This document shows, piece by piece, positions 1-64,000 of a DNA stretch of 64,000 nucleotides; position 1 is the first letter of the stretch, and each line of letters opens with the position of its first letter. Source of the DNA: Desulfurivibrionaceae bacterium (lineage in GTDB: Bacteria > Desulfobacterota > Desulfobulbia > Desulfobulbales > UBA5123); contig JAQYVW010000003.1 of NCBI GenBank assembly GCA_030145325.1, positions 1 through 64,000 of the forward strand, written 5' to 3'. The position numbers and the translations under genes were made by a program. The notes under the pieces are model-generated. The model did no database searches. It saw only the letters and a list, made by a program, of their open reading frames with translations, and was not told the DNA's origin.

Positions 1-68
1 AGGCTGAGTTTAGTCATAGTATTTGCCCTGGTTGTTTGGCTGAACATTATCCTGAGATCAAAACATAA
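1..68 (+). CDS. C-terminal tail of a gene cut by the window edge
   Basis: Only the last 21 codons are present, read from base 3 to a TAA at 66-68. The tail ends in a short cysteine motif, SHSICPGCLAEHYPE. From memory, tails of the form SHGICPxCxxxxYP close many bacterial PAS or response-regulator proteins, so a signalling protein is the likeliest owner. Too little is visible to name it. No strong terminator follows; the only hairpin nearby is at 184-201. Confidence 0.4.
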   Translation, partial: AEFSHSICPGCLAEHYPEIKT

Positions 69-235
69 AAAATGTAACCTTTCTCAGCGTTTCCTTCATA
101 ACTTCTGCTGCATACTTCAAGATTTCCGTCCTTCCGCATTTTCGCCTTGTTGACTTCGCTATCGTATCCTCTGCCAGCATATTATTGACTCTGTAGTCAA
201 TTTCAGCCCCTCTTTGATTTGAGTAGGTTGAATAA
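69..235. other. Intergenic stretch with one small hairpin
   Basis: No gene is visible. A perfect 7-bp inverted repeat, ATTGACT-CTGT-AGTCAAT, lies at 184-201 without a convincing T-tract. It could be a weak terminator of the upstream gene or an operator. Confidence 0.3.
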
Positions 236-240
236 AAAAA

Positions 241-272
241 CCGAAGTCGCCGGATAATTACGGCGACTTCGG
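241..272 (-). terminator. Intrinsic terminator of the rhodanese/cytochrome operon
   Basis: A perfect 12-bp stem (241-252 with 261-272) has an 8-nt loop. On the minus strand it is followed by seven T residues (complement of A at 234-240). It sits about 63 bp beyond the stop of the last rhodanese gene and closes the minus-strand operon. Confidence 0.9.
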
Positions 273-335
273 TAGTTGTACATTGATGCTAGTCAGCTTG
301 CCGACGATTTTGCTGTCGCCAAGGCTGTTTTGCTC

Positions 336-1280
336 TTACTTCATGAATCCCCAAGCAAACTGCTCCAATTTGACCTTCTTGTTTGGAGCGGCTTCCAGAA
401 TGGATCCGTCGTAAACCTTGACATTTGTATAACCCAACAGGTCGTGGAGAACAAAATAACCCATTGCGGCTTGCAGGCCATGGTTGCTGTAGGTGATGAT
501 TTCGGCGTTCTTATTAGCCGGGATACCAACTCCAGCGGCCATCTGGCTCAGAACCTTGGTGTCCTTCATGAAAGCAGGAGACATCTCGATACCTGCATTG
601 GACATGTAGTTTGCTGGCCACGTCCGAGCGTTGGGCAGATGACCATAACGCTTGATGTGGCTTTTCTTCTCATGTCCGAAGAACTCGGTGGAGACCCGGT
701 CGTCAAGAAAGACCGTTTTTGAGCCGATTTTTTTCTGTACCTCAGCCATGGTCGCAACCTTGCTATTGTCAAGCTTGGCTGTGAAATTACCGGCATTCAC
801 GGGAGTGACTGCCTTTTTTGAAACAGCTTTGTCTGCCTGCTCCCAAGCGGCGAAACCACCATCAAGGATGGCTACGTCGTTGTGACCAAGTACTTGCAGG
901 GTCCACAGGGCACGGGCACTCCGAGCGGTATCCATGGCGGTGATTCCTTCGTCATAAACAATGATTTTGGAATTGTTGTTAACACCGTAACCACGAAGCA
1001 TTGTTACCAGAGCGTCGGTTTTAGGCATCATGAAGCCGACAAACTGGTCATTCATGGTTTGCCAAGGGCCGAAGGCTTTGACCGCCCCCGGGATATGGTT
1101 TTTTTCGTAATGGGTGAAGTCGCCAACAGCTAGAACCACCACATTGCTCTTGTTGAGGTTCTTAGCCATCCAGTCAATACTGACCAGTGACTTGCTGCCC
1201 GCCAGGGCCGACCCCGCCGTGGTGGCGAGGATCATCACAGCGGTTAATACTACCGCCAGTTTAGCCTTACAGGTGTTCAT
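336..1280 (-). CDS. Exported rhodanese-like protein with no catalytic cysteine
   Basis: Tandem rhodanese-fold protein of 314 residues, last gene of the operon. The start at 1280 is chosen because AGGAGGA lies 8 bases upstream; a longer reading to 1334 has no such site. An N-terminal signal peptide ends near ATTAGSALA, so it acts outside the cytoplasm. Rhodanese features are clear (LDDR, GHLPNA, and YDGS near the end of the second domain). The active-site position of the C-terminal domain, Cys in its upstream neighbour (VYCNSS), is Ser here (TYSNHG), and the N-terminal domain has Asp (VYDEG). The predicted mature protein contains no cysteine at all, so it cannot form the persulfide of classical thiosulfate sulfurtransferases. 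Inference: a binding or structural partner of the neighbouring rhodanese or cytochrome. Confidence 0.85.
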   Translation of the reverse strand: MNTCKAKLAVVLTAVMILATTAGSALAGSKSLVSIDWMAKNLNKSNVVVLAVGDFTHYEKNHIPGAVKAFGPWQTMNDQFVGFMMPKTDALVTMLRGYGVNNNSKIIVYDEGITAMDTARSARALWTLQVLGHNDVAILDGGFAAWEQADKAVSKKAVTPVNAGNFTAKLDNSKVATMAEVQKKIGSKTVFLDDRVSTEFFGHEKKSHIKRYGHLPNARTWPANYMSNAGIEMSPAFMKDTKVLSQMAAGVGIPANKNAEIITYSNHGLQAAMGYFVLHDLLGYTNVKVYDGSILEAAPNKKVKLEQFAWGFMK

Positions 1281-1312
1281 TATTGTTCCTCCTGAATAGT
1301 GAAGAGAGTCTT

Positions 1313-2287
1313 CTACTTGCTCACAAAGCCCCATGAGTATTTAGCCATGGGCAGGTCTTCGTCCGCTGCGTACTCAAGCATTGAGCCGTCGTAAACGCTT
1401 ACATTCTTGTACCCCAAGACATCATGAAGCACAAAGTAGCCCAATCCAGCGAACTGGGAGGAATTACAGTAAACAATGATGTTTTCACTCTTGCTCCAAG
1501 ACCAGGGCAGTCCAACACCCTTGGCCATGGCTTTCAGATCATCCTTGTCCAGCACATAGGCCGGAGCACGGTTGATACCGCCATGGGTCATAAAGTCGGC
1601 GGGCCAGGCAAGTGATCCGGGGATATGGCCGAATCGCTCAACATCACCACGCTTCTTGAAACCAAAATGCTGGTCAGTGTTCCGCACGTCCAAGAGGATC
1701 GCGGTTTTGTTCTTGCTGCTGTTGGTGACGTCCTTGAGGCTTGCCACTTTGCTGTTATCCGGTTTGGCGACAAAATCACCAGGTGCTGGATTGGCAGGTT
1801 TTTCACCGGTTTTGGCGCTGACGAGCACTCGACCCTCAAAGGTCCATTTGGTGAAGCCACCGTTCAGGTATGAAACGTTCTTGTGACCCATGGCTTCCAT
1901 GATCCAAACAGCAGAAGTGCCCTTGGTGGCGTCACTGGTCGTGTTGCCGTGATCGTAGATGACCACATGTGAAGAAGCGTTGACTCCTAATTTTTGCAGG
2001 AGTGTAGTCATCGCTGCCGGTGAAGGCATCAGGTGACAATCGCGATCCTCGTTCATCGGTTCCCATTGTCCGTAGGGAAGGCTGACGGCACCGGGAAGGT
2101 GGCCGACGCTATAGTTAACAGCAGTTCTGACGTCAATGAGCACAAGCCCCTTGGCGTTCAGGTTTTTGGCCATCCAGTCGGTGGTGACCAGTGGAGCGGC
2201 GTTGGCCGCGGATGGCGTTGAGACGGCAAAGCCGATCAGCGCCGCCAACAGTATATACATTATAAAACCTAACGGTCTCCTGTTCAT
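1313..2287 (-). CDS. Exported rhodanese (thiosulfate/3-mercaptopyruvate sulfurtransferase family)
   Basis: Double-domain sulfurtransferase of 324 residues. Start 2287 is preceded by AAGGAGT at 7-base spacing; upstream in-frame starts lack this. A signal peptide (about residues 1-30, ending STPSAANA) sends it to the periplasm. The N-terminal domain has LIDVR and GHLPGA but no active-site Cys (VIYDHG). The C-terminal domain has LLDVR, GHIPGS and a Cys at the catalytic loop (IVYCNSSQFAG), so this copy is probably active in moving sulfane sulfur. It lies 57 bp after the multihaem cytochrome gene and 32 bp before the cysteine-less paralogue, all on one strand. The arrangement suggests periplasmic sulfur chemistry coupled to electron transfer; the substrate is unknown. 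Confidence 0.87.
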   Translation of the reverse strand: MNRRPLGFIMYILLAALIGFAVSTPSAANAAPLVTTDWMAKNLNAKGLVLIDVRTAVNYSVGHLPGAVSLPYGQWEPMNEDRDCHLMPSPAAMTTLLQKLGVNASSHVVIYDHGNTTSDATKGTSAVWIMEAMGHKNVSYLNGGFTKWTFEGRVLVSAKTGEKPANPAPGDFVAKPDNSKVASLKDVTNSSKNKTAILLDVRNTDQHFGFKKRGDVERFGHIPGSLAWPADFMTHGGINRAPAYVLDKDDLKAMAKGVGLPWSWSKSENIIVYCNSSQFAGLGYFVLHDVLGYKNVSVYDGSMLEYAADEDLPMAKYSWGFVSK

Positions 2288-2344
2288 GGAAGTACTCCTT
2301 TTAGTCCTCATTGTCTCAATTTCCATTGTCATCCCCAAAGTCTA

Positions 2345-3706
2345 TTACTTTTTAACCGGGGCAGGAATCTTATTGAAGATAATCTTCTGGTTGGCCTTGG
2401 GATCTTCTGGCACCAGATCGGTTTTCGTCAGGAAGAGTTCCTTTTGTCCGTGACATGCGTTACAGGATTGGTTCTGCTTGGTCTTACGCTGGATGCTGTG
2501 AACCGAAGCGGAGTTCCAGGTAGGCAACGCGTCATAGTTGGCAATGAGGTCTTTTGGACCAGGGCTTCCGGTCAATACGGCCTGGAAGTAGGTCAACGAG
2601 GCCAGGGAGTCTTTCTTCGCCGGAGTGTGGCGAACCAGATTGTACTTGTATGGGTTGTTGGGGGTGATATCGATGTTCTTGCCGATCTTGAAGGTAACAA
2701 GCGGATCGGACGGGAAGATCACCTTAATCTTGCCAGCTTCCTTGATATCAAGGGAGACGTGACAGTTGGCACAGTTAAAGTACTCGTTAGCATGGCAAAC
2801 CGCGCAGGCCAAGGTGCCATCTGGATGGGCATTATGCATGGCGATTCTGGATTTGCCGGATTTGGCAGCATCGGGATGACAACTTTCGCAACGAGCGGTT
2901 TCGGTGTCATAATAACGTTTGCTGTCGGCTGGTTTGGTACCGTGAAGCTGATTAGCGGTATGGCAATCAGCACAGACCATCTGTAGCTTCTCGTAATGAA
3001 CATCGGCAGTGGCGCCGAGCAGACCCCGATATTCGCCGCCGAAACGGGAACCATGGCAAGCATAACAGGTCTTCTCCATGGGTGGAGTCTTCAGAAAGCG
3101 ATGCCGGTCTAGCAGGCCACCTTTGGCTACTTCCGGCCAGGCGACATGACAGCTGCCGCAAGAGGCATGGCAGTCGTTACAGTCAAGTTTCCAGGCTGCA
3201 GGCAACAGGGTGTCACCCATTTTGTGTGGTTGGGTGATGGTGCCGACGATATCAAGGATGCCAGTCAGTTTGTAATGCATGGCATTCTTGTAAGAGGCGG
3301 CTGTATCTTCATGACATTCAGCGCAGACGCCGCCGCCACCCTCATCCGAGGGATCTTTGGTCATGTCTTTATGTGCTTCGTCCTTATCGCCGACGTTATG
3401 TCCTTTGTGGCAATTTACACAACCGATCTGGCCGTGCTCGGATTCAACGAAGTCTTTTGCTACACCGTACGTATCCCGGCCCCTCACCTGAGGGGCAGAA
3501 ACGCCTCAACCGGCGATCCCGGCCGAACTACTGGCGGCTGCGGCGCCGAAGGCGTCCATTTGGTCAAGGTCGGTGTGACACTTGATACACTCACTGCTGG
3601 ATGCTGCTTCTGCCTGGGCGGAAACCGTTCCGGCGATGCCGAACGTACACGCCAACCCAAGCAAAGCTGCACTGGTCAGAGTGAGTTTCTTTTTGCCAAT
3701 CATCAT
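2345..3706 (-). CDS. Multihaem c-type cytochrome, probable selenoprotein (in-frame UGA)
   Basis: Read through the TGA at 3506-3508, this frame gives 453 residues: a signal peptide (about 1-30, ending GTVSA), one CXXCH at 40-44, residue 67 encoded by TGA, then ten more CXXCH motifs, 11 haem sites in all. The start at 3706 follows AAGGAGG at 7-base spacing. Without readthrough, the downstream part would begin at a GTG (3487) with no ribosome site and no signal peptide, which a haem c protein needs. Both halves are in the same frame, so no indel has to be assumed. A SECIS-like hairpin lies 10-27 nt after the TGA. Known: bacterial selenocysteine insertion uses a hairpin just 3' of UGA. Inferred: an exported selenocysteine multihaem cytochrome working with the rhodaneses downstream. 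The alternative is a nonsense mutation. Confidence 0.8.
3479..3496 (-). promoter_or_regulatory. SECIS-like hairpin after the in-frame UGA
   Basis: On the minus strand the 7-bp perfect stem GCCCCTC/GAGGGGC closes a four-base AGGT loop. The GGU of the loop is at nucleotides 18-20 after the UGA. From memory, the E. coli fdhF SECIS has its GGU loop at almost the same distance (about 19-21). Stem, loop sequence and distance all fit a bacterial SECIS. Confidence 0.7.
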
Positions 3707-4308
3707 CTCTGTTCCTCCTTAAAGGTTTTGAGAAATTTGAAATCCAGTATCGTCTCCGTCGGTGCTGGATTCCTGCCATGTTACGTTAGTACTTCTGTTC
3801 ATCACCCGACCCCGTTTTGTGGACGCGGTAGGGGTTTGAGTGGTTGTTAGGTCAATCTGGCCAAGAAGATTCGGTGCACCTCCTTGTTTCAGGTTGAAAC
3901 AAAAAAAGAGAGAATTTATCGTCAATGTTATCAAGCATTTAATGTATCGTCGAAATAGATAACTAGTTTTTAAAAGAGCTTTTAGTTTCTACCACCAATG
4001 GGTGAAGGGCGCCTGTGGCAAATTGTCGCAGCTGGTGATTTTTTATAAAGTTCGGGGGGACATGATGCAGTACTTGGGTTGTTTTTTTGACTGTAGGGAT
4101 GGGGATATTTTTTAACAGAGGAATGGGGTAATAATTCACAGAGATTGTATTCTTGTTGAAAATTGCTCCCCTATATAATGATAAGGGTATCAATGGCGCA
4201 AGACTTCATGATTTCCCTAAGTACATTGAAATTTCAACGAGAGCCTATTACCCGTTAGGTGTTGCAGCCGGATCGTAGGGGGAATGTAAAATATGTCATG
4301 GGAGTGGG
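3707..4308. other. 600-bp intergenic region upstream of the cytochrome operon
   Basis: No credible gene. The stretch is AT-richer than its flanks and must contain the promoter of the minus-strand operon. A GGAGGTG sequence read on the minus strand near 3880 is not followed by a convincing frame. I could not fix a sigma-70 or sigma-54 site. Confidence 0.4.
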
Positions 4309-4983
4309 TCAGGCGTGATAGAAACGGCCACTGGGTAATTCCACGGCGGTGAGTAAATTACCGTAAACGGCGCCGGTGTCGATGCCGATTCTGGTGGGGG
4401 TAACCAGAGGGGTCGCGAAAGGGGTATGACCGAAAATTACCAATTTGCCAAAATCATGTTCTTCACTGAGAAAAATATCCCTAACCCAGCAAAAGGTGTC
4501 CTGATCCTGTTCGGACAAGAGGCGGTGGGGTTGCAGGCCGGCATGGACGAAGATATAGTGCTCTGTTTGCCAGATGGGCAAAAGATTATCGAGAAAATCG
4601 CGATGGGGGGCAGGCAAAAAGGAAAGGCTACGCAGGTCGGCAACGTTTTCACGGCCGTAACTGCTCATGGTCTCTTCTGCCCCGTTGCGGCGCATTACCT
4701 CCAGCAGATTGCGGTCACCATGACGATGGTACTCAAAGAGCATCAATTCATGATTGCCCATTAGGGTTATAGTCTGCGGGTTTTTCTGCTGGAGTTGGCA
4801 AAGATATTCCACTACTTGTCGTGACTGGCTACCCCGGCCAATATAATCACCGAGAAAAACCAAGGTGTCGCGTTCCGGTTCATATGGTAGGCGATCAAGC
4901 AGGGTGATGAGTTTGTCGAAACATCCGTGGATATCGCCGATGGCGAAGATTCGGTTTTCGGGGTGGGGGGCAGTGAGCGACAT
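4309..4983 (-). CDS. PPP-family metallophosphatase (serine/threonine phosphatase or ApaH-like)
   Basis: Soluble 224-residue calcineurin-like phosphoesterase. The metal-binding signature of the PPP family is complete and in order: GDIHG (about 17-21), GDYIGRG (about 45-51), GNHE (about 76-79), HAG (about 147-149) and FGHTP (about 184-188). The family hydrolyses phosphoserine/threonine or dinucleoside polyphosphates with two metal ions; the sequence alone does not say which. It stands alone on the minus strand, divergent from nothing and 82 bp downstream of the siroheme gene's stop at 5066 in opposite map order, so it may be the first gene after an internal promoter. The Shine-Dalgarno is weak (GGAAATAAAC). 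Confidence 0.85.
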   Translation of the reverse strand: MSLTAPHPENRIFAIGDIHGCFDKLITLLDRLPYEPERDTLVFLGDYIGRGSQSRQVVEYLCQLQQKNPQTITLMGNHELMLFEYHRHGDRNLLEVMRRNGAEETMSSYGRENVADLRSLSFLPAPHRDFLDNLLPIWQTEHYIFVHAGLQPHRLLSEQDQDTFCWVRDIFLSEEHDFGKLVIFGHTPFATPLVTPTRIGIDTGAVYGNLLTAVELPSGRFYHA

Positions 4984-5065
4984 GTTTATTTCCGGGTGAA
5001 AATATTTTGAGACGGAAGGATGCCCTTCAGATTACGTCACTTGCCGGAAAAGCTCAAGAAATTGT

Positions 5066-5851
5066 CTACTTGGTGCTTAAGTTATCGTAGCCCACTCGGT
5101 TCAGGATATCGCCGAACCGTTCCTTACCTTGAAATTGGGCCATGAAGAGTTTGAGGCATTCTTTTATCACCGTTAAGGCCTGCTTTGCTGAAAAAATGCC
5201 GGGTAGTTGCAGGCCAAGTTGCGGGTGGCGACCGAGTTTGCCGCCCAGAAGAATCCGGTAGCCATGTTTACCTGCCACCAAGGTGTTGGTGGGGCAATCG
5301 CGGTGACAGTGACCGCAGTAGAGGCATTTGTTGAAATCAATAACCGGCCCACGGGCAGTGAGGGTGACTGCTTCCTCGCGGCAGCTATCGACGCAACTGT
5401 TGCACTGACTGCATGGCTCGTCAGTTATGGAGGGCGGGCTTGCACCCAGAAGGCCGACGTCAACAATCTGTGGTCGTGAGCATCCATTGGGACAGTCGGA
5501 GATTGAGATGCGGAACTCATGGTGCATCTTTAGTGGCCCCTTGACCTTTGTTTGCAGAAATCTTTTGAGATCAAGGGCGTTGAGGTGTTCTTCGATGCGA
5601 GCAGCAAGACCGTCGTCGTCACCGATGCGGTTGGGACAGCCGGAAGGGCCGAAACAGTTGTCCACCTGGTACCCCTTGACCTCGGCTTCCATGTTGCCTA
5701 AGTAGCGGGCTTGGGCGCTGTGTAGATGGGCGATCGATACCTTGTTGCTGCCGCTTTTACGTGCTTCCGCCTCTACTTTTTTTCGTACTCGTGAGCGAAC
5801 AAAAAAAGGCACCTTGCCAATGGCCGCGCTTGCGTCTTCACTCCATTCCAT
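5066..5851 (-). CDS. Siroheme/4Fe-4S sulfite-reductase-like protein with ferredoxin domain
   Basis: Cytoplasmic 261-residue redox protein. The start at 5851 is chosen for GGAGG eight bases upstream; a longer frame to 5932 lacks one. The N-terminus (about 1-45, MEWSEDA...VPFFVRSRVRKKVE) resembles the small PCP_red domain. Then come the two paired cysteine motifs that hold the coupled siroheme-4Fe-4S centre, CFGPSGC and CPNGC. The C-terminal third is a 2[4Fe-4S] ferredoxin (CSQCNSCVDSC and CLYCGHCHRDCP). Such compact proteins are related to dissimilatory and assimilatory sulfite/nitrite reductases; their substrate is generally unproven. It is the third minus-strand gene after the sugar-phosphate pair, about 95 bp from the glycosyltransferase stop, so co-transcription is possible but not certain. 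Confidence 0.85.
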   Translation of the reverse strand: MEWSEDASAAIGKVPFFVRSRVRKKVEAEARKSGSNKVSIAHLHSAQARYLGNMEAEVKGYQVDNCFGPSGCPNRIGDDDGLAARIEEHLNALDLKRFLQTKVKGPLKMHHEFRISISDCPNGCSRPQIVDVGLLGASPPSITDEPCSQCNSCVDSCREEAVTLTARGPVIDFNKCLYCGHCHRDCPTNTLVAGKHGYRILLGGKLGRHPQLGLQLPGIFSAKQALTVIKECLKLFMAQFQGKERFGDILNRVGYDNLSTK

Positions 5852-5946
5852 GCCCAAAACCTCCATTGTTAAGCAAAAGTTTCCAAGATGAAGATAGCAA
5901 AGCGGTTCTCGGCGCGCCTTGACCCAGGTCAAGGAAGAGGAAATCC

Positions 5947-7317
5947 TCAGCCCGGCGAGGGGGTGGTGCGAAGCACATCTTTAAAGAGGTGCAGTTCTCG
6001 TTTGGCGGTGGATTCCCAGGTGTAAAGTTCCTTGGTTCTGGGGATCCCGTTTGCAGAAAATTCCTCCCAGATCGGGCGGTTGGCGATGATCTTTTTGCAG
6101 CTGTCGGCTATGGACTTGGTGTCTCGGGGTTCAACCAATAGCCCACAATGACAGTTTTTTAGAATCTCCACTGGGCCGCCGTTATTGGTCGCCACCACCG
6201 GCACCCCGGTTGCCGCCGCCTCGATAACCGTGATGCCGAAGGGCTCATGGAAGGCAGGGTTGACAAATACGCCTTGGTTTTCGTAAACGATTCGGTATAT
6301 TTCGCCGCCCTCGGTTTTATATTCAAGATGTTTGACAATACAAACCTTGTTCTCAAGAGCATGGTTCTTGATGATCTCCTCCATCTCGTCCATGAGGATT
6401 TGTTCGTTATCGCCCATCTTGCCGAGACTGCCGGTGACCAGCACCAGGTTGGCCATTTGCTGGAGTTCTTGGTCAAAGGCAAAGGCCTTGACCAGGCCGA
6501 TTAGGTTTTTGCGATAATCCAAGCGGCTAATGGTGAAGACCATTGGTTTTTGCGGCTCATCTAATTCTTCGTTAAAGAGATTAAGCAATCGCTGCCGGGC
6601 TGTTTCATCCCATTCGGTGCGACCAGTGATGCCGGGAGGATAAAATTTATTGAGATTAACGCCGGGGGTAATGACATTAAAGCGGCTGTCGTTGACATCG
6701 ACATCGTACATATTGTACTGCTCCAGCCGTTCTTCATCGGTGCTCACCACAATGGCGGCAGCGTTGTTGATCCCCTCCTGTTCGGCCATAAATCGTTCGC
6801 TGAAGTGGTACACCTTATCCATCTTGGGGAAATCGCCGTTCTTGATCCCCAGTCTGCTCATCTTTGGTTTGCCCAGGGAGTGGCCGGTATGAACTTGAGG
6901 AATAGACAACTCTTTGGAAAGCCGAGCGCAGACCAGGCCGGAATCGGCATAGTTGCTGTGCAGGATGTCCGGTTTTCGATCTGTTTGGTCAATGTACTTC
7001 TTGCAGTTATCGGTGAACTCGTCTAGGTGGGGCCAGAGATCCACCTTCATGATGTAGCCAGCTGGGCCACATTCAATGCGCACGATGTCAACTCCATCCG
7101 CTACCGGTTCGATTAGGTCGGAATAGCCTGGGTAATCAGCATCAACGATGCGCCGGACGATGATGTCAACTTTGTCCACCTCCGGCAACTTGGCTAGTTC
7201 TATGGCCAGATAGCGGACATAGAGGATCTGGCCGCCGGTATCCTCGTCGCGGCCCAGTTCAAGGTTGTCGGCCCGAAACAAGCCGTGCATGCTGTGCATC
7301 TGAATGTATAAACCCAA
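5947..7317 (-). CDS. Sucrose-phosphate-synthase-type glycosyltransferase (GT4)
   Basis: The 456-residue protein opens with the hallmark of sucrose-phosphate synthases, HSMHGLFR followed by ELGRDEDTGGQ, and carries a GT4 C-terminal donor site with HEPFGITVIEAAATG. It probably joins a nucleotide-sugar to a hexose 6-phosphate, giving sucrose 6-phosphate or, as in the mannosylfructose-phosphate synthases of similar length, a related disaccharide phosphate. The start codon is TTG at 7317, supported by GGGAGG nine bases upstream. Five bases separate it from the preceding phosphatase gene, an obvious two-step module for a compatible solute. Regulation is not visible. The exact sugar product cannot be decided from sequence alone. 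Confidence 0.85.
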   Translation of the reverse strand: MGLYIQMHSMHGLFRADNLELGRDEDTGGQILYVRYLAIELAKLPEVDKVDIIVRRIVDADYPGYSDLIEPVADGVDIVRIECGPAGYIMKVDLWPHLDEFTDNCKKYIDQTDRKPDILHSNYADSGLVCARLSKELSIPQVHTGHSLGKPKMSRLGIKNGDFPKMDKVYHFSERFMAEQEGINNAAAIVVSTDEERLEQYNMYDVDVNDSRFNVITPGVNLNKFYPPGITGRTEWDETARQRLLNLFNEELDEPQKPMVFTISRLDYRKNLIGLVKAFAFDQELQQMANLVLVTGSLGKMGDNEQILMDEMEEIIKNHALENKVCIVKHLEYKTEGGEIYRIVYENQGVFVNPAFHEPFGITVIEAAATGVPVVATNNGGPVEILKNCHCGLLVEPRDTKSIADSCKKIIANRPIWEEFSANGIPRTKELYTWESTAKRELHLFKDVLRTTPSPG

Positions 7318-7322
7318 AGCGA

Positions 7323-8138
7323 TTAACCTCCCGTGAATAGATTAAAGTGCTCGCACCCCTCCATAACCCCTTGTACAAAGCGTTTCGAGGCAAAAAATAT
7401 GTGTTCCTCTATTTTCTTGTCGCGGGCCTGCTGCCGAACCTCATCCTTAACCGACTCCGCTGTGTTGCTAACGATGATGGCGTTAAAGCCGCTGACAAAG
7501 GCGAGCAGGTCGTTACCGGAGTCACCGGCGTAAACGACCATTTCCTTTGCCAGGGTCAACTTCCGGTAGAGGTAGTGGAGGGCGTAGTCTTTGGCGGCAA
7601 TGCGGGGCAGGACATCGATCAGGCCGAGATCCTGGTGCGAATCGACACTGTAAATGACGTTGGCGATTATCTGCTGGTGGGCAAGCCGGGCGTGGATAGC
7701 GGCCAGGGTTGCTTCTGTATCATGGTGGCGGTGAAGGTAGTAGCTCTGCTTGAATTCCTTTTGCTTTGCCGTTTCCTGGGGTTCCAAATTGGGTAAACCA
7801 GCCAGGATTACGGCGATATCAGCGCCGGTGTGGTCATGCCAGGATTTTTGTAATTCGGCGCGATACTCATCATCACGTTGCCAAAGGCCTTGATCATCAC
7901 GGAAGTAGATGGTGGTGCCCACATCGCAGACAAAGATGTCGGGGAGGGGAAGGTCGTGCTGGTGTACCCCGGCAACTCCCAATTCAAGATGGCGACCGGT
8001 GACGTAGGCCAGAGCCACCTGCGGGTTCTCAGCCATTAGCTGTCCGAATTGGGCGATTTCGGCATTTCGCTCTGCTCCCGTTGTCAGGGGAATGACGGTG
8101 CCATCCATGTCACTGGCGAGAAGCGCAGTTTTTTGCAT
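7323..8138 (-). CDS. HAD phosphatase, sucrose-phosphatase-like
   Basis: This 271-residue HAD-superfamily protein has the nucleophile motif SDMDGTVIPL (residues 8-17), a Lys-containing middle part and the terminal acidic motif GDSGNDLLAF, the variant typical of sucrose-6-phosphate and mannosylfructose-phosphate phosphatases. It would dephosphorylate the product of the adjacent glycosyltransferase and make synthesis irreversible. The start at 8138 places the DxD motif at the usual distance from the N-terminus; the frame runs on to 8267 but without any HAD homology. The Shine-Dalgarno is poor (CGGGGT), so the start is less certain than the function. Confidence 0.83.
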   Translation of the reverse strand: MQKTALLASDMDGTVIPLTTGAERNAEIAQFGQLMAENPQVALAYVTGRHLELGVAGVHQHDLPLPDIFVCDVGTTIYFRDDQGLWQRDDEYRAELQKSWHDHTGADIAVILAGLPNLEPQETAKQKEFKQSYYLHRHHDTEATLAAIHARLAHQQIIANVIYSVDSHQDLGLIDVLPRIAAKDYALHYLYRKLTLAKEMVVYAGDSGNDLLAFVSGFNAIIVSNTAESVKDEVRQQARDKKIEEHIFFASKRFVQGVMEGCEHFNLFTGG

Positions 8139-8424
8139 ATGATTACCCCGAACCAATCTATTGATACTGCTGATTACCACCGAATATCCACTTCTTCCCC
8201 GTAAATAATAACAGAAGTGAGGGAAATTTTCATCCGCGCGGATGATTTGATTGGTGAGGTTGTTCATCCCTAGGGGGTGGGGAGGCTTGAATGTTAATCG
8301 GTATTTCTGGGGGCAGGTGGGCTGAACGAAGTTTGTTGGTTGGTGCCGTGGTTATTGGGAGCCCTTCCGCGGAGGCTAATGGATAACAACCAGTCACCCG
8401 GGAAACCTGGTCTGGAGAAGATTA

Positions 8425-8449
8425 GGCAGGCCTTAGGTGAAGGCCTGCC
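8425..8449 (-). terminator. Hairpin downstream of mltB
   Basis: A perfect 10-bp stem (8425-8434 with 8440-8449) has a five-base loop and lies about 20 bp past the mltB stop. The minus-strand tail after it is TAATCTT rather than a clean T-run, so termination strength is uncertain. Confidence 0.55.
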
Positions 8450-8470
8450 TTGCGGATTATTTAAAAATGC

Positions 8471-9499
8471 TTATTTGAGCCGGGCGGCTAGTTCGGTTAC
8501 CGCCATGGCGTAGCGGTTGGAATGGTTCCAGGCGGTGATAGCCTGGAAATTCGGATAGCCAGCCACATAACGTGTTGAACCGTTCTCTCGTTCCAGGCCG
8601 ACGATGGTGATCTTTTTCCCTTTGGGTGGTTTGGGTAACTTAATCCCTTGTGCTTTCGCCACCGTCTGCCATTCGATCAGTCCTTTCCTGCCCTTTTTGT
8701 AGGCAGCAGTCAGTCGTGCATCCCGCAAGTAGGGGCCCAGTTCCTGATAGATTGGGGTGCCCTGCACCCAGCCATAGCGGTGCAGGTAGTTGGCAATACT
8801 GGCCAGCACATCGGGGATGGAATTCCAGACATCACGGCGACCGTCTTTGTCGAAATCAACAGCATATTCGCGGAAGCTGGAAGGGATAAACTGGGTCTGG
8901 CCAAAAGCGCCGCCGTAGGAGCCTTTGATGGTCAAGGGGTCAACCTTGTTATCACGACAGAGGAGGAGGAAATGGATTAGTTGTTTGCGGTAAAAAGTTC
9001 TGCGGCGGGGATAGGCGTCAAACATGGTGTTAAGGGTCTTGAACATGCCAAAAGAGCCGGTGTGGCTACCGTAACGGGTTTCAATGCCCCAGATGGCGAT
9101 GACAACCTCTCGCTCTACCCCAAGTTGTTCTTCAACTTGATCAAGTAATACCTTGTGTTTTCGAAGCATTTTCTTGCCATGGCGGATGGCCTTGGCGGTG
9201 ACAAAGCGAGGGGAGTATTGATAGTACGGTTTGGCTTCCCATTGTTTGTCCATTAATTCCAGAACTCGTTTGCTGATCGTGACCCCGGTGAAGATATGAT
9301 TCAGTTCGGGTTGTTTGAAGCCGTGCTTCTTGCGGAGCTCGGTGAATAATTTTTGGTAGCGGGTGCTGCTGAGATCTATTTTTTGACCATCTTTTACCAG
9401 CTCCGCAGCAAGTGGTTTATCCTTAGCTGTGGCCATGGCGGTGGTAAGAAGAAGAAACAGGCAGATGGTGGATAATATCCGGTGCCAGAAGGAGATCAT
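8471..9499 (-). CDS. mltB: Lytic murein transglycosylase B (GH103)
   Basis: Exported 342-residue peptidoglycan lyase. A signal peptide covers about residues 1-25 (hydrophobic core LSTICLFLLLTTAM). The catalytic glutamate is in IWGIETRYGSHTG, and the family blocks GSYGGAFGQTQFIPSSF and DGRRDVWNSIPDVLASIANYL are intact. The enzyme cleaves the MurNAc-GlcNAc bond with 1,6-anhydro formation during wall turnover. No lipobox is seen, so it is probably periplasmic rather than a lipoprotein. Its start overlaps the stop of the upstream DHH gene by four bases (ATGA), indicating translational coupling in the ilvD-lptD-DHH-mltB operon, which serves the envelope. Confidence 0.92.
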   Translation of the reverse strand: MISFWHRILSTICLFLLLTTAMATAKDKPLAAELVKDGQKIDLSSTRYQKLFTELRKKHGFKQPELNHIFTGVTISKRVLELMDKQWEAKPYYQYSPRFVTAKAIRHGKKMLRKHKVLLDQVEEQLGVEREVVIAIWGIETRYGSHTGSFGMFKTLNTMFDAYPRRRTFYRKQLIHFLLLCRDNKVDPLTIKGSYGGAFGQTQFIPSSFREYAVDFDKDGRRDVWNSIPDVLASIANYLHRYGWVQGTPIYQELGPYLRDARLTAAYKKGRKGLIEWQTVAKAQGIKLPKPPKGKKITIVGLERENGSTRYVAGYPNFQAITAWNHSNRYAMAVTELAARLK

Positions 9500-10458
9500 G
9501 ATGCAAATACCTCGTTGAAATCGCGAATAAAGGTGTCAACCAGCTCGGCTGCTAATTGGTTGATCCCTGCGGCCCCGGCCCGCCCCCCGCCGTTGGGAAA
9601 GCGGCGGCAGAGGGTGTCGGCCTTCGTTTTGTTCGTAAGTGGCGCGCGCACGCTAACGGTAAAGGTGTTGTCGCCGTTATCCACCAGCAGGGCGTGGGCG
9701 AGATTTGTTTTCTCGCGGGCCTTTTCGTTGCTGAAAACTCCGGCCACTCGGCGCGACCAGGTGGCGGCGGGAAAACGAAAGATACGGCCCACCGTACCAA
9801 CGCTTAATGGTTCGCTTTCACGAGCCTTGCTCATGTCATCGGCAAATCCTTGCCGCAACATGGAGAGAATCTTCGATTGTCGGCAAAAGGCAAAGGGGTC
9901 TTCATAATCGTGAACAGCTCGATAGAGGTCGGCTGGCGCCACATGCAGATCGTCAATGGTGCCACCGTAGCCGTTGTAATTAAGCAGTTCTCCCAGCTCG
10001 CAGAGGGCGGTCAGCTGTTCTTCGCTCAAAGCCAGAGAGGTTGCAGCCTGTCGCGCTGCGTCATGAAGGTTGTCACCAAAAGCGGCGGCAATTGCCCATG
10101 GTCGGTAGCGGCCAGCCAGCAAGCGGTCGATGATCAACGAGGTGCATACCTCCGGGCTGGGGTCGATGTGGGCGGTGAGCGCTTTCGTGGTTGGGATCTC
10201 GCCGGCAAAGTGGTGGTCGGCGTAGAAAATCGTGCAGCCGTTGGTGAGCAGGGAGTCTAACTCTTGTCGGTTGCTGTCCATGGAGATGTCCAGCACCGTA
10301 ATCTGAGCTTGGTGGGCATCTTGTACCTTGGTCAGGAGCTTAATGTCACGTTTGACGCCGGTTATCAGGGTGGCGTCCGGGCGCGGTTCCGCCATTCTGA
10401 GTTGATGAAGGGCGCAGATGCCGTCGGCGTCGCCATTAAATATGTCAAAAGAGGTCAT
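9496..10458 (-). CDS. DHH-family phosphoesterase
   Basis: Cytoplasmic 320-residue protein of the DHH/DHHA1 superfamily. Visible motifs are NGDADGICALHQ near the N-terminus, DISMD, and the name-giving YADHHF near residue 90. A glycine-rich GGGRAGAAG near residue 295 matches the DHHA1 GGGH loop with Arg in place of His. Members act on nucleic-acid ends, cyclic dinucleotides or short oligonucleotides (RecJ, NrnA, GdpP types); the substrate here is not decidable. The start overlaps the lptD stop by 14 bp and the stop overlaps the mltB start by 4 bp, so it is translated within the same operon. Confidence 0.85.
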   Translation of the reverse strand: MTSFDIFNGDADGICALHQLRMAEPRPDATLITGVKRDIKLLTKVQDAHQAQITVLDISMDSNRQELDSLLTNGCTIFYADHHFAGEIPTTKALTAHIDPSPEVCTSLIIDRLLAGRYRPWAIAAAFGDNLHDAARQAATSLALSEEQLTALCELGELLNYNGYGGTIDDLHVAPADLYRAVHDYEDPFAFCRQSKILSMLRQGFADDMSKARESEPLSVGTVGRIFRFPAATWSRRVAGVFSNEKAREKTNLAHALLVDNGDNTFTVSVRAPLTNKTKADTLCRRFPNGGGRAGAAGINQLAAELVDTFIRDFNEVFAS

Positions 10459-12751
10459 AGTTCATTCCATTATCGTCGGCAAACCCTAGGCCCACAAAGT
10501 TGCCGATGCCGGTGAGTGAGAACATCAAGGCCATGCGCTGGTCATTGTCGGTGTTGTTCCAGAGGAGTGTCGCCCCCCAGCAGGATGGTTGATAGGTGAG
10601 TTCCAAGGTTTGGTCAAGGTGGTTGTTGTTGCTCTGGCGGCGTTGGTCAATGATGCCGCGCAGGGAGATGGTGTCAGTTAGCTTTGTGTCAAGGGCGGCG
10701 GTAAGTTTACGCTGGGAGTCCGGGGTGGTGGCGGAATAGAAGAAAGGTTTGCGCTGGGCGGGGTTTTTCTGAAAGGTGTAGCTGGCTGAAAGGTGGTTCT
10801 GGTCGGCAAAGTTGTAGTTGGCTAGGATCTGGTGGTAGGTGTTGCCCTGATCATACATGGACCAGGCGCTATCGTAAGAAAGGTTCAGATTGGCCCAGGG
10901 AGAAAGCTCAGTCTCTAGCAGAATGTCTGAATAGGGCCGGTTTTCATCGCCCAGCGAGGTGAGATTGCGATTTGCTTCCCGGAGATTATATGTTTGTTGC
11001 AGGTTGAATTGACCCAGTGAGCGGTGATGGCTCCCTTCTTCATCTGTGACTTTGAAGTAATTGCTCCAGATATAGGTGATCTGGTTGCGGGCATTAATTC
11101 GGTCTATGCCGTCAATGTATGGAAGGGTGTCCTGGTCCACTTCCGGGGTATAGGCGTAAAGCACTTGTGGGCGCATGGTATGGTTGAGAGCAGTGATGTT
11201 GTCGCTAAGGTGGAAAGCAAAATCACGCATCCAGGGACTGGCGAGGTTGATTTCGTAATCCTGTACGGTGCGATTTTGCTGGTGGCTGAAAGTCCATGCT
11301 GACAGGGCGGGATCGCCATGGGTTTCAATCATATACATGGTTTCACGCAGGCCGCCGCTAACCGTTCCTTCAAGATAGCCACGCGGGATCGACCACACCA
11401 GCTTGGGGAAGATGTCGGCACGGTGGTAACCAAGGCCCTGTTGGCGATAATAGTATAGGTATTCCGAATTCCAAACCGCGCTGGCCCGGCTGTGACCAAG
11501 TTGTTGGCGACCGTTGAACTGGATGCGGGGTAGGGTCTGCACCGGGGTAATGGCGCTGTGGATCTCTTGGGCATCTTGCAGAACGGCCAAGCCGCCGAGG
11601 ATATTCATCGATGACCAGCTTTTGGTGACTTGGATGGTGGATTTTCGTTGGCTGATGGTTTCTTCCTGGTAGCCACGGTGAAAGTTCTTTTGTGCCTGAT
11701 GATCGTTGAAGTCAAAGCCACTCATTCCTTTGCGGAATTCTTGCAGATAATCCTGATCCGAGACAAAATCCAGATCCAGTTTGCCGGTGATTAACTTTCC
11801 GAAATCATGGTCGGCTTTGCCGCGCAGCCAGTAGCGGTTTTTTTCCTCTCGGAGGATGCCGTCGTCGTTGAATTCGTCGTCGGCGGTTTCCTTCTTCTTG
11901 TCGTGCAGATAGTTGAGGGCAAAGGTACCCCGGGAGCGGTCGCTGGCCACATAGCGAAATTCGCTGCCCGCGACAATACCGCGTTCGGCGAGGTAGCCAG
12001 GGTAAAGGGTGGCGTCAATGTTGGGTGAGATGTTGATGAAGTAAGGGGCCACTATCCCGAAGCCATCGCGGGTGCCGCTGGACAGTTCCGGGGTGAGAAA
12101 TCCGCTTTCGCGTTTGGTTTTGGCCGGGAAAGTCAGGTAGGGGGTGTATAGGGCCGGTTTTTCACGGATCATCAAGATAGCGGGTTTGAGCACTGCCATG
12201 CCGTTTTTTCTGACCCGAACATCCTTACTTTTCACCACCCAGGGTAAGGTTTTTCCTGGAATGGATGGGCAGCTGGTGATGCGGCTATCTTTGATCTCGT
12301 AAGTATCTTCGCCGGTTTTATTTAGTTGTTTGCCGGCAATGCGAATTTTGTATTCGCCGTGGTTAAGGATCAGGGTGCCGTCATTGAGGGTGCCGGTCTG
12401 GTCATTAAGGTCCAGGCGGGCTGAGTTGGCAAGGACTTGTTCGGTGGGCGAGGTAAGTGATAGATTGCCGCGAGCTTTGACCCTGCCCACGCTAACATCG
12501 TAGCGCATCCAGTCGGCCTTGATTACCGTCAGGCTCCCAGGGGCGGTCTTGCTCCGGTGCAGAACCACGTTTCCTTCGGCAATGACGATGGCGGGATTCT
12601 TGAAGCGGGTGATGCGGTCGGCGGTAATCTCCCATGGTTTTTCGGTGGGGGCGGCGATGGCGTTGCCAGCAAAGGCGACCAGACAAAAGAAACCTAGCCC
12701 GAGCGCGGAGCGGTATTGTTTGCCCTTTTGCTGGTCATTTCTTGCCGTCAT
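10445..12751 (-). CDS. lptD: LPS-assembly outer-membrane protein LptD
   Basis: The 768-residue protein begins with a signal peptide (about 1-33, ending GNAIA), an OstA-type periplasmic domain (EITADRITRFKNPAIVIAEGNVVLH, split here into its usual short beta repeats) and a long C-terminal beta-barrel rich in alternating aromatic strands. With LptE it inserts LPS into the outer leaflet. ATG at 12751 follows AAGGAAAT; a GTG at 12787 in frame has no ribosome site and lies almost on the ilvD stop. The presence of lptD shows a true Gram-negative LPS-bearing envelope. It is 44 bp after ilvD and overlaps the DHH gene. Confidence 0.92.
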   Translation of the reverse strand: MTARNDQQKGKQYRSALGLGFFCLVAFAGNAIAAPTEKPWEITADRITRFKNPAIVIAEGNVVLHRSKTAPGSLTVIKADWMRYDVSVGRVKARGNLSLTSPTEQVLANSARLDLNDQTGTLNDGTLILNHGEYKIRIAGKQLNKTGEDTYEIKDSRITSCPSIPGKTLPWVVKSKDVRVRKNGMAVLKPAILMIREKPALYTPYLTFPAKTKRESGFLTPELSSGTRDGFGIVAPYFINISPNIDATLYPGYLAERGIVAGSEFRYVASDRSRGTFALNYLHDKKKETADDEFNDDGILREEKNRYWLRGKADHDFGKLITGKLDLDFVSDQDYLQEFRKGMSGFDFNDHQAQKNFHRGYQEETISQRKSTIQVTKSWSSMNILGGLAVLQDAQEIHSAITPVQTLPRIQFNGRQQLGHSRASAVWNSEYLYYYRQQGLGYHRADIFPKLVWSIPRGYLEGTVSGGLRETMYMIETHGDPALSAWTFSHQQNRTVQDYEINLASPWMRDFAFHLSDNITALNHTMRPQVLYAYTPEVDQDTLPYIDGIDRINARNQITYIWSNYFKVTDEEGSHHRSLGQFNLQQTYNLREANRNLTSLGDENRPYSDILLETELSPWANLNLSYDSAWSMYDQGNTYHQILANYNFADQNHLSASYTFQKNPAQRKPFFYSATTPDSQRKLTAALDTKLTDTISLRGIIDQRRQSNNNHLDQTLELTYQPSCWGATLLWNNTDNDQRMALMFSLTGIGNFVGLGFADDNGMNYDLF

Positions 12752-12795
12752 CTTATTTCCTTGAGATCTGTTGTGGAAAGAGGTCACAGATCTTC

Positions 12796-14451
12796 TTATT
12801 TGTCTTTGAGGACAGCGCCGGTGCTGCCGGAGGTGACCTGTCGGGCATAACGGGCCACGTAGCCGGTGGTGATCTTAGGGGCTGGCGGCTGCCAGTTTGC
12901 GCGCCGTTTTTCCAGTTCGTCATCGGTGACTTCGAGCTGGAGGGATTGATTGGGGATGTCGATGATGATGCGGTCGCCTTCCTCCACCAAGCCAATGGGG
13001 CCACACTCGGCAGCTTCCGGCGAGACGTGGCCGATGCAGGCGCCCTGGGTGCCGCCGCTAAATCGACCATCGGTGATCAGGGCAACGCTTTTGCCTAACC
13101 CCATGCCGATGATTGCCGAGGTGGGAGAGAGCATCTCCGGCATCCCGGGGCCACCTTTGGGGCCGCAGTAGCGAATAATCACCACGTCACCGGCATTGAT
13201 ATTGCCAGCAAGGATTGCTTCCTGGGCCTCTTCTTCGGAGTTGAAGACCCGGGCTGGGCCAGCATGTTTGAGCATCTCATCAGCCACCGCCGATTGCTTG
13301 ATGGCCGCGCCATCAGGGGCCAGGTTGCCATAGAGGATGGCGATGCCGCCCACCTTGTGATAGGGATTGGTCAAGGGCCGAATCACCTCGGCGTTGCGGG
13401 AAGCCACTCCCTCAAGGTTTTCGCGCAGACTTTTGCCGGTGACGGTCATTACTTCTGGGTGGAGTCCGTCCATCTCACTCATTACGGCGGCCACGCCGCC
13501 TGCCTCATCCAGTTGCTGCATGCTATGCGGACCACCGGGGATCAGGCTGCAAAGATGGGGGGTGCGGACGCTGACCTCATTGAAGGTTGTTAAGGGCAGG
13601 TCGACCCCAGCCTCGCGAGCCACCGCCGGCACATGGAGAACCGTATTGGTGGAACAACCCAAAGCCATATCCACCGCCATGGCATTTTCAAAGGCGTCGC
13701 GGGTGGCGATATCGCGGGGTCTGATGTCTTCGGCCAACAGATTCATTACCGACATCCCAGCCTGTTTAGCCAGGCGGATGCGGGCGGAGGAAACTGCTGG
13801 GATGGTGCCGTTGCCGGGCAGTCCTAGCCCCAGCGCCTCGGTGAGGCAGTTCATGGAGTTGGCGGTGAACATGCCGGCGCAAGAGCCGCAGCCGGGGCAG
13901 GCCGCCTCTTCCAATTCATTTAATTCTTCCATGGTCATGGTGTTAGCCTTGACGCGGCCCACGCCCTCGAAGACGCTGACCAGGTGCACGTCCTTGCCAC
14001 GATAACGGCCGGTGAGCATGGGCCCGCCGCTGACCATAATTGCCGGGATGTTCACCCGGAGCATGGCCATCAGCATTCCCGGCACCACCTTGTCGCAGTT
14101 GGGGATTAGTACCAGAGCGTCAAAAGGATGGGCGTTGGCCATGATCTCCACCGAATCAGCGACAATTTCCCGGCTGGCCAGTGAATATTTCATGCCGCTA
14201 TGGTTCATGGCAATGCCATCGCAAACGCCGATGGTAGCGAAGGCGATCGGGGTGCCACCAGCGATGCGCACCCCGGTTTTTACTGCTTCGCAGATCTTGT
14301 CAAGATGGATATGGCCGGGGATGATTTCATTGTGGGCATGAACCACGCCCACCAATGGTCGACGGATCTCTTCGTTGGTGTAACCCATGGCTTTTAACAG
14401 AGACCGATGGGGCGCCCTTTCCAATCCTTTCTTGATCGCATCGCTACGCAT
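12796..14451 (-). CDS. ilvD: Dihydroxy-acid dehydratase
   Basis: At 551 residues, full length for IlvD. The enzyme dehydrates 2,3-dihydroxy-isovalerate and -3-methylvalerate to the 2-oxo acids in valine and isoleucine synthesis, using an Fe-S cluster. Cluster and metal motifs are present: [22 protein letters not shown] and [16 protein letters not shown]. The C-terminal [11 protein letters not shown] and TDGRFSGGT blocks are intact. The Shine-Dalgarno is AAGGAA a few bases before 14451. It heads the minus-strand operon with lptD; ilvE lies far away at 56807. No attenuator or T-box was recognised upstream. Confidence 0.96.
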
Positions 14452-14892
14452 GACTTATTGTTCCTTTCTGTTGATTAGCTTGAAATCTGTACCGTAAAAC
14501 CGGAGCCTGTAAGGGATTCCGGATGTTTGCAGATGAGGTTGAGGAAAATTTATCTAAAAGTGTAGAATCTACGCGCGCAGGCGAGTGGTGTCAAGGCAAA
14601 ATGCTTTTCTGCCCGGCAGGGAGATGTATTGGGCGAGACGCTTTTTGGGGCTGTGGGGCGATGGTAATTGGTCCGTATCCTGTTTGTTTGGCAAAGTATT
14701 GAATTTGCGGAAGGGGTGGCACCGGGGGCACCGATTTTTGGGTTTGCGTATATTTGCCTTGCCAAATACTGTAAATTGTTTAAATTAGGCTAGTTTTATG
14801 GTTTGTTTCATTTAGATTACCATGCCGGATGCATTGGTCGATGTTGTTTAAATTAGCCGTCGCGATTTGTCATCGGACTTTAATATTGCCTC
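14452..14892. other. Divergent intergenic region, 440 bp
   Basis: Separates ilvD (minus) from the radical SAM gene (plus), so both promoters should lie here. I see no gene, RNA or strong hairpin. A short frame at 14585-14788 shows no protein character. Confidence 0.4.
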
Positions 14893-15819
14893 ATGAAATA
14901 TCTCTTCGGCCCTGTTAACTCCCGTCGTCTGGGGCTTTCCCAGGGCATAGATCTCATTCCTTGCAAGATTTGCAATTATAATTGCATCTACTGTGAAGTG
15001 GGTCCCAACGTTCGCTTGACCTGTGAGCGACGGGAGTATTACCCCACCGGGGAGATTGTCGCCGAGATAGATACCCTGCTTGCCGATCCCGGCGCCGCTG
15101 CTCTGGATGTCTTTACCGTTACCGCCAGTGGTGAGCCGACTTTGCACAGTGGGATGGGAAGGGTGATTCGCCATATCAAGGCAGAAACAACGAAGCCGGT
15201 GGCGGTCTTGACCAACGGTTCCACCTTTCATCTGGCCGAGGTGCGGCAGGAATTGCTGGCCGCCGATCTGGTTATCCCTTCCCTTGATTCAGCCCGGTCT
15301 GAAAGTTTTCGGCGGATTAATCGTCCGGCCGTTGGTGTTGACCTTGAGGATATTATTTCCGGCCTCATCCGGTTTGTGGACGAATTTGCCGGTGAGGTCT
15401 GGCTTGAGATTTTGTTGGCTAGGGGAGTCAACGACAGTGAAGAGGATATCGTTGCCCTGGTTGAGGCGGTGGCAAAGATTAAGCCGGCCCGGGTGCAGTT
15501 GAACACGGTGGCCCGGCCGCCCCTTGAATCCTTTGCGCATCCTTTGGCACGAGCAGAAATGGAAGCAATTGCCGGCAGATTTACAGGCCGGGTAGAGATT
15601 ATCGCTGATTTCAGCAGGCAGGAGCGGTTTGCCTTTCGACCATTGGTCGAGGCGGAGATTTTGGAGATGCTCAAACGCCGTCCCTGTACCGCTGTTGATG
15701 TTGGCGAAGCATTACATTTCGATCCGGTACTGACTGCCGAGTCTTTGGTGAGAATGGTTGGCAACGATTCGGTTCGTTGCTCCGAGCATCTTGGCAAAAC
15801 ATATTACCAGACGAACTGA
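14893..15819 (+). CDS. Radical SAM protein (COG0731-like)
   Basis: A 308-residue radical SAM enzyme. The cluster motif CNYNCIYC (CX3CX2C) starts near residue 27 and is preceded by FGPVNSRRLGLSQGIDLIP, a signature of the stand-alone COG0731-like group. SAM-binding stretches TASGEPTLH and VLTNGS follow. The last 60 residues (EILEMLKRRPCTAVDVGEAL) resemble a winged-helix. The reaction is unknown. The Shine-Dalgarno is weak. It lies 84 bp before the RNase E/G gene on the same strand, with no functional link that I can see. Confidence 0.8.
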   Translation: MKYLFGPVNSRRLGLSQGIDLIPCKICNYNCIYCEVGPNVRLTCERREYYPTGEIVAEIDTLLADPGAAALDVFTVTASGEPTLHSGMGRVIRHIKAETTKPVAVLTNGSTFHLAEVRQELLAADLVIPSLDSARSESFRRINRPAVGVDLEDIISGLIRFVDEFAGEVWLEILLARGVNDSEEDIVALVEAVAKIKPARVQLNTVARPPLESFAHPLARAEMEAIAGRFTGRVEIIADFSRQERFAFRPLVEAEILEMLKRRPCTAVDVGEALHFDPVLTAESLVRMVGNDSVRCSEHLGKTYYQTN

Positions 15820-15903
15820 AAAGATACTCTCGACGATGTGTTGTGCCGAGGTTTGCGGCCCGTCATCGGGAATTATAAATCATCGCCATCTTTCATTATG
15901 TAA

Positions 15904-18024
15904 ATGGAAGAGACGGAAAACAGAATAATGGCCAAGAACCCAGATCAACCCGACGATATCGATGAATCTCCCTCTATCCTGGGGCGGTTTGGGCGCTGGC
16001 TGTCAACGAAAAGGCAGACAATGAACGAAGAAGAACAGAAGGAAAATGTTGCGGTTACTGAAGAAACTGAATCGAAAGTAACAAAAGAGGACGCTGAGGC
16101 GAAGCCAAAGCGTTCGTCTACTTCCGGGGCGGCTCGTCGTCGTCGACGTACCATCGCGGCAAAAAAGAAAGCGGTTGAGGGGGCGAGCGCAGATGGGGCC
16201 CCTGCCGTTGTTGAAGGGGCGGAACCGGTTGTGGAGCAAAAAGATTCCACCGAGGAAGTTCCGACCCCGGAGAAGAAAACCAGTTCCCCGAAAAGAAGAA
16301 GCCGAGGCAGTCGGGGTAGAACTCCGGCCGCCCGCAAGAGTGCTGCCGTCGAGAATGGTGACGTGGTCGAAGAAGCAGGATCAGCACCGGAGCTTGCTGA
16401 GTCGGAGGCGGTTAATGACGCTGAGAAACCAAGCCGCTCGCGGGGGCGTAGAGGTCGGGGGGGGCGTGGCAGGGCACAGACCGCCGACAAAAGTACTGAT
16501 GTCGCTGAAGTTGAAGAGAATGAATCTGCCAACGCCGCCACTCGTAAGCTGCTCATCAACAGCGAGGAGCCGGAGGAGTGTCGGGTTGTCTTGTTGGAAA
16601 ATGGCAAGGTCGAGTCTTTTCATATCGAGACCATGGTTCTTGCCCAGCAAAAAGGCAACATCTATAAGGGTAAGATTGCGGCAGTGGAGCCCAACCTGCA
16701 GGCGGCTTTTGTGGAGATCGGCACTGGTAAGAACGGTTTCCTGCCCTTCGGAGATATTCATCCGGAATATTATTGTAAAGACGTCGATCCCGGCACCCAT
16801 TGGAAGGATCTCAATATCCAGGACGTGGTTCGTAAGGGCACTGAGGTAATGGTTGAGGTGGTCAAGGAGGCCACCGGCAACAAAGGTGCCAATATGACTA
16901 CCTATCTCTCTTTGCCAGGCCGTTATTTGGTCTTGATGCCGGGCAGCGATTCGGCTGGCATCTCCCGCAAAATAGACAACGAGGAGCAGCGGCGTCGCTT
17001 ACGGGACACCATGAACAGTCTTAAAATCCCTGAGGGGATTGGTTATATTGTCCGTACCGCCAGCAATGAGATCACCAAGACCGCTCTTTCCCAGGATCTG
17101 AAATATCTCCTCAATCTCTGGGCCGAGATCAAGATGCGGGGGATTAGTGAGCCCTCCCCATCCTTGATTTACAAGGAGCAAAATGTCATCTCCCGATTTT
17201 TGCGCGATCATTTCACCTCGGATATCTTAGAGATCTTGGTGGATACCGAGGAATCGTACGAGCAGGTAAACACGTTCATGCAGTTGTTGCCGGCCAAGCA
17301 GCGTAGCTCCACCAAGGTTAGGCAGCACCGAGGCTCGCGGCCGATCTTCAACCTCTATCAGGTGGAAGAACAGATTGAGCAGATTTACCAGCCCACAGTC
17401 AAGTTGCCAGCGGGTGGTTCCATCGTCATCAGTCCCACCGAGGCGCTGGTGGCCATTGATGTCAACTCCGGGCGTACTGCCAAAGATAAGAACTTCGAAG
17501 AGACCATCTTCCTTGCCAATATGGAAGCAGCCGATGAAATCGGTCGCCAGTTGCAATTGCGTGATTTGGGTGGGCTTATTGTTGTGGACTTCATTGATAT
17601 GCGGGAGTCTAAGCATATCCGTGAGGTGGAGAAGAAGCTGAAGGCCAGTATGAAACGCGATAAGGCCAAGGTTGATTTTTCCCGGATCTCCAAATTTGGC
17701 TTGATGCAGATTTCCCGGCAGAAGATGGCGGCACCGGTGCAGCAGGGGAGCTACCGGTTATGTCAGCACTGCCAGGGGCGCGGCTTAATCCGTTCGGTGG
17801 AGGCGCAGGCGCTGGTTTTTCTGCGTCGTATTCAGACCAGTATTACCCAAAAGAATGCCGTGCGGGTTGAATGTACTTTCCCGCTGGATGTGGCCCAGTA
17901 CCTCCTTAACAAGAAGCGGGAAGATCTGGCGGAGATGGAGAAGCGTTACAAGGTTGTCGTAAGTATTGTTCCTGACCCAATGATGTCACCTGCCGATCAG
18001 CGTATCGAAGTCGTAAAGGGTTAG
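15904..18024 (+). CDS. rng: Ribonuclease E/G with long N-terminal RG-rich tail
   Basis: The C-terminal 490 residues are a complete RNase E/G catalytic core: an S1 domain (about 230-330), the DNase I-like nuclease with metal-binding D519 in AIDVNSG, a second acidic site in VVDFIDM, and the zinc-link motif CQHCQGRG (620-627). The first about 215 residues are low complexity with alternating acidic stretches and Arg-rich blocks such as RRRRR and RGRRGRGGRGR, likely a disordered RNA-binding or scaffold region. E. coli RNase E carries its tail at the C-terminus; here it is N-terminal, with a core that stops soon after the zinc link. The gene processes rRNA and turns over mRNA. The start may be 15904 or the ATG at 15928. 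Confidence 0.9.
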   Translation: MEETENRIMAKNPDQPDDIDESPSILGRFGRWLSTKRQTMNEEEQKENVAVTEETESKVTKEDAEAKPKRSSTSGAARRRRRTIAAKKKAVEGASADGAPAVVEGAEPVVEQKDSTEEVPTPEKKTSSPKRRSRGSRGRTPAARKSAAVENGDVVEEAGSAPELAESEAVNDAEKPSRSRGRRGRGGRGRAQTADKSTDVAEVEENESANAATRKLLINSEEPEECRVVLLENGKVESFHIETMVLAQQKGNIYKGKIAAVEPNLQAAFVEIGTGKNGFLPFGDIHPEYYCKDVDPGTHWKDLNIQDVVRKGTEVMVEVVKEATGNKGANMTTYLSLPGRYLVLMPGSDSAGISRKIDNEEQRRRLRDTMNSLKIPEGIGYIVRTASNEITKTALSQDLKYLLNLWAEIKMRGISEPSPSLIYKEQNVISRFLRDHFTSDILEILVDTEESYEQVNTFMQLLPAKQRSSTKVRQHRGSRPIFNLYQVEEQIEQIYQPTVKLPAGGSIVISPTEALVAIDVNSGRTAKDKNFEETIFLANMEAADEIGRQLQLRDLGGLIVVDFIDMRESKHIREVEKKLKASMKRDKAKVDFSRISKFGLMQISRQKMAAPVQQGSYRLCQHCQGRGLIRSVEAQALVFLRRIQTSITQKNAVRVECTFPLDVAQYLLNKKREDLAEMEKRYKVVVSIVPDPMMSPADQRIEVVKG

Positions 18025-18112
18025 GTTCGGAACGGGGAAATGTTTCGAACCAGAGAACGGCAAATACCGCCAGATAGTTTGGCGGTTGGTAGGTGTGTGG
18101 GGAAGATGAGTT

Positions 18113-20656
18113 ATGCGATTTTGTAAATATTGTCTTTGCTTGTTGTTGTTTTTAGCCTTCCTGCCTCGTCCTTGTGCAGGGGAAAGTGTCGATACCTCTT
18201 GGCCTGCCGAGGGGGGGGGCGCCCAGCAGCCTCCGCCTGGGATCAGCTATATCCTGCGCGGTGAGGCCATGGCGCGAAGCGGTGATCCCTTTGCTGCCAT
18301 TAACGAATATCGCAAGGCCATTGCGGCGGGGTATAGTGGTTCCGATGTTTTTCGCAGTCTTTCCACGGTTCTCTATCTGGCCGGGTTTACCAATGAAGCC
18401 ATTGATGCTCTGAAGGAGGCGGTTCGCCTTCACCCCAAGGAAGTGTTTCCACGCCAGGAATTGGCTGTTCTTTACTTTGCCGCCGGGAGGAATGATGAGG
18501 CAAAGGATACTTTCCGAAGTGTTCTTGCCGAGAATCCCACTCTGGCAAATCCCTACTATTACCTCGGCCTTATCGCTTTTCAGCAAGATGACTTTGACGA
18601 CGCCTGGTTGTTTGCCCGGCGCGCGCAGTTACTTGGTCATAAGGCGCATTCATTGTTGGATAAATTGGTGGCAGAGGGCAATGAGCCGTTGGTTGACCAA
18701 CAAGAACCCATTGGTGACGATCTTTGTTTTAGGCAGATCCTGGTTTCTTCCTTTGAGGAGGCCGAAGGCCTTCTCTCTCGAATCAAGCGTGGCGAGATGT
18801 TTGAGGTTTTGGCCTCTTTGTCATCCATGGATCCTTCAGCTGAAAACGGTGGTTTTGTCGGCTGCCTTTTCCCTGATGAAATTGATCCGGTGTTGGGGGC
18901 GGCATTATGGCAAAAGAAGGCCTATGCCGAACCGACTATAGTTGAAACTACTCGCGGAAGTCATCTGATGCAACGGGTGCAGTCTTTTGATCCGGAACTT
19001 TGGCGGATTCAGATTGCGGCCTTGAAACATCCCAAACCGGTGCGATCAGCCTCCCTTGTGCAGAGAGATGACGGTGGCGAAGGTCGATACGTTGTCCATG
19101 CCGGAACCTATAATGGCCCGTTGTTGGCAGCATCAATGGTTTCCAGGTTGCGTGATACTAAGTTCCCAGCCTATTTCTATACCTCTCCCGGCAAGAAGGG
19201 TGGTTTGATTTATCAGGTGGTAGCAGGCCGTTTTGCCGGTAAAGCTGATGCCAAGGCGGCGGCTAAGCGTCTTAATGCCATTGGGGTTAAGAATTTTATT
19301 GTTACCGCCGCAGAAGAATCCCAGCAGAAATCAGATAAGGACGTAAATAAAGCAAAGGTAGCGAAGGCTGCGGCCGAAGCGAAGAAACTCGAGGTTGCTA
19401 GGGCCGCGCAGGCCGCCAAGGAAGCAAAGGCGGCGAAGGCTGTGGCAGAAGCGAAGAAAGTCGAGGTTGCTAGAGCGGCGCAGGCTGCCAAGGAAGCAGA
19501 GGCGGCGAAGGCTGTGGCCGAAGCGAAGAAAGTCGAGGTTGCCAGGGCCGCGCAGGCTGCCAAGGAAGCAAAGGCGGCGAAGGCTGTGGCAGAAGCGAAG
19601 GAGGCCGAGGTTGCCAGGGCCGCGCAGGCCGTCAAGGAAGCAGAGGCGGCGAAGGCTGTGGCAGAAGCGAAGGAAGCCGAGGTTGCCAAGGAAGCAAAGG
19701 CGGCGAAGGCTGTGGCCGAAGCGAAGAAAGTCGAGGTTGCCAGGGCTGCGCAGGCCGCCAAGGAAGTAGAGGCGGCGAAGGCTGCGGCCGAAGCGAAGAA
19801 AGTCGAGGTTGCTAGAGCGGCGCAGGCTGCCAAGGAAGCAGGGGTAGCGAAGGCTGCGGCAGAAGCGAAGGAAGCCGAGGTTGCCAGAGCAGCGCAGGTT
19901 GCCAATGAAGCAGAGGCAGCGAAGGTTGCGGCAGAGACGACTATAGCCAATGTTCTCCAAGAAGTGCAGGCTGCCTGGGAAATTAGGATCGCAGGAGACG
20001 GGCAGGCTGCCAAGGAAGCTAAGGCGGCAAAGGTAGAGGCCGAGGCCAAGGGGGCAAAGGCCGAAGGGGTACCGGCAGGGGCGAGGAAAGTGAATGTTGC
20101 CAGAGAAGCGCTCGCTGCCTGGGAAGCAAGGGTAGAGGCAGAGTCGAAGAAAGCCACGGCTGCCCATGTTGTGCCGGTGGTCAAGAGTGTAAAGGGCGAG
20201 GTTGAGGCTAAGGAAGCCAAGGCCACCCGAGTACCGCCGGTTGTCAAGGAGGCAAAGGCCGGAAAGGTCGTGGCTGCAGCGAGGAAAGTCAAGGTTCCCC
20301 CTGTTGTGCCGGTGGCCAAGAAAGCAAAGGCGGCTAAGGGGGGCGAGGTTGTAAAACCTGAGGCTCAGCCCGTTTCACCGCTTGGTGCCTTAATTATTGA
20401 AGTGAAGAAGAATGAGCCGGTTGGCAAATACACCGTCCATGCCGGAACCTCCAATAATCGGGGCAAGACGGAGGAGATTATCACCCGCATGCGCAAGGCT
20501 GGATTGCCTGCCTTTTCCTATCGCTCTAAAACCAACAAAGGGGCGCCTGTTTACCGACTGGTGGGAGGTCGCTACAATAAGATGAAAGAGGCCAGGGCTG
20601 CCCATCGCCATCTTGCCGAAATCGGGATTAAAACCTTTATTGCCAACACCAAATAA
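18113..20656 (+). CDS. Exported TPR / parvulin-like / SPOR protein with Ala-Lys repeat helix
   Basis: An 847-residue exported protein. Order of parts: signal peptide (1-23), three or four TPR-like repeats (about 45-190), a parvulin-type PpiC-like segment (about 203-290; FRQILVSS, GEMFEVLASLSSMDPSAENGG, GSHLMQRVQ), a first SPOR domain (about 325-398; YVVHAGTYNGPLLAASMVSRL), a long Ala/Lys/Glu region (about 415-755), and a second SPOR domain (about 772-845). SPOR domains bind glycan strands stripped of stem peptides, so the protein should sit on septal or remodelled peptidoglycan, with the charged helix as a spacer. I do not recognise this whole architecture as a named protein. A terminator follows at 20778. 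Confidence 0.75.
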   Translation: MRFCKYCLCLLLFLAFLPRPCAGESVDTSWPAEGGGAQQPPPGISYILRGEAMARSGDPFAAINEYRKAIAAGYSGSDVFRSLSTVLYLAGFTNEAIDALKEAVRLHPKEVFPRQELAVLYFAAGRNDEAKDTFRSVLAENPTLANPYYYLGLIAFQQDDFDDAWLFARRAQLLGHKAHSLLDKLVAEGNEPLVDQQEPIGDDLCFRQILVSSFEEAEGLLSRIKRGEMFEVLASLSSMDPSAENGGFVGCLFPDEIDPVLGAALWQKKAYAEPTIVETTRGSHLMQRVQSFDPELWRIQIAALKHPKPVRSASLVQRDDGGEGRYVVHAGTYNGPLLAASMVSRLRDTKFPAYFYTSPGKKGGLIYQVVAGRFAGKADAKAAAKRLNAIGVKNFIVTAAEESQQKSDKDVNKAKVAKAAAEAKKLEVARAAQAAKEAKAAKAVAEAKKVEVARAAQAAKEAEAAKAVAEAKKVEVARAAQAAKEAKAAKAVAEAKEAEVARAAQAVKEAEAAKAVAEAKEAEVAKEAKAAKAVAEAKKVEVARAAQAAKEVEAAKAAAEAKKVEVARAAQAAKEAGVAKAAAEAKEAEVARAAQVANEAEAAKVAAETTIANVLQEVQAAWEIRIAGDGQAAKEAKAAKVEAEAKGAKAEGVPAGARKVNVAREALAAWEARVEAESKKATAAHVVPVVKSVKGEVEAKEAKATRVPPVVKEAKAGKVVAAARKVKVPPVVPVAKKAKAAKGGEVVKPEAQPVSPLGALIIEVKKNEPVGKYTVHAGTSNNRGKTEEIITRMRKAGLPAFSYRSKTNKGAPVYRLVGGRYNKMKEARAAHRHLAEIGIKTFIANTK
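19361..19940 (+). repeat. In-frame 72-bp tandem repeats (24-residue Ala/Lys units)
   Basis: Units begin with GCGAAGGYTG at 19361, 19433, 19505, 19577, 19649, 19703, 19775, 19847 and 19919. The spacing is 72 bp throughout except one 54-bp unit that lacks six codons. Each unit encodes 24 residues of the AKAVAEAKKVEVARAAQAAK type, predicted to form a continuous charged helix. Confidence 0.92.
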
Positions 20657-20729
20657 GGAGTGGAGAGTGGCCTGTTTTTCATCGGTGCCCATTGTCACTT
20701 ACTTTGTGATGAGGATGGACAATGGTGGA

Positions 20730-20791
20730 GAGCCTATGCATTTCTGCTCGCCATGGTGGTGAGCCTATGCATTTCTGCTCGCCATGGTGGT
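20730..20791. repeat. 31-bp direct tandem duplication
   Basis: Two identical 31-bp units occupy 20730-20760 and 20761-20791 in the gap after the SPOR gene. Each contains the hairpin CTCGCCA-TGG-TGGTGAG; only the second copy is followed by a T-run. Confidence 0.9.
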
Positions 20792-20802
20792 GAGGCTTTT
20801 TT
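20778..20802 (+). terminator. Intrinsic terminator after the SPOR-protein gene
   Basis: Seven-bp stem with one G-U pair (20778-20784 with 20788-20794), three-base loop, then GC and six T residues at 20797-20802. Confidence 0.65.
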
Positions 20803-20827
20803 CTGTGATAGTTGAGGAGATAAATTC

Positions 20828-21280
20828 GTGCAAATATGGGTCGATGCTGATGCCTGTCCTAACCAGATCAAGGAACTGCTTTATCGTGCTGCTGATCGGC
20901 GGCAGGTATTGATAACCCTGGTTGCCAATCAGTTTTTGCGGGTGCCGTCTTCTCCGTACATTAAGACCATGCGGGTGGCAGCAGGTTTCAATGTTGCCGA
21001 TGATAAAATAGTGGCCTGTATTGACAAGGGTGATCTGGTCATCACCGCTGATATCCCCTTGGCCGCCGAGGCTATCGGCAAGGGGGCGCAGGCCCTTAAT
21101 CCGCGCGGCGACCTCTATAGCGAGGAAACCATTGCTGAGCGGTTGAGTATGCGTAACTTTATGGATGAGTTACGTTCCGGTGGTATTGAAGCTGGCGGCC
21201 CGGCCCCCATGACTCCCCGGCATCGGCAAAATTTTGCCAACCAGTTGGATCGTATTCTCGCTGCTAATGGTAAATCTTAG
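20828..21280 (+). CDS. yaiI: YaiI/YqxD family protein (UPF0178)
   Basis: Soluble 150-residue protein with the family features: N-terminal WVDADACPN, the central VITADIPLA and NPRGDLYS near residue 95. The fold is related to PIN/NYN-type nucleases with conserved aspartates; no activity is established for the family. GTG start at 20828 with GAGGAG eight bases upstream. The last codons overlap the convergent histidine-kinase gene, the two stop codons sharing bases at 21277-21280. Confidence 0.88.
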
Positions 21281-23247
21281 GCTAATTCGTGAACCAGGAT
21301 GCCGCTTAAGGCCGCGCGCAGTTCTTGTAAGTTGTACGGTTTAGGGGCCACCCCGCAGAAGCCGTACTTGCGGAAGTCTGCCATGATCGGGTCGTTGGCG
21401 TAGCCGCTTGAAACCACGGCTTTGACGGTGGGATCGATGGCGCTCAATCGTTTTATGGTCTCCTTGCCGCCCATCCCGCCCCGAATGGTCAGATCCATCA
21501 ACACCGCTTCGAATGGCTCGTCAGTCATTAAAGCCTGCCGATATAGATCAATTGCTTCGCGTCCATCTCTGGCGATTTCGGATGCACAGCCGAGGTGGCT
21601 AAGCATCTCGCAGGCTATTCGTTGCACCATTTCATCGTCATCCATTACCAGGATCTTGCCCCCGCCCATGGGTTCCGTGTCGTTGGCCTGTTCTTTTTCG
21701 GGGGTTTTGTGGGTGGTGGCCGGCAGATAGATTGAAAAAGTGGTGCCACCGCTAACCTTGGAACTGACGGTGATGAGGCCGTCATGTTTTTTGATGATGG
21801 AGTAACAGATGGCTAAGCCCAAGCCGCTGCCCGTTTCTTTGCTGGAAAAATAGGGATCGAAAATCTTGCTCAGATCCTCTTCGGAAATGCCGATGCCTTG
21901 GTCTGCCACAGTTATTTGGACATATTCGCCAGCGGGGAGGGCAGAGAATTCCTGCTTGGAGAGGGTAATGTTATTTGCCGAAACAGAGGTGATGCCGCCA
22001 GTGGGCATGGCTTCGGCACCATTGATGACCAAATTCTGAATTACTTGGCTCAGCTGTCCTTCGTCTACCTCAATGGGGCGAAGGTCGTCGGCCAGTCTGA
22101 ATTCGCATTTGACGTTGGAGCCCCGTAGCGGAAAGGAGCTGGAGTCTCGGATCAGCTCGGTGATGCTGGTCTTTTTCTTGATTGGGGCGCCGCCCTTGGC
22201 AAAGGTAAGTAGTTGCTGGGTAAGTCCTCTTGCTCGCAAGGTTGCCTTTTCGGTGTCATTGAGACGATTTAAGACCTTGTCCTTGGGGTTAAGGTACAGC
22301 TTGGCCACCGAGATATTGCCCAGGATGGCCGTGAGCAGGTTGTTGAAATCATGGGCGATGCCGCCGGCGAAAACCCCCACCGACTCCAACTTCTGGGCCT
22401 TCAGTAGTTCCTCTTCCATCTTCTTCTTGTCGGTGACGTCACGGAAAATGCACTGGGTGTAGAGTGGAGCGCCGTCCTGGAATTTGCAGATCGCATTGCC
22501 CTCAATAAGAATATTTCTGCCGTCCTTGGCCACAAAGGTGGTGTCGATGTAGTTTACCTTCTCTGCGGCCAAAACCCGTTTGAAGGTTTGTTGGCAGTGC
22601 TTCTGGCATTCCGGTGAGATGAGATCGAAGATGGAGAGCTGGCGGGTTTCTTCTTTGCTGTAGCCAAAGGTGTGCCGCCAGGCCCGATTAACGTACAACA
22701 GGGTGCCGTCAGGCTGGACGATTTGGATCAGGTCATGGGCGTTTTCAAAGAGATCGCGGTACCGTTTTTCGCTTTCCCGTAGAGCCTGTTCGTTTTTTGA
22801 ACGATCGGTGATGTCGCGGAAAAAACCCACCATGGCGATGGTTTTGCCGTCCTTTTGCTTGGTGCTACACCTCCCTTCAACCATAATTCGACGGCCATCC
22901 TTGGCCACAAAGATTGTTTCATTACGGTCGAGTTCTTCGCCCTTCAACAAGCTGATAAAGATGGTGCGGCATTTGTTTCGGCAGCTTTGGTCAACAATGT
23001 CCATCAGGGATATTTCTTTGAGGTCTTCGTCGCTGTAGCCCAATGTTTGCCGCCAAGCCCGATTGACGTAGAGAAAGGTGCCGTCAGGACTGACGCTGTG
23101 GATCAGGTCGTGGGCCTCGTCAACCAGAGAGCTGTAACGAGTGACTTTTTCCTCCATTCCCGCCATTGCTTCCTGGTGGGTGGTGACTTCCTTCTCCAAC
23201 TGGATAAGTTTCAGATGCAACTCTTCGTAAGTCGGTTCTGTAGCCAT
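21277..23247 (-). CDS. Cytoplasmic hybrid histidine kinase, PAS-PAS-HisKA-HATPase-REC
   Basis: A 656-residue sensor kinase without membrane segments. A short coiled coil (about 5-40) leads into two very similar PAS domains (about 35-150 and 160-275, each with DLI...[13 protein letters not shown] and FVAKDGR). The phosphoacceptor His lies in [14 protein letters not shown], the ATP-binding N box and G boxes are present ([20 protein letters not shown]), and the C-terminal receiver domain has DDD and the acceptor Asp in AVLMDLTI. The duplicated PAS domains suggest a soluble redox, small-molecule or haem/flavin signal. Start 23247 follows GGAGA; a TTG at 23274 in frame has no ribosome site. No partner regulator is adjacent. 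Confidence 0.9.
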
Positions 23248-23274
23248 CAATACGTTCTCCGAGAAAAGGTTCAA

Positions 23275-23539
23275 ATAATTGGCAAAAAATGAACTTTTGT
23301 TTCTGTTTTTGGGGAAGCACGTTCTGTTTAGCTAGGAAGCAATATTACTAAATGCTTATCTTAGCGCATAAAAACGCATGCTGCAACTTTGATTTGGCAG
23401 GTTGGGTGGTAATTGTAAGGTTGTGCTTTCCTGTCAAGGCCGGTAATGCAAAAAGCTGCTTGCTGTGGATGGTAAATCGGCTAAAGTTATTATTCGTGGC
23501 TGAGAGCTGAGGAGATTTGTTTGTCTGAAGGAGGATAAG
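23275..23539. other. Intergenic region between divergent genes
   Basis: About 265 bp, AT-rich in its centre. It should contain promoters for the kinase (minus) and the zinc-ribbon gene (plus). No gene or hairpin stands out. Confidence 0.35.
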
Positions 23540-23863
23540 ATGCAGTGTGAGCGGTGTGGGGTATTGATGGAGTTGGGCAAGGAAACCGCTCATAATGGTC
23601 GTTTTTTGTGCCGGAACTGTTTTATGGAGGTGTTAGCTCCGTCCGGGGTCTGTGAAGCGGTAATCCAGCGTGGTATTATTACCTCTCAGCAGAGGCGAGT
23701 ATTGGCGATGCTCAGCGATAATCATGGGCTTGATCTTGATGCCTTGTCGGCAGTTCTAGATCTGCCGCAGGCGGATCTAGAACGAGAGTTGTTTGCTCTG
23801 GTAAGGAGGGAAAAGGTGCGTGACGTGCGCAAAGATGGTAAGAAAGTCTTCTTGCTATGTTGA
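23540..23863 (+). CDS. Small zinc-ribbon / winged-helix-like protein, function unknown
   Basis: A 107-residue protein with a strong ribosome site (AAGGAGG, 6 bases before the ATG). Two cysteine pairs, CERC (3-6) and CRNC (24-27), probably bind one zinc. Residues 45-105 (QRRVLAMLSDNHGLDLDALSAVLDL...VRREKVRDVRKDGKKVFLL) look like a winged-helix with a basic wing, so a small DNA- or RNA-binding regulator is plausible. I do not recognise a named family. It stands alone, 160 bp before the next gene. Confidence 0.7.
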   Translation: MQCERCGVLMELGKETAHNGRFLCRNCFMEVLAPSGVCEAVIQRGIITSQQRRVLAMLSDNHGLDLDALSAVLDLPQADLERELFALVRREKVRDVRKDGKKVFLLC

Positions 23864-24022
23864 TTAAAGGGCAATTTATTAATGAAAGTACTCCGTTGAA
23901 GATGGCTAAACCAAAAGTTTGATATCCAGGTAAGCGCCCCGCAGGAAGTGCCCTTGGGGGACAACGCAGTAGATCGGACTTTTCGCAGTCTTCGCTAGCT
24001 GTGACGGCATCAAGGTTGAAGA

Positions 24023-24520
24023 ATGATGAGCGACCATAAAGAAGCGCCAAAAGAATTCGACAGTAAACTCCTGCCCATCCTCCGCGAGGCGGTGGAGGTG
24101 GTGAGGATGATCGTTTTCAAGGAGTTAAAAGATCACTTTCTGGCCATTTGCCCCGAGCAAGCTGATGATGCCGGACGGTTGGCGGCAGGGGTGTTGAACG
24201 ACCTCTTCGGGGTGATTAACCCTGATCCCGCCTATGCTGATTTCATGACTCGAAACCGTACTGTCATTGATCAGGTTCTGGCTGATTTCCCCACTCGCTT
24301 CGAAAAACTGCTCATTCCCCTAACTGACACCTTGCGGATGCAGTTTCTTTGCGATTCACGGGAGGGGCTTGGTGAGAGTACCGAATTTCTTGCCCAGGCC
24401 AAAGAGCGAGGATTGCTCCTTGATCAACGCGAAATGCCCATGCCCAATAATTTTCTGGAGTTGATTCGCCGACTGGGTACGGCCTATGGTCTGGTTTCAC
24501 CACCACCTCCTGCGGCCTGA
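24023..24520 (+). CDS. Hypothetical helical protein
   Basis: A 165-residue soluble, largely alpha-helical protein with no cysteine cluster or membrane segment. I do not recognise the family. The N-terminal 30 residues are charged, and the C-terminus ends in a Pro/Ala stretch (SPPPPAA). Two ATG codons in a row (24023, 24026) make the start uncertain by one residue, and the ribosome site is weak. The composition resembles its neighbours, so transfer is not indicated. Confidence 0.6.
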   Translation: MMSDHKEAPKEFDSKLLPILREAVEVVRMIVFKELKDHFLAICPEQADDAGRLAAGVLNDLFGVINPDPAYADFMTRNRTVIDQVLADFPTRFEKLLIPLTDTLRMQFLCDSREGLGESTEFLAQAKERGLLLDQREMPMPNNFLELIRRLGTAYGLVSPPPPAA

Positions 24521-24866
24521 TTGGTCACTCTCTTTTTCGCTTCTTCTTCGGTTGCGTCGGGGGTGTTGCCAGGCTGGTCACCATTGTCTCTTGCCGGTAA
24601 CAAGTTGCTGGTTCACCTCCAGTTCGCTCCCCAGATAGTTTTCCTGCCTAAAATTTTTTCGTAAGGCGGTGGCAAATCCATCGCTAATGCCGCGATAGGG
24701 ATAGTTGCGCCGTAACCGCAGGTGCGCAAGGTGAGAGCTGCGCGGTATTGACAAAGAGGCTTTGTTTTGCGATGACTTGCGGTAAGAAAAGTTTTTGGTG
24801 TCTCGATATTTAAGAAAAGAAGTGGTTGGCTGGGGATTTCTCCCGCCATCTGGGAAGGAGCCTGTT
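24521..24866. other. Intergenic region before the TMTC-like gene
   Basis: About 345 bp. A TTGACA at about 24748 could be a -35 box, but the matching -10 is poor. No gene was found on either strand. Confidence 0.35.
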
Positions 24867-26552
24867 TTGGTAAAGAAAGGGATTATTTTTCATCTCTGTA
24901 GTGTGGCGGTATTGGCCTTGGCGGTTATGGCCGTTTACGCCAACAGTCTCAACGGGCAGTTTGTTTTTGATGACTCAAGAATTTATAATAATGTCCATCT
25001 GCGCATTACCTCCCTTGACTGGGCATCACTGCAGCAGGTGGTGCTGAAAAGTGAGCCCGCCACCAGGCCGGTGGCTAATCTCAGCTTTGCTCTCAACTAC
25101 TATCTGCACGGGTATGAGGTGCAGGGGTATCACTTGCTCAATCTCCTGATCCACCTGCTCACAGGGATACTGCTCTATTGGTTGGTGCTGGTCACCCTCC
25201 CCCTTCTGCCGCCCCGACAAGGATGGCCGGAGAACGGCAACAAGCAGCAGTCCTATGGTTGGTTAGCGTTTTTTGCTGCCTTACTCTGGCTCCTCAATCC
25301 GGTTCAGACCCAGTCGGTTAGCTATGTGGTGCAACGAATGAACAGCCTGGCGGCGATGTTCTATCTCCTGTCGCTGTTGCTGTACATCAAGGGGAGGCTG
25401 CAGGCGCACCGCCCTAAGAGTATGTTCCTCTTCGCGGCAAGCCTCCTAGCCGGACTGCTGGCCTTGGCCAGCAAGGAGACCAGCGCCACCCTGCCGTTGT
25501 TTATTTTCCTCTATGAATGGTATTTCCTCCAGGATCTCAAGCTGGCTTGGCTGCGGCGCAATCTGCCGCTGGTGGCCGGGGTTGCGGTGGTACTGGCCTT
25601 GCTCGGGCTGTTTTTCCTCGGTGGCAAACCGCTGACCAACATCCTTGCCGGCTATGGTGGGCGGGAATTTACCCTTCCCCAGCGTTTGCTCACGGAACTG
25701 CGGGTGGTTTTTTTCTATCTGGGACTGCTCCTCTTGCCCTCTCCCGGTCGGTTAAATCTGGATCACGATTTTCTCGTCTCCACCTCCCTTGTGCAACCCT
25801 TGACCACGTTGTTTGCCGCCATGGGCCTTCTTGCCCTGCTGGGGCTCGCCTGCTGGTCGGCTCGGCGCCACCGGTTGTTGTCCTTTGCCATTCTCTGGTT
25901 TCTGGGCAACCTGTTGATCGAATCTTCGCTGCTTGGGCTGGAGCTTGTTTTTGAGCACCGGCTCTATCTGCCCTCAATGCTGCTGTTTGTGGTGGTGGTT
26001 TTTGAACTCAGTCACCTCTTGCAGCCCCGGTTTCTGAAGGCTGGTATTTGTCTTGGGGTTGCCTTGGTGATGTTTTCAGGTTTTTGGACCTTTGAGAGAA
26101 ATAAGATCTGGCATGATCGTATCAGCCTGTGGAGTGACTGTGCGGCAAAATCACCGGCCAAGGCTCGGCCCAAGAATAATCTTGGCGTCGCTCTGAAAAA
26201 GGCGGGACGTTTGCAGGAAGCAGCCCAGCAGTTTAAGGGGGTGATAGCCCTTGATCCCAAGTTCATTGAGGCTTATAACAACCTGGCCAACATCATGGTT
26301 ACTTTGGGTCACCGGGATGAGGCCTTAGCATTATATTATCAGGCCCTGGATATTGACCGCCATCGCCCGGTTATTCACAATAATATCGGTAGATTAATGA
26401 TGGATAGGCAGAGGTATGACCGGGCCCTGATGCATTTTTCTGAAGCGTTGCGCTTGCGGCCCGATTTTCAGGAAGCGCGGACCAATCTGTTGTCTGCCCA
26501 GTGGCTGTGGCGGAACCGTTCTGCGTCGGGGAAGGTAAGTGATCGTCAATAA
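24867..26552 (+). CDS. Polytopic membrane protein with C-terminal TPRs, TMTC-like
   Basis: A 561-residue integral membrane protein. About ten to twelve hydrophobic segments fill residues 10-420, followed by TPR-like repeats (about 430-545; ARPKNNLGVALKKAGRLQEAAQQFKGVIALDP). The first periplasmic loop has the acidic FVFDDS motif of GT-C fold glycosyltransferases. The layout matches bacterial relatives of the eukaryotic TMTC O-mannosyltransferases, so lipid-linked sugar transfer to exported proteins is a reasonable guess. The start is placed at TTG 24867 because GAAGGAG lies seven bases upstream; the frame is open back to 24795 without such a site. A second TTG at 24795 is the alternative. Confidence 0.75.
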   Translation: MVKKGIIFHLCSVAVLALAVMAVYANSLNGQFVFDDSRIYNNVHLRITSLDWASLQQVVLKSEPATRPVANLSFALNYYLHGYEVQGYHLLNLLIHLLTGILLYWLVLVTLPLLPPRQGWPENGNKQQSYGWLAFFAALLWLLNPVQTQSVSYVVQRMNSLAAMFYLLSLLLYIKGRLQAHRPKSMFLFAASLLAGLLALASKETSATLPLFIFLYEWYFLQDLKLAWLRRNLPLVAGVAVVLALLGLFFLGGKPLTNILAGYGGREFTLPQRLLTELRVVFFYLGLLLLPSPGRLNLDHDFLVSTSLVQPLTTLFAAMGLLALLGLACWSARRHRLLSFAILWFLGNLLIESSLLGLELVFEHRLYLPSMLLFVVVVFELSHLLQPRFLKAGICLGVALVMFSGFWTFERNKIWHDRISLWSDCAAKSPAKARPKNNLGVALKKAGRLQEAAQQFKGVIALDPKFIEAYNNLANIMVTLGHRDEALALYYQALDIDRHRPVIHNNIGRLMMDRQRYDRALMHFSEALRLRPDFQEARTNLLSAQWLWRNRSASGKVSDRQ

Positions 26553-26629
26553 AGGTGATTTTGTTTTGGGTGACCGCCGGGGTGGAAACCCTTTGGCTTG
26601 TCGGTTAACTAGTGGTTGGAGATCTGTTA

Positions 26630-28366
26630 ATGCCTCGGAATAATTATAGTTTTGGTTTCGATTGTTACGGCAATACTAGCCAGTTAATGGTGGTGGGGCG
26701 GGGTATCGAGGTGTATGACAACAGCTTTACCAATAAGGGAACATCCTTTACCGATCAGGAACGGCAGGAGCTGGAATTGGAAGGGGCGTTGCCACCGGCA
26801 ATTCGCTCTTTGGCCAGTCAGGTTGAGAATTGTCGCCGCTTAGTGGCTGAGAAGGAGAGCGATACCGAAAAATTTATCTATATTCGGGAGTTGTTTGATC
26901 GTAATGTCACCTTGGCACATGCCTTGATCGCCAGCGATATCAGCAGTTATCTGCCCATCATCTATACCCCCACGGTGGGCCTTGCCTGCCGTTATTATTC
27001 CTCCATGTTCCGGAAGGCCAACGGCCTTCATTTTTATCCCGGCAATATCGATCAGGCCGAGGACATTTTGAGCAGGTTCCGTAACCGGCAGATCCGGGTG
27101 GCGGTGGTCACCGATAATCAGGGGATTCTTGGCATCGGTGATCAGGGGGCGGGCGGGATTGCCATCTGTCTCGGCAAATTGATGCTTTATACCTTGGGGG
27201 CAGGGATTGCGCCATGGCATTGCCTGCCGGTATCTTTGGATGTGGGCACCGATAACCCTGAGTTGCTGGCCGATCCTGATTACCTTGGCTGGCGGCAACA
27301 GCGGTTGCGTGGTCAGGATTATCTTGACTTTGTGCAGCGATTCGCCCGAGCTTTCAAAACTGTCTTTCCTCAGGCCCTCTGTCAGTGGGAGGATTTTTCC
27401 AAGCAGAATGCTTTTGCCACCAGGGATGCTTATCTTCATGACCTGATCTCCTTTAATGATGATATCCAAGGCACCGGCGCGGTCGCTTTGGCGGCGATCC
27501 TGGCGGCCATGCGCTGCAAGGGGGAGTCGCTCTCCGAGCAGGTTTTTCTGGTCCATGGCGCTGGGGCCGGTGGTGTCGGTATCGGCGAGCAGTTGGCGGC
27601 AGCCCTTGTTGAGGATGGTCTTACCGTCAGCGCGGCCAGGGCCAGGATCTATACCGTCGATAGCCAAGGGTTGGTTAGCAATGAACGCCCCCTTGAGCCC
27701 TATAAAAAAACCTTTGCCAAGGATTCATCTTCGCTGCCATGGTGTAAGGGCGGGGTGGAAATGGGATTACTGGAGGTGATCCAGAATGGGAAGGTGACGG
27801 TGCTGATTGGCACCTCCGGTCAGGGCGGTTGTTTCACCCGTGAAATTGTGGCGGCGATGCAGAAAAATAGTGCGCGACCGGTGATTCTGCCTTTAAGTAA
27901 CCCCACCGATAAGGCCGAGGCTCTGCCTGCTGACATCCTGGCCTGGACCTCGGGGCGAGCGTTGGTGGCCACCGGTAGTCCTTTTGCACCGGTGAATCGG
28001 GACGGCCAGGAGGTGCGGATCGGGCAATGTAATAATGTTTTTATCTTCCCAGGGGTGGGGCTTGGCGTTTTGGCTTCGGGAGCCCGAGAGGTATTGCCGG
28101 AATTCTTTACCGCTGCCGCCAAGGCGGTGGCGGTGCAAATGTCTCCGGCGGAGTTGCGGCAAGGGGTGTTGTTGCCAGAGGTGGGGCGGTTACAGGAAAT
28201 CTGTTTACAGGTTGCCTTAGCGGTGGGTAAGGCCGCCATTGCTGCAGGGGTGTCAGCCCCTTGTGCTTTCAGTGAGTTTCAGCATGACAACGACCCGGAG
28301 CGGCTTGCCGAACTCATCGCTAAGATGCGTTGGCGCCCTGACTATTTACCCATGGTGGCCAGGTGA
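26630..28366 (+). CDS. maeA: NAD-dependent malic enzyme
   Basis: A 578-residue malic enzyme of the large (eukaryote/SfcA-like) class, converting malate to pyruvate and CO2 with NAD+. The signature YTPTVGLAC, the metal-binding FNDDIQGTGAVALA and the dinucleotide fold FLVHGAGAGGVGIG are all intact. ATG at 26630 is preceded by GGAG at eight bases; a GTG at 26612 in frame is less likely. It follows the TMTC-like gene by 77 bp but is functionally unrelated. In an anaerobe it links C4-dicarboxylate and C3 metabolism. Confidence 0.93.
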   Translation: MPRNNYSFGFDCYGNTSQLMVVGRGIEVYDNSFTNKGTSFTDQERQELELEGALPPAIRSLASQVENCRRLVAEKESDTEKFIYIRELFDRNVTLAHALIASDISSYLPIIYTPTVGLACRYYSSMFRKANGLHFYPGNIDQAEDILSRFRNRQIRVAVVTDNQGILGIGDQGAGGIAICLGKLMLYTLGAGIAPWHCLPVSLDVGTDNPELLADPDYLGWRQQRLRGQDYLDFVQRFARAFKTVFPQALCQWEDFSKQNAFATRDAYLHDLISFNDDIQGTGAVALAAILAAMRCKGESLSEQVFLVHGAGAGGVGIGEQLAAALVEDGLTVSAARARIYTVDSQGLVSNERPLEPYKKTFAKDSSSLPWCKGGVEMGLLEVIQNGKVTVLIGTSGQGGCFTREIVAAMQKNSARPVILPLSNPTDKAEALPADILAWTSGRALVATGSPFAPVNRDGQEVRIGQCNNVFIFPGVGLGVLASGAREVLPEFFTAAAKAVAVQMSPAELRQGVLLPEVGRLQEICLQVALAVGKAAIAAGVSAPCAFSEFQHDNDPERLAELIAKMRWRPDYLPMVAR

Positions 28367-28470
28367 GGATGTTTGCTGGTGTCTGCCCATAAATGGTCTT
28401 TTCGGAGTCTCACAGGTTCGCTACCTGCCGTATCTCTGCGTCATGCTCAAAAAATAATGCTCGGAATATC

Positions 28471-28614
28471 ATGTATATGCCTGTGCTTATTTTTTTCGCA
28501 GTCCTTGATCTCCGGCAAAAATCCTCATTTATGGACAGACACTTGCTGGTGATGGGGTGGGCAATAATCGTCTATTTTGTTGGGGCAATAATTAATCGTT
28601 TTGGTGATCTATGA
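28471..28614 (+). CDS. Small membrane protein
   Basis: A 47-residue frame (MYMPVLIFFAVL... GWAIIVYFVGAII) with two short hydrophobic stretches. Its stop overlaps the start of the next small membrane gene by four bases (ATGA), the main support for it being real. The ribosome site is weak (GGAATATC). Family unknown. Confidence 0.45.
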   Translation: MYMPVLIFFAVLDLRQKSSFMDRHLLVMGWAIIVYFVGAIINRFGDL

Positions 28615-28898
28615 GTATCTTTGAAGTAATTATGTTGGTTTGCTTTGGTGCTGCCTGGCCCTTTTCCCTCTATCGTTCCTATTCTTCCCGCACCAATGGT
28701 GGCAAGAGTATTTTTTTTCTCGGGGTAGTTTTTGCCGGTTATATCGCTGGCATCTTGCATAAGCTGTTTTACAGTTATGATCCGGTGATATACCTGTATG
28801 CTCTTAACGGTATGATGGTGATGGCTGATATCCTGCTCTATTTCCGCAATCAAAAGCTTGCCGAGACTACCTTGGCAGTGAATGCGGGTCTTTTCTAG
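28611..28898 (+). CDS. Small PQ-loop-like membrane protein
   Basis: A 95-residue protein with three hydrophobic segments (about 5-20, 35-52, 62-80). The first half, AAWPFSLYRSYSSR...GKSIFFLGVVFAGYIAG, resembles a single PQ-loop/SemiSWEET-type repeat, though the Pro-Gln is replaced by Pro-Phe. Such half-transporters act as dimers on sugars or amino acids, but no substrate can be claimed. Coupled to the 47-residue gene before it. The final four bases overlap the convergent ygiQ gene. Confidence 0.6.
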   Translation: MSIFEVIMLVCFGAAWPFSLYRSYSSRTNGGKSIFFLGVVFAGYIAGILHKLFYSYDPVIYLYALNGMMVMADILLYFRNQKLAETTLAVNAGLF

Positions 28899-30736
28899 CG
28901 TTTGTACTTTCCTTTTTTTCTGGCTGTCTTCGCCTCGGTGTTCTTGGCTCGTTGCTTCTTGAACGCTCCGGTTTTGCTCGGGGTGCGGGGGTGGGGGCGT
29001 GGCGATGGTCCTTGTCGCTGTTTGGGAACCAGGATATCTTCCAGGGTTTTGCGTTGGGCCAGCCGTTCGTTGGTGTTTTTTGCCACCGGGATCGGTTGCT
29101 GGTCATCGCGATCCAGGCCACTGACGTACATGGCGGTGGAGAGGGTGCCTGGCGTCGGGGTGAAATCCTGAAATTGGCGAACTTGTAAACCCAGATCCTT
29201 GAGGGTGGTCGCCATCTCTTGCATTGCCGCCACCGTGCAACCGGGATGGGAGGAGATCAGGTAAGGGCTGAGGGGGATTGGTCGCCCGGCGGCCTGTTCG
29301 ATATTACGGCAGACGGCGATAAATTCGCCGAGAACTGCAGAGCCGGGTTTGTGCATCAGCCGTAACACCTCGCCATCGGTGTGTTCCGGGGCAATCTTCA
29401 TCATGCCGGGGGTATGCTGGGTTAAGATCTCCCGCAGTAGATTGGGGGTTTGCAGTAAGAGTTCCATGCGCAAGCCGGAGGAGATAAAGAGATGTTTCAC
29501 CCCAGGGATGGTTGCTGCCTCTCTGAGGAGATCGAGGAAGGTTTTTTCGTCGATCTGAAAATGGCGGCAGAGTTGTGGGTACAGGCAATCATGGCGTTTG
29601 CAGGCTGCGGATTTTTTGCAGTAGGTGCCATAGAGATTGGCGGTGGGGCCACCCAGGTCGCTGATGGTGCCTTTGAAATCCGCCATGGCCGCGACCTTCT
29701 TGATCTCGGCCAGGATTGACTGCTGACTGCGGCAGGTGATCACTGGCCCCTGGTGGCGAGCGATGGCGCAGAAAGAGCAGTTGCCGCAGCAACCTCGGAC
29801 AATGGTCAACGAATGGCGGATCATCTCGTAGGCCGGAACCCTCCCGGCGGCGGGGTGGGGAGCACGGCAGTAAGGAAGTCCGTATAAGCGGTCAAGTTCC
29901 GTGGTCTTCAGAGGTCTGGCGGGTTGGTGTTGGAGAATCCAGACTGCTTGTTGTTGCTGTAATAGCGGCGTTGCCGAGAGGCTGCGGGATTGCCGGTCGA
30001 TGCTCTGTTCGGCTTCTAGAAAGCGGGCCGAGTTGTCTTTGATCTCCTGCCAGGTAGGTAGTTGCAGTGGTGCCGGCAAATCCCGTTCGGCCAGTTGGCG
30101 CTGGGTGAGCCGTTCACAGGTCCCGGCAATGTTGCTGATATCGCGTCCTGTGGCTAACCGTTGGGCGATCTCAACCACTGCTCGTTCACCCATCCCAAAG
30201 ATGAGTAAATCCGCCTTGGCGTCGGCCAAGGCGGACTGGCGCAATTTTTTCTGTTGATAGTCGTAGTGGATGAAGCGGCGTAGTGAGGATTCCAGCCCAC
30301 CCAAGATAATCGGGGTGTCACGGGCAACGCTACGGGCTAGGTTGGCGTAGCGGATCACCGCTCGGTCTGGTCGGCGGCGTTCTTCCTTGCTGCGGGTCTT
30401 GCCAAAGTAGGGGTTGCCGCCAGGAGAATAATCGTCCCGATCACGAACCTTGCCGTTGCCGGAATAGTTGGCAACGATGGAATCGAGATTGCCCGAGGTG
30501 ATGCCGAAAAAAAGTCGCGGCACGCCAAAACGACGGAAGTCGTCGGCCCGGTCATGACGCGGCTGGGCGAGGATCGCCACTCGATAGCCGTGTGCTTCCA
30601 GCCAACGACCGATGAGGGCAACACCAAAGGAGGGGTGGTCGATATAGGCATCGCCGGTGACGAGGACGATGTCCACAACCTCCCAGCCGAGCTGATCCAT
30701 CTCTTTGCGGGTGGCGGGTAGAAAAGTCGTGGTCAT
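28895..30736 (-). CDS. ygiQ: YgiQ family radical SAM protein
   Basis: A 613-residue radical SAM enzyme. An N-terminal cobalamin-binding-like half (DIVLVTGDAYIDHPSFGVALIGRWLEAHG in pieces, residues 20-52) precedes the cluster motif CCGNCSFC (about 312-319, CX3CX2C). The middle has the family stretches DLGGPTANLYG and SGLRMELL, and the C-terminus is a Lys/Arg-rich tail of about 50 residues that may bind nucleic acid. The reaction is not known. It is a single-gene unit; the stop overlaps that of the convergent small membrane gene. Confidence 0.9.
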   Translation of the reverse strand: MTTTFLPATRKEMDQLGWEVVDIVLVTGDAYIDHPSFGVALIGRWLEAHGYRVAILAQPRHDRADDFRRFGVPRLFFGITSGNLDSIVANYSGNGKVRDRDDYSPGGNPYFGKTRSKEERRRPDRAVIRYANLARSVARDTPIILGGLESSLRRFIHYDYQQKKLRQSALADAKADLLIFGMGERAVVEIAQRLATGRDISNIAGTCERLTQRQLAERDLPAPLQLPTWQEIKDNSARFLEAEQSIDRQSRSLSATPLLQQQQAVWILQHQPARPLKTTELDRLYGLPYCRAPHPAAGRVPAYEMIRHSLTIVRGCCGNCSFCAIARHQGPVITCRSQQSILAEIKKVAAMADFKGTISDLGGPTANLYGTYCKKSAACKRHDCLYPQLCRHFQIDEKTFLDLLREAATIPGVKHLFISSGLRMELLLQTPNLLREILTQHTPGMMKIAPEHTDGEVLRLMHKPGSAVLGEFIAVCRNIEQAAGRPIPLSPYLISSHPGCTVAAMQEMATTLKDLGLQVRQFQDFTPTPGTLSTAMYVSGLDRDDQQPIPVAKNTNERLAQRKTLEDILVPKQRQGPSPRPHPRTPSKTGAFKKQRAKNTEAKTARKKGKYKR

Positions 30737-30898
30737 GGGCGGCGTTGTTTTGCTGAATTGATTGTCTGCATGCTCACACCATAGTCAAAAGCAAGCTTTG
30801 CGGCAACAACGCTTTGCCTTGGCTGGTTGTGGCTGTGGAAACAAAAAAATGTTCCCCGATATAAAATATGGGCAAAAAACCCTTGCTTTTGTTTTGGG

Positions 30899-30927
30899 TT
30901 GATGGTTCAAATGATTCATTGCATTAT
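30899..30927 (+). promoter_or_regulatory. Putative promoter of the cold-shock gene
   Basis: TTGATG at 30899-30904 and CATTAT at 30922-30927 are separated by 17 bp. The implied transcript has a leader of about 110 nt before the csp ATG, typical of cold-shock mRNAs whose leader structure controls translation. Confidence 0.5.
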
Positions 30928-31045
30928 AGTTTGTGTAGTACTTGAGTATGGCTGACTAGTTCAGGTTGTTGGCAACGTCCAGAGCTACACAGGAAAGTCT
31001 CCGTGTCGGGGGCAAAAGAAACACAGAAACATTGAGGATTAGAAC

Positions 31046-31249
31046 ATGGCAGAAGGTACAGTTAAGTGGTTCAATGACGGCAAGGGTTTTGGTTTCATCG
31101 CGCAGGAAGATGGACCGGATGTTTTTGTACATTTCTCCGCGATATCTGGCGATGGCTTCAAGTCTCTCGCCGAGGGTGATAAAGTTCAGTTTGATGTAAC
31201 CGATGGCGCTAAAGGCCCTCAGGCTTCTAACGTTGTTCGGGTATCTTAA
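31046..31249 (+). CDS. cspA: Cold-shock protein (CspA family)
   Basis: A 67-residue OB-fold RNA/ssDNA chaperone. Both RNA-binding motifs are present, KGFGFI (RNP1) and VFVHFS (RNP2), after the usual GTVKWFND. Length is standard. A monocistronic unit with a long leader and a strong terminator. Confidence 0.97.
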
Positions 31250-31284
31250 TCTGGTCTGACTAGATTAGTAGGATTTGATGTCTA

Positions 31285-31316
31285 AGCGCCCCGCAGTTTT
31301 CTGCGGGGCGCTTTTC
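31285..31316 (+). terminator. Intrinsic terminator of the cold-shock gene
   Basis: Perfect 12-bp GC-rich stem (31285-31296 with 31301-31312), TTTT loop, then a T-rich tail. Confidence 0.95.
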
Positions 31317-31459
31317 TTTTGCTCTGGAATCAGACCACCTTTCCCGAATAAAACTTTCCCTATCTCCCAGGTTTTTCGCCTTATTGTTGAGCTCTTACGC
31401 AAGGCTTGGGGCCAGGCTTAAGGTGATCATTCTTTCACCTCCTGGATTATATACCGCTA

Positions 31460-34400
31460 CTATTCGCCTTGCCTACTGCCACCAAGGATTCCCTTGATAT
31501 CCTCAAGGGTCATGTAGAGGGTGGGAATCAGGATCAGGGTAACACCGGTGGCGAACATGATGCCGAAGCCCAGGCTGATGGCCATGGGGATCAGGAAGCG
31601 AGCCTGGACGCTGGTCTCGAGGATCATTGGGGTCAGCCCGAAGAAGGTGGTCAGAGAGGTGAGGAGGATGGGGCGGAAGCGGCGGCAGCCTGCATCCACC
31701 ACCGCCTGGGTGGGATCAAGGCCTTCCTGGCGATCCCGGTTGATCTTGTCGATGAGGAGCAGGGAGTCGTTAACCACCACCCCGGAGAGGGCGACGATGC
31801 CGAAAATACTCATGATGCTTAAGTTGTAGCCCATCAATAGGTGACCGGCCAGGGCGCCGACGATGCCGAAGGGGATCGCGGTCATGATCAGCAGGGGCTG
31901 CGAATAGCTGCGGAAGGGGATGGCCAGTAGCGCATAGATGGCAAAGAGGGCGAGGAGGAAGCCCTTGCCCATGCTGGCCATGGACTCGCGTCGTTCTTTC
32001 TGTTCACCTTCCATGTTGTAGGTAAGGCTCGGATAATCGTTGACCAGATCGGCAAGAACCGTGTTTTTAAGATCCTTGAGGATGTCGGTGGAGTTGGCCA
32101 CGGCACTGTCAACGGTGGCGGTGACGTCCAGAACTCGTTTGCGGTCGTGGCGAGTGATGGTGCTGAAGCCGTGCCCGTCTATAATAGTCGCTGCTTGGGC
32201 CAGGGGGATCTCATGGCCGTCCGGGGTTCTGATGCGCATATTCTCAAAGGTTTGCAACTGGGCACGGTCTGCCTTGGGGTAACGAACCATTACCTTCACT
32301 TCATTTCGTCCCCGTTGGATGCGCAGGGCTTCGGCGCCATAGAACGCGCCGCGTAGTTGTTTGCCTAACTCTTCCTCGGTGACGCCCAGGGTGCGGGCAG
32401 CTGGTTTCAGGCTTAGCTTTAACTCCATTTTTCCTTCTGGATGGCTGTCGGCAATGTCGCCCACCCCTGGATACTCAGCCAGAGCATCTTTCAGTCGTTG
32501 GGCGCTGGCGTTGAGAATGGTAAAGGAGTTGTCAGCCAGCTGGATGTCAATGTTTGCGCCCACGTGCATGAGGTTGGAGGTGAAGGAGAGGGAGTCGACG
32601 CCGGGGATCTCGCCCACCGCCTTCCGTAGTCGGGTGGTGATCTCTTGGGCTGGGAAATCCCGCTCCTCGCTGGGGGTTAAGCGTAAGTTGACCCCGGCTA
32701 AATGTGAACCGCCGACACTGCTGCCGTCACCTCCGGGGCCGCCCTTGGTCAGCCCCGAGCCGACCACAGCGTATAGTTGTCGCAGACTAGACCCATTTGT
32801 GCCCCGTTGTTGGTCAAAGTCGGCAATGACCTTTCTGGCCGTCTGGGCGATATGTTCCTGAACGGCGATGGTTTCGGTTACCGGTGTCCCCAGCGGCATG
32901 GTGATGTTGACCTTGACTTGGTCGCTGTCCACCACCGGCATGAAGTGAAACTGGATTATTCCACCCTTGACCATCCCCACTGAAATCATAAGGACGGCGG
33001 CGGCAATGGCCAGAGTCAGGTAGCGATGGCTCAGACAAAATGAAAGGGTGGAGCGGTAGGGGCCGTTGATAAATCGTTGCAGAGCCTTGGCAAAACGGCG
33101 GCGGAATCGTTCAAAAAGGTTGTACTGTTCCCTCTCGCGTTGGCGACCGAGGCTTAAATGGGCTGGCAGTACATACAGCGATTCCACCAGCGAGACCAGC
33201 AAAATCGAGATTACCACTAATGGGATGACCCGGATGAACTTGCCCATGGTGCCGGTGACCGCCAGCAGCGGCAGGAAGGCCGCCACCGAGGTGAGGATGG
33301 AGAAGAATACCGGCATCGCTACTTCGCGGGCGCCGTCAACCGCAGCTTGGAGATGGGATTTGCCTTGCTGGCGGTGTTCATAAATGTTCTCGCCGATGAC
33401 GATGGCGTCATCAACCACTATCCCTAAGGCCATGATAAAGGCAAAGAGGGAAATCATGTTGATGGAGACACCTAGAGCCGGCATCAGAAAAAGGGCGCCG
33501 AGAAAGGAGATGGGGATGCCCAGCATTACCCACAGGGCCAAGCGGATTTGGAGAAATAGGCTCAGGGTGATCAAAACTAGAATCAACCCCAGGGCCGCAT
33601 TCTTGATTAGCAGCTGCATCCGGCTTTGCAGTAGTTCGGAGCGGTCGTGCCAGACGGCCAGATGGAGAGAATCGGGCAGGGTCGGTTCTTTTTTGCTGAC
33701 GTATTGTCTGATTAAGTCGGCGATTTCGATGGGTTTCTGTTCGCCCACCCGATAAACGGCGATGCTGGCGGCGGGCATGTCGTTAAAACGGGCGAAGGTA
33801 TCGGTTTCGGCAAAATCGTCGCGGATGGTGGCGATATCCTGTAAACGTACCTGCATGCCGTCCGGGGTGGTGATGATAACGATGTTGCCGTATTCGTGGC
33901 CGAGGTATCTTTTTGCCTTGGTGCGGATGAGGATTTCGCCGCCGCTGGCCTTCACCGTCCCGCCGGGCATATCCAAAGACGCCTTGCCGATCCGTTTTGC
34001 CACCTCGTTTAAGGTCAGGTTGTAAGCGCGCAAGTTGGCTTCGCTGATCTCAATGGAGATCTCATAGGGGCGGACACCATTTAGTTCTGCCTGGGTGATC
34101 CCCTTCATATCCAGCAACTCGTCGCGGATCGCTTCGGCTTGTTCCCTTAAGGCCCGTTCTGATACCTGCCCGTAAACCACCAGGGATGCTACCTCGCGGC
34201 GGTTGACCATCTTGGCGATCACCGGTTTCTCTGCTTCCTTGGGGAAGGTGATGATCCGGTCAACCTCAGCTTTGATATCCTGTAAAAAGAGATCGGGGTC
34301 CACATCTTGTTGGATGATCGCGGTTACGGTACCCACCCCCTCACGGGCGGAGGCGGTCATCTCCTTCAAGCCGTCAACGCCGCTGATGTTGTCTTCAATG

Positions 34401-34600
34401 GGCAGGATGATCCCCTCTTCCACCTCATCGGGGCTGGCGCCGGGGTAGGCCACGGTGATCTGCACCTGATCAAGCACCACCTCGGGAAAGACCTCTTGTT
34501 TGACCTGGAGGCCTAAGATCAGGCCGCCGACCACAAACAGCATCATGAGTAGATTGGCGGCCACATGATTTTTGGCCATCCAGCCGATGGAGTCTTTCAC
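31460..34600 (-). CDS. RND efflux pump inner-membrane permease
   Basis: A 1046-residue RND transporter, last gene of a tripartite efflux operon. The proton-relay aspartate pair is in GIVVDDAIVIGENIYEH, and a twin set of large periplasmic loops and twelve membrane segments can be followed. The proton relay and overall length place it with the HAE1/AcrB-like drug exporters rather than heavy-metal pumps, but no substrate can be read from sequence. The start overlaps the adaptor stop by four bases (34597-34600). Confidence 0.93.
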   Translation of the reverse strand: MKDSIGWMAKNHVAANLLMMLFVVGGLILGLQVKQEVFPEVVLDQVQITVAYPGASPDEVEEGIILPIEDNISGVDGLKEMTASAREGVGTVTAIIQQDVDPDLFLQDIKAEVDRIITFPKEAEKPVIAKMVNRREVASLVVYGQVSERALREQAEAIRDELLDMKGITQAELNGVRPYEISIEISEANLRAYNLTLNEVAKRIGKASLDMPGGTVKASGGEILIRTKAKRYLGHEYGNIVIITTPDGMQVRLQDIATIRDDFAETDTFARFNDMPAASIAVYRVGEQKPIEIADLIRQYVSKKEPTLPDSLHLAVWHDRSELLQSRMQLLIKNAALGLILVLITLSLFLQIRLALWVMLGIPISFLGALFLMPALGVSINMISLFAFIMALGIVVDDAIVIGENIYEHRQQGKSHLQAAVDGAREVAMPVFFSILTSVAAFLPLLAVTGTMGKFIRVIPLVVISILLVSLVESLYVLPAHLSLGRQREREQYNLFERFRRRFAKALQRFINGPYRSTLSFCLSHRYLTLAIAAAVLMISVGMVKGGIIQFHFMPVVDSDQVKVNITMPLGTPVTETIAVQEHIAQTARKVIADFDQQRGTNGSSLRQLYAVVGSGLTKGGPGGDGSSVGGSHLAGVNLRLTPSEERDFPAQEITTRLRKAVGEIPGVDSLSFTSNLMHVGANIDIQLADNSFTILNASAQRLKDALAEYPGVGDIADSHPEGKMELKLSLKPAARTLGVTEEELGKQLRGAFYGAEALRIQRGRNEVKVMVRYPKADRAQLQTFENMRIRTPDGHEIPLAQAATIIDGHGFSTITRHDRKRVLDVTATVDSAVANSTDILKDLKNTVLADLVNDYPSLTYNMEGEQKERRESMASMGKGFLLALFAIYALLAIPFRSYSQPLLIMTAIPFGIVGALAGHLLMGYNLSIMSIFGIVALSGVVVNDSLLLIDKINRDRQEGLDPTQAVVDAGCRRFRPILLTSLTTFFGLTPMILETSVQARFLIPMAISLGFGIMFATGVTLILIPTLYMTLEDIKGILGGSRQGE

Positions 34601-35778
34601 GGTTTCTCTCCCTCGTTCTGCGCCCGTAGGGCCATGCCGTCAGCGGCGCCGTTTAGGGGGGTCAGGACTACCTTTTCGCCAGGGGCTAACCCCTTGCTAA
34701 TCAGCGCTTCGGTGTCGGTGAACCGTGCCACCTGTACTGGGCGCAGGCGCAGCTTCTGTTCATTGTCCATTAACCAGACCGTGGAGTCGGGGCGCATCGC
34801 TTTCCGGGGTAAGGCCACAATCTTATTGAGAGCTTCGCCGTGGATGGTGACCTCCACAAACATGCCCATGGTGAGATCAAGGGGGAGGTTCTTGCTGTTT
34901 TTAAGCCGGTAAGGATCTTCTACCCGGATGGCCAGTCGGGCCATGCGTCCTTTGGGATCGATCTCGCCCAAACTACGTAATATTTTCCCCTGCCACTGGA
35001 ATTTGCGGTTGCCGATGGTGGCGGAAAGGGTGGCCGGTGAGCCGGGAGTATTAACGCTGAGGCGAGGGATGACGCACCACGGCAGTTCGGCAAGGGGCAA
35101 GGGAACAATCACTTCTGCATCATCGGTGCCGACAATTCTTGCCACTGGGCTGCCCACCCGGACAGTGAGGCCGATCCCCAATTCTTCGCTGAGAACCAGA
35201 CAGTTAAAGGGGGCGCGAACCTCGGTGCGGGTGAGGTTTAGTTGGGCTTTGGTCTGGCTGGCTTGGGCGGCGGCCAGGTTTGCCGCAGCGGTTTTAAGCT
35301 GTGGCTGGTGGAGAACCAGAGGATTTACCGCCGGGGTCTCACCGCCGAAGCGTTCCCAGGCCATGCGGGCAACCTCAGCCTTGCCACGGGCGGTGGCCAG
35401 GTCTGCTTCTGCTTTGGCCACCGTGGCTTTTGCTTGGGCGGCGGCCAGCCGGTAGTCGGCGTCGTCGATGGCAAAGAGCAGCTCGCCAGCCTTGATGAAG
35501 CCCCCGGCCACGCATTGAGGTGACAAGCGGCTTATTTGGCCACCGACCTGGGTAATGATGGCGATTTGGCGGCTGGGTTGGACTGTGCCGGTGGAGTGGA
35601 TTTCGGCGCGGCGATTTTCCGTGCTCACGGTGATGAGCTGCACCAGAGCGCCCTTGTTCGGCAAGGCTTGTTTCTTTGGGGCTGGGCGACTTTTAGCCAG
35701 AAGGATCATGGCCCCGATGCCGACCAGGATAACAATTACCGGCAGAGCGGTGGTAAAAATTTTGTTTTTATTCTTCAT
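34597..35778 (-). CDS. RND periplasmic adaptor (membrane fusion protein)
   Basis: A 393-residue membrane-fusion protein with one N-terminal membrane anchor (about 8-28), a biotinyl-lipoyl-like domain (QIAIITQVGGQISRLSP...AGELLFAID), a long Ala-rich alpha-hairpin (about 110-180) and beta-barrel/membrane-proximal domains. It bridges the permease and the outer-membrane channel. The start overlaps the outer-membrane gene's stop by 11 bp, the end overlaps the permease start by 4 bp. Confidence 0.92.
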   Translation of the reverse strand: MKNKNKIFTTALPVIVILVGIGAMILLAKSRPAPKKQALPNKGALVQLITVSTENRRAEIHSTGTVQPSRQIAIITQVGGQISRLSPQCVAGGFIKAGELLFAIDDADYRLAAAQAKATVAKAEADLATARGKAEVARMAWERFGGETPAVNPLVLHQPQLKTAAANLAAAQASQTKAQLNLTRTEVRAPFNCLVLSEELGIGLTVRVGSPVARIVGTDDAEVIVPLPLAELPWCVIPRLSVNTPGSPATLSATIGNRKFQWQGKILRSLGEIDPKGRMARLAIRVEDPYRLKNSKNLPLDLTMGMFVEVTIHGEALNKIVALPRKAMRPDSTVWLMDNEQKLRLRPVQVARFTDTEALISKGLAPGEKVVLTPLNGAADGMALRAQNEGEKP

Positions 35779-37204
35779 GGTCGATGTCCTTGTTGGTCAG
35801 CAATGAGAGGTTGTGGTGCAAGCTCGTTTCTAGCCAGTTCCCGCCCAGTGCCCGCCATAAAGTAATGCGGGCGGCCAGGAGCTGGCGGCGGCTGGAGAGG
35901 AGTTGGCGTTCCACCTCGTGGTGTTGGCGTTGGGCATTTAAAACAACCAGATAGTTGTTGAGTCCTTGCCGATAGCCGTTGTTGGCCTGGTGCATGGTGG
36001 CGTTGGCGGCGGCTAGCTCCAGATCTTTCAGCGCCAGTTGCTGGGCGGCGCTCTGATTGCTGACCAGACCGTTTTCCACCTCCTGAAACGCTTTGAGGAC
36101 CACTTCCTGGTAGCGGGCCAGGGCCTCGGCGGTTATAGCTTGCCGCCGCGCAACTTCCCCTTGGCGACGACCGCCGTCGATGATTGGCTGGGTGAGGCCG
36201 ACAATCAGGTTCCAGAAGGTGGCGTGAATGATCGACAGGCCCGAATCGGTGCGGCCAATGCCCAGGGAAGCGCTCAGGTTGAGGGCCGGAAAGCGGTCTG
36301 CGATGGCGGCGGCGGTTCTGGCATCGTTGCTCTGGACCCGCAGGAAAGCGCTTTGGACATCAGGCCGTTGCTGGAGAAGGGTGGCCGGGATGCCGCAAGC
36401 AGGAGCCGGCGGTGGTGCCGGTAGTTGTCGGCGTTGATCCAGCGTGTTGTTTTCTGGGTAGTGGCCGAGGAGGATGGCTAAGCTATTCTCGGTGGCGGTC
36501 AGCATGGCCTCCTGGGCGGGTTTTTTAGCTTTCGCTGCCGCCAGACTTTGCTTGGCCTGATAGAGGTCAAGGCTGGGGACTAGTCCTTGTCGATAGCGAA
36601 GTTCTACCTGCGCACAGGCGGTGCGCAAGTTAGCGATGATGGTGTCGGTAAGGTTGAGCTGGGCTCGTTGTTCAATGGCGAGAAAGTAGAGGTCGGCCGC
36701 CTGGCTGGTGAGGGTGAGATAGAGGGTCTTGATATCTTCGCGGGAGGCGGAAAGATCAAGATCAGCGGCCTGGCGCTGCGATTTGAGTTTTTGCCAGAGG
36801 TCAAGCTCGTAACCGGCGGCCAGGGAGATGCTTTGCCCGTTACTGGCAAGGTTGGCGGTGTTGTTTTTTTGTTCACCGGTATTTGCTGTGCCGACAAGAT
36901 TGAGAGAGGGGGAGAGTGAGCTGTTGGTGGTGCGGCGCGCTGCGTCCAGTTGCTTGAGACGGGCGTAAGCTTGTTTGATGGCGAGGTTGTTGGTCAGGAG
37001 TGTCTCCTCCAACTGGTTCAGGGCAGGATCGTTAAATTGTTGCCACCATGGCGCAATGACCGGGTTGTGAAGCTGTTTTCCCGTGGCCTGGCTGAAGGTA
37101 TTGGGTGGCGGGGACAGCGGGGCAATGTGCAGCGGCGCATGCAGCCTGCAACCGGAGAGGAGGACAACGACAAACAACGCTGAGATCTGTAAGCACGATT
37201 TCAT
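35768..37204 (-). CDS. Outer-membrane efflux lipoprotein (TolC/NodT type)
   Basis: A 478-residue OMF channel with a lipoprotein signal (VVVLLSGC, lipidated Cys at residue 19). The APWWQQFNDPALNQL motif near residue 52 and two homologous coiled-coil/beta halves are typical of NodT-type channels. The start overlaps the TetR stop by four bases (37201-37204), so regulator and pump are translationally coupled. Confidence 0.92.
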   Translation of the reverse strand: MKSCLQISALFVVVLLSGCRLHAPLHIAPLSPPPNTFSQATGKQLHNPVIAPWWQQFNDPALNQLEETLLTNNLAIKQAYARLKQLDAARRTTNSSLSPSLNLVGTANTGEQKNNTANLASNGQSISLAAGYELDLWQKLKSQRQAADLDLSASREDIKTLYLTLTSQAADLYFLAIEQRAQLNLTDTIIANLRTACAQVELRYRQGLVPSLDLYQAKQSLAAAKAKKPAQEAMLTATENSLAILLGHYPENNTLDQRRQLPAPPPAPACGIPATLLQQRPDVQSAFLRVQSNDARTAAAIADRFPALNLSASLGIGRTDSGLSIIHATFWNLIVGLTQPIIDGGRRQGEVARRQAITAEALARYQEVVLKAFQEVENGLVSNQSAAQQLALKDLELAAANATMHQANNGYRQGLNNYLVVLNAQRQHHEVERQLLSSRRQLLAARITLWRALGGNWLETSLHHNLSLLTNKDIDHEE

Positions 37205-37836
37205 TGCGGAGCCTCCATGCCGGTGGTGATAAAGGTGAGCAGCATCTCGGTTATCTCCTGAAAGGAGTTATCGGTTGGCATCATTTCGGTGGGGATGGGA
37301 AGCTTGTCTAGATTGTGCATGATGTGAGTCAAGGAGCCAATCATAAAATGGAGTCGCCAAAAGATGGTTTGGGGGTCGATCTGCGGCAGTGCCTCGGCAA
37401 GGCATTGGTGTAAAAGGTCAAGAACCGGCTTGATTCGGTTGATAAAGACGCTGCGGGCGGTATCGTTAGGGTCGGCCAGGGCGCGAGCGACCAGGGCGAT
37501 AAAGTCTTGGGCGCCAGGGCCAGAATTACGAAAGGAGAGGGTCGGTTCAATGAAAGCCGCCAAGGTCTGCCGGACATCAGGGGCACGGTCATTGCGGCGG
37601 GCTTCGTCTCGGACAGCTTTCAGTTGTTTGGTGCGGAGTTGGTTGAGGGGCAGCAGCCTGCGCTCGATCACGGCCTCAATCAAGGATTCTTTGGAGCCGA
37701 AATGGTAGTTCACCGCCGCCAAATTGACCGTAGCCTCGGTGGTGATCATGCGCAGGGAGGTGCCGTGGTAGCCCTTTTCGGCAAAGAGATGTTCGGCGGC
37801 ATCAAGGATGCGGTTTTTGGTCTCTTTTGGTTCCAT
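37201..37836 (-). CDS. TetR-family repressor of the efflux operon
   Basis: A 211-residue regulator. The helix-turn-helix is within residues 8-55 (RILDAAEHLFAEKGYHGTSLRMI...VNLAAVNYHFGSKESL). The C-terminal part resembles the CecR-type ligand domain. As first gene of the efflux operon with overlapping downstream genes it very likely represses its own promoter and is released by pump substrates. A likely operator lies about 100 bp upstream. Ribosome site weak. Confidence 0.9.
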   Translation of the reverse strand: MEPKETKNRILDAAEHLFAEKGYHGTSLRMITTEATVNLAAVNYHFGSKESLIEAVIERRLLPLNQLRTKQLKAVRDEARRNDRAPDVRQTLAAFIEPTLSFRNSGPGAQDFIALVARALADPNDTARSVFINRIKPVLDLLHQCLAEALPQIDPQTIFWRLHFMIGSLTHIMHNLDKLPIPTEMMPTDNSFQEITEMLLTFITTGMEAPQ

Positions 37837-37934
37837 ACCGATTTCTCAGTGTTAGGTTTTGGAAAGCTGTTACCAGCCAGGGTGCCGTTAAGGTCATCTT
37901 GGAGTTGATTGCGGCTGAAAAGAGATTGTATTTC

Positions 37935-37946
37935 AAACGTTCGTTT
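37935..37946. promoter_or_regulatory. Putative TetR operator
   Basis: AAACG-TT-CGTTT is a perfect 5-2-5 inverted repeat about 100 bp before the tetR start, with another CGTTT half-site at 37955-37959. Position and symmetry fit an autoregulatory operator. Confidence 0.45.
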
Positions 37947-38101
37947 TAATCAATCGTTTCTTTTGCGTTTGCGCTGTTTTTTTTTACCACGGAGCGGCGT
38001 TGACTTTGCCAGTGGCGTACGGTAGGTTCTTGATGTTGGCTATGAGAAGGATTGCTGACACGATAAAATATGAATTGTAATCAATTTGGTGAGGTAGTTT
38101 T

Positions 38102-38773
38102 ATGGCCCTGATAACCGACCTGTTCGGTAAGTCTCCCTTTGGCCCCTTGGTCGAACACACCAAGAAGGTTCATGAGTGTGTGGAGATGATGTGGCCGCTG
38201 ATGGAAGCGGCGGTCAACGAGGAGTATGAGCTTCTCCCCGATCTGCTCGATAAGGTGTCCCGCCTTGAGTATGAATCTGACAAGCTTAAACATGCCATCC
38301 GCGACAGCCTGACCCGCCGCTTTTTTATGCCCGTTTCCCGGGAGGATCTGGAAAGTTACCTCCGTCGTCAGGATCGGATTGCTGACAGTGTTGAGGACTT
38401 TGCGGTAATTCTCACCATCCGCAACACCAGGATTCACCCCCATCTTGCCGAGCGTTTCACCAATTTCGTTAACCAGATCTTCCAGGTCACCGGTACCTTG
38501 CTCACCGCGGCGGTGGAACTGCATAACCTCGCCGAGGTTTCCTTTACTGGTGCTGAGTCGAAGGTGGTTTTGGAGCTTCTTGAGGGGCTAGGGAAGGAAG
38601 AATGGCGTGCTGATCGAATGGCTCGGGCCTTGAGTCGTGAGATCTACAGTCTTGAAAAAGAGCTTGATCCCATCACCATCATATTCTATGAAAAGATGCT
38701 CCTGAAGATTGGTGAGATTGCCAACGAAGCTGAAAATGCTGGCGATCTGTTACGAACGATGATTATTAAATAG
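38102..38773 (+). CDS. PhoU-like DUF47 phosphate-transport accessory protein
   Basis: A 223-residue all-helical protein of the DUF47/TIGR00153 group, distant from PhoU. The conserved ends (FGKSPF near residue 8, EDLESYLRRQDRIADSVED around residue 80) fit. These proteins are nearly always next to a Pit transporter and are thought to regulate it. The Pit gene follows after 38 bp on the same strand, so the pair forms a phosphate-uptake operon. Confidence 0.9.
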   Translation: MALITDLFGKSPFGPLVEHTKKVHECVEMMWPLMEAAVNEEYELLPDLLDKVSRLEYESDKLKHAIRDSLTRRFFMPVSREDLESYLRRQDRIADSVEDFAVILTIRNTRIHPHLAERFTNFVNQIFQVTGTLLTAAVELHNLAEVSFTGAESKVVLELLEGLGKEEWRADRMARALSREIYSLEKELDPITIIFYEKMLLKIGEIANEAENAGDLLRTMIIK

Positions 38774-38811
38774 GTTTCCCTCCCTCCAACATTTCTTGGC
38801 AGAGTCAAACT

Positions 38812-40128
38812 ATGGATATAGGTATACTGGCGGTTACGGCCATACTGGGATTGTACATGGCGTGGAATATCGGCGCCAATGATGTTGCCAATTCCATGGC
38901 TGATGCGGTGGGCTCCAAGGCCCTTTCCATCCGTAATGCGGTTATTTTGGCCGGGATCTGTGAGTTTGCCGGCGCGGTGCTGGTGGGCTCCCATGTCACT
39001 GACACTATTCGCAAAGGTATCGTCAGTCCTGAAGCCATTGCTTCCATCCCTGGGCTGATGCCGGGTGATGCTGCCACCCTGATGGTTCTGGGGATGACCG
39101 CCGCCTTGCTCTCTGCTGCTCTCTGGCTGCACCTTGCTTCCTGGACCGGCATGCCGGTTTCCACTACCCATTCCATCGTTGGCGCCGTGGCTGGTTTCGG
39201 CATTGTCGCGGCGGGTTGGCATTGCGTTGATTGGGGGAAAATGGGGCAGATCGTGGCCAGCTGGTTTATCTCGCCGCTGGTTGGTGGCTTGCTCGGTTAT
39301 ATCTTCTTTACCTTTATCAGTATGACTATTTTGCGGCGCGAAAAACCGGCCCAAGCGGCCATGGTGGTCATGCCGATCATTGCTTTTGTTCTTGCCATGG
39401 TGGTGGCTCTCGGCACCATCTATAAGGGCTTGAAGCATGTTAGCAAGGGGGCGGCCTGGGCGTCGGATACCAACTCCTTATTCATTTCCCTTGGCGTTGG
39501 TCTTCTGGCGGCGCTGGTTGCCGCAGTCTGGGTGCGATTCAAGTTGCATGGCAAGGGAGATCTGCCCATCGGCAAGCAGCTGGAGCTGGTGGAGCGCAAT
39601 TTCATGCCGTTGGTGGTGATCAGTTCCTGTGCGGTTGCCTTTGCCCATGGTTCCAATGACGTTGCCAATGCCGTCGGCCCTTTGGCGGCGGTGGCGCATA
39701 TCTTTACCACCGGCGCGGTGGAAATGAAGGTGGGGGTGCCCATGTGGATCCTGTGCCTGGGAGGCGGTGGTATTGTTCTTGGTCTTGGTACCTATGGCTA
39801 CCGGGTGATGCAGACGGTTGGCACCGATATCACCGAGATCACCCCTTCACGTGGGGTTGCCGCTGATATCGCTGCCACCGCCACCGTCTTGATTTGTACC
39901 CGGATGAAGTTGCCGGTTTCCACCACCCATACCCTGGTGGGGGCAATTCTCGGCATCGGCATGGCGCGAGGCTTGGGCGGTATTAACAGCGCTATCACCG
40001 GCAAGATCTTTTCTTCCTGGTTGATTACGGTGCCAGCTGCCGCGCTGTTAAGTGCGGGGCTCTTCTTGATTGGTCGTCTCTTCATGTTTGATTTTGTCCG
40101 GGAGTTGGTGCTTGCCGCTGCTGGCTGA
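38812..40128 (+). CDS. pit: PiT-family low-affinity inorganic phosphate transporter
   Basis: A 438-residue transporter with about ten to eleven membrane segments and the duplicated PiT signature: WNIGANDVANSMADAVGS near residue 18 and AHGSNDVANAVGPLAAV near residue 280, plus VSTTHSIVGA and VSTTHTLVGA in each half. It imports metal-phosphate with protons or sodium. Co-transcribed with the PhoU-like gene; ends at a strong bidirectional terminator. Confidence 0.95.
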   Translation: MDIGILAVTAILGLYMAWNIGANDVANSMADAVGSKALSIRNAVILAGICEFAGAVLVGSHVTDTIRKGIVSPEAIASIPGLMPGDAATLMVLGMTAALLSAALWLHLASWTGMPVSTTHSIVGAVAGFGIVAAGWHCVDWGKMGQIVASWFISPLVGGLLGYIFFTFISMTILRREKPAQAAMVVMPIIAFVLAMVVALGTIYKGLKHVSKGAAWASDTNSLFISLGVGLLAALVAAVWVRFKLHGKGDLPIGKQLELVERNFMPLVVISSCAVAFAHGSNDVANAVGPLAAVAHIFTTGAVEMKVGVPMWILCLGGGGIVLGLGTYGYRVMQTVGTDITEITPSRGVAADIAATATVLICTRMKLPVSTTHTLVGAILGIGMARGLGGINSAITGKIFSSWLITVPAAALLSAGLFLIGRLFMFDFVRELVLAAAG

Positions 40129-40150
40129 TTTTTTACGCTGAAAGAATATA

Positions 40151-40184
40151 AAAGGCCGCGCCATTTCTCCATGGCGCGGCCTTT
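40151..40184. terminator. Bidirectional intrinsic terminator between pit and ddl
   Basis: Perfect 14-bp stem (40151-40164 with 40171-40184), six-base loop. The AAAGG start and CCTTT end let it serve the convergent pit (plus) and hemC-bioA-ddl (minus) transcripts. Confidence 0.9.
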
Positions 40185-40213
40185 GTTCGTTTGGGTTGTT
40201 GCTGGCTAAAGGG

Positions 40214-41149
40214 TTATTTTGCTAGGGCCAGCTCCAGCAAGCGATCCAAGAGCTGAGGGAAGCTGTAGCCTGCGGTTTGGGCCGCCAAGGGCAGGAGGCT
40301 GGTGGGGGTCATGCCGGGGATGGTGTTGGTTTCGATGACCGAGATGCGGCCATCTTCGGCAACAATCATGTCGGTGCGGCTGTACCCTTCTAGATGTAGC
40401 GCTTGGTGGGCTCTTATCGCATACTCCTGGGCTTTGCAGGTAGTTTCGGCGGGGAGATCGGCAGGGCATATCTCTTGGCTGGCCCCAATCTGATATTTAG
40501 CCTCGTAATCAAAAAATGGGTGTTCTGAGCCAGGAATTATCTCCACCAGCGGCAAGGCCTCCAGGGTCTCGTTGCCGATTACGCCAACGGTAATTTCTCG
40601 TCCTTGCAGGAACTCTTCCACCATCACTTCCCGATCAAAGACAAAGGCTTTTCGTAAACCCTCGCGAAGGCTGGCATCATCGTGGGCAATGCTCATCCCC
40701 AGGCTGGAGCCTTGGTTCACCGGTTTAATCACCAAGGGGAATTGCAGGGCAGCGGAGATTCTTGTCGGCTCGTTGATATCCTCTGCGGTGGCCATCAGCC
40801 AGTCGGCCACCGGCAATCCCGCCTGCCGGTAATGCATCTTTGAAAAATTCTTGTTCATCGCCACGGCACTGCCTAGGAGCCCGGAGCATTGGTAGGGCAA
40901 CCCCAGCAGGTCAAGTAAGCCCGGCATGGCGCCGTCTTCACCCAGGGGGCCGTGGAGGAGGATGAAGGCCACGTCCAGTTCTGCGGCCTCGGCGGTGAGT
41001 TTGGGCAGCTCATGGGCGGGGTCGTATTGATGAACCAGATATTTTTTCGGGTCCAGGGCGGCCAAGACTCCCTTGGCCCCGGCCAGTGAAACTTCCCGTT
41101 CTCCAGATTTGCCGCCGGCGATGAGGGCGACTTGAATCTTTTTAGCCAT
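40214..41149 (-). CDS. ddl: D-alanine-D-alanine ligase
   Basis: A 311-residue ATP-grasp ligase that makes D-Ala-D-Ala for peptidoglycan. Blocks seen: HGPLGEDGAMPGLLDLLGLPY, the VIKPVNQGSSLGM ATP-binding loop, EEFLQGREITVGV and the metal-binding ETNTIPGMTP. Length is at the short end of the range. Last gene of hemC-bioA-ddl, 12 bp after bioA. Confidence 0.95.
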   Translation of the reverse strand: MAKKIQVALIAGGKSGEREVSLAGAKGVLAALDPKKYLVHQYDPAHELPKLTAEAAELDVAFILLHGPLGEDGAMPGLLDLLGLPYQCSGLLGSAVAMNKNFSKMHYRQAGLPVADWLMATAEDINEPTRISAALQFPLVIKPVNQGSSLGMSIAHDDASLREGLRKAFVFDREVMVEEFLQGREITVGVIGNETLEALPLVEIIPGSEHPFFDYEAKYQIGASQEICPADLPAETTCKAQEYAIRAHQALHLEGYSRTDMIVAEDGRISVIETNTIPGMTPTSLLPLAAQTAGYSFPQLLDRLLELALAK

Positions 41150-41161
41150 GATTGTTCCCTG

Positions 41162-42442
41162 TTATGCTTCTATTTCCCGGAGTACTGCGATCATTGCTTC
41201 TGTGAGCTGTTTTAGGTCTTCGGTGTTGATGATGTAAGGCGGCATTAGGTAGACCAGTTTGCCAAAGGGGCGGATCCAGACCCCGCGCTCTACAAACTTC
41301 CGTTGTAGTTTGGCGACATCAACGGGTTTTTTCATCTCCACCACCCCGATGGCCCCCAAGGTGCGAACAGTAGCAACACTGGGGAAATCTCCACAGAGCG
41401 CAAGTTCCGTTTGCAAGACCTTGGCAATGGTATCTACCCGCTCCTGCCACGGTGAGTCTTGCAGCAGTTGCAGTGAGGCCTCGGCCACGGCACAGGCCAG
41501 GGGGTTGGCCATGAAGGTTGGACCATGCATGAACAGGCCGGGGTCGGCGGTGGAGATCGTCGTCGCTATTTTCTCGGTGGTCAGGGTGGCGGCTAGGGTC
41601 AGGTAGCCACCGGTGAGCGCTTTCCCTACGCACATAATGTCTGGAGAGATGTGGGCATGCTCGCAGCCGAACAGTTTGCCGGTTCTGCCGAAGCCGGTGG
41701 CAATTTCATCCACAATCAGCAGGATTTTGTGCTGGTCGCAGAGTGCTCTGGCCTCAGTGAGGAACTGGGGATGGTAAAAGCGCATCCCTCCAGCCCCTTG
41801 CACAATGGGCTCCAGGATGACGGCGGCGATGCGGTGATGATTTTCTTCCAGCAAGGATCGAAAGGGGGCGAGGCAGCGTTGATCCCAGGGGTCGCTAAAG
41901 CCGCAGTTGACCAGCGGGGCAAAAAGATGCTCTGCCAGCACCCCTTTGAAGAGATGGTGCATGCCGTTTTCCGGGTCGCAGACCGCCATGGCCCCAAAGG
42001 TGTCGCCGTGGTAGCCGCCGCGAATGGTGAGGAGTTTTGTTTTCTTTTCCTTTCCCGCTGCCTGCCAATACTGGATGGCCATTTTAATGGCGGCTTCAAC
42101 GGCCACCGAGCCGGAGTCACAGAGGAAGACCCGCTGTAGGGGGGGCGGGGTCATCGCCAGCAGCCTCTGGGCCAGGTTCACCGCCGGTTGATGGGTGATG
42201 CCCCCGAACATCACGTGGGCCATCTTGGCCAGCTGTTCGGTGGCCGCCTGATTTAGGGCCGGGTGATTGTACCCGTGGATAGCCGCCCACCAGGAGGACA
42301 TGCCGTCAATGAGCTCTCTGCCGTCGGCTAACCGCAGCCGCACGCCTTGGGCAGAGGCAACTTCGTACACCGGCAGAGGATCAGTCATGGAGGTGTAGGG
42401 GTGCCAGAGGTGGGTGCGATCAAATTCGAGCAGGGAGGTCAT
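41162..42442 (-). CDS. bioA: Adenosylmethionine-8-amino-7-oxononanoate aminotransferase
   Basis: A 426-residue fold-type I PLP enzyme of biotin synthesis. The family-specific start [16 protein letters not shown] begins right after the chosen ATG at 42442; the frame is open to 42532, but that part overlaps hemC and has no homology. PLP motifs are [19 protein letters not shown] and the Schiff-base lysine in [15 protein letters not shown]. It is 10 bp after hemC. No other biotin genes are in the window. Confidence 0.93.
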
Positions 42443-42452
42443 TCTTGTTGCT

Positions 42453-43382
42453 TTACCCTTGCTGGCTGCGGATTTCGGCCAGTAAATCCTTGCCTCCATC
42501 CGCGATAATTTTGTTGCCCAACTGGTTGCCAAGGTCGATGGCGTCTTTGCCGGGGCCGGTAATGGTGTGTCTGATCTGCCGCTGGCCGTCCAGGCTGACC
42601 AGGCCGCCGCTCAAGGTAATGGTATCGTTGTCCAGGGTGGCCAGGGCAAAGGCGGGAATGGAGCAGCCGCCCTCAAGGGTTTTCAGGAAGGCACGTTCCG
42701 CCAGCAGGCAGGTTTCACTTTCCAGATTGTTGAGGCAGTCGCGTACCAGCTTCTTCTTTTCTTCCGGGATCTTACCCGCCTCAATGGCAATACAGCCTTG
42801 TCCCACCGGCGGCACGAATTTATCCACCGGAAAGGTGGCAACGATCAGCTCGCTGTATTCCATCCGAAAGACCCCAGCATAGGCCAGCATCAGGGCGTCG
42901 CAGTCGCCATTTTGCATTTTTTTGATTCTGGTCTGCAGGTTGCCGCGCATGTCAACGGTTTCCACATGGGGATAAAAATGTTTGAGTAGCGAGACCCGCC
43001 GCACCGAGGAGGTGCCGATCTTGAGTTTACGGGAGGTGTCATTGAGGTCAATGGACTTATCGTCACTGACCAGAACATCGTAGGCCTTTTCTCTTTTGGA
43101 AAAGGCGATCAGGCTGAACCCTTCCGGTAGTTGCGAGGGCATATCCTTGGCGCTGTGGACGGCAATATCGATGGCTCCTGCCGCCAGCATATCTTCCAGC
43201 TCTTCGGTGAAAACCCCTTTGCTGCCGATCTTGGCGATGGAGGTGTCGAGGATTTTATCCCCCTTGGTTTCCATGGTGATGATTTCGGTGGCGATACCTT
43301 GCTCGTTGAGCATCCGGGCCACGGTTTCAGTTTGCCACATGGCCAGTTTACTTTTTCGAGACCCGATCTTTACGGTCGTCAT
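42453..43382 (-). CDS. hemC: Porphobilinogen deaminase (hydroxymethylbilane synthase)
   Basis: A 309-residue enzyme that polymerises four porphobilinogens for haem, siroheme and cobamide synthesis. Visible are [13 protein letters not shown] at the N-terminus, [13 protein letters not shown] with the catalytic Asp, GTSSVRR, and the dipyrromethane-cofactor cysteine in LEGGCSIPA. It fits an organism rich in haem c and siroheme. First gene of hemC-bioA-ddl. Confidence 0.96.
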
Positions 43383-43627
43383 TACGGCACTCCTTTGGGC
43401 GATGAGATGAAGTTTGTTGTAGGGGCGGTCGGGTCTCTCGCGCTTTTATTCTGTGAGAGGTGAGAGTTGTCGCCGAACTTGCCACTGCGCAAAACTACCA
43501 AGGGTATGGCTGCAAGTCAAGAACGCCCCGCAGATCCTGCCCGTAATTTATTACCTTTGTCTGGGGTGAGAGCTTTAGGTGGGATCTTTATTGGGATGGG
43601 ATGCGGAGGATGGGCAGCAATACAAAA

Positions 43628-43659
43628 AAAAGGTTTACGACAAATGCCGTAAACCTTTT
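43628..43659 (-). terminator. Intrinsic terminator of tRNA-Asn
   Basis: Twelve-bp stem (43628-43639 with 43648-43659), eight-base loop, T-run on the minus strand, 10 bp after the tRNA 3' end. Confidence 0.85.
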
Positions 43660-43668
43660 GAATTTTTT

Positions 43669-43744
43669 TGGCTCCTGGGGAGGGATTCGAACCCCCGACA
43701 AGGTGATTAACAGTCACCCGCTCTACCGACTGAGCTACCCAGGA
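43669..43744 (-). tRNA. tRNA-Asn (GTT)
   Basis: A 76-nt cloverleaf: acceptor TCCTGGG/CCCAGGA, D arm GCTC/GAGC, anticodon stem GGTGA/TCACC with loop CTGTTAA (anticodon GTT), T loop TTCGAAT, encoded CCA. Confidence 0.97.
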
Positions 43745-43851
43745 TTGTACGTCAAAATCGGGGCCACTATAGCAACTGGGATAGGTGTCGTCAATAGTTT
43801 TGCGCGCCTTGTTTTGTTTTTCTGTTAATGGGCGATATTGCCGCTTTTTCC

Positions 43852-43880
43852 TTGACGGCCCGGCAACATGTTGCTATGTA
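43852..43880 (+). promoter_or_regulatory. Putative promoter of tRNA-Pro
   Basis: TTGACG at 43852-43857 and TATGTA at 43875-43880 with a 17-bp spacer, 25 bp upstream of the tRNA 5' end. Confidence 0.5.
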
Positions 43881-43905
43881 GTCACCTCAACTTGTTTGAT
43901 TGTGT

Positions 43906-43983
43906 CGGGGCGTAGCGCAGCCTGGTTAGCGCGCCTGCCTTGGGAGCAGGAGGCCGCAGGTTCGAATCCTGCCGCCCCGACCA
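43906..43983 (+). tRNA. tRNA-Pro (TGG)
   Basis: A 78-nt cloverleaf: acceptor CGGGGCG/CGCCCCG, anticodon stem CCTGC/GCAGG with loop CTTGGGA (anticodon TGG), T loop TTCGAAT, encoded CCA. The accessory island starts just after it. Confidence 0.97.
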
Positions 43984-44004
43984 TTTTGTTTTCCTGTAAT
44001 ATCA

Positions 44005-44034
44005 ACGGGGTGTCGTGATACAACGACACCCCGT
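44005..44034 (+). terminator. Intrinsic terminator of tRNA-Pro
   Basis: Perfect 12-bp stem (44005-44016 with 44023-44034), six-base loop, T-rich tail. Confidence 0.88.
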
Positions 44035-44197
44035 TTTCTTTTTGCACCTCTCGAAAATGGTTCTGGTGGCAAACGCGGAGGCTAGCGTTTGCGCGGGGAC
44101 TGCTACTCTGCTGCAATCTTCTCCTCTCAATTTCTTTATCTATTCAACGAAACGAACCTCTATGAGTTGTTTTGTGGGGCTTGCTTTCTTCTTCCTC

Positions 44198-44308
44198 GCC
44201 GACTTGGATTCCCAGATGGATGTGGTTGGTCATAAGGCCGAAGGCGTGGATACGATGACCGAATCTCTTCATACCTTCATCAAGAAGCTGCTAGAAACGG
44301 CCCCGGTC
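44198..44308 (-). pseudogene. Fragment A of a REP-associated transposase
   Basis: These 111 bp align without gaps to residues 32-68 of the intact transposase at 54172-55116, including the HIHL (HUH) motif. Tyr37 is a TAG stop. Nothing before or after matches the transposase. Confidence 0.85.
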
Positions 44309-44340
44309 AGTCTTGCGAGTACTGGCCAATTTTCAGCAAG

Positions 44341-44620
44341 TTAAGTCAACCCGGAAAGTTGAGCAGTTAACTCTTTTAATCTTTTGAAATCTTGATTTTT
44401 AATATTGTGAACTTCCACCGCTCCGCGATTTATCCACTCCATAAAGTCGATTTGAGCATCTCTGTTGAAATCTAACAGATGTAGGGTTTCTGTAATCAAG
44501 GCAAGGGTTGTAATGAGTGGGAATTTGTTTTTTTTATAAATTTTACGGCTTCTTGGTGGTATTTGTCCGATGCATCGAAAAGAGCTATTAGTGGACCAGA
44601 ATCAAAAAGAATTTTTTCAT
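44341..44620 (-). pseudogene. Truncated, frameshifted PIN-domain toxin (VapC-like)
   Basis: Read on the minus strand with two one-base corrections, each an extra A in an A-run (one just after the ATG at 44618-44620, one near 44520), the frame gives about 93 residues. They contain LFDSGPLIALFDASDKYHQEA, split over the two early motifs, then LITTLALITETLHLL and EWINRGAVEV. This is the N-terminal two thirds of a PIN ribonuclease with its first Asp (FDSGPL) and central Glu (ITETLH). It stops where about 40 C-terminal residues with the last acidic site should follow, next to transposase fragment A. A short open stretch before it, ending near 44640, may be the antitoxin remnant. A natural pseudogene or sequencing indels would both explain the frameshifts; the truncation is real. 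Confidence 0.55.
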
Positions 44621-44825
44621 TTTCTCTTGGCTCTAATCTTGTTTTTTAATAATTCTTTCCGGTCTGTCGATAGGTTTGACATGCCGCTGATATTTATAGA
44701 TAGCAGCAGATCTTGCTTGTACCAGTAAAAACAGCCAGAAATTTTTAGGCTGGCTATGTTCTAAAATTTAGCATGGGCCTCACCACCGCACAATTCTCAT
44801 CCAGGCGTTGATCAGTTCCTCAATA

Positions 44826-46367
44826 TCAGGGAACGGATTTGCCGTCAATTCGGCCTTGCACCAATTCGGAAATGAATTCAGTAAAGGGGATGATGTCCTG
44901 TCGGACACTGGCAGCCTCCAGCGCCTTGAGATACCGGTTCCGCTCCCCCACCGGCACCACAGTCCATGGATATCCACCGGCGGCCAACATCACGTTCATC
45001 ATAAAACGTCCGATCCGGCCATTGCCATCCATGTACGGATGGATATAGACGAAAAAGAAGTGGCTGAGGACAACCCGCACCGCTGGTGCCGACTCTTCGC
45101 GCAGCAGTTCGAAGAAAACCGGCATGGCATCTCGGACAGCGTTGCTGTTCGGTGGCACGTGCATGGAGTGGCGGATATAGACCTGCCCGCTTCGGTAACC
45201 GGCCAGCTCGGCAGGTTGCAATAAGCCGATGCCCACCAACGGGGCTAACATCTCCCGAAACCACCGGTTATGCTCTTCCTCCACAACAGTGCCGGGGTTT
45301 TCGCCTGCCAGCACCCGGTGCACCCCTTTCTTCACCTCTTGAAAGGCCTGCCAGTAGCCACGCGCCGTTAAGGCGTTCAGATGGTCCTGATCCGCGCCAT
45401 TTCCGGCCGGGTTCCATTCCCCGCTCCGTACCTGCTCGATCAACTCGTGGCTGATGCTATAACCTTCAATGGACAAGGAATGATAGGCATCGGAGAGATA
45501 CGATTCTTCGATTCGCTGCAGAAAGGCGTCGATATCCAGCGGCGGGCCGGGGGGAGCAGGGAAACGTTCAATAACCGAACCACGCATTTGTTCCCAAAGC
45601 AGACGAATGCGGTTGACGTATGGCGAGTTCTCCCGGGTTGGCAAGGGATGAGCGAGATGATCCTGAAACGGATCCGACTCCCGGACATCGTAGCCTGCCG
45701 CCTGCATGGTTTCGAAGATTTCATCGGCGAACCGATCGCGGCCGATGTTGCGCAGAGCGCCAGCCAGTCTTCCGGCGACGGTGCTGTGCCCACCCGCCAA
45801 GAGCCGGGTGAGGAGGCTGGAGGCATCATGGAGGGCCGATAACGCGGCCCTGGTATCAGTGGGGTTTTGACTGAAGAATCTTGGTGAGCAGGCAACCAGG
45901 GCGGCTTCAAGAGAGAAGAGCTGTAGCCCTTCCCGTTGAAAGATTTCATCAGGGGCGGGCAGGGCGGCCCGGATATCGAGCAGGGAGGTGCCGTGCAGGA
46001 GATTCGTGACCTTGTTGCGGGCCTTTGGGGCTCTCACCAAGAGTTGTGTCGGCACCGTCCAATTATCACCATGCAACAACAGGGATTGCCCTGGAGCCAG
46101 GCACCAGTCGGTACCGAAGCGACTGGCAAGATAAACCGCACAGAACCGCCAAAACGAAGCGTACCAGGCCGTGCTCTCCCCTGGCATTTCGTCCGGCCGG
46201 GCGGGGATATACCACCCCTTCATGACCTCCCGAAGAAAGCCGTTTCGGAACAACCGTTCCCGATGGGTACGGGAAAGATCCCTGGCACGGATGGCTCCAG
46301 AGCCGGTCTGTTGCAGACGTCTCAATATCTCCAGAGATTCCGCGAGTTTTTTTGAAGGGGTGCTCAC
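44826..46367 (-). CDS. Fic-domain protein with AbiEi-like N-terminus
   Basis: A 513-residue protein. The Fic core motif HPYMDGNGRIGRF is at 443-455, matching HxFx(D/E)GNGRxxR with Tyr for Phe, so AMP or another nucleotide can be transferred to a target hydroxyl. The inhibitory helix motif (S/T)xxxE(G/N) is present in cis as SLSIEG at 297-302, so the enzyme is self-restrained. Residues 1-60 (LRRLQQTGSGAIRARDLSRTH...GFLREVMKGWYIP, given in part) resemble the winged-helix of AbiEi-type antitoxins. Start is GTG at 46367; the ribosome site is weak. It lies inside the defence island 800 bp downstream of jetD on the same strand. Target unknown. Confidence 0.85.
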   Translation of the reverse strand: MSTPSKKLAESLEILRRLQQTGSGAIRARDLSRTHRERLFRNGFLREVMKGWYIPARPDEMPGESTAWYASFWRFCAVYLASRFGTDWCLAPGQSLLLHGDNWTVPTQLLVRAPKARNKVTNLLHGTSLLDIRAALPAPDEIFQREGLQLFSLEAALVACSPRFFSQNPTDTRAALSALHDASSLLTRLLAGGHSTVAGRLAGALRNIGRDRFADEIFETMQAAGYDVRESDPFQDHLAHPLPTRENSPYVNRIRLLWEQMRGSVIERFPAPPGPPLDIDAFLQRIEESYLSDAYHSLSIEGYSISHELIEQVRSGEWNPAGNGADQDHLNALTARGYWQAFQEVKKGVHRVLAGENPGTVVEEEHNRWFREMLAPLVGIGLLQPAELAGYRSGQVYIRHSMHVPPNSNAVRDAMPVFFELLREESAPAVRVVLSHFFFVYIHPYMDGNGRIGRFMMNVMLAAGGYPWTVVPVGERNRYLKALEAASVRQDIIPFTEFISELVQGRIDGKSVP

Positions 46368-46547
46368 ATTAGTTTTTAGCTTTTAATGTTGTGTGGTTTT
46401 TAGCTTATGGTGATGTTTTATCTTTAGCTTTTTGTGTTGGATTGTAAAGCGCTTTTTGTGTTGAGGCCATGAAACATGGTTGCATCCCCGAAGGAGTGTG
46501 GTGCGGGCTGGCCGCCAACACCTGCGCCCTTAATGCCTTCTGCCCCA

Positions 46548-46658
46548 TCTGATATCCCTTCGTAATCAGGTCATTGCTTCAGACTTTTTAGTTCGCAGGA
46601 GATGGCGATAGGGGTGCCAATGTCTCAATCCCTTCAGTATCAGGTCAATGTCTCTGAC
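46548..46658. repeat. Two degenerate 37-bp CRISPR-like repeats
   Basis: Copies at 46548-46584 and 46622-46658 share 24 of 37 positions, strongest in ATCCCTTC and ATCAGGTCA, and both end in GAC. The space between them is 37 bp. The repeat resembles, from memory, CRISPR repeats starting GTYTCAATCCCTT. No cas gene is in the window and no further unit is visible, so this is at most a decayed remnant. Confidence 0.35.
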
Positions 46659-46871
46659 CGTACCCTCTTTTTCGCCATACAGGACAAGGCTTTGCAAGGC
46701 GGTTTCCTGTAATCTCCTTTTTTTCTGTCCGTTTTGTTCTTTTTTGTCTGCGAAATAAGGTCGTTAGTAAAAACCTGCCTCCCCCCCCTGTTTTCAGCCT
46801 CTTTGGGAAATCTGGAATTAGAAGGGTAAATTGACCACAGAGAGTGATTTGTGTTTGCGATATGCTCTTTG

Positions 46872-47002
46872 CATGCGGACAGGGGGCTTGGGTCGACTTG
46901 GATTGCCAGATGGATGTGGTTGCTCATCAGGCCGAAGGCATGGATACGATGACCGAATCTCTTCACGCCTTCATCAAGAAGCTGCTAGAAAAGGCCCCGG
47001 TC
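46872..47002 (-). pseudogene. Fragment B of a REP-associated transposase
   Basis: About 131 bp related to the intact transposase, the core 46892-47002 having the same end points as fragment A (residues 32-68) and the same Tyr37 to TAG change. The match extends about 20 bp further on the left side than in fragment A. Confidence 0.85.
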
Positions 47003-47197
47003 TCTGACACCCTCTTCCCGGCAGGTGTAGCTGGTATCCTCATAGCGGATTCTGGAACGTTTCAAGATCAACCGGGAAAGCAAAGATTGATCGGGCAGGT
47101 TACGATAAACGTGCTTTCGGGGCTACTCCTCAGCAGCTTGCGGCGAGGATCTTCATTGGTATTGATGTGGTTAGATTTTAGCAATCGGTTCGCCCAT
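47003..47197. other. Short gap between transposase fragment and jetD
   Basis: About 195 bp with no supported gene. A minus-strand open stretch of 60 codons (47068-47250) overlaps the jetD end and has no recognisable motif. Confidence 0.35.
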
Positions 47198-48418
47198 TCA
47201 AGTATACATGGAATCATCCGGGAGCCAGCTTTCCTGTTCAAGCCAGCCATGATTGAGGGTAAAAGAAAGCTCTAAAGCAAATGGAAAATCCGGATCATTT
47301 TTGAGGAGAGAAAAGGCAGCTGGGACCAGACTTTTTGCAACAGGCAGCAACGTTTTCTGGTGTCGTTCGAGGGTGGCAAGATCACATCTCCACAACGCCA
47401 GCGGATGAATGCGATGGAGGATGGCAGCAATGCGCAAACCAGCAGGATCACTATCTCCCCAGTGGCGACAACAGGTAACCTGTGGGGCAATAATCTGATA
47501 AAGTTTTCGCACCGCCCGGTTTGGAAAACCGCCGGTAAAGAGCAGCAGGCTTTCTCCTTTTTCCCGCAGCAGCTGGCTGAAAGGAGCCTCGTTTTCACAG
47601 GTAACCAGCGTGCCCACATCACTGTTCTCTCCCGCCAGGCGACAGGAGGTTACTCCTTCCAGGTGGAACCAACTTACCACCGCAGGCTCCCCGGCCAGAT
47701 ACAACTGGTTTATCCAATCATACTCCCGGCCATCTTTTTGATAAATGATCGGTGCAAAGATAAGGGCGGTGATGGTAAGACGATCACGGATGACCAGAAA
47801 TTCCTCCCACACCCCTTCTTCTTCTGGTAAATCGGGCCGCAACAGGCGCAACCACTGTTCCACCATCTTTTTTGGTTCGCCCTGCCGCAAACTTTTGCTA
47901 TTGGCCCAGAAACGTGCCCCCAGTTCAGACAGGGTTATTTCCTTTTGATTATCCAGCAGAAAATCAACAATCTTCCCGGTGGTAAAAAAAAGCTCCCGAA
48001 CTTGGCTTGACTGTCGGCTAAGCTTACGACCAAGGGCTTCTCTGTTCCGGCGCAGAGAATGGTGGATCGGGCCAAGGCGGGGAAAGGCCAGCTGCAACTG
48101 ATCCAGCAACCGGGTGGCATCATCATCCACAGAAATTGGTGTTGGATGTTTTCGATCCGCCAACGGGTAGATGCGCTCAAGCCAGGCGTCAATTTTCGTG
48201 GCACTTTTATTCGCCAGCAAACGGTCAAAGGAGAGCTTGAGCTCGTTTTGGGAGGTCTGGACCAGAGGGGCAAGGCCAAAGAAGTTTTCAATGGCCATCC
48301 GCTGGGCGGGCTCCAAATCCCGGCCCAATGTCATCATCCCGGTCAGGGCGCCCCGTTTTTCGTAGCGTTGACATATTTTCACCAGGATCTGGCGGAGATG
48401 TACAGTGACAGCGGCCAT
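47198..48418 (-). CDS. jetD: Wadjet nuclease subunit JetD
   Basis: A 406-residue protein, last gene of the Wadjet operon. The C-terminal third is a Toprim-like fold (DUF2220/2399 type): a catalytic Glu in VTCENEAPF (E275) and the metal-binding pair in HWGDSDPAGLRIA (D322, D324). Known: in Wadjet systems JetD is the topoisomerase VI-related endonuclease that cuts small circular DNA after loop extrusion by JetABC. The N-terminal half is helical and should bind the JetABC complex or DNA. It begins 3 bp after the jetC stop. Confidence 0.9.
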   Translation of the reverse strand: MAAVTVHLRQILVKICQRYEKRGALTGMMTLGRDLEPAQRMAIENFFGLAPLVQTSQNELKLSFDRLLANKSATKIDAWLERIYPLADRKHPTPISVDDDATRLLDQLQLAFPRLGPIHHSLRRNREALGRKLSRQSSQVRELFFTTGKIVDFLLDNQKEITLSELGARFWANSKSLRQGEPKKMVEQWLRLLRPDLPEEEGVWEEFLVIRDRLTITALIFAPIIYQKDGREYDWINQLYLAGEPAVVSWFHLEGVTSCRLAGENSDVGTLVTCENEAPFSQLLREKGESLLLFTGGFPNRAVRKLYQIIAPQVTCCRHWGDSDPAGLRIAAILHRIHPLALWRCDLATLERHQKTLLPVAKSLVPAAFSLLKNDPDFPFALELSFTLNHGWLEQESWLPDDSMYT

Positions 48419-48421
48419 TAT

Positions 48422-51400
48422 TTACAACTCTTCCCCGAAAACGATGGGTTTTTCTTCGCTTGGCTTATCAAACAGGCCGACCTGTTTGACAATATTGGGA
48501 TTTTGCCAATGGAAATCGCGCAGGTGTACATTAAAATCTTTATCCTTAACCACAAAAAGGGTGGTGGAATGACTGATCTCCCGGCGCACCCCGTCTTGGT
48601 CGGGTGAGGCCACAAAGAGCTGCAGGTCAAGGTCGGTGGCAAAACCTAAAAGCTGATCCCGTCGTCCGGCATCAATGCCGTAAAAGGCTTCATCAAAGAG
48701 CAGGGTGTGTAGCCGAACCTTCTTGCCGCGATAGAGGAAGTGGGCAATGGTGAGGATGAGCAGGTAGTTTGGCACCGCCTGCTCACCGCCGGAGCCGATG
48801 CTCTTGGTGGTTCTGTCCATCACCACCCCCTGTTCTCCCAATGAAGATACTTCCAGCTCGTAGCGATACCAGTTTCGATAGTCAAGCTCATCAGGAACCA
48901 CACCCACCTCGGCGGCCATGATATCCTCTCGGTGATCCTCGAAGAAATTACGCACTTCTCTGTCCGCCTCTGGATCAAAGGGGCTGTATTTCTTCACCAC
49001 CTCCACCAGACGCCGATAATTATCCAGTGGCCGCACCTTGAACTGATAACGCTGGCCACCAAAAGATCGTTGTGCCAGTAGGCCGTTAATGCGACGCATC
49101 ATCTGTCCCAGACTGCTGACATGGTTGCGCAGGTAGTTCATCAGATCGGTCATGATGATCTTGGTGAACAGTTCCCGGGTGCGATCGTTGATCAACTCTT
49201 GTTGCTCCCGAACCGCCAGCTCCTGCTCCGGCAGAATCTCGGATAACAGGCGAGCCCGGAAATCCTGTACCTGATTGGTCGCCTCGTCATAGGAGAAACG
49301 GAAGGTGGCGCCAAACTCCGCATCGTTGAGCCGAACCTTTTTCAGTTCCAGGATCAGGCTGATTGAATCACGTTCGGCCTCTTCCTTTTTCCGGGTAATG
49401 GCTTCAGCGGAGGTAAACTGCTGGCCGGTCTTTGTTTTCAGAACGTAGTAGGCAATGTCGGTTATCTCTGGTAGCCGGGAGGCAAGCGCAGCGGTTTTTT
49501 GGCTCAACGCAAGTCGGAGTTTGTCGGCATCGTTTACAAGCCAGGCCTGCTTTTCCTTATTTTTTTCAATGTCGCTGTTAATCGCCCCGATCTGCTGATT
49601 TTCCTTGCCGATTTTGCTCTGATTGGTGCGCCACTGAGCTTCCAGTCGACTGATCCGCTGATCGAGCCCAGCCAGCCCTTCTTTGGCAATCAACGCCGCC
49701 AGTTCCTGATAACGAACAGTGAGAAGTTCTACCTCCTCGTGCAGCTCATCATGCAGCTCTTTTTGCTGCTGGTAAAGGTTTCGGCAATGATCGGTTTCCT
49801 TTTGGGACTCGGCCACCAGATAAGCCTGCCGACGTACTTTATTAAGCAGCTCAACGAGGTTAATACGAAAAGCCCCCAGCGTTTCCTTTTGCCGCTCAAT
49901 GAGGCTGCGTTCTTTCTGTAGTTTTTGTTGTTGTTGGGCAATTTGGCCGAGCTTTAATTCCAACAAGCGGATCTCTTCCGCCAGGGCCTTTCTGCGGCTT
50001 TCGGCACCGATCAGGCGAGGGCTGTTACCCAAAAGCGTTCTTTCATGACTGCGAAAGGCGAGCAGATCTTTGCCGTTTGCCTTGCTGACCACCGGTTCCC
50101 GGCTGCTCTCCATTTCGGCGGCAAGACAACGCAGGGCGTCCGGGTCGCTGTTCTGGATATCAAAAACAGACCGCATCCACTGGGGCAGGTCTTCTGCCCC
50201 GTGCGCCTTGCAACTGAGCCTGACTCCTGGCCAATTTGTAATCAGATTACGAGCAGGCTGATATTCACTATCCCGGAAAATAAGAGTCGCCAGCACCTCT
50301 TCACCAATAACTTCTTCAATCCTTCCCTGCTCAACCTGACTTAAACCCGGAATCCACTCCAGGCCGAGATAGAGTGGTCTGGGGCTTAGCATCTCACCTT
50401 GCATGGCGAGGATGCACAAGGAAATATCCTGTCGCGGCTGCGGATTCTGCTGCTTTTGCAGGGTGGCCAGGCTCTGTTCCTGTTCGGCAAGCTCGGCTGT
50501 GCCTTGGTCGATATCGTGGCTCAACCTGCTTATCTGTTCATTCAGACCTTGTAGGTGTTCTTCGACCTGGGCTAGGACATCCTGTCCTTCCCAATGGCGG
50601 CATCGTTCAAGATCAGGATTACGGAACAACGCATCCGCCTCTTGCTGGAGGGGGGTGATGGAAAAGGGCAAGTTGCGCGCCCGACGTCCGCATTCACTGA
50701 GCACCGTCCCCAGCCGGGCAGTCAACTCCTTTTGCTGCCGAGCCAACTCCTGCTCAGCCAGCCGTAACGACTTTTTTTCTTCTTGCAGGCGGGAATCCCG
50801 AACCACAAGTTTGCCCTTTTTCTCCTTAAGTTCCGCCTTACAGCTTTTTTCCTGACGGACAAGGCCGCTGCTGTCTTTAGCCTTGAGATCGGCCAAGCGA
50901 TCATGGAGTTGCTGGTCCTGCCGTTGCAGGGCCTGCAGTCTCACCTCACCCTCTTGCAGGCTTCGGATCAGGTTAGCCAGTTCGGTTTCGTTTTTACCCT
51001 GTTCCGTCTGGTTTTTATCGAGATTCCAGTGGCAGAGGAGCCAGTCGTAGCGACAGCTTGTTTCCTGCCCAGCGCCGATCTCATTTACCATCTCCTGCAA
51101 GGAGCGGACATAGCCAACCTTGCGCTCCAGATCGTCCAACAGGCTGCGGGAGCTATCCAGGGTGCGCAGGCCGTCAATGATCTGCTCAAAGATGATGGTA
51201 TGGGGTTCCGGCAGGAGTTGTTTGAATAGTTCGTGGTAATCCGCCGCCCCGGCGGCAATTTCGCGGTAGGCCTTGCCCATGCGAAGGAAGCGGCATATCT
51301 CCTGATAACTGTCCGCGCCGCCGAATAGTCGTCCGGCCAGTTCCCGGCGAAAGCTGGTCGCATCCTGATAGAATCCCCGGCTGCTGCCCAGCCCCTGCTT

Positions 51401-51880
51401 GAACTCACGACGGGAAGCGGGCCGCCGCCCAAGTTCATCATCAATGAGAAAAGGGATCTCCTCAAGGGAGCACTCTCGAATCACCCCCCAGGGATTGACC
51501 TTTTCATCCATGGCCGTCACTGACATCCCTAGGCCGATGGTCAGCGGCTGCCCATTGCGCCCGGCGATCTCAACTGCGGCATAGGTGATGGAGCCTTCCC
51601 GGTTCATCACCCCGGTTTCCATATTGTAGCGCAGGATAACCCCCTGCAACCGCCGACCGCCATCCTTGCGACCGGTTACCCGGGCTGCGGAATTCCATTC
51701 CATGGCTCGACCAGCGGTGAGCACATAATGGATGGCATCCAGAACGGTGGTTTTGCCGCAGCCGTTATCGCCCAGCAGAAAAAGGTGCCCGTTGTCGGGA
51801 ATGGTAATGGTTTCATCCACAAAATTATGAAAGTTGATCAAGCGAATCCGGGTGATGGCAAAGGGAGGCTGTTGTTTCAT
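48422..51880 (-). CDS. jetC: Wadjet SMC-like ATPase JetC
   Basis: A 1152-residue SMC/MukB-like ATPase. Walker A GDNGCGKTT is near residues 37-45, the ABC signature GSGGEQ at about 1029-1034 and Walker B LLFDEA at about 1060-1065; the centre is two long coiled-coil arms with a hinge. With JetA and JetB it forms a condensin-like motor that extrudes DNA loops and recognises small circular plasmids. The start overlaps the jetB stop (ATGA). Confidence 0.95.
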   Translation of the reverse strand: MKQQPPFAITRIRLINFHNFVDETITIPDNGHLFLLGDNGCGKTTVLDAIHYVLTAGRAMEWNSAARVTGRKDGGRRLQGVILRYNMETGVMNREGSITYAAVEIAGRNGQPLTIGLGMSVTAMDEKVNPWGVIRECSLEEIPFLIDDELGRRPASRREFKQGLGSSRGFYQDATSFRRELAGRLFGGADSYQEICRFLRMGKAYREIAAGAADYHELFKQLLPEPHTIIFEQIIDGLRTLDSSRSLLDDLERKVGYVRSLQEMVNEIGAGQETSCRYDWLLCHWNLDKNQTEQGKNETELANLIRSLQEGEVRLQALQRQDQQLHDRLADLKAKDSSGLVRQEKSCKAELKEKKGKLVVRDSRLQEEKKSLRLAEQELARQQKELTARLGTVLSECGRRARNLPFSITPLQQEADALFRNPDLERCRHWEGQDVLAQVEEHLQGLNEQISRLSHDIDQGTAELAEQEQSLATLQKQQNPQPRQDISLCILAMQGEMLSPRPLYLGLEWIPGLSQVEQGRIEEVIGEEVLATLIFRDSEYQPARNLITNWPGVRLSCKAHGAEDLPQWMRSVFDIQNSDPDALRCLAAEMESSREPVVSKANGKDLLAFRSHERTLLGNSPRLIGAESRRKALAEEIRLLELKLGQIAQQQQKLQKERSLIERQKETLGAFRINLVELLNKVRRQAYLVAESQKETDHCRNLYQQQKELHDELHEEVELLTVRYQELAALIAKEGLAGLDQRISRLEAQWRTNQSKIGKENQQIGAINSDIEKNKEKQAWLVNDADKLRLALSQKTAALASRLPEITDIAYYVLKTKTGQQFTSAEAITRKKEEAERDSISLILELKKVRLNDAEFGATFRFSYDEATNQVQDFRARLLSEILPEQELAVREQQELINDRTRELFTKIIMTDLMNYLRNHVSSLGQMMRRINGLLAQRSFGGQRYQFKVRPLDNYRRLVEVVKKYSPFDPEADREVRNFFEDHREDIMAAEVGVVPDELDYRNWYRYELEVSSLGEQGVVMDRTTKSIGSGGEQAVPNYLLILTIAHFLYRGKKVRLHTLLFDEAFYGIDAGRRDQLLGFATDLDLQLFVASPDQDGVRREISHSTTLFVVKDKDFNVHLRDFHWQNPNIVKQVGLFDKPSEEKPIVFGEEL

Positions 51881-52527
51881 GATTTTTCTTCCCCTTGCAA
51901 CTCAGGCAGAATCCGGCTCAGGGCGGCGGTATTATAATGATAGAGGGCGGGCAGGGCCTCGTAGATTACCTCATCGGTGGCTGCAACCAGATCCTCCGGT
52001 GGCTTGATTCGTTTGAGAAAACGATATTTCTCAAGCTCCGGCATGATGGGTTTTACCGCCTTGGCCCGGACATACTCTTCACTGTATCGCTCAGCCTCAT
52101 CGGGAAAAAGCTCTTGAAAACGGCGGTGGATGTGCTGCAGCAAATCACCAAAATGAAAGCGTAGATTATGGCGATCCTCCACGGTCATGGTATTTTCCTC
52201 CAGCTGTTGCTCAAAGAATTCCAGCAGGATCATAAAGGCCAGACATTCATCCCGCCGACTGAAGTTGAACATGGCCCGGTTGCCCGGCGTAATGGCCGGA
52301 TTATGCCACTCGCCTTTATAGACCCTGGCGCATTTGGCATCCATCAACAGCTGCCAGCCATACATCTTCTCAAAGAATTCACTGAACTCGCGGCGATGAC
52401 GACGGAGGAAATAAAAGAGATCTTGGCGATCGGTGGCATAAAAGCAGGGGCTTTCGATGAGGATATTTAATACCGCCCGGACCTTGTCACCGCTGCGATC
52501 AAGCATCTTGGTCAATTCAATGTTCAC
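51877..52527 (-). CDS. jetB: Wadjet kite subunit JetB
   Basis: A 216-residue MukE-like (DUF4194 type) kite protein: DNIL-less N-terminus, then YATDRQDLFYFLRRHRREFSEFFEKMYGW in pieces and a winged-helix C-terminal half. It dimerises on the JetA kleisin. GTG start at 52527, overlapping the jetA stop by four bases; its own stop overlaps jetC. Confidence 0.88.
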   Translation of the reverse strand: MNIELTKMLDRSGDKVRAVLNILIESPCFYATDRQDLFYFLRRHRREFSEFFEKMYGWQLLMDAKCARVYKGEWHNPAITPGNRAMFNFSRRDECLAFMILLEFFEQQLEENTMTVEDRHNLRFHFGDLLQHIHRRFQELFPDEAERYSEEYVRAKAVKPIMPELEKYRFLKRIKPPEDLVAATDEVIYEALPALYHYNTAALSRILPELQGEEKS

Positions 52528-54068
52528 TTCTTTTCACCAGCCTTTTCGATGCTGAGCGTTGGCAAATCAAGCCGACAGGCAGCAAAAGAAAGTTCTTCAG
52601 ATTGTTCTTCTGCCCGGAGAAGCAGGTTAATCCTCGCCAACCTCTTGCCATCGTCAAAGATTCCTGCCTTGGCAAGCTCCATGATCCGGGGGAAGTCGGC
52701 AAATTCGCTAAAGTCGCCTTTGCCAACCTGGCCCGTCGCCGGTGGTTTCAGCACCTTTGCGGTTATCCATTCTTCCAGATCAGCCAGCCTGGCCTCGTCC
52801 ATACTCTGGATGGGTCCGGTTGTTTTTTTCTTAGGCTTGAGATAGGCGCGGAGAACTTTCTCCTTTTTACTAACTCTTCGAGTCGGTTGAGGCGGGTCAG
52901 CCTTTTCCAGGTTATCCCAATAGTTCTTGTCAAAATATCCTTGGCCGCAAGAGAACAGCTTTTCAAAAAAATGCACCGGAACAACGGATTCGTCAAGACC
53001 GGCAATCTCACCGATTCTGTTCCGTAAATCCTCCAGCCGGTGGTTTTTTCGTTCCAACTCCTGAAGATGGCTACGCAGTTTCTGCCAAACCTGCAAAGAG
53101 GCTTCATTGATCCGCTGCAAGAGGTGATCAAGGCCGCCATGGTCTGCAAAGAAACGGTTCAGCCGCTCCGGGATCGCCAGGCCGGAACTCTCCCGGCGCA
53201 CTTGCAGGAGATGGGGCGCAAGAAGCCGCTCTTTTTTCATCACTGTAAAGGCAAAGGCCAACCTCTCCTGCATGGTATTTCTTTGCAAGCGATGCAGCAG
53301 GGGCACGATTTCCTGGCGCAGACTGAAGGCCTGCTTGAGAAAGACATCCACATAGTTCTGCAACTCGTTCAGGATGATCCGCACCTCAGCCGCCTCATAG
53401 CGCCGCAATAAGAAGGCCAGTAACCGACCATTGAGATCGATCAGTCCTTCGGTGATGGCCTGGCTGAGATCATCAGCCTTGCCAAGTTGAAAGATGATCC
53501 GCCGGGCGCTATCTTCCTGCCCCTCTTCTTTGAGGCGCAAACCGTGCAGCAGGCGAAGCAATTCGGCCAGGGTGCCGCGCACCTCTCCCAGCAGATCCCT
53601 GGCATCGTTGCTTCGTTCTTCAAGATCGTCCTGCAATTTTTCTTCAAGCCAGTGCAAGAGGCTGGCGGCCTCATCACTGAGGCGAAAGCGAAATTTACGT
53701 TTGCGATTATCCCGATAGCCGCGCAAGCGCTGTTTTTCAATCCGGGAGGAGACAAGATTCCAGTTGGCCAACTGATCAAGATCACTACGAAAGCGATCGG
53801 CGCTGTACTCAACATCCCCTCTTAGCCCCAAGGGTTGCAGCACCGCCTGATGGATATCTTCATAAAGAGGCTCTAGTTCATGATCCCGCTTGAACAGCAG
53901 CATTCGGTACAGAATAGTCACATAAAAGGAAGCGCGTTCAGAGGTAAAGAGACTGCCAAGATTGTGATTACGACGCTCAATCAATTCGGCGGCCATCCCC
54001 TGCTCAAATGAGAGAAGAGGATGATCGGAAAAAAGGGAGAGAGGCTGGGCGGTTGGAGAGGAAGACAT
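52524..54068 (-). CDS. jetA: Wadjet kleisin subunit JetA
   Basis: A 514-residue MukF-like kleisin. N-terminal winged-helix part (about 10-170; HPLLSFEQGMAAELIERRNHN, given in part), a helical middle, and a C-terminal winged-helix (about 420-500). It bridges the JetC heads and binds JetB. First gene of a tightly overlapping jetABCD set. The ribosome site is weak (run of A before 54068). A palindrome lies 29 bp upstream. Confidence 0.87.
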   Translation of the reverse strand: MSSSPTAQPLSLFSDHPLLSFEQGMAAELIERRNHNLGSLFTSERASFYVTILYRMLLFKRDHELEPLYEDIHQAVLQPLGLRGDVEYSADRFRSDLDQLANWNLVSSRIEKQRLRGYRDNRKRKFRFRLSDEAASLLHWLEEKLQDDLEERSNDARDLLGEVRGTLAELLRLLHGLRLKEEGQEDSARRIIFQLGKADDLSQAITEGLIDLNGRLLAFLLRRYEAAEVRIILNELQNYVDVFLKQAFSLRQEIVPLLHRLQRNTMQERLAFAFTVMKKERLLAPHLLQVRRESSGLAIPERLNRFFADHGGLDHLLQRINEASLQVWQKLRSHLQELERKNHRLEDLRNRIGEIAGLDESVVPVHFFEKLFSCGQGYFDKNYWDNLEKADPPQPTRRVSKKEKVLRAYLKPKKKTTGPIQSMDEARLADLEEWITAKVLKPPATGQVGKGDFSEFADFPRIMELAKAGIFDDGKRLARINLLLRAEEQSEELSFAACRLDLPTLSIEKAGEKK

Positions 54069-54096
54069 CTTTTTTAATTACTACTTTCCAGTGTTT

Positions 54097-54110
54097 CATG
54101 CAAATGCATG
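54097..54110. promoter_or_regulatory. 14-bp palindrome upstream of jetA
   Basis: CATGCA-AA-TGCATG is a perfect inverted repeat between the transposase stop and the jetA start, where the jet promoter must lie if the operon has its own. Operator role is inferred. Confidence 0.4.
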
Positions 54111-54157
54111 TGAACTATTCTGCAAGAAGTTGTGAGGGGTTACCTTTTATAAGCGTA

Positions 54158-54183
54158 GGGTCAGGCTTAACTTATGGGTGTTT
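54158..54183. repeat. Left inverted end of the REP-associated transposase unit
   Basis: 26 bp that match the reverse complement of 55135-55160 at 25 of 26 positions. It includes the transposase stop codon. Confidence 0.8.
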
Positions 54184-55116
54184 GTCGAGCTGTTTTCTGA
54201 TTTCGCCCAACATTCTCACCGCTGTTACATCATTTTTCATCCGTTCCCGCAGCCTTCTTGCTGCCTGGCTCAAGGCAGAGATGTCACGCTGCAAGATTCT
54301 CCCCAGATTCACCAGGGTTAACTCGTCATGCTCCAGCACCAGCAGGGTTGCCATGGCCCTGGCCTCAGACTCCCGTCGCGCTCTTTTTTTGTCGGCAAGA
54401 TCTTTTTCCATAAGGCCGTAAACCATGCAGACCGCCGCGACAATATCTCTTTCGGCAAGTCTCCGGGCATATTTCTCTTCCGCCTGCTGCAACGCCTGCT
54501 CGGCAAAACGATCATCCCCGAGAATCCGCCCTTCGATGTTGCCGCAGTGAAACTCCTGCCGCCGCCCTTCACTAACACCGTCCGCCACAAATGATCCATA
54601 CCTTTCCCGAGCCGTGTTATTCCGCCGGGCAAACTGTGCCAGAACCCAGTCGGTGTCAAGCCACGGAAGTTGTTGTTTACCGAGATAGCTCTTGTGGCCT
54701 GACCATCTGTAGGCAAGCGGATCTTTTTCGATTCCGGCACGAACAGGATTGAGATGAATGTAGCGGACGAGCTCCAGGAGGTGGCTGTCGGCATTAATCA
54801 GGATAGCTTTGTAGCGGCCCTGAAAGAGATGGCCTATTCGTTTTTTGCGATGATTGATGTAGCGGGTGTAGCGAAAGCTGAGATTCTGGATAATGCGGGA
54901 CAGGGGGATTGGGCCGACTTGGATTGCCAGATGGATGTGGTTGGTCATCAGGCAGAAGGCGTGGATACGATGACCGAATCTCTTCACGCCTTCATCAAGA
55001 AGCTGATAGAAACGGCCCCGGTCTGCCTGGCTGAAAAAGACATTCTGACCATCGTTGCCGCGCAGGACCACATGGTAGACAGCGCCGGGATAATGGATGC
55101 GAGGTTTTCGTGCCAT
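54172..55116 (-). CDS. REP-associated tyrosine transposase (RAYT, IS200-like)
   Basis: An intact 314-residue HUH-type transposase. MARKPRIHYPGAVYHVVLRG opens the family; the metal-binding pair is NHIHL (H60, H62), and a helix with Y83 and Y86 (RYTRYINHRKKR) carries the nucleophilic tyrosine, followed by GHLFQGRYKAI. The C-terminal half is a longer, partly helix-turn-helix extension usual in RAYTs. These enzymes process single-stranded palindromic REP sequences. Here inverted 26-bp ends and three 27-bp tandem repeats flank it. It sits directly upstream of jetA on the same strand. Confidence 0.9.
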   Translation of the reverse strand: MARKPRIHYPGAVYHVVLRGNDGQNVFFSQADRGRFYQLLDEGVKRFGHRIHAFCLMTNHIHLAIQVGPIPLSRIIQNLSFRYTRYINHRKKRIGHLFQGRYKAILINADSHLLELVRYIHLNPVRAGIEKDPLAYRWSGHKSYLGKQQLPWLDTDWVLAQFARRNNTARERYGSFVADGVSEGRRQEFHCGNIEGRILGDDRFAEQALQQAEEKYARRLAERDIVAAVCMVYGLMEKDLADKKRARRESEARAMATLLVLEHDELTLVNLGRILQRDISALSQAARRLRERMKNDVTAVRMLGEIRKQLDKHP

Positions 55117-55134
55117 GTGAAAAGTTTACTTAGT

Positions 55135-55160
55135 AAACACCCATAAGTCAAGCCTGACCC
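55135..55160. repeat. Right inverted end of the transposase unit
   Basis: 26-bp partner of 54158-54183 (one mismatch). It continues into the tandem array. Confidence 0.8.
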
Positions 55161-55222
55161 CGGTCTGCCATAAGTCAAGCCTGACCCCGGTCTGCCGTAA
55201 GTCAAGCCTGACCCCGGTCTGC
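55142..55222. repeat. Three 27-bp tandem repeats
   Basis: Units 55142-55168, 55169-55195 and 55196-55222 differ by one base (CATAAG or CGTAAG start). Each contains AAGCCTGACCCCGGTCTGC, and the first overlaps the right inverted end. Confidence 0.92.
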
Positions 55223-55471
55223 CGGTCTGTTAACAGGAAAACCTGGGGAAGTAAAGGGAGTTGGCTACCCGCCCCTGAACCAAAAAAGCTATCCCGCTTT
55301 CGAAAACAATAAAGTAACGAGGAGGAGGGGCGGAGAATTCCCAATCTACGCCAGGACGCGGCGGTTCCGAAATCGACAGAATCGGCCCAATATTCCAGGA
55401 TTTTTCGTTGCGAACGATAATTCCCCGATACGTTCCTAGCCCGTGGTTTCAAGATCAAATGCTGTGGTGGG
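55223..55471. other. Right margin of the island
   Basis: No supported gene in about 250 bp. The following chromosome genes look unrelated to the island. Confidence 0.35.
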
Positions 55472-56551
55472 CTAAACAATATCCCCTTCTTTTATGTAGT
55501 GGTCATAATTGGTCAGATAGATATCTGCCAGGGTGAGAAAGGCGGTAATGATTAATGGCCCGTAGATAATCCCCATGAAGCCGAAAACATTCAGGCCGCC
55601 GAGAATGGCGAGGAAGACCAGCAGGGTGTGCATCTTGACCTGGGTGCCCACCATCTTCGGCTTGAGTATATATTCCACCGCAAAGGAAAGAACCATATAG
55701 AACAGTAGCATCATCATCCCGCCCATGACTTGCCCCTTGATAAAGAGGAGAAGGGCGGTGGGGATCAGGATCAGGCCGATGCCAAAGATGGGTAGAAAGG
55801 CGAGAATGGCCATCATCCCGCCCCAGAGAACCGGCGAACCAAGGCCGAAGATGGCGAAGACCAGGCCGCCAATAACGCCCTGAAAGAGACCACAGACACC
55901 GTTGCCCAGTAAAACTGCCCAAGCGATCTCTTCGAATTTCGTGATCAGACGTCGTTCTTGGTCATCGGGTAGGGGGGAGAGGCGTAAGACGAAATCCACC
56001 AGGCGGTCATGATCAATGAGTAGAAAAAAGATGATTAGGATCATGATCATGAATTGAAATACGAAAACCATAACATTGGCCGCCCAGGAGCTGGCCTGGT
56101 TGTATAAGAAAAGGCCGACCTCCTTGGCCAGATCGGAAAGAACCTTGCTGATCCCGTCTGGGGCCAAAGTGATCCCGAAACCGTCCAAAAAATCGCGAAC
56201 CCGCCCCAGCAAGGTGCTGCCATGGAGCAGATCCTTGAATTTCATTCCCAGATTGGCGCCTTTGCCCAGCAGGTAGAGGGCATACGCTTCCTGCGAAAGA
56301 GCGCCGACAAAAAAGATCAGGGGCAGGAAGACCAGGAAGATAATCAGCAGGCAGGTGATCAGCGAGGATAATCTTTCGGAAAAAAAATGTCGTAAAAAGG
56401 CATAAACCGGTTTGAAGATCCCGGCCAGCAGATAGGAAAGGACAAGGATGGCAAGAAAAGGCCAGAGTAGCCGTCCCACCAGCAGAACGGAGAGCAGGAA
56501 GATAAACATAAAATAACGGATAACCATGGGGCTTGGCGGCTGTTTTTCCAT
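55472..56551 (-). CDS. AI-2E-type membrane permease (YdiK/PerM family)
   Basis: A 359-residue integral membrane protein with about eight hydrophobic segments, paired at the N-terminus and clustered at the C-terminus, and the family stretch LGNGVCGLFQGVIGGLVFAI (about 205-224). The family includes TqsA and Na+/H+-type exporters; a role in signal export is not established here. The start at 56551 (MEKQPPSP) is preferred, but 56614 is also in frame, and neither has a strong ribosome site. Divergent from ilvE. Confidence 0.83.
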   Translation of the reverse strand: MEKQPPSPMVIRYFMFIFLLSVLLVGRLLWPFLAILVLSYLLAGIFKPVYAFLRHFFSERLSSLITCLLIIFLVFLPLIFFVGALSQEAYALYLLGKGANLGMKFKDLLHGSTLLGRVRDFLDGFGITLAPDGISKVLSDLAKEVGLFLYNQASSWAANVMVFVFQFMIMILIIFFLLIDHDRLVDFVLRLSPLPDDQERRLITKFEEIAWAVLLGNGVCGLFQGVIGGLVFAIFGLGSPVLWGGMMAILAFLPIFGIGLILIPTALLLFIKGQVMGGMMMLLFYMVLSFAVEYILKPKMVGTQVKMHTLLVFLAILGGLNVFGFMGIIYGPLIITAFLTLADIYLTNYDHYIKEGDIV

Positions 56552-56806
56552 TTGTGAACTCGTTCGTTTAGTTAGGGGGTGGCGGGAGGCTCTGGGCCAC
56601 TGGTTATAATCCATTTTAAACTAACATAGATAAGGATTTTTTCTCCATGATGTTTTTAGCAAACTCGCCTTGGGGTCGGGAAAAAACTATTTCAAAGGTA
56701 TCTGTTTTCGGCTATAAAAAATTTGCTAGGCGAATATGAATCCACGCGGACAGATCACCGATCCTTATTGGCATGGGTTCGTCTGTTTGTTTTGTAAGGA
56801 GAAAGT

Positions 56807-57871
56807 ATGGAGATCCAATTAGAAATCGTACCAGAGAGCGAACGGAAGGCAAAACCGGATGCCGCCTTGGGATTTGGTCGGCATATGGCGGACCATATGT
56901 TCGTGATGAGCTGGGATGAGGCGCAGGGGTGGCATGATGCGGCGATCAAGAAATATGCCGATTTTTCCCTAGACCCTGCCGCCATGGTTCTTCATTACGG
57001 GCAGGCAATATTTGAAGGGATGAAAGCTTTTCGCGGTCGCGATGGCCGTATTCATCTGTTTAGGCCCACCGCCAATTTTGCGCGGATGAATAAATCTGCG
57101 CAGCGGATGTGTATGCCGCAGATTCCAGAAGATGAGGTCATGAAAGGGTTACGGATGCTCCTTGAGGCCGACGCTGACTGGATTCCTGACGAGCATGGCT
57201 CATCACTATATATCCGCCCAACCATGATCGCTACTGAGGCCGGGCTGGGGGTGCGTCCCTCTAATCAGTATCTCTTCTACATTATAACTTGTCCGGTGGG
57301 TGCCTATTACCCTGAAGGATTTGATCCGGTAAAGATATTTGTCACTGATAAATATGTGCGGGCGGTGCCCGGTGGGGTGGGGGCGGCCAAAACTGCCGGT
57401 AACTATGCCGCCAGTATTATGGCGGCGGTGGAGGCCCAAAAGGCTGGCTACACGCAGGTCCTCTGGCTGGACGCAGTGGAACGTAAGTATGTCGAAGAAG
57501 TGGGAACCATGAACATCTTCTTCGTTATTGGTGACGAGGTGGTAACCCCGCCCCTTACCGGCTCTATCCTGCCTGGGATTACCCGGCAGTCGGTGATGCA
57601 GATCCTCGAAGATTGGGGGCTGCGGGTGGTGGAGCGACCAATCGCCATCGAAGAGGTGTTTGCCGCCACCGAGAATGGTCAGCTTTCCGAGATCTTCGGA
57701 ACCGGCACCGCCGCCGGAATTTCCCCGGTGGGCGCCCTGCACTATAATGACCGTGATTGCACCATTAACGGTGGTTGTACTGGCCAGTTATCGCAGCGGT
57801 TGTTTGATCATCTGCAAGGCATTCAGTACGGAGAGATGGAAGATTCGCACGGTTGGGTGGAAAACATATAG
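56807..57871 (+). CDS. ilvE: Branched-chain amino acid aminotransferase
   Basis: A 354-residue class IV PLP enzyme that aminates the 2-oxo acids of Leu, Ile and Val. The Schiff-base lysine is in GAAKTAGNYAAS, and EVGTMNIFFV and FGTGTAAGISPVG form the cofactor phosphate cup. AAGGAGAAAGT precedes the ATG. A single gene ending at a terminator; ilvD lies about 42 kb away. Confidence 0.95.
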   Translation: MEIQLEIVPESERKAKPDAALGFGRHMADHMFVMSWDEAQGWHDAAIKKYADFSLDPAAMVLHYGQAIFEGMKAFRGRDGRIHLFRPTANFARMNKSAQRMCMPQIPEDEVMKGLRMLLEADADWIPDEHGSSLYIRPTMIATEAGLGVRPSNQYLFYIITCPVGAYYPEGFDPVKIFVTDKYVRAVPGGVGAAKTAGNYAASIMAAVEAQKAGYTQVLWLDAVERKYVEEVGTMNIFFVIGDEVVTPPLTGSILPGITRQSVMQILEDWGLRVVERPIAIEEVFAATENGQLSEIFGTGTAAGISPVGALHYNDRDCTINGGCTGQLSQRLFDHLQGIQYGEMEDSHGWVENI

Positions 57872-57954
57872 GTTCTCCCAGCGGAAAAAATCATCATTGG
57901 GCAGCAGTTTCCGCCTCCCCGGTGGTTGCCGTGAAGTTAATTTACGGTAGCGGG

Positions 57955-57990
57955 CAAGGGAGGTTGGCGCTGTTGCCCTTGTTTTTTTTA
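57955..57990 (+). terminator. Terminator of ilvE
   Basis: CAAGGG at 57955-57960 pairs with CCCTTG at about 57976-57981, followed by a run of eight T. Confidence 0.6.
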
Positions 57991-58042
57991 TCCATCGCCT
58001 TGATTTTTTAAAATGCCGTCACTATTGTTTTGCGCAGTCGAC

Positions 58043-58066
58043 ATTCAAGGCGGTTCAGTCTTGAAT
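58043..58066. promoter_or_regulatory. Inverted repeat upstream of groES
   Basis: ATTCAAG (58043-58049) and CTTGAAT (58060-58066) form a perfect 7-bp inverted repeat with a 10-base spacer, about 112 bp before groES. The CIRCE sequence is absent. CTTGAA also matches the -35 of heat-shock sigma promoters, but no clear -10 follows. Confidence 0.4.
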
Positions 58067-58178
58067 TTCCAACAAGTTATTTATGGACAGTAGACAAGGT
58101 GGTGGACCTTGGGACAATTATTTGTTGCCAGGGCCGATTGCTTAAACGAAACATTTACTTAGAAGATGGAGGCAGTAC

Positions 58179-58466
58179 ATGAACATTCGTCCGTTGAATG
58201 ACCGTATCCTGGTCAAAAGGATTGAAGAGGAAACAACCAGCAAGGGCGGCATCATCATCCCTGACTCGGCCAAAGAAAAACCTGCTGAGGGCAAGATTGT
58301 TGCCGTGGGTAAAGGTCGGACCAGTGATCGTGGAGACTTGATCCCCATGCAGGTAAAAGTTGGCGATCTCGTTCTGTTCAGCAAATACGGCGGCAGCGAC
58401 GTTAAACTTGACGGCGAAGACTTCCTGATCATGCGTGAGGATGATATCCTCGGCGTTCTTGAATAG
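58179..58466 (+). CDS. groES: Co-chaperonin GroES
   Basis: A 95-residue Gro[13 protein letters not shown], the mobile loop [18 protein letters not shown] in pieces, and the C-terminal [18 protein letters not shown] in part. It caps GroEL. GGAGG six bases before ATG. Operon with groEL, 101 bp apart. Confidence 0.97.
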
Positions 58467-58537
58467 ACATACGTAAAATATAACTACGGATAGCCTGGTC
58501 GCTGCAAGGTGGCGGCTCTCTTTGTCATTTAAGCTAA

Positions 58538-60226
<1,689 letters not shown>

Positions 60227-60266
60227 TAAAAGCCCCCGGCCCTGCGCCGAGTGTTGTGGTGTAAAA

Positions 60267-60300
60267 AAGAGGGGTTTGCGTGATATCGCAAACCCCTCTT
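60267..60300 (+). terminator. Intrinsic terminator of groESL
   Basis: Perfect 14-bp stem (60267-60280 with 60287-60300), six-base loop, short T-tract. Confidence 0.92.
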
Positions 60301-60354
60301 TCTTGTAAGGCATGGTTGGTCTGCTGATATGTTGGTTAATTTGCCAATTTTCTG

Positions 60355-60385
60355 TTGACAAGGAGCGCAAAATTTAACATATAAA
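60355..60385 (+). promoter_or_regulatory. Putative promoter of tRNA-Met
   Basis: Consensus TTGACA at 60355-60360; the -10 is CATATA at 17 bp or TATAAA at 19 bp spacing. The tRNA starts at 60402. Confidence 0.55.
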
Positions 60386-60401
60386 GCTCTCATTTTCCAA
60401 T

Positions 60402-60478
60402 GGCGATGTAGCTCAGCTGGTTAGAGCATACGGCTCATATCCGTAGTGTCCGGGGTTCAAGTCCCTGCATCGCCACCA
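60402..60478 (+). tRNA. tRNA-Met (CAT)
   Basis: A 77-nt cloverleaf: acceptor GGCGATG/CATCGCC, anticodon stem TACGG/CCGTA with loop CTCATAT (CAT), T loop TTCAAGT, encoded CCA. It looks like an elongator Met tRNA; tRNA-Ile with a modified CAT cannot be excluded by sequence alone. Its 3' end begins the 81-bp repeat of the integrated segment. Confidence 0.9.
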
Positions 60479-60553
60479 GATTACAATCCGGCCTTTGTCC
60501 GGTTTATATATTAAGCCCGCTTTCCTTTATGGATTGCGGGCTTTTTTTGCGTT
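60473..60553. repeat. Left 81-bp direct repeat (att-like) at tRNA-Met
   Basis: Runs from the tRNA CCA end through its terminator and matches 62778-62858 at 77 of 81 positions, offset 2305 bp. The layout fits an attachment site created by integration at the tRNA 3' end. Confidence 0.85.
60513..60545 (+). terminator. Terminator of tRNA-Met, inside the left repeat
   Basis: AAGCCCGC (60513-60520) pairs with GCGGGCTT (60536-60543), followed by T residues. The right repeat copy has one mismatch in this stem (GCGTGCTT). Confidence 0.8.
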
Positions 60554-60938
60554 TGGGGTAGTCCGAGGAAATGTGTTGTAATCCGGGGGTAACAGGAGGA
60601 ACGCGTTCGGAAGTTACCCCCAATGTGGTGGTTTCTTAGCTCTGACGTGGCTTCCCGCCTTATCCTTTACTTGCATTGCGTTGGTGACTGGCATACAGTA
60701 AGTTGTCTGCAACGTCTCAGCGGAGGAAATTGGCAATATTCCGTTGGTATTGGCAGAAAAGTGGTGAAAATAATATGACTTTGGTGTAGCTTTTCTTGCA
60801 TTCATGTGCAAGTGAGTGGTCATTCATTTGCTATAATATTAGGTGCGTCTTAAGGTTTAGCGGTGCTTTCGTCGTATAACGTATGTTTTTTATTATGCAG
60901 CGCGCGATAATAATATAGTTAGCACCAAGGGGGGCGGA
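60554..60938. other. Left non-coding part of the 2.3-kb element
   Basis: No gene. It holds GGGGGTAAC at 60585-60593 and its inverted copy GTTACCCCCAA at 60613-60623, a motif that recurs near the right end. The AT content rises towards the first gene. Confidence 0.5.
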
Positions 60939-61223
60939 ATGGAACTTATTAAAGCTGTTTTGGTTTGTGCGGTTGGGGTCATAACTGTTACCTCTATCGC
61001 TGTTGGGTTAAAGATTCTTTTTTCCGACACAAACGAATACAATAGAAATAAGCGTAAAACGGGTAGTTGGTTAAACCCCATCATGGGAACCGTGCGGACG
61101 TCTCCCGAGGGGATTGGGAGAGACCATAGCATTTCGGCTGGTTTGGCTGTGAATGTAAGAACTGATACTTGGGTTGAGCAAGGTAAGCTTAGCGACGAGG
61201 CTATTGACGCAATTCTTACATGA
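60939..61223 (+). CDS. Small membrane-anchored protein of the element, unknown
   Basis: A 94-residue protein with one N-terminal membrane segment (about 5-28) and a polar tail of about 60 residues (NKRKTGSWLNPIMGTVRTSP, given in part). I do not recognise a family. A GGGGCGG-type ribosome site (AAGGGGGGCGGA) precedes the ATG. It is followed after 90 bp by the larger unknown gene on the same strand. Confidence 0.6.
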   Translation: MELIKAVLVCAVGVITVTSIAVGLKILFSDTNEYNRNKRKTGSWLNPIMGTVRTSPEGIGRDHSISAGLAVNVRTDTWVEQGKLSDEAIDAILT

Positions 61224-61313
61224 GTTGAGCTGCAGCCACGGTGTTTTCTATTGCACATGCGCGTTTTTGTCGCATGTGCTTTTTTTTGTCTTTTGTAGGT
61301 GAAGGTTTCTCGA

Positions 61314-62570
61314 ATGGCTATTGTGTATAAGGGTTGGATGCCGACCGTTGCGGGCAAGTTGTCGTTTAGCCTAATTGGTGAAACTACGGAAAATGGGCCT
61401 GCGGTATCAGTAAACAGAGCAGATGCCGCCCATAGGTATATTGTAAGTTACCAAAATAGAAATTTGAATGATTCAGTATTGCCAAGATGGCTTTCTAGGG
61501 TTCTCGTCAAATATCGTGGTTCGTTTAATTTTGTGTGCGTGGGGAGGTCATCTAATGCCATAGATGACCCTGGTGAATTATCAGGAAGCCTGATGGTTTT
61601 CAGGGTGAGAGGGGGTTGGCTAAAAGCAGAGCGGGAAATTAGGTATTCTCAACAAATGCTAGCTGGAATAGACATATCTCAATTTGGTTTGTTTCCAAGA
61701 TTTGATTGTTGTTTTGGGTCTGCCATAGATAAGATAAAGAGAGAGGCACCTTTCTGGGTTGATTTTAAACTGCACCGTGATGGAGTTGTTGAGATTTACT
61801 TGCATGATGATATTGAGAAGTCTTCAGGAGGTGTCAATTATCCACCTTCTCCTGTTCAAGTGGAAAGAATAAAAGATACAATCGCAGCGCAATGTTTTTA
61901 TTTTCTAAGGGACTTGACTCACCGGCATCAACATCATTCTCCAAAAACTGATACGCTTATGGACTTGTATCGGTGCGACAATGAGATTGACTGGAGAAGT
62001 GAGTCTTTGCGCGTATTGTATAGAAAGATATTAGATTTCAAGAGGATCAGAAAGGATGAGGTGTATTGCTCGTCACTTGGGTTGTTGATTTATGCGAAAT
62101 CGTTCAGGTATATATCGAAAGATTTGCTTGGTAAGACTATTTTTCCATCTATAAACGACAAGTTGTTAGAGGAGTCAATAAAGGCTTCGCAGGTGTCTAC
62201 AAACAATAGTCTCCAACAGAGTATTAAGAATTACGACAGGACAAGGAACGTTACTATAGGTGTTCTCGGGTTGTATTTGTCGCTCACAAGTTTGGTAAAG
62301 TTGACCGACAAAAAAATTCCCATAGCAGATGACAGCATGCTTTTGTGGCTTGCTGAAATAACAGTCAGGAACCCTTTTATTTCAATAGCCTTTGCGGTGT
62401 GTGGTATTTATTCATACCTTACCGCTAAAGATGTTGTTTCTTACGGTCGCTTTAAAATAGTTCGGAGCCTCCTGAGATTTTTGCAGCCATTGCCGAAGGT
62501 GTGGAACGTTTTTTTTTGGTTCTTCGCGGCGACTGCTGGGGGAGTTGTAATTGCTCATTTAATTAAATAG
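61314..62570 (+). CDS. Unknown protein with C-terminal membrane segments
   Basis: A 418-residue protein. Residues 1-300 are soluble with mixed beta/alpha character (VYKGWMPTVAGKLSFSLIG, given in part); three hydrophobic stretches occupy about 312-332, 350-372 and 395-416. I recognise no domain, no nuclease or ATPase motif. The base and codon composition is AT-rich against the host genes (AAT, ATA, AGA frequent), a sign of transfer. ATG 61314 has GGTGAAGG eight bases upstream; a GTG at 61299 is in frame. Effector-type membrane proteins of small defence elements look like this, but that is conjecture. Confidence 0.7.
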   Translation: MAIVYKGWMPTVAGKLSFSLIGETTENGPAVSVNRADAAHRYIVSYQNRNLNDSVLPRWLSRVLVKYRGSFNFVCVGRSSNAIDDPGELSGSLMVFRVRGGWLKAEREIRYSQQMLAGIDISQFGLFPRFDCCFGSAIDKIKREAPFWVDFKLHRDGVVEIYLHDDIEKSSGGVNYPPSPVQVERIKDTIAAQCFYFLRDLTHRHQHHSPKTDTLMDLYRCDNEIDWRSESLRVLYRKILDFKRIRKDEVYCSSLGLLIYAKSFRYISKDLLGKTIFPSINDKLLEESIKASQVSTNNSLQQSIKNYDRTRNVTIGVLGLYLSLTSLVKLTDKKIPIADDSMLLWLAEITVRNPFISIAFAVCGIYSYLTAKDVVSYGRFKIVRSLLRFLQPLPKVWNVFFWFFAATAGGVVIAHLIK

Positions 62571-62685
62571 TTTGTTTGGTTGCAGTCGTAAGGTTCTAGC
62601 GAAATCAGAGACGGAATATTTTCAACATTAAAGGTCAGCAAGCGCCGATTTCCCGAGGTAGTTTAAGTTTGTCCAGCAATAAAAA

Positions 62686-62708
62686 TTGGGGATAACTTTG
62701 GGGGTAAC
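62686..62708. repeat. Two direct copies of TTGGGGRTAAC
   Basis: TTGGGGATAAC at 62686-62696 and TTGGGGGTAAC at 62698-62708, one base apart. They are the same motif as at 60585 and 60613 and resemble arm-type integrase binding sites. Confidence 0.7.
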
Positions 62709-62777
62709 CGAGTTTTTTGAATATTGAAATATCGTTTTGTTTCGACCCGTTGACCTAATGATTCAAGGGACTGCAGC

Positions 62778-62858
62778 CCACTAGATAACAATCCGGTCTT
62801 TGTCCGGTTTATATATTAAGCCCGCTTTCCTTTATGGATTGCGTGCTTTTTTTGCGTT
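62778..62858. repeat. Right 81-bp direct repeat (att-like)
   Basis: Second copy of 60473-60553 with four mismatches. It lacks the tRNA body, so only the 3' CCA-side and the terminator are repeated. Confidence 0.85.
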
Positions 62859-63002
62859 CTGGGGTTCGGGTAAGCAGATTTGATCCTTCATTAGAAGGAG
62901 CTCCGCAGGCTCTACCCAAAGAGCCGTTGACATCGCCAATAGATGAATAATTAGGGTGATTGCCGGTACTTCTAGTCGATAAAGTGTTGATGGAGCAATT
63001 GT

Positions 63003-63185
63003 TTATCTTGAACGTTCCAGGTGATCCTTTTTTTTCAGTAATACCCAGAAAGCATGTGCCATGCCTGGCAACCATCCCAGCAGGGTAAGAATTATATTGA
63101 GCATTAATTTCCAACCGAATCCTACTTCCATGAAGACGACTAGGGGTGGGAGGATGATGGCGAGTAAGACACGAAGCAAGGTCAT
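63003..63185 (-). CDS. Pmp3/YqaE family membrane peptide (UPF0057)
   Basis: A 60-residue hydrophobic peptide with two membrane helices: LLRVLLAIILPPLVVFMEVG and ILTLLGWLPGMAHAFWVLL. The LPP in helix one and the LGWLPGMAHA turn are the family signature. These peptides modulate membrane potential in stress. AAGGAAACC precedes the ATG. Confidence 0.87.
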   Translation of the reverse strand: MTLLRVLLAIILPPLVVFMEVGFGWKLMLNIILTLLGWLPGMAHAFWVLLKKKDHLERSR

Positions 63186-63368
63186 GGTAATGGTTTCCTT
63201 ATGGGCTATGGGACTGTAAAGTTAGTGGTACCAGCACATATATTCTTCAAAAAGAATGGCATGGTTGGCGGTGAAAAGCAATGGGATTTCGGGGTTGGCG
63301 GTAGAGACAAAAAAGGCCATCTCGCGTATTTTAGCAGCCAACCTCTCCTCGGGACTGGGCCACCTCTT

Positions 63369-64000
63369 TCAGCGATGGGAGCGGATAGGTAAACGAATGA
63401 TGAAGGTGGAGCCCTGCCCCTTTTTGCTTTCCACCGCGATCATGCCGTTATGGTTCTGGACGGTGCGTAGGGCGAAGGTGAGGCCAAGACCTGGGCCATG
63501 GGTCTTGGAGGTGAAGAAGGGATCGTAGATGCTCTTGATCTTTTCGTGGCTGATCCCGCAGCCGCTGTCGGTGATCCTGATTTCCAGGAAGTCGTTATTG
63601 CTGACCCTGGTTTTCACGGTCAGGTGTTGGGGTGGTTCGGTCATGGCTTCCATACCGTTTTCGATGATGTTGAAAAGGGCGCGGGAGAAGTTTTCTCGAT
63701 CCACGGCGATGGGGGGCGGATTTTCCATCAGGTCGAGGTTTATCATCACCTCATGGGTATGGATCTTCTCGGTAAACAGGGCAATGGTTTCTTTGATTAG
63801 TTGGTGCAGGTCAAGGGGTTGCTGGAAGGCCAAAGAGGCCCCCTTTAATTGGAGGAGTTCGGTGACCATTCGTTCCAGGGTGGCGACGTTTTGTAAGATG
63901 ATTTCCATGGCGGGGCGGTTGGGATCATCATCGGCCATATTCTTGACCACCCGCCGGGCAAAGCCGCCGATGGCCACCAAGGGATTGCGTACCTCGTGGG
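63369..64000 (-). CDS. C-terminal part of a sensor histidine kinase, cut by the window edge
   Basis: About 210 residues are visible. At the edge is the phosphoacceptor H box HEVRNPLVAIGGFARR, followed by the dimerisation helices and an ATPase domain with N box (NIIENGMEAM), G1 (DSGCGIS) and G2 (GPGLGLTFA). The C-terminus at 63369 ends in RLPIRSHR, with no receiver domain. The sensor part lies outside the window. Confidence 0.93.
   Translation of the reverse strand, partial: HEVRNPLVAIGGFARRVVKNMADDDPNRPAMEIILQNVATLERMVTELLQLKGASLAFQQPLDLHQLIKETIALFTEKIHTHEVMINLDLMENPPPIAVDRENFSRALFNIIENGMEAMTEPPQHLTVKTRVSNNDFLEIRITDSGCGISHEKIKSIYDPFFTSKTHGPGLGLTFALRTVQNHNGMIAVESKKGQGSTFIIRLPIRSHR

Follow-up and report, generated by a model that had tools for sequence, protein, structure and literature searches.

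Near the start of the window (the whole 64,000-nucleotide stretch of contig JAQYVW010000003.1, from a Desulfurivibrionaceae bacterium, that was analysed), the gene of an 11-haem c-type cytochrome is followed by those of two exported rhodaneses, RhoA and RhoB (Table 1). The layout is as an earlier note on this DNA had described it: all three genes lie on the minus strand ahead of a single terminator-like hairpin, a GGAG-type ribosome binding site precedes each of them, and each product begins, by inspection, with a signal-peptide-like stretch. Pfam places two rhodanese stretches in each of RhoA and RhoB and multihaem domains in the cytochrome. The earlier note had, however, treated the cytochrome gene as an unbroken frame, when in fact a single TGA separates a 66-codon start, encoding the signal peptide and haem 1, from a 386-codon remainder in the same frame, encoding ten haems.

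Table 1. Features of the cytochrome-rhodanese operon (positions in the window).
Feature	Position	Strand	Remarks
Cytochrome gene, 11-haem c-type, almost certainly read through one UGA	2345..3706	minus	453 aa with Sec67
RhoA, exported tandem-domain rhodanese	1313..2287	minus	Catalytic Cys loop IIVYCNSS (C-terminal domain); N-terminal loop VVIYDHGN with Asp
RhoB, exported tandem-domain rhodanese	336..1280	minus	Ser at catalytic position, IITYSNHG
Intrinsic terminator-like hairpin, operon end	240..273	minus	13 pairs and T-run
Ribosome binding site GGAGG, cytochrome gene	3714..3719	minus	By inspection
Ribosome binding site AGGAG, rhoA	2293..2302	minus	By inspection
Ribosome binding site AGGAGG, rhoB	1288..1293	minus	By inspection
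In-frame TGA, codon 67, context AG-U-GVSAPQVRGRD	3506..3508	minus	Position common to all orthologues and most distant homologues
SECIS-like hairpin directly 3' of UGA	3469..3504	minus	Core stem GCCCCTC / GAGGGGC at 3496-3479; apical loop AGGT, G about 18 nt past UGA

The UGA is kept in all 12 of the orthologues first compared; a search of the order returned 38 match rows with one TGA, and a search of the phylum found one TGA in 49 of 53 rows, at an aligned GxGU[GA]G motif. Across the roughly 60 members of the family, it stands at one alignment position in most, with the protein sequence conserved on both sides. The SECIS-like hairpin, with its loop G at the same spacing, folds in 54 of 58 family members. 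Its stem shows covariation, 94.8% of cells being paired and 13 being double-change cells (0/500 shuffles); the double changes come from the wider set, as consensus folding of the 12 near orthologues showed none. Constraint on synonymous sites after the UGA is modest, as 10 of 162 windows elsewhere are equally conserved. The host genome encodes tRNA-Sec and SelB, although the co-occurrence test is not discriminating, since tRNA-Sec is found in nearly every genome of the order, including most of those with a tyrosine variant of the cytochrome. Together, the conserved UGA, the covarying hairpin, and the presence of tRNA-Sec and SelB argue that the cell almost certainly reads this codon as selenocysteine and that the cytochrome is a selenoprotein, on evidence that is genomic and drawn largely from metagenome-assembled genomes. 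A frameshift or pseudogene was ruled out, given that both parts lie in the same frame and are conserved in all orthologues. That the UGA is a true stop, as the standard table-11 reading has it, with a one-haem peptide of 66 residues as the product and the ten-haem protein either unmade (a pseudogene) or produced by re-initiation at a GTG seven codons downstream (position 3487), is highly improbable in view of the retained UGA position, the conserved flanking protein, the covarying stem, and the Sec machinery; moreover, the downstream product would be without a signal peptide, and the GTG, which lies within the loop of the hairpin, is replaced by GTT, GTC or GTA in relatives, such that re-initiation is not conserved and was likewise ruled out.

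The cytochrome has 11 CxxCH motifs and nine further histidines that are invariant or near-invariant in the family. Sec67 sits between haems 1 and 2 and, in the cytochromes of L003-L008, is the sole non-haem residue of the Cys/Sec type (22 Cys = 11 x 2). Most homologues without Sec carry Tyr at this site, a Cys homologue aligned to Sec having been found only once (L068); one rhodanese-fusion clade has Tyr at the Sec position, with one member Cys. The Gly/Ala/Ser-rich Sec loop (residues 58-70) has a pLDDT below 50 in an AlphaFold model built without haem, which is consistent with a mobile arm; the model of a fusion protein (pLDDT 61) is poor in its haem part.

By fold, the nearest solved structure is octahaem tetrathionate reductase (OTR; 1sp3; VIA-align Z 9.8 over 276 residues, 20% identity), which belongs to a family of sulfur-compound reductases, with further matches to HAO and MccA; a Foldseek search by itself found no significant match for the cytochrome in the PDB. 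Profile comparison by hhalign with TIGR04315, the OTR family, yielded a probability of 98% (E 7e-14) over haems 3-9, while the TIGR04315 model itself scores 29.9-31.1 bits, below its curated cut-off of 375. The ExtKL model, NF040886 (curated cut-off 250 bits), does not match the cytochrome, its only match elsewhere in the host genome scoring 20.8 bits. The cytochrome is distantly related to OTR and distinct from the selenocytochrome ExtKL. The latter, a predicted selenoprotein encoded with the rhodanese ExtH in the Geobacter extHIJKL cluster (PMC5877670, PMC6148476), is likewise a multihaem cytochrome of the c type whose frame contains a UGA and whose partner is an exported rhodanese; nevertheless, it has five haems and carries Sec in a C-terminal segment past them (GHVIPDGUPTP), and the two proteins occupy largely different genome sets. 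Membership of ExtKL is ruled out by the model score and the position of Sec. Among the OTR members listed in GenBank, some likewise contain a UGA in frame, within N[NS][FY]U, and a TIGR04315 selenoprotein is listed in PMC13188914. Relative to OTR, however, the present cytochrome adds haems 1, 2 and 10, comes with a rhodanese, and by linear alignment places Sec N-terminal to the OTR-like core, off the OTR Cys/Sec position, so that the profile alignment does not support Sec67 as a plain homologue of that position. A SirA/OTR-like cytochrome of Dethiobacter alkaliphilus, DealDRAFT_1917, is also clustered with rhodanese genes and is upregulated on thiosulfate (PMC10376724); it is described as octahaem, with no selenocysteine reported.

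Conservation of the trio in relatives, on which the earlier note had staked its reading, extends to all orthologous loci on contigs long enough to show it (L002-L010, L012, L076-L080, L122 and L123). The 11-haem cytochrome family with a UGA at the same place spans the phylum, and a rhodanese is fused to the cytochrome or lies close downstream in 59 of 62 informative loci: the 65 members examined comprise 20 rhodanese fusions, 37 with a rhodanese no more than 300 nt downstream, 2 with one no more than 464 nt downstream, 3 without, and 3 uninformative loci. Rhodanese-cytochrome fusions occur elsewhere in the order, too. Where the loop was located by the motif scan, it is mostly of the catalytic Cys type in the linked rhodaneses (RhoA, the fusions and the single neighbours), RhoB being the exception. 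Most of the family has a single rhodanese, the live/dead pair being a local elaboration. The Tyr fusions adjoin a DUF3373 protein, and the host genome has DsrA.

The claim of the earlier note that one rhodanese of the pair keeps the active Cys holds for RhoA, in which the catalytic Cys of the C-terminal domain loop is found in 11 of 11 orthologues, as expected of an active rhodanese; RhoB, with Ser there in 11 of 11, falls outside that class, and its substitution is conserved rather than random. The same note had called RhoB cysteine-free, which is correct for the mature protein of this locus (its only Cys, residue 4, lies in the signal peptide) and, as regards the catalytic Cys-to-Ser change, for its orthologues; the absence of mature Cys is nevertheless not conserved, as the orthologues in L008, L009, L010 and L012 have some. 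Within the trio clade, RhoB is thereby a pseudo-enzyme that has been conserved. Both proteins share two rhodanese domains with the 3-mercaptopyruvate/thiosulfate sulfurtransferases (PF00581, tandem rhodanese), from which they differ in being exported and cytochrome-linked and, for RhoB, in the catalytic Ser; both score far below the NCBIfam sulfurtransferase cut-offs and match the ExtH model weakly.

The reading to which we assign somewhat better than even chances is that of a periplasmic Sec67 undecahaem cytochrome with two rhodanese partners, wherein RhoA and Sec67 would form a sulfane-sulfur relay, the haems would transfer electrons, and RhoB would be non-catalytic. Thiosulfate, polysulfide or a persulfide would supply sulfane sulfur to the catalytic Cys of RhoA, and the Sec67 selenolate, on its flexible arm after haem 1, would exchange this sulfur with RhoA in the form of a selenenyl-sulfide (Se-S). 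Between the Se-S bond and the haem chain, electrons would then pass so as to reduce sulfane sulfur to sulfide or, when the reaction runs backwards, to oxidise sulfide to sulfane sulfur. RhoB, having Ser for Cys, could not hold a persulfide at that site and would most likely act as a non-catalytic binder of RhoA, the cytochrome or a sulfur anion. A periplasmic sulfane-sulfur relay with electron transfer had been proposed in the earlier note and is still the best reading, strengthened by the rhodanese-cytochrome fusions, but the proposal had missed the decisive conserved UGA and its selenocysteine. The likeness in fold to a family of sulfur-compound reductases and the DsrA of the host genome also count in favour of this reading, in which the pathway named by the note, sulfur or thiosulfate disproportionation, would be one possible setting. 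As Tyr cannot carry sulfane sulfur, yet occupies the Sec site in one fusion clade, the Se-S relay would not be obligatory for all members.

Sec67 may instead ligate a haem iron or tune a catalytic haem, with sulfite, tetrathionate, polysulfide or a nitrogen oxide being reduced at haem as in OTR and the rhodanese only supplying or removing sulfur. Sec, Cys and Tyr, which alternate at the site, can all ligate haem iron; nine conserved non-motif histidines for 11 haems leave some haems without a conserved His partner, and the fold matches to OTR, HAO and MccA agree with such a role. This is nevertheless unlikely, given that the Gly-rich Sec loop is predicted to be disordered rather than packed (again in a model without haem) and that the almost constant presence of a rhodanese speaks for sulfur chemistry at the chalcogenol. 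More doubtful still is a role of the selenocytochrome-rhodanese unit in reducing selenium or tellurium oxyanions instead of in sulfur metabolism. Such a role has been proposed for the ext cluster of Geobacter, in which ExtKL is found together with ExtH and the porin ExtI and in which mutation of extI impairs the reduction of selenite/tellurite (PMC5877670). The weak ExtH matches of RhoA and RhoB and the DUF3373 neighbour of the Tyr fusions lean in that direction, whereas the cytochrome is not of the ExtKL family, no other ext genes were seen beside the trio, and the hosts are sulfur-cycling Desulfobulbales.

These proteins may tentatively, at slightly less than even odds, be regarded as a new selenoprotein family: undecahaem cytochromes whose Sec, on a swinging Gly-rich arm, would trade sulfane sulfur with a rhodanese, either dedicated or fused, constituting a molybdenum-free, selenium-dependent, haem-wired sulfur oxidoreductase that is widely distributed in Desulfobacterota and broken up by standard gene calling. 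No Sec-containing undecahaem cytochrome was found in the literature searched, in which the families of Haft and Tolstoy (2025) were represented by a review's listing; a multihaem cytochrome family absent from the 2026 list examined would be added to the selenoproteome. Metagenomic surveys will miscount the family or overlook it, as its gene is cut in two at the UGA by standard gene calling.

In Desulfobulbales, the enzymes that first handle sulfur in the metabolism of thiosulfate and sulfur are known only in part, and in a recent survey no gene proved to be an unambiguous marker of disproportionation (PMC12998232). With its conserved Sec cytochrome and rhodanese, the present unit offers a concrete candidate for sulfane-sulfur redox chemistry in the periplasm, and the series of Sec, Cys and Tyr at one site provides an opportunity to test why selenium is used. 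In summary, the recurring pairing of cytochrome and rhodanese points to an undescribed selenium-dependent route for sulfur atoms and electrons.

Under translation table 11, the cytochrome reading frame of the trio (a multihaem cytochrome and the tandem rhodaneses RhoA and RhoB) is broken by a single TGA after codons 1-66, which comprise the signal peptide and haem 1; beyond it, 386 same-frame codons hold ten more CxxCH motifs. The earlier note was silent on this TGA. When each species was represented by a single genome, a scan found 11 clear orthologues (64-89% identity), and the TGA occupied the identical codon in 11/11, in the context AG-U-GV[ST]APQVRGRD. Whole-genome searches in the same order recovered the 450-residue TGA-containing form from 18 genomes, 20 further matches to a longer form with one TGA (mostly ~710 residues), and 12 long-form matches without a TGA. 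Among 395 genomes drawn from the whole phylum, 49/53 match rows had one in-frame TGA, located, in the matches examined, at a GxGU[GA]G motif past haem 1. Relatives have GTT, GTC, or GTA in place of GTG 3487, which rules out a restart at this codon as a general mechanism.

Directly after the UGA in the window stands the hairpin GCCCCTC-AGGT-GAGGGGC. In predicted folds, the apical loop begins 17-19 nt past the UGA with a G within its first two bases (54/58 members); both traits fit what has been published on bacterial SECIS elements, the selenocysteine (Sec) insertion hairpins that follow UGA. Among 24 distant members, 94.8% of cells in the 8-bp stem are paired and four pairs are altered on both sides (13 double-change cells), a covariation score reached by 0/500 shuffles; sliding the stem partner by one base abolishes this signal. 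The host genome encodes tRNA-Sec (74.9 bits) and SelB (382 bits). The cytochrome UGA is almost certainly read as selenocysteine (Sec67). Two other in-frame TGA codons in the window (18411 and 46832, plus strand) are each flanked by long open frames and accompanied by a hairpin that a crude SECIS filter accepts; they are probably due to chance.

Features of the trio operon and of a gene upstream of it (window positions)
Feature	Position	Strand	Remark
Cytochrome gene	3706-2345	minus	Shine-Dalgarno site present
UGA (Sec67), codon 67 of cytochrome gene	3508-3506	minus	
RhoA gene	2287-1313	minus	Shine-Dalgarno site present
RhoB gene	1280-336	minus	Shine-Dalgarno site present
Terminator hairpin, strong	273-240		with trio
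Sulfite-reductase-like small protein	5066-5932	minus	upstream of trio; weak match to DsrA model

Pfam searches assigned Cytochrome_C7, Cytochrom_c3_2, and MtrC-like domains to the cytochrome and two rhodanese stretches apiece to RhoA and RhoB; inspection revealed export signals in the trio proteins and two 4Fe-4S-type Cys motifs in the sulfite-reductase-like protein. A DUF3034 protein, barrel-like by inspection, occurs together with the trio in four loci (L002 4312-5184, L008 10155-11030, L009 10166-11041, and L010 10151-11029).

The long forms are fusions in which the 11-haem domain precedes a tandem rhodanese whose Cys loop (CNTG) is of the active type. With three members cut by contig ends left out, rhodanese linkage was found at 59/62 informative loci across many families of the phylum (20 fused members, 37 separate cytochromes with a rhodanese <=300 nt downstream, and two more <=464 nt), and the linkage scan found no rhodanese at the other three. 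Neighbourhood conservation thus exceeds that for which the earlier note had proposed to look, and the cytochrome is very likely coupled functionally to rhodanese. The trio clade has two rhodaneses, the same loop position being Cys in RhoA (11/11) and Ser in RhoB, as confirmed in further loci with a complete second gene. RhoB had been portrayed as cysteine-free; the catalytic-position Ser is conserved (11/11), but total cysteine loss applies to only some orthologues. As a conserved pseudo-enzyme, RhoB probably serves as a binding subunit or a partner.

The number of CxxCH motifs is exactly eleven in each of the 65 members read through, and the family alignment contains nine further invariant or near-invariant His. 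The AlphaFold model (pLDDT 80.5; <50 in the Sec loop, residues 58-70) has as its best solved relative octahaem tetrathionate reductase (OTR; PDB 1sp3; Z 9.8, 276 residues, rmsd 4.5, 20% identity), followed at far lower Z by HAO, OcwA, and MccA. Since haems 3-9 align with OTR haems 1-7 (profile alignment, probability 98%, E 7e-14), the Sec arm together with haems 1 and 2 forms an N-terminal addition to an OTR-like part. In a maximum-likelihood tree, trio-type cytochromes form one clade (support 100/100), Sec fusions another (100/99), and Tyr/Cys fusions a single clade beside these (100/100). Sec occurs everywhere outside the Tyr/Cys clade, which suggests, under the midpoint rooting from which the direction of change is inferred, that Sec was lost once rather than gained repeatedly; as most Tyr-clade genomes also have tRNA-Sec, loss of the machinery did not force this change. 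Tyr occupies the Sec position in same-order fusions (loci L064-L070 and L081-L083; Cys in L068), which mostly adjoin a DUF3373 protein gene reminiscent of the porin ExtI.

Two multihaem cytochromes appear in a 2026 review of prokaryotic selenoproteins (PMC13188914): ExtKL (NF040886) and a TIGR04315 (OTR) octahaem form. In Geobacter, ExtKL and the rhodanese ExtH are encoded together (PMC5877670; PMC6148476), a precedent for combining selenocytochrome and rhodanese; nevertheless, ExtKL is a separate family with five haems and Sec after the haems, the trio cytochrome lacks an NF040886 match, and the two families occupy largely different genomes. TIGR04315 is a distant homologue whose model the trio cytochrome fails (30 vs 375 bits). 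UGA-containing TIGR04315 members occur in many genomes of the phylum (~30 matches above cut-off have one TGA). Full-length homologues at L147, L151, L152, L157, L158, L161, L163, L165, and L168 carry the TGA immediately ahead of haem 2, in N[NS][FY]-U-[IVM], and others have Cys there (e.g., NNFCI in L145); in L128/L160 (genome G605, contig 136, 322-4041), a selenocytochrome and its rhodanese are directly preceded by an OTR gene that has no TGA. We found no NCBIfam model claiming the trio-cytochrome family, and literature searches turned up no undecahaem selenocytochrome. Dethiobacter upregulates, on thiosulfate, an OTR/SirA-like cytochrome from a cluster that includes rhodaneses (PMC10376724), which hints independently at a sulfur function.

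In the proposed mechanism, the RhoA persulfide and Sec67 would swap sulfane sulfur, and the haem chain would deliver electrons to the Se-S bond or draw them from it. Those trio cytochromes that have no more than 22 Cys use every one for haem binding, which leaves Sec as the sole free chalcogenol. The main difficulty lies in the Tyr variants: Tyr cannot carry sulfur, so either the site works otherwise in them or Sec may be partly a haem ligand or modulator. We give the Se-S relay about an even chance. The host genome encodes DsrA, and named relatives belong to the Desulfobulbales and other Desulfobacterota; assignment to any specific substrate or pathway, disproportionation included, would carry low confidence. 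We class the trio cytochrome, with its coupling to rhodanese, as a new family of selenoproteins among the OTR-related multihaem cytochromes.
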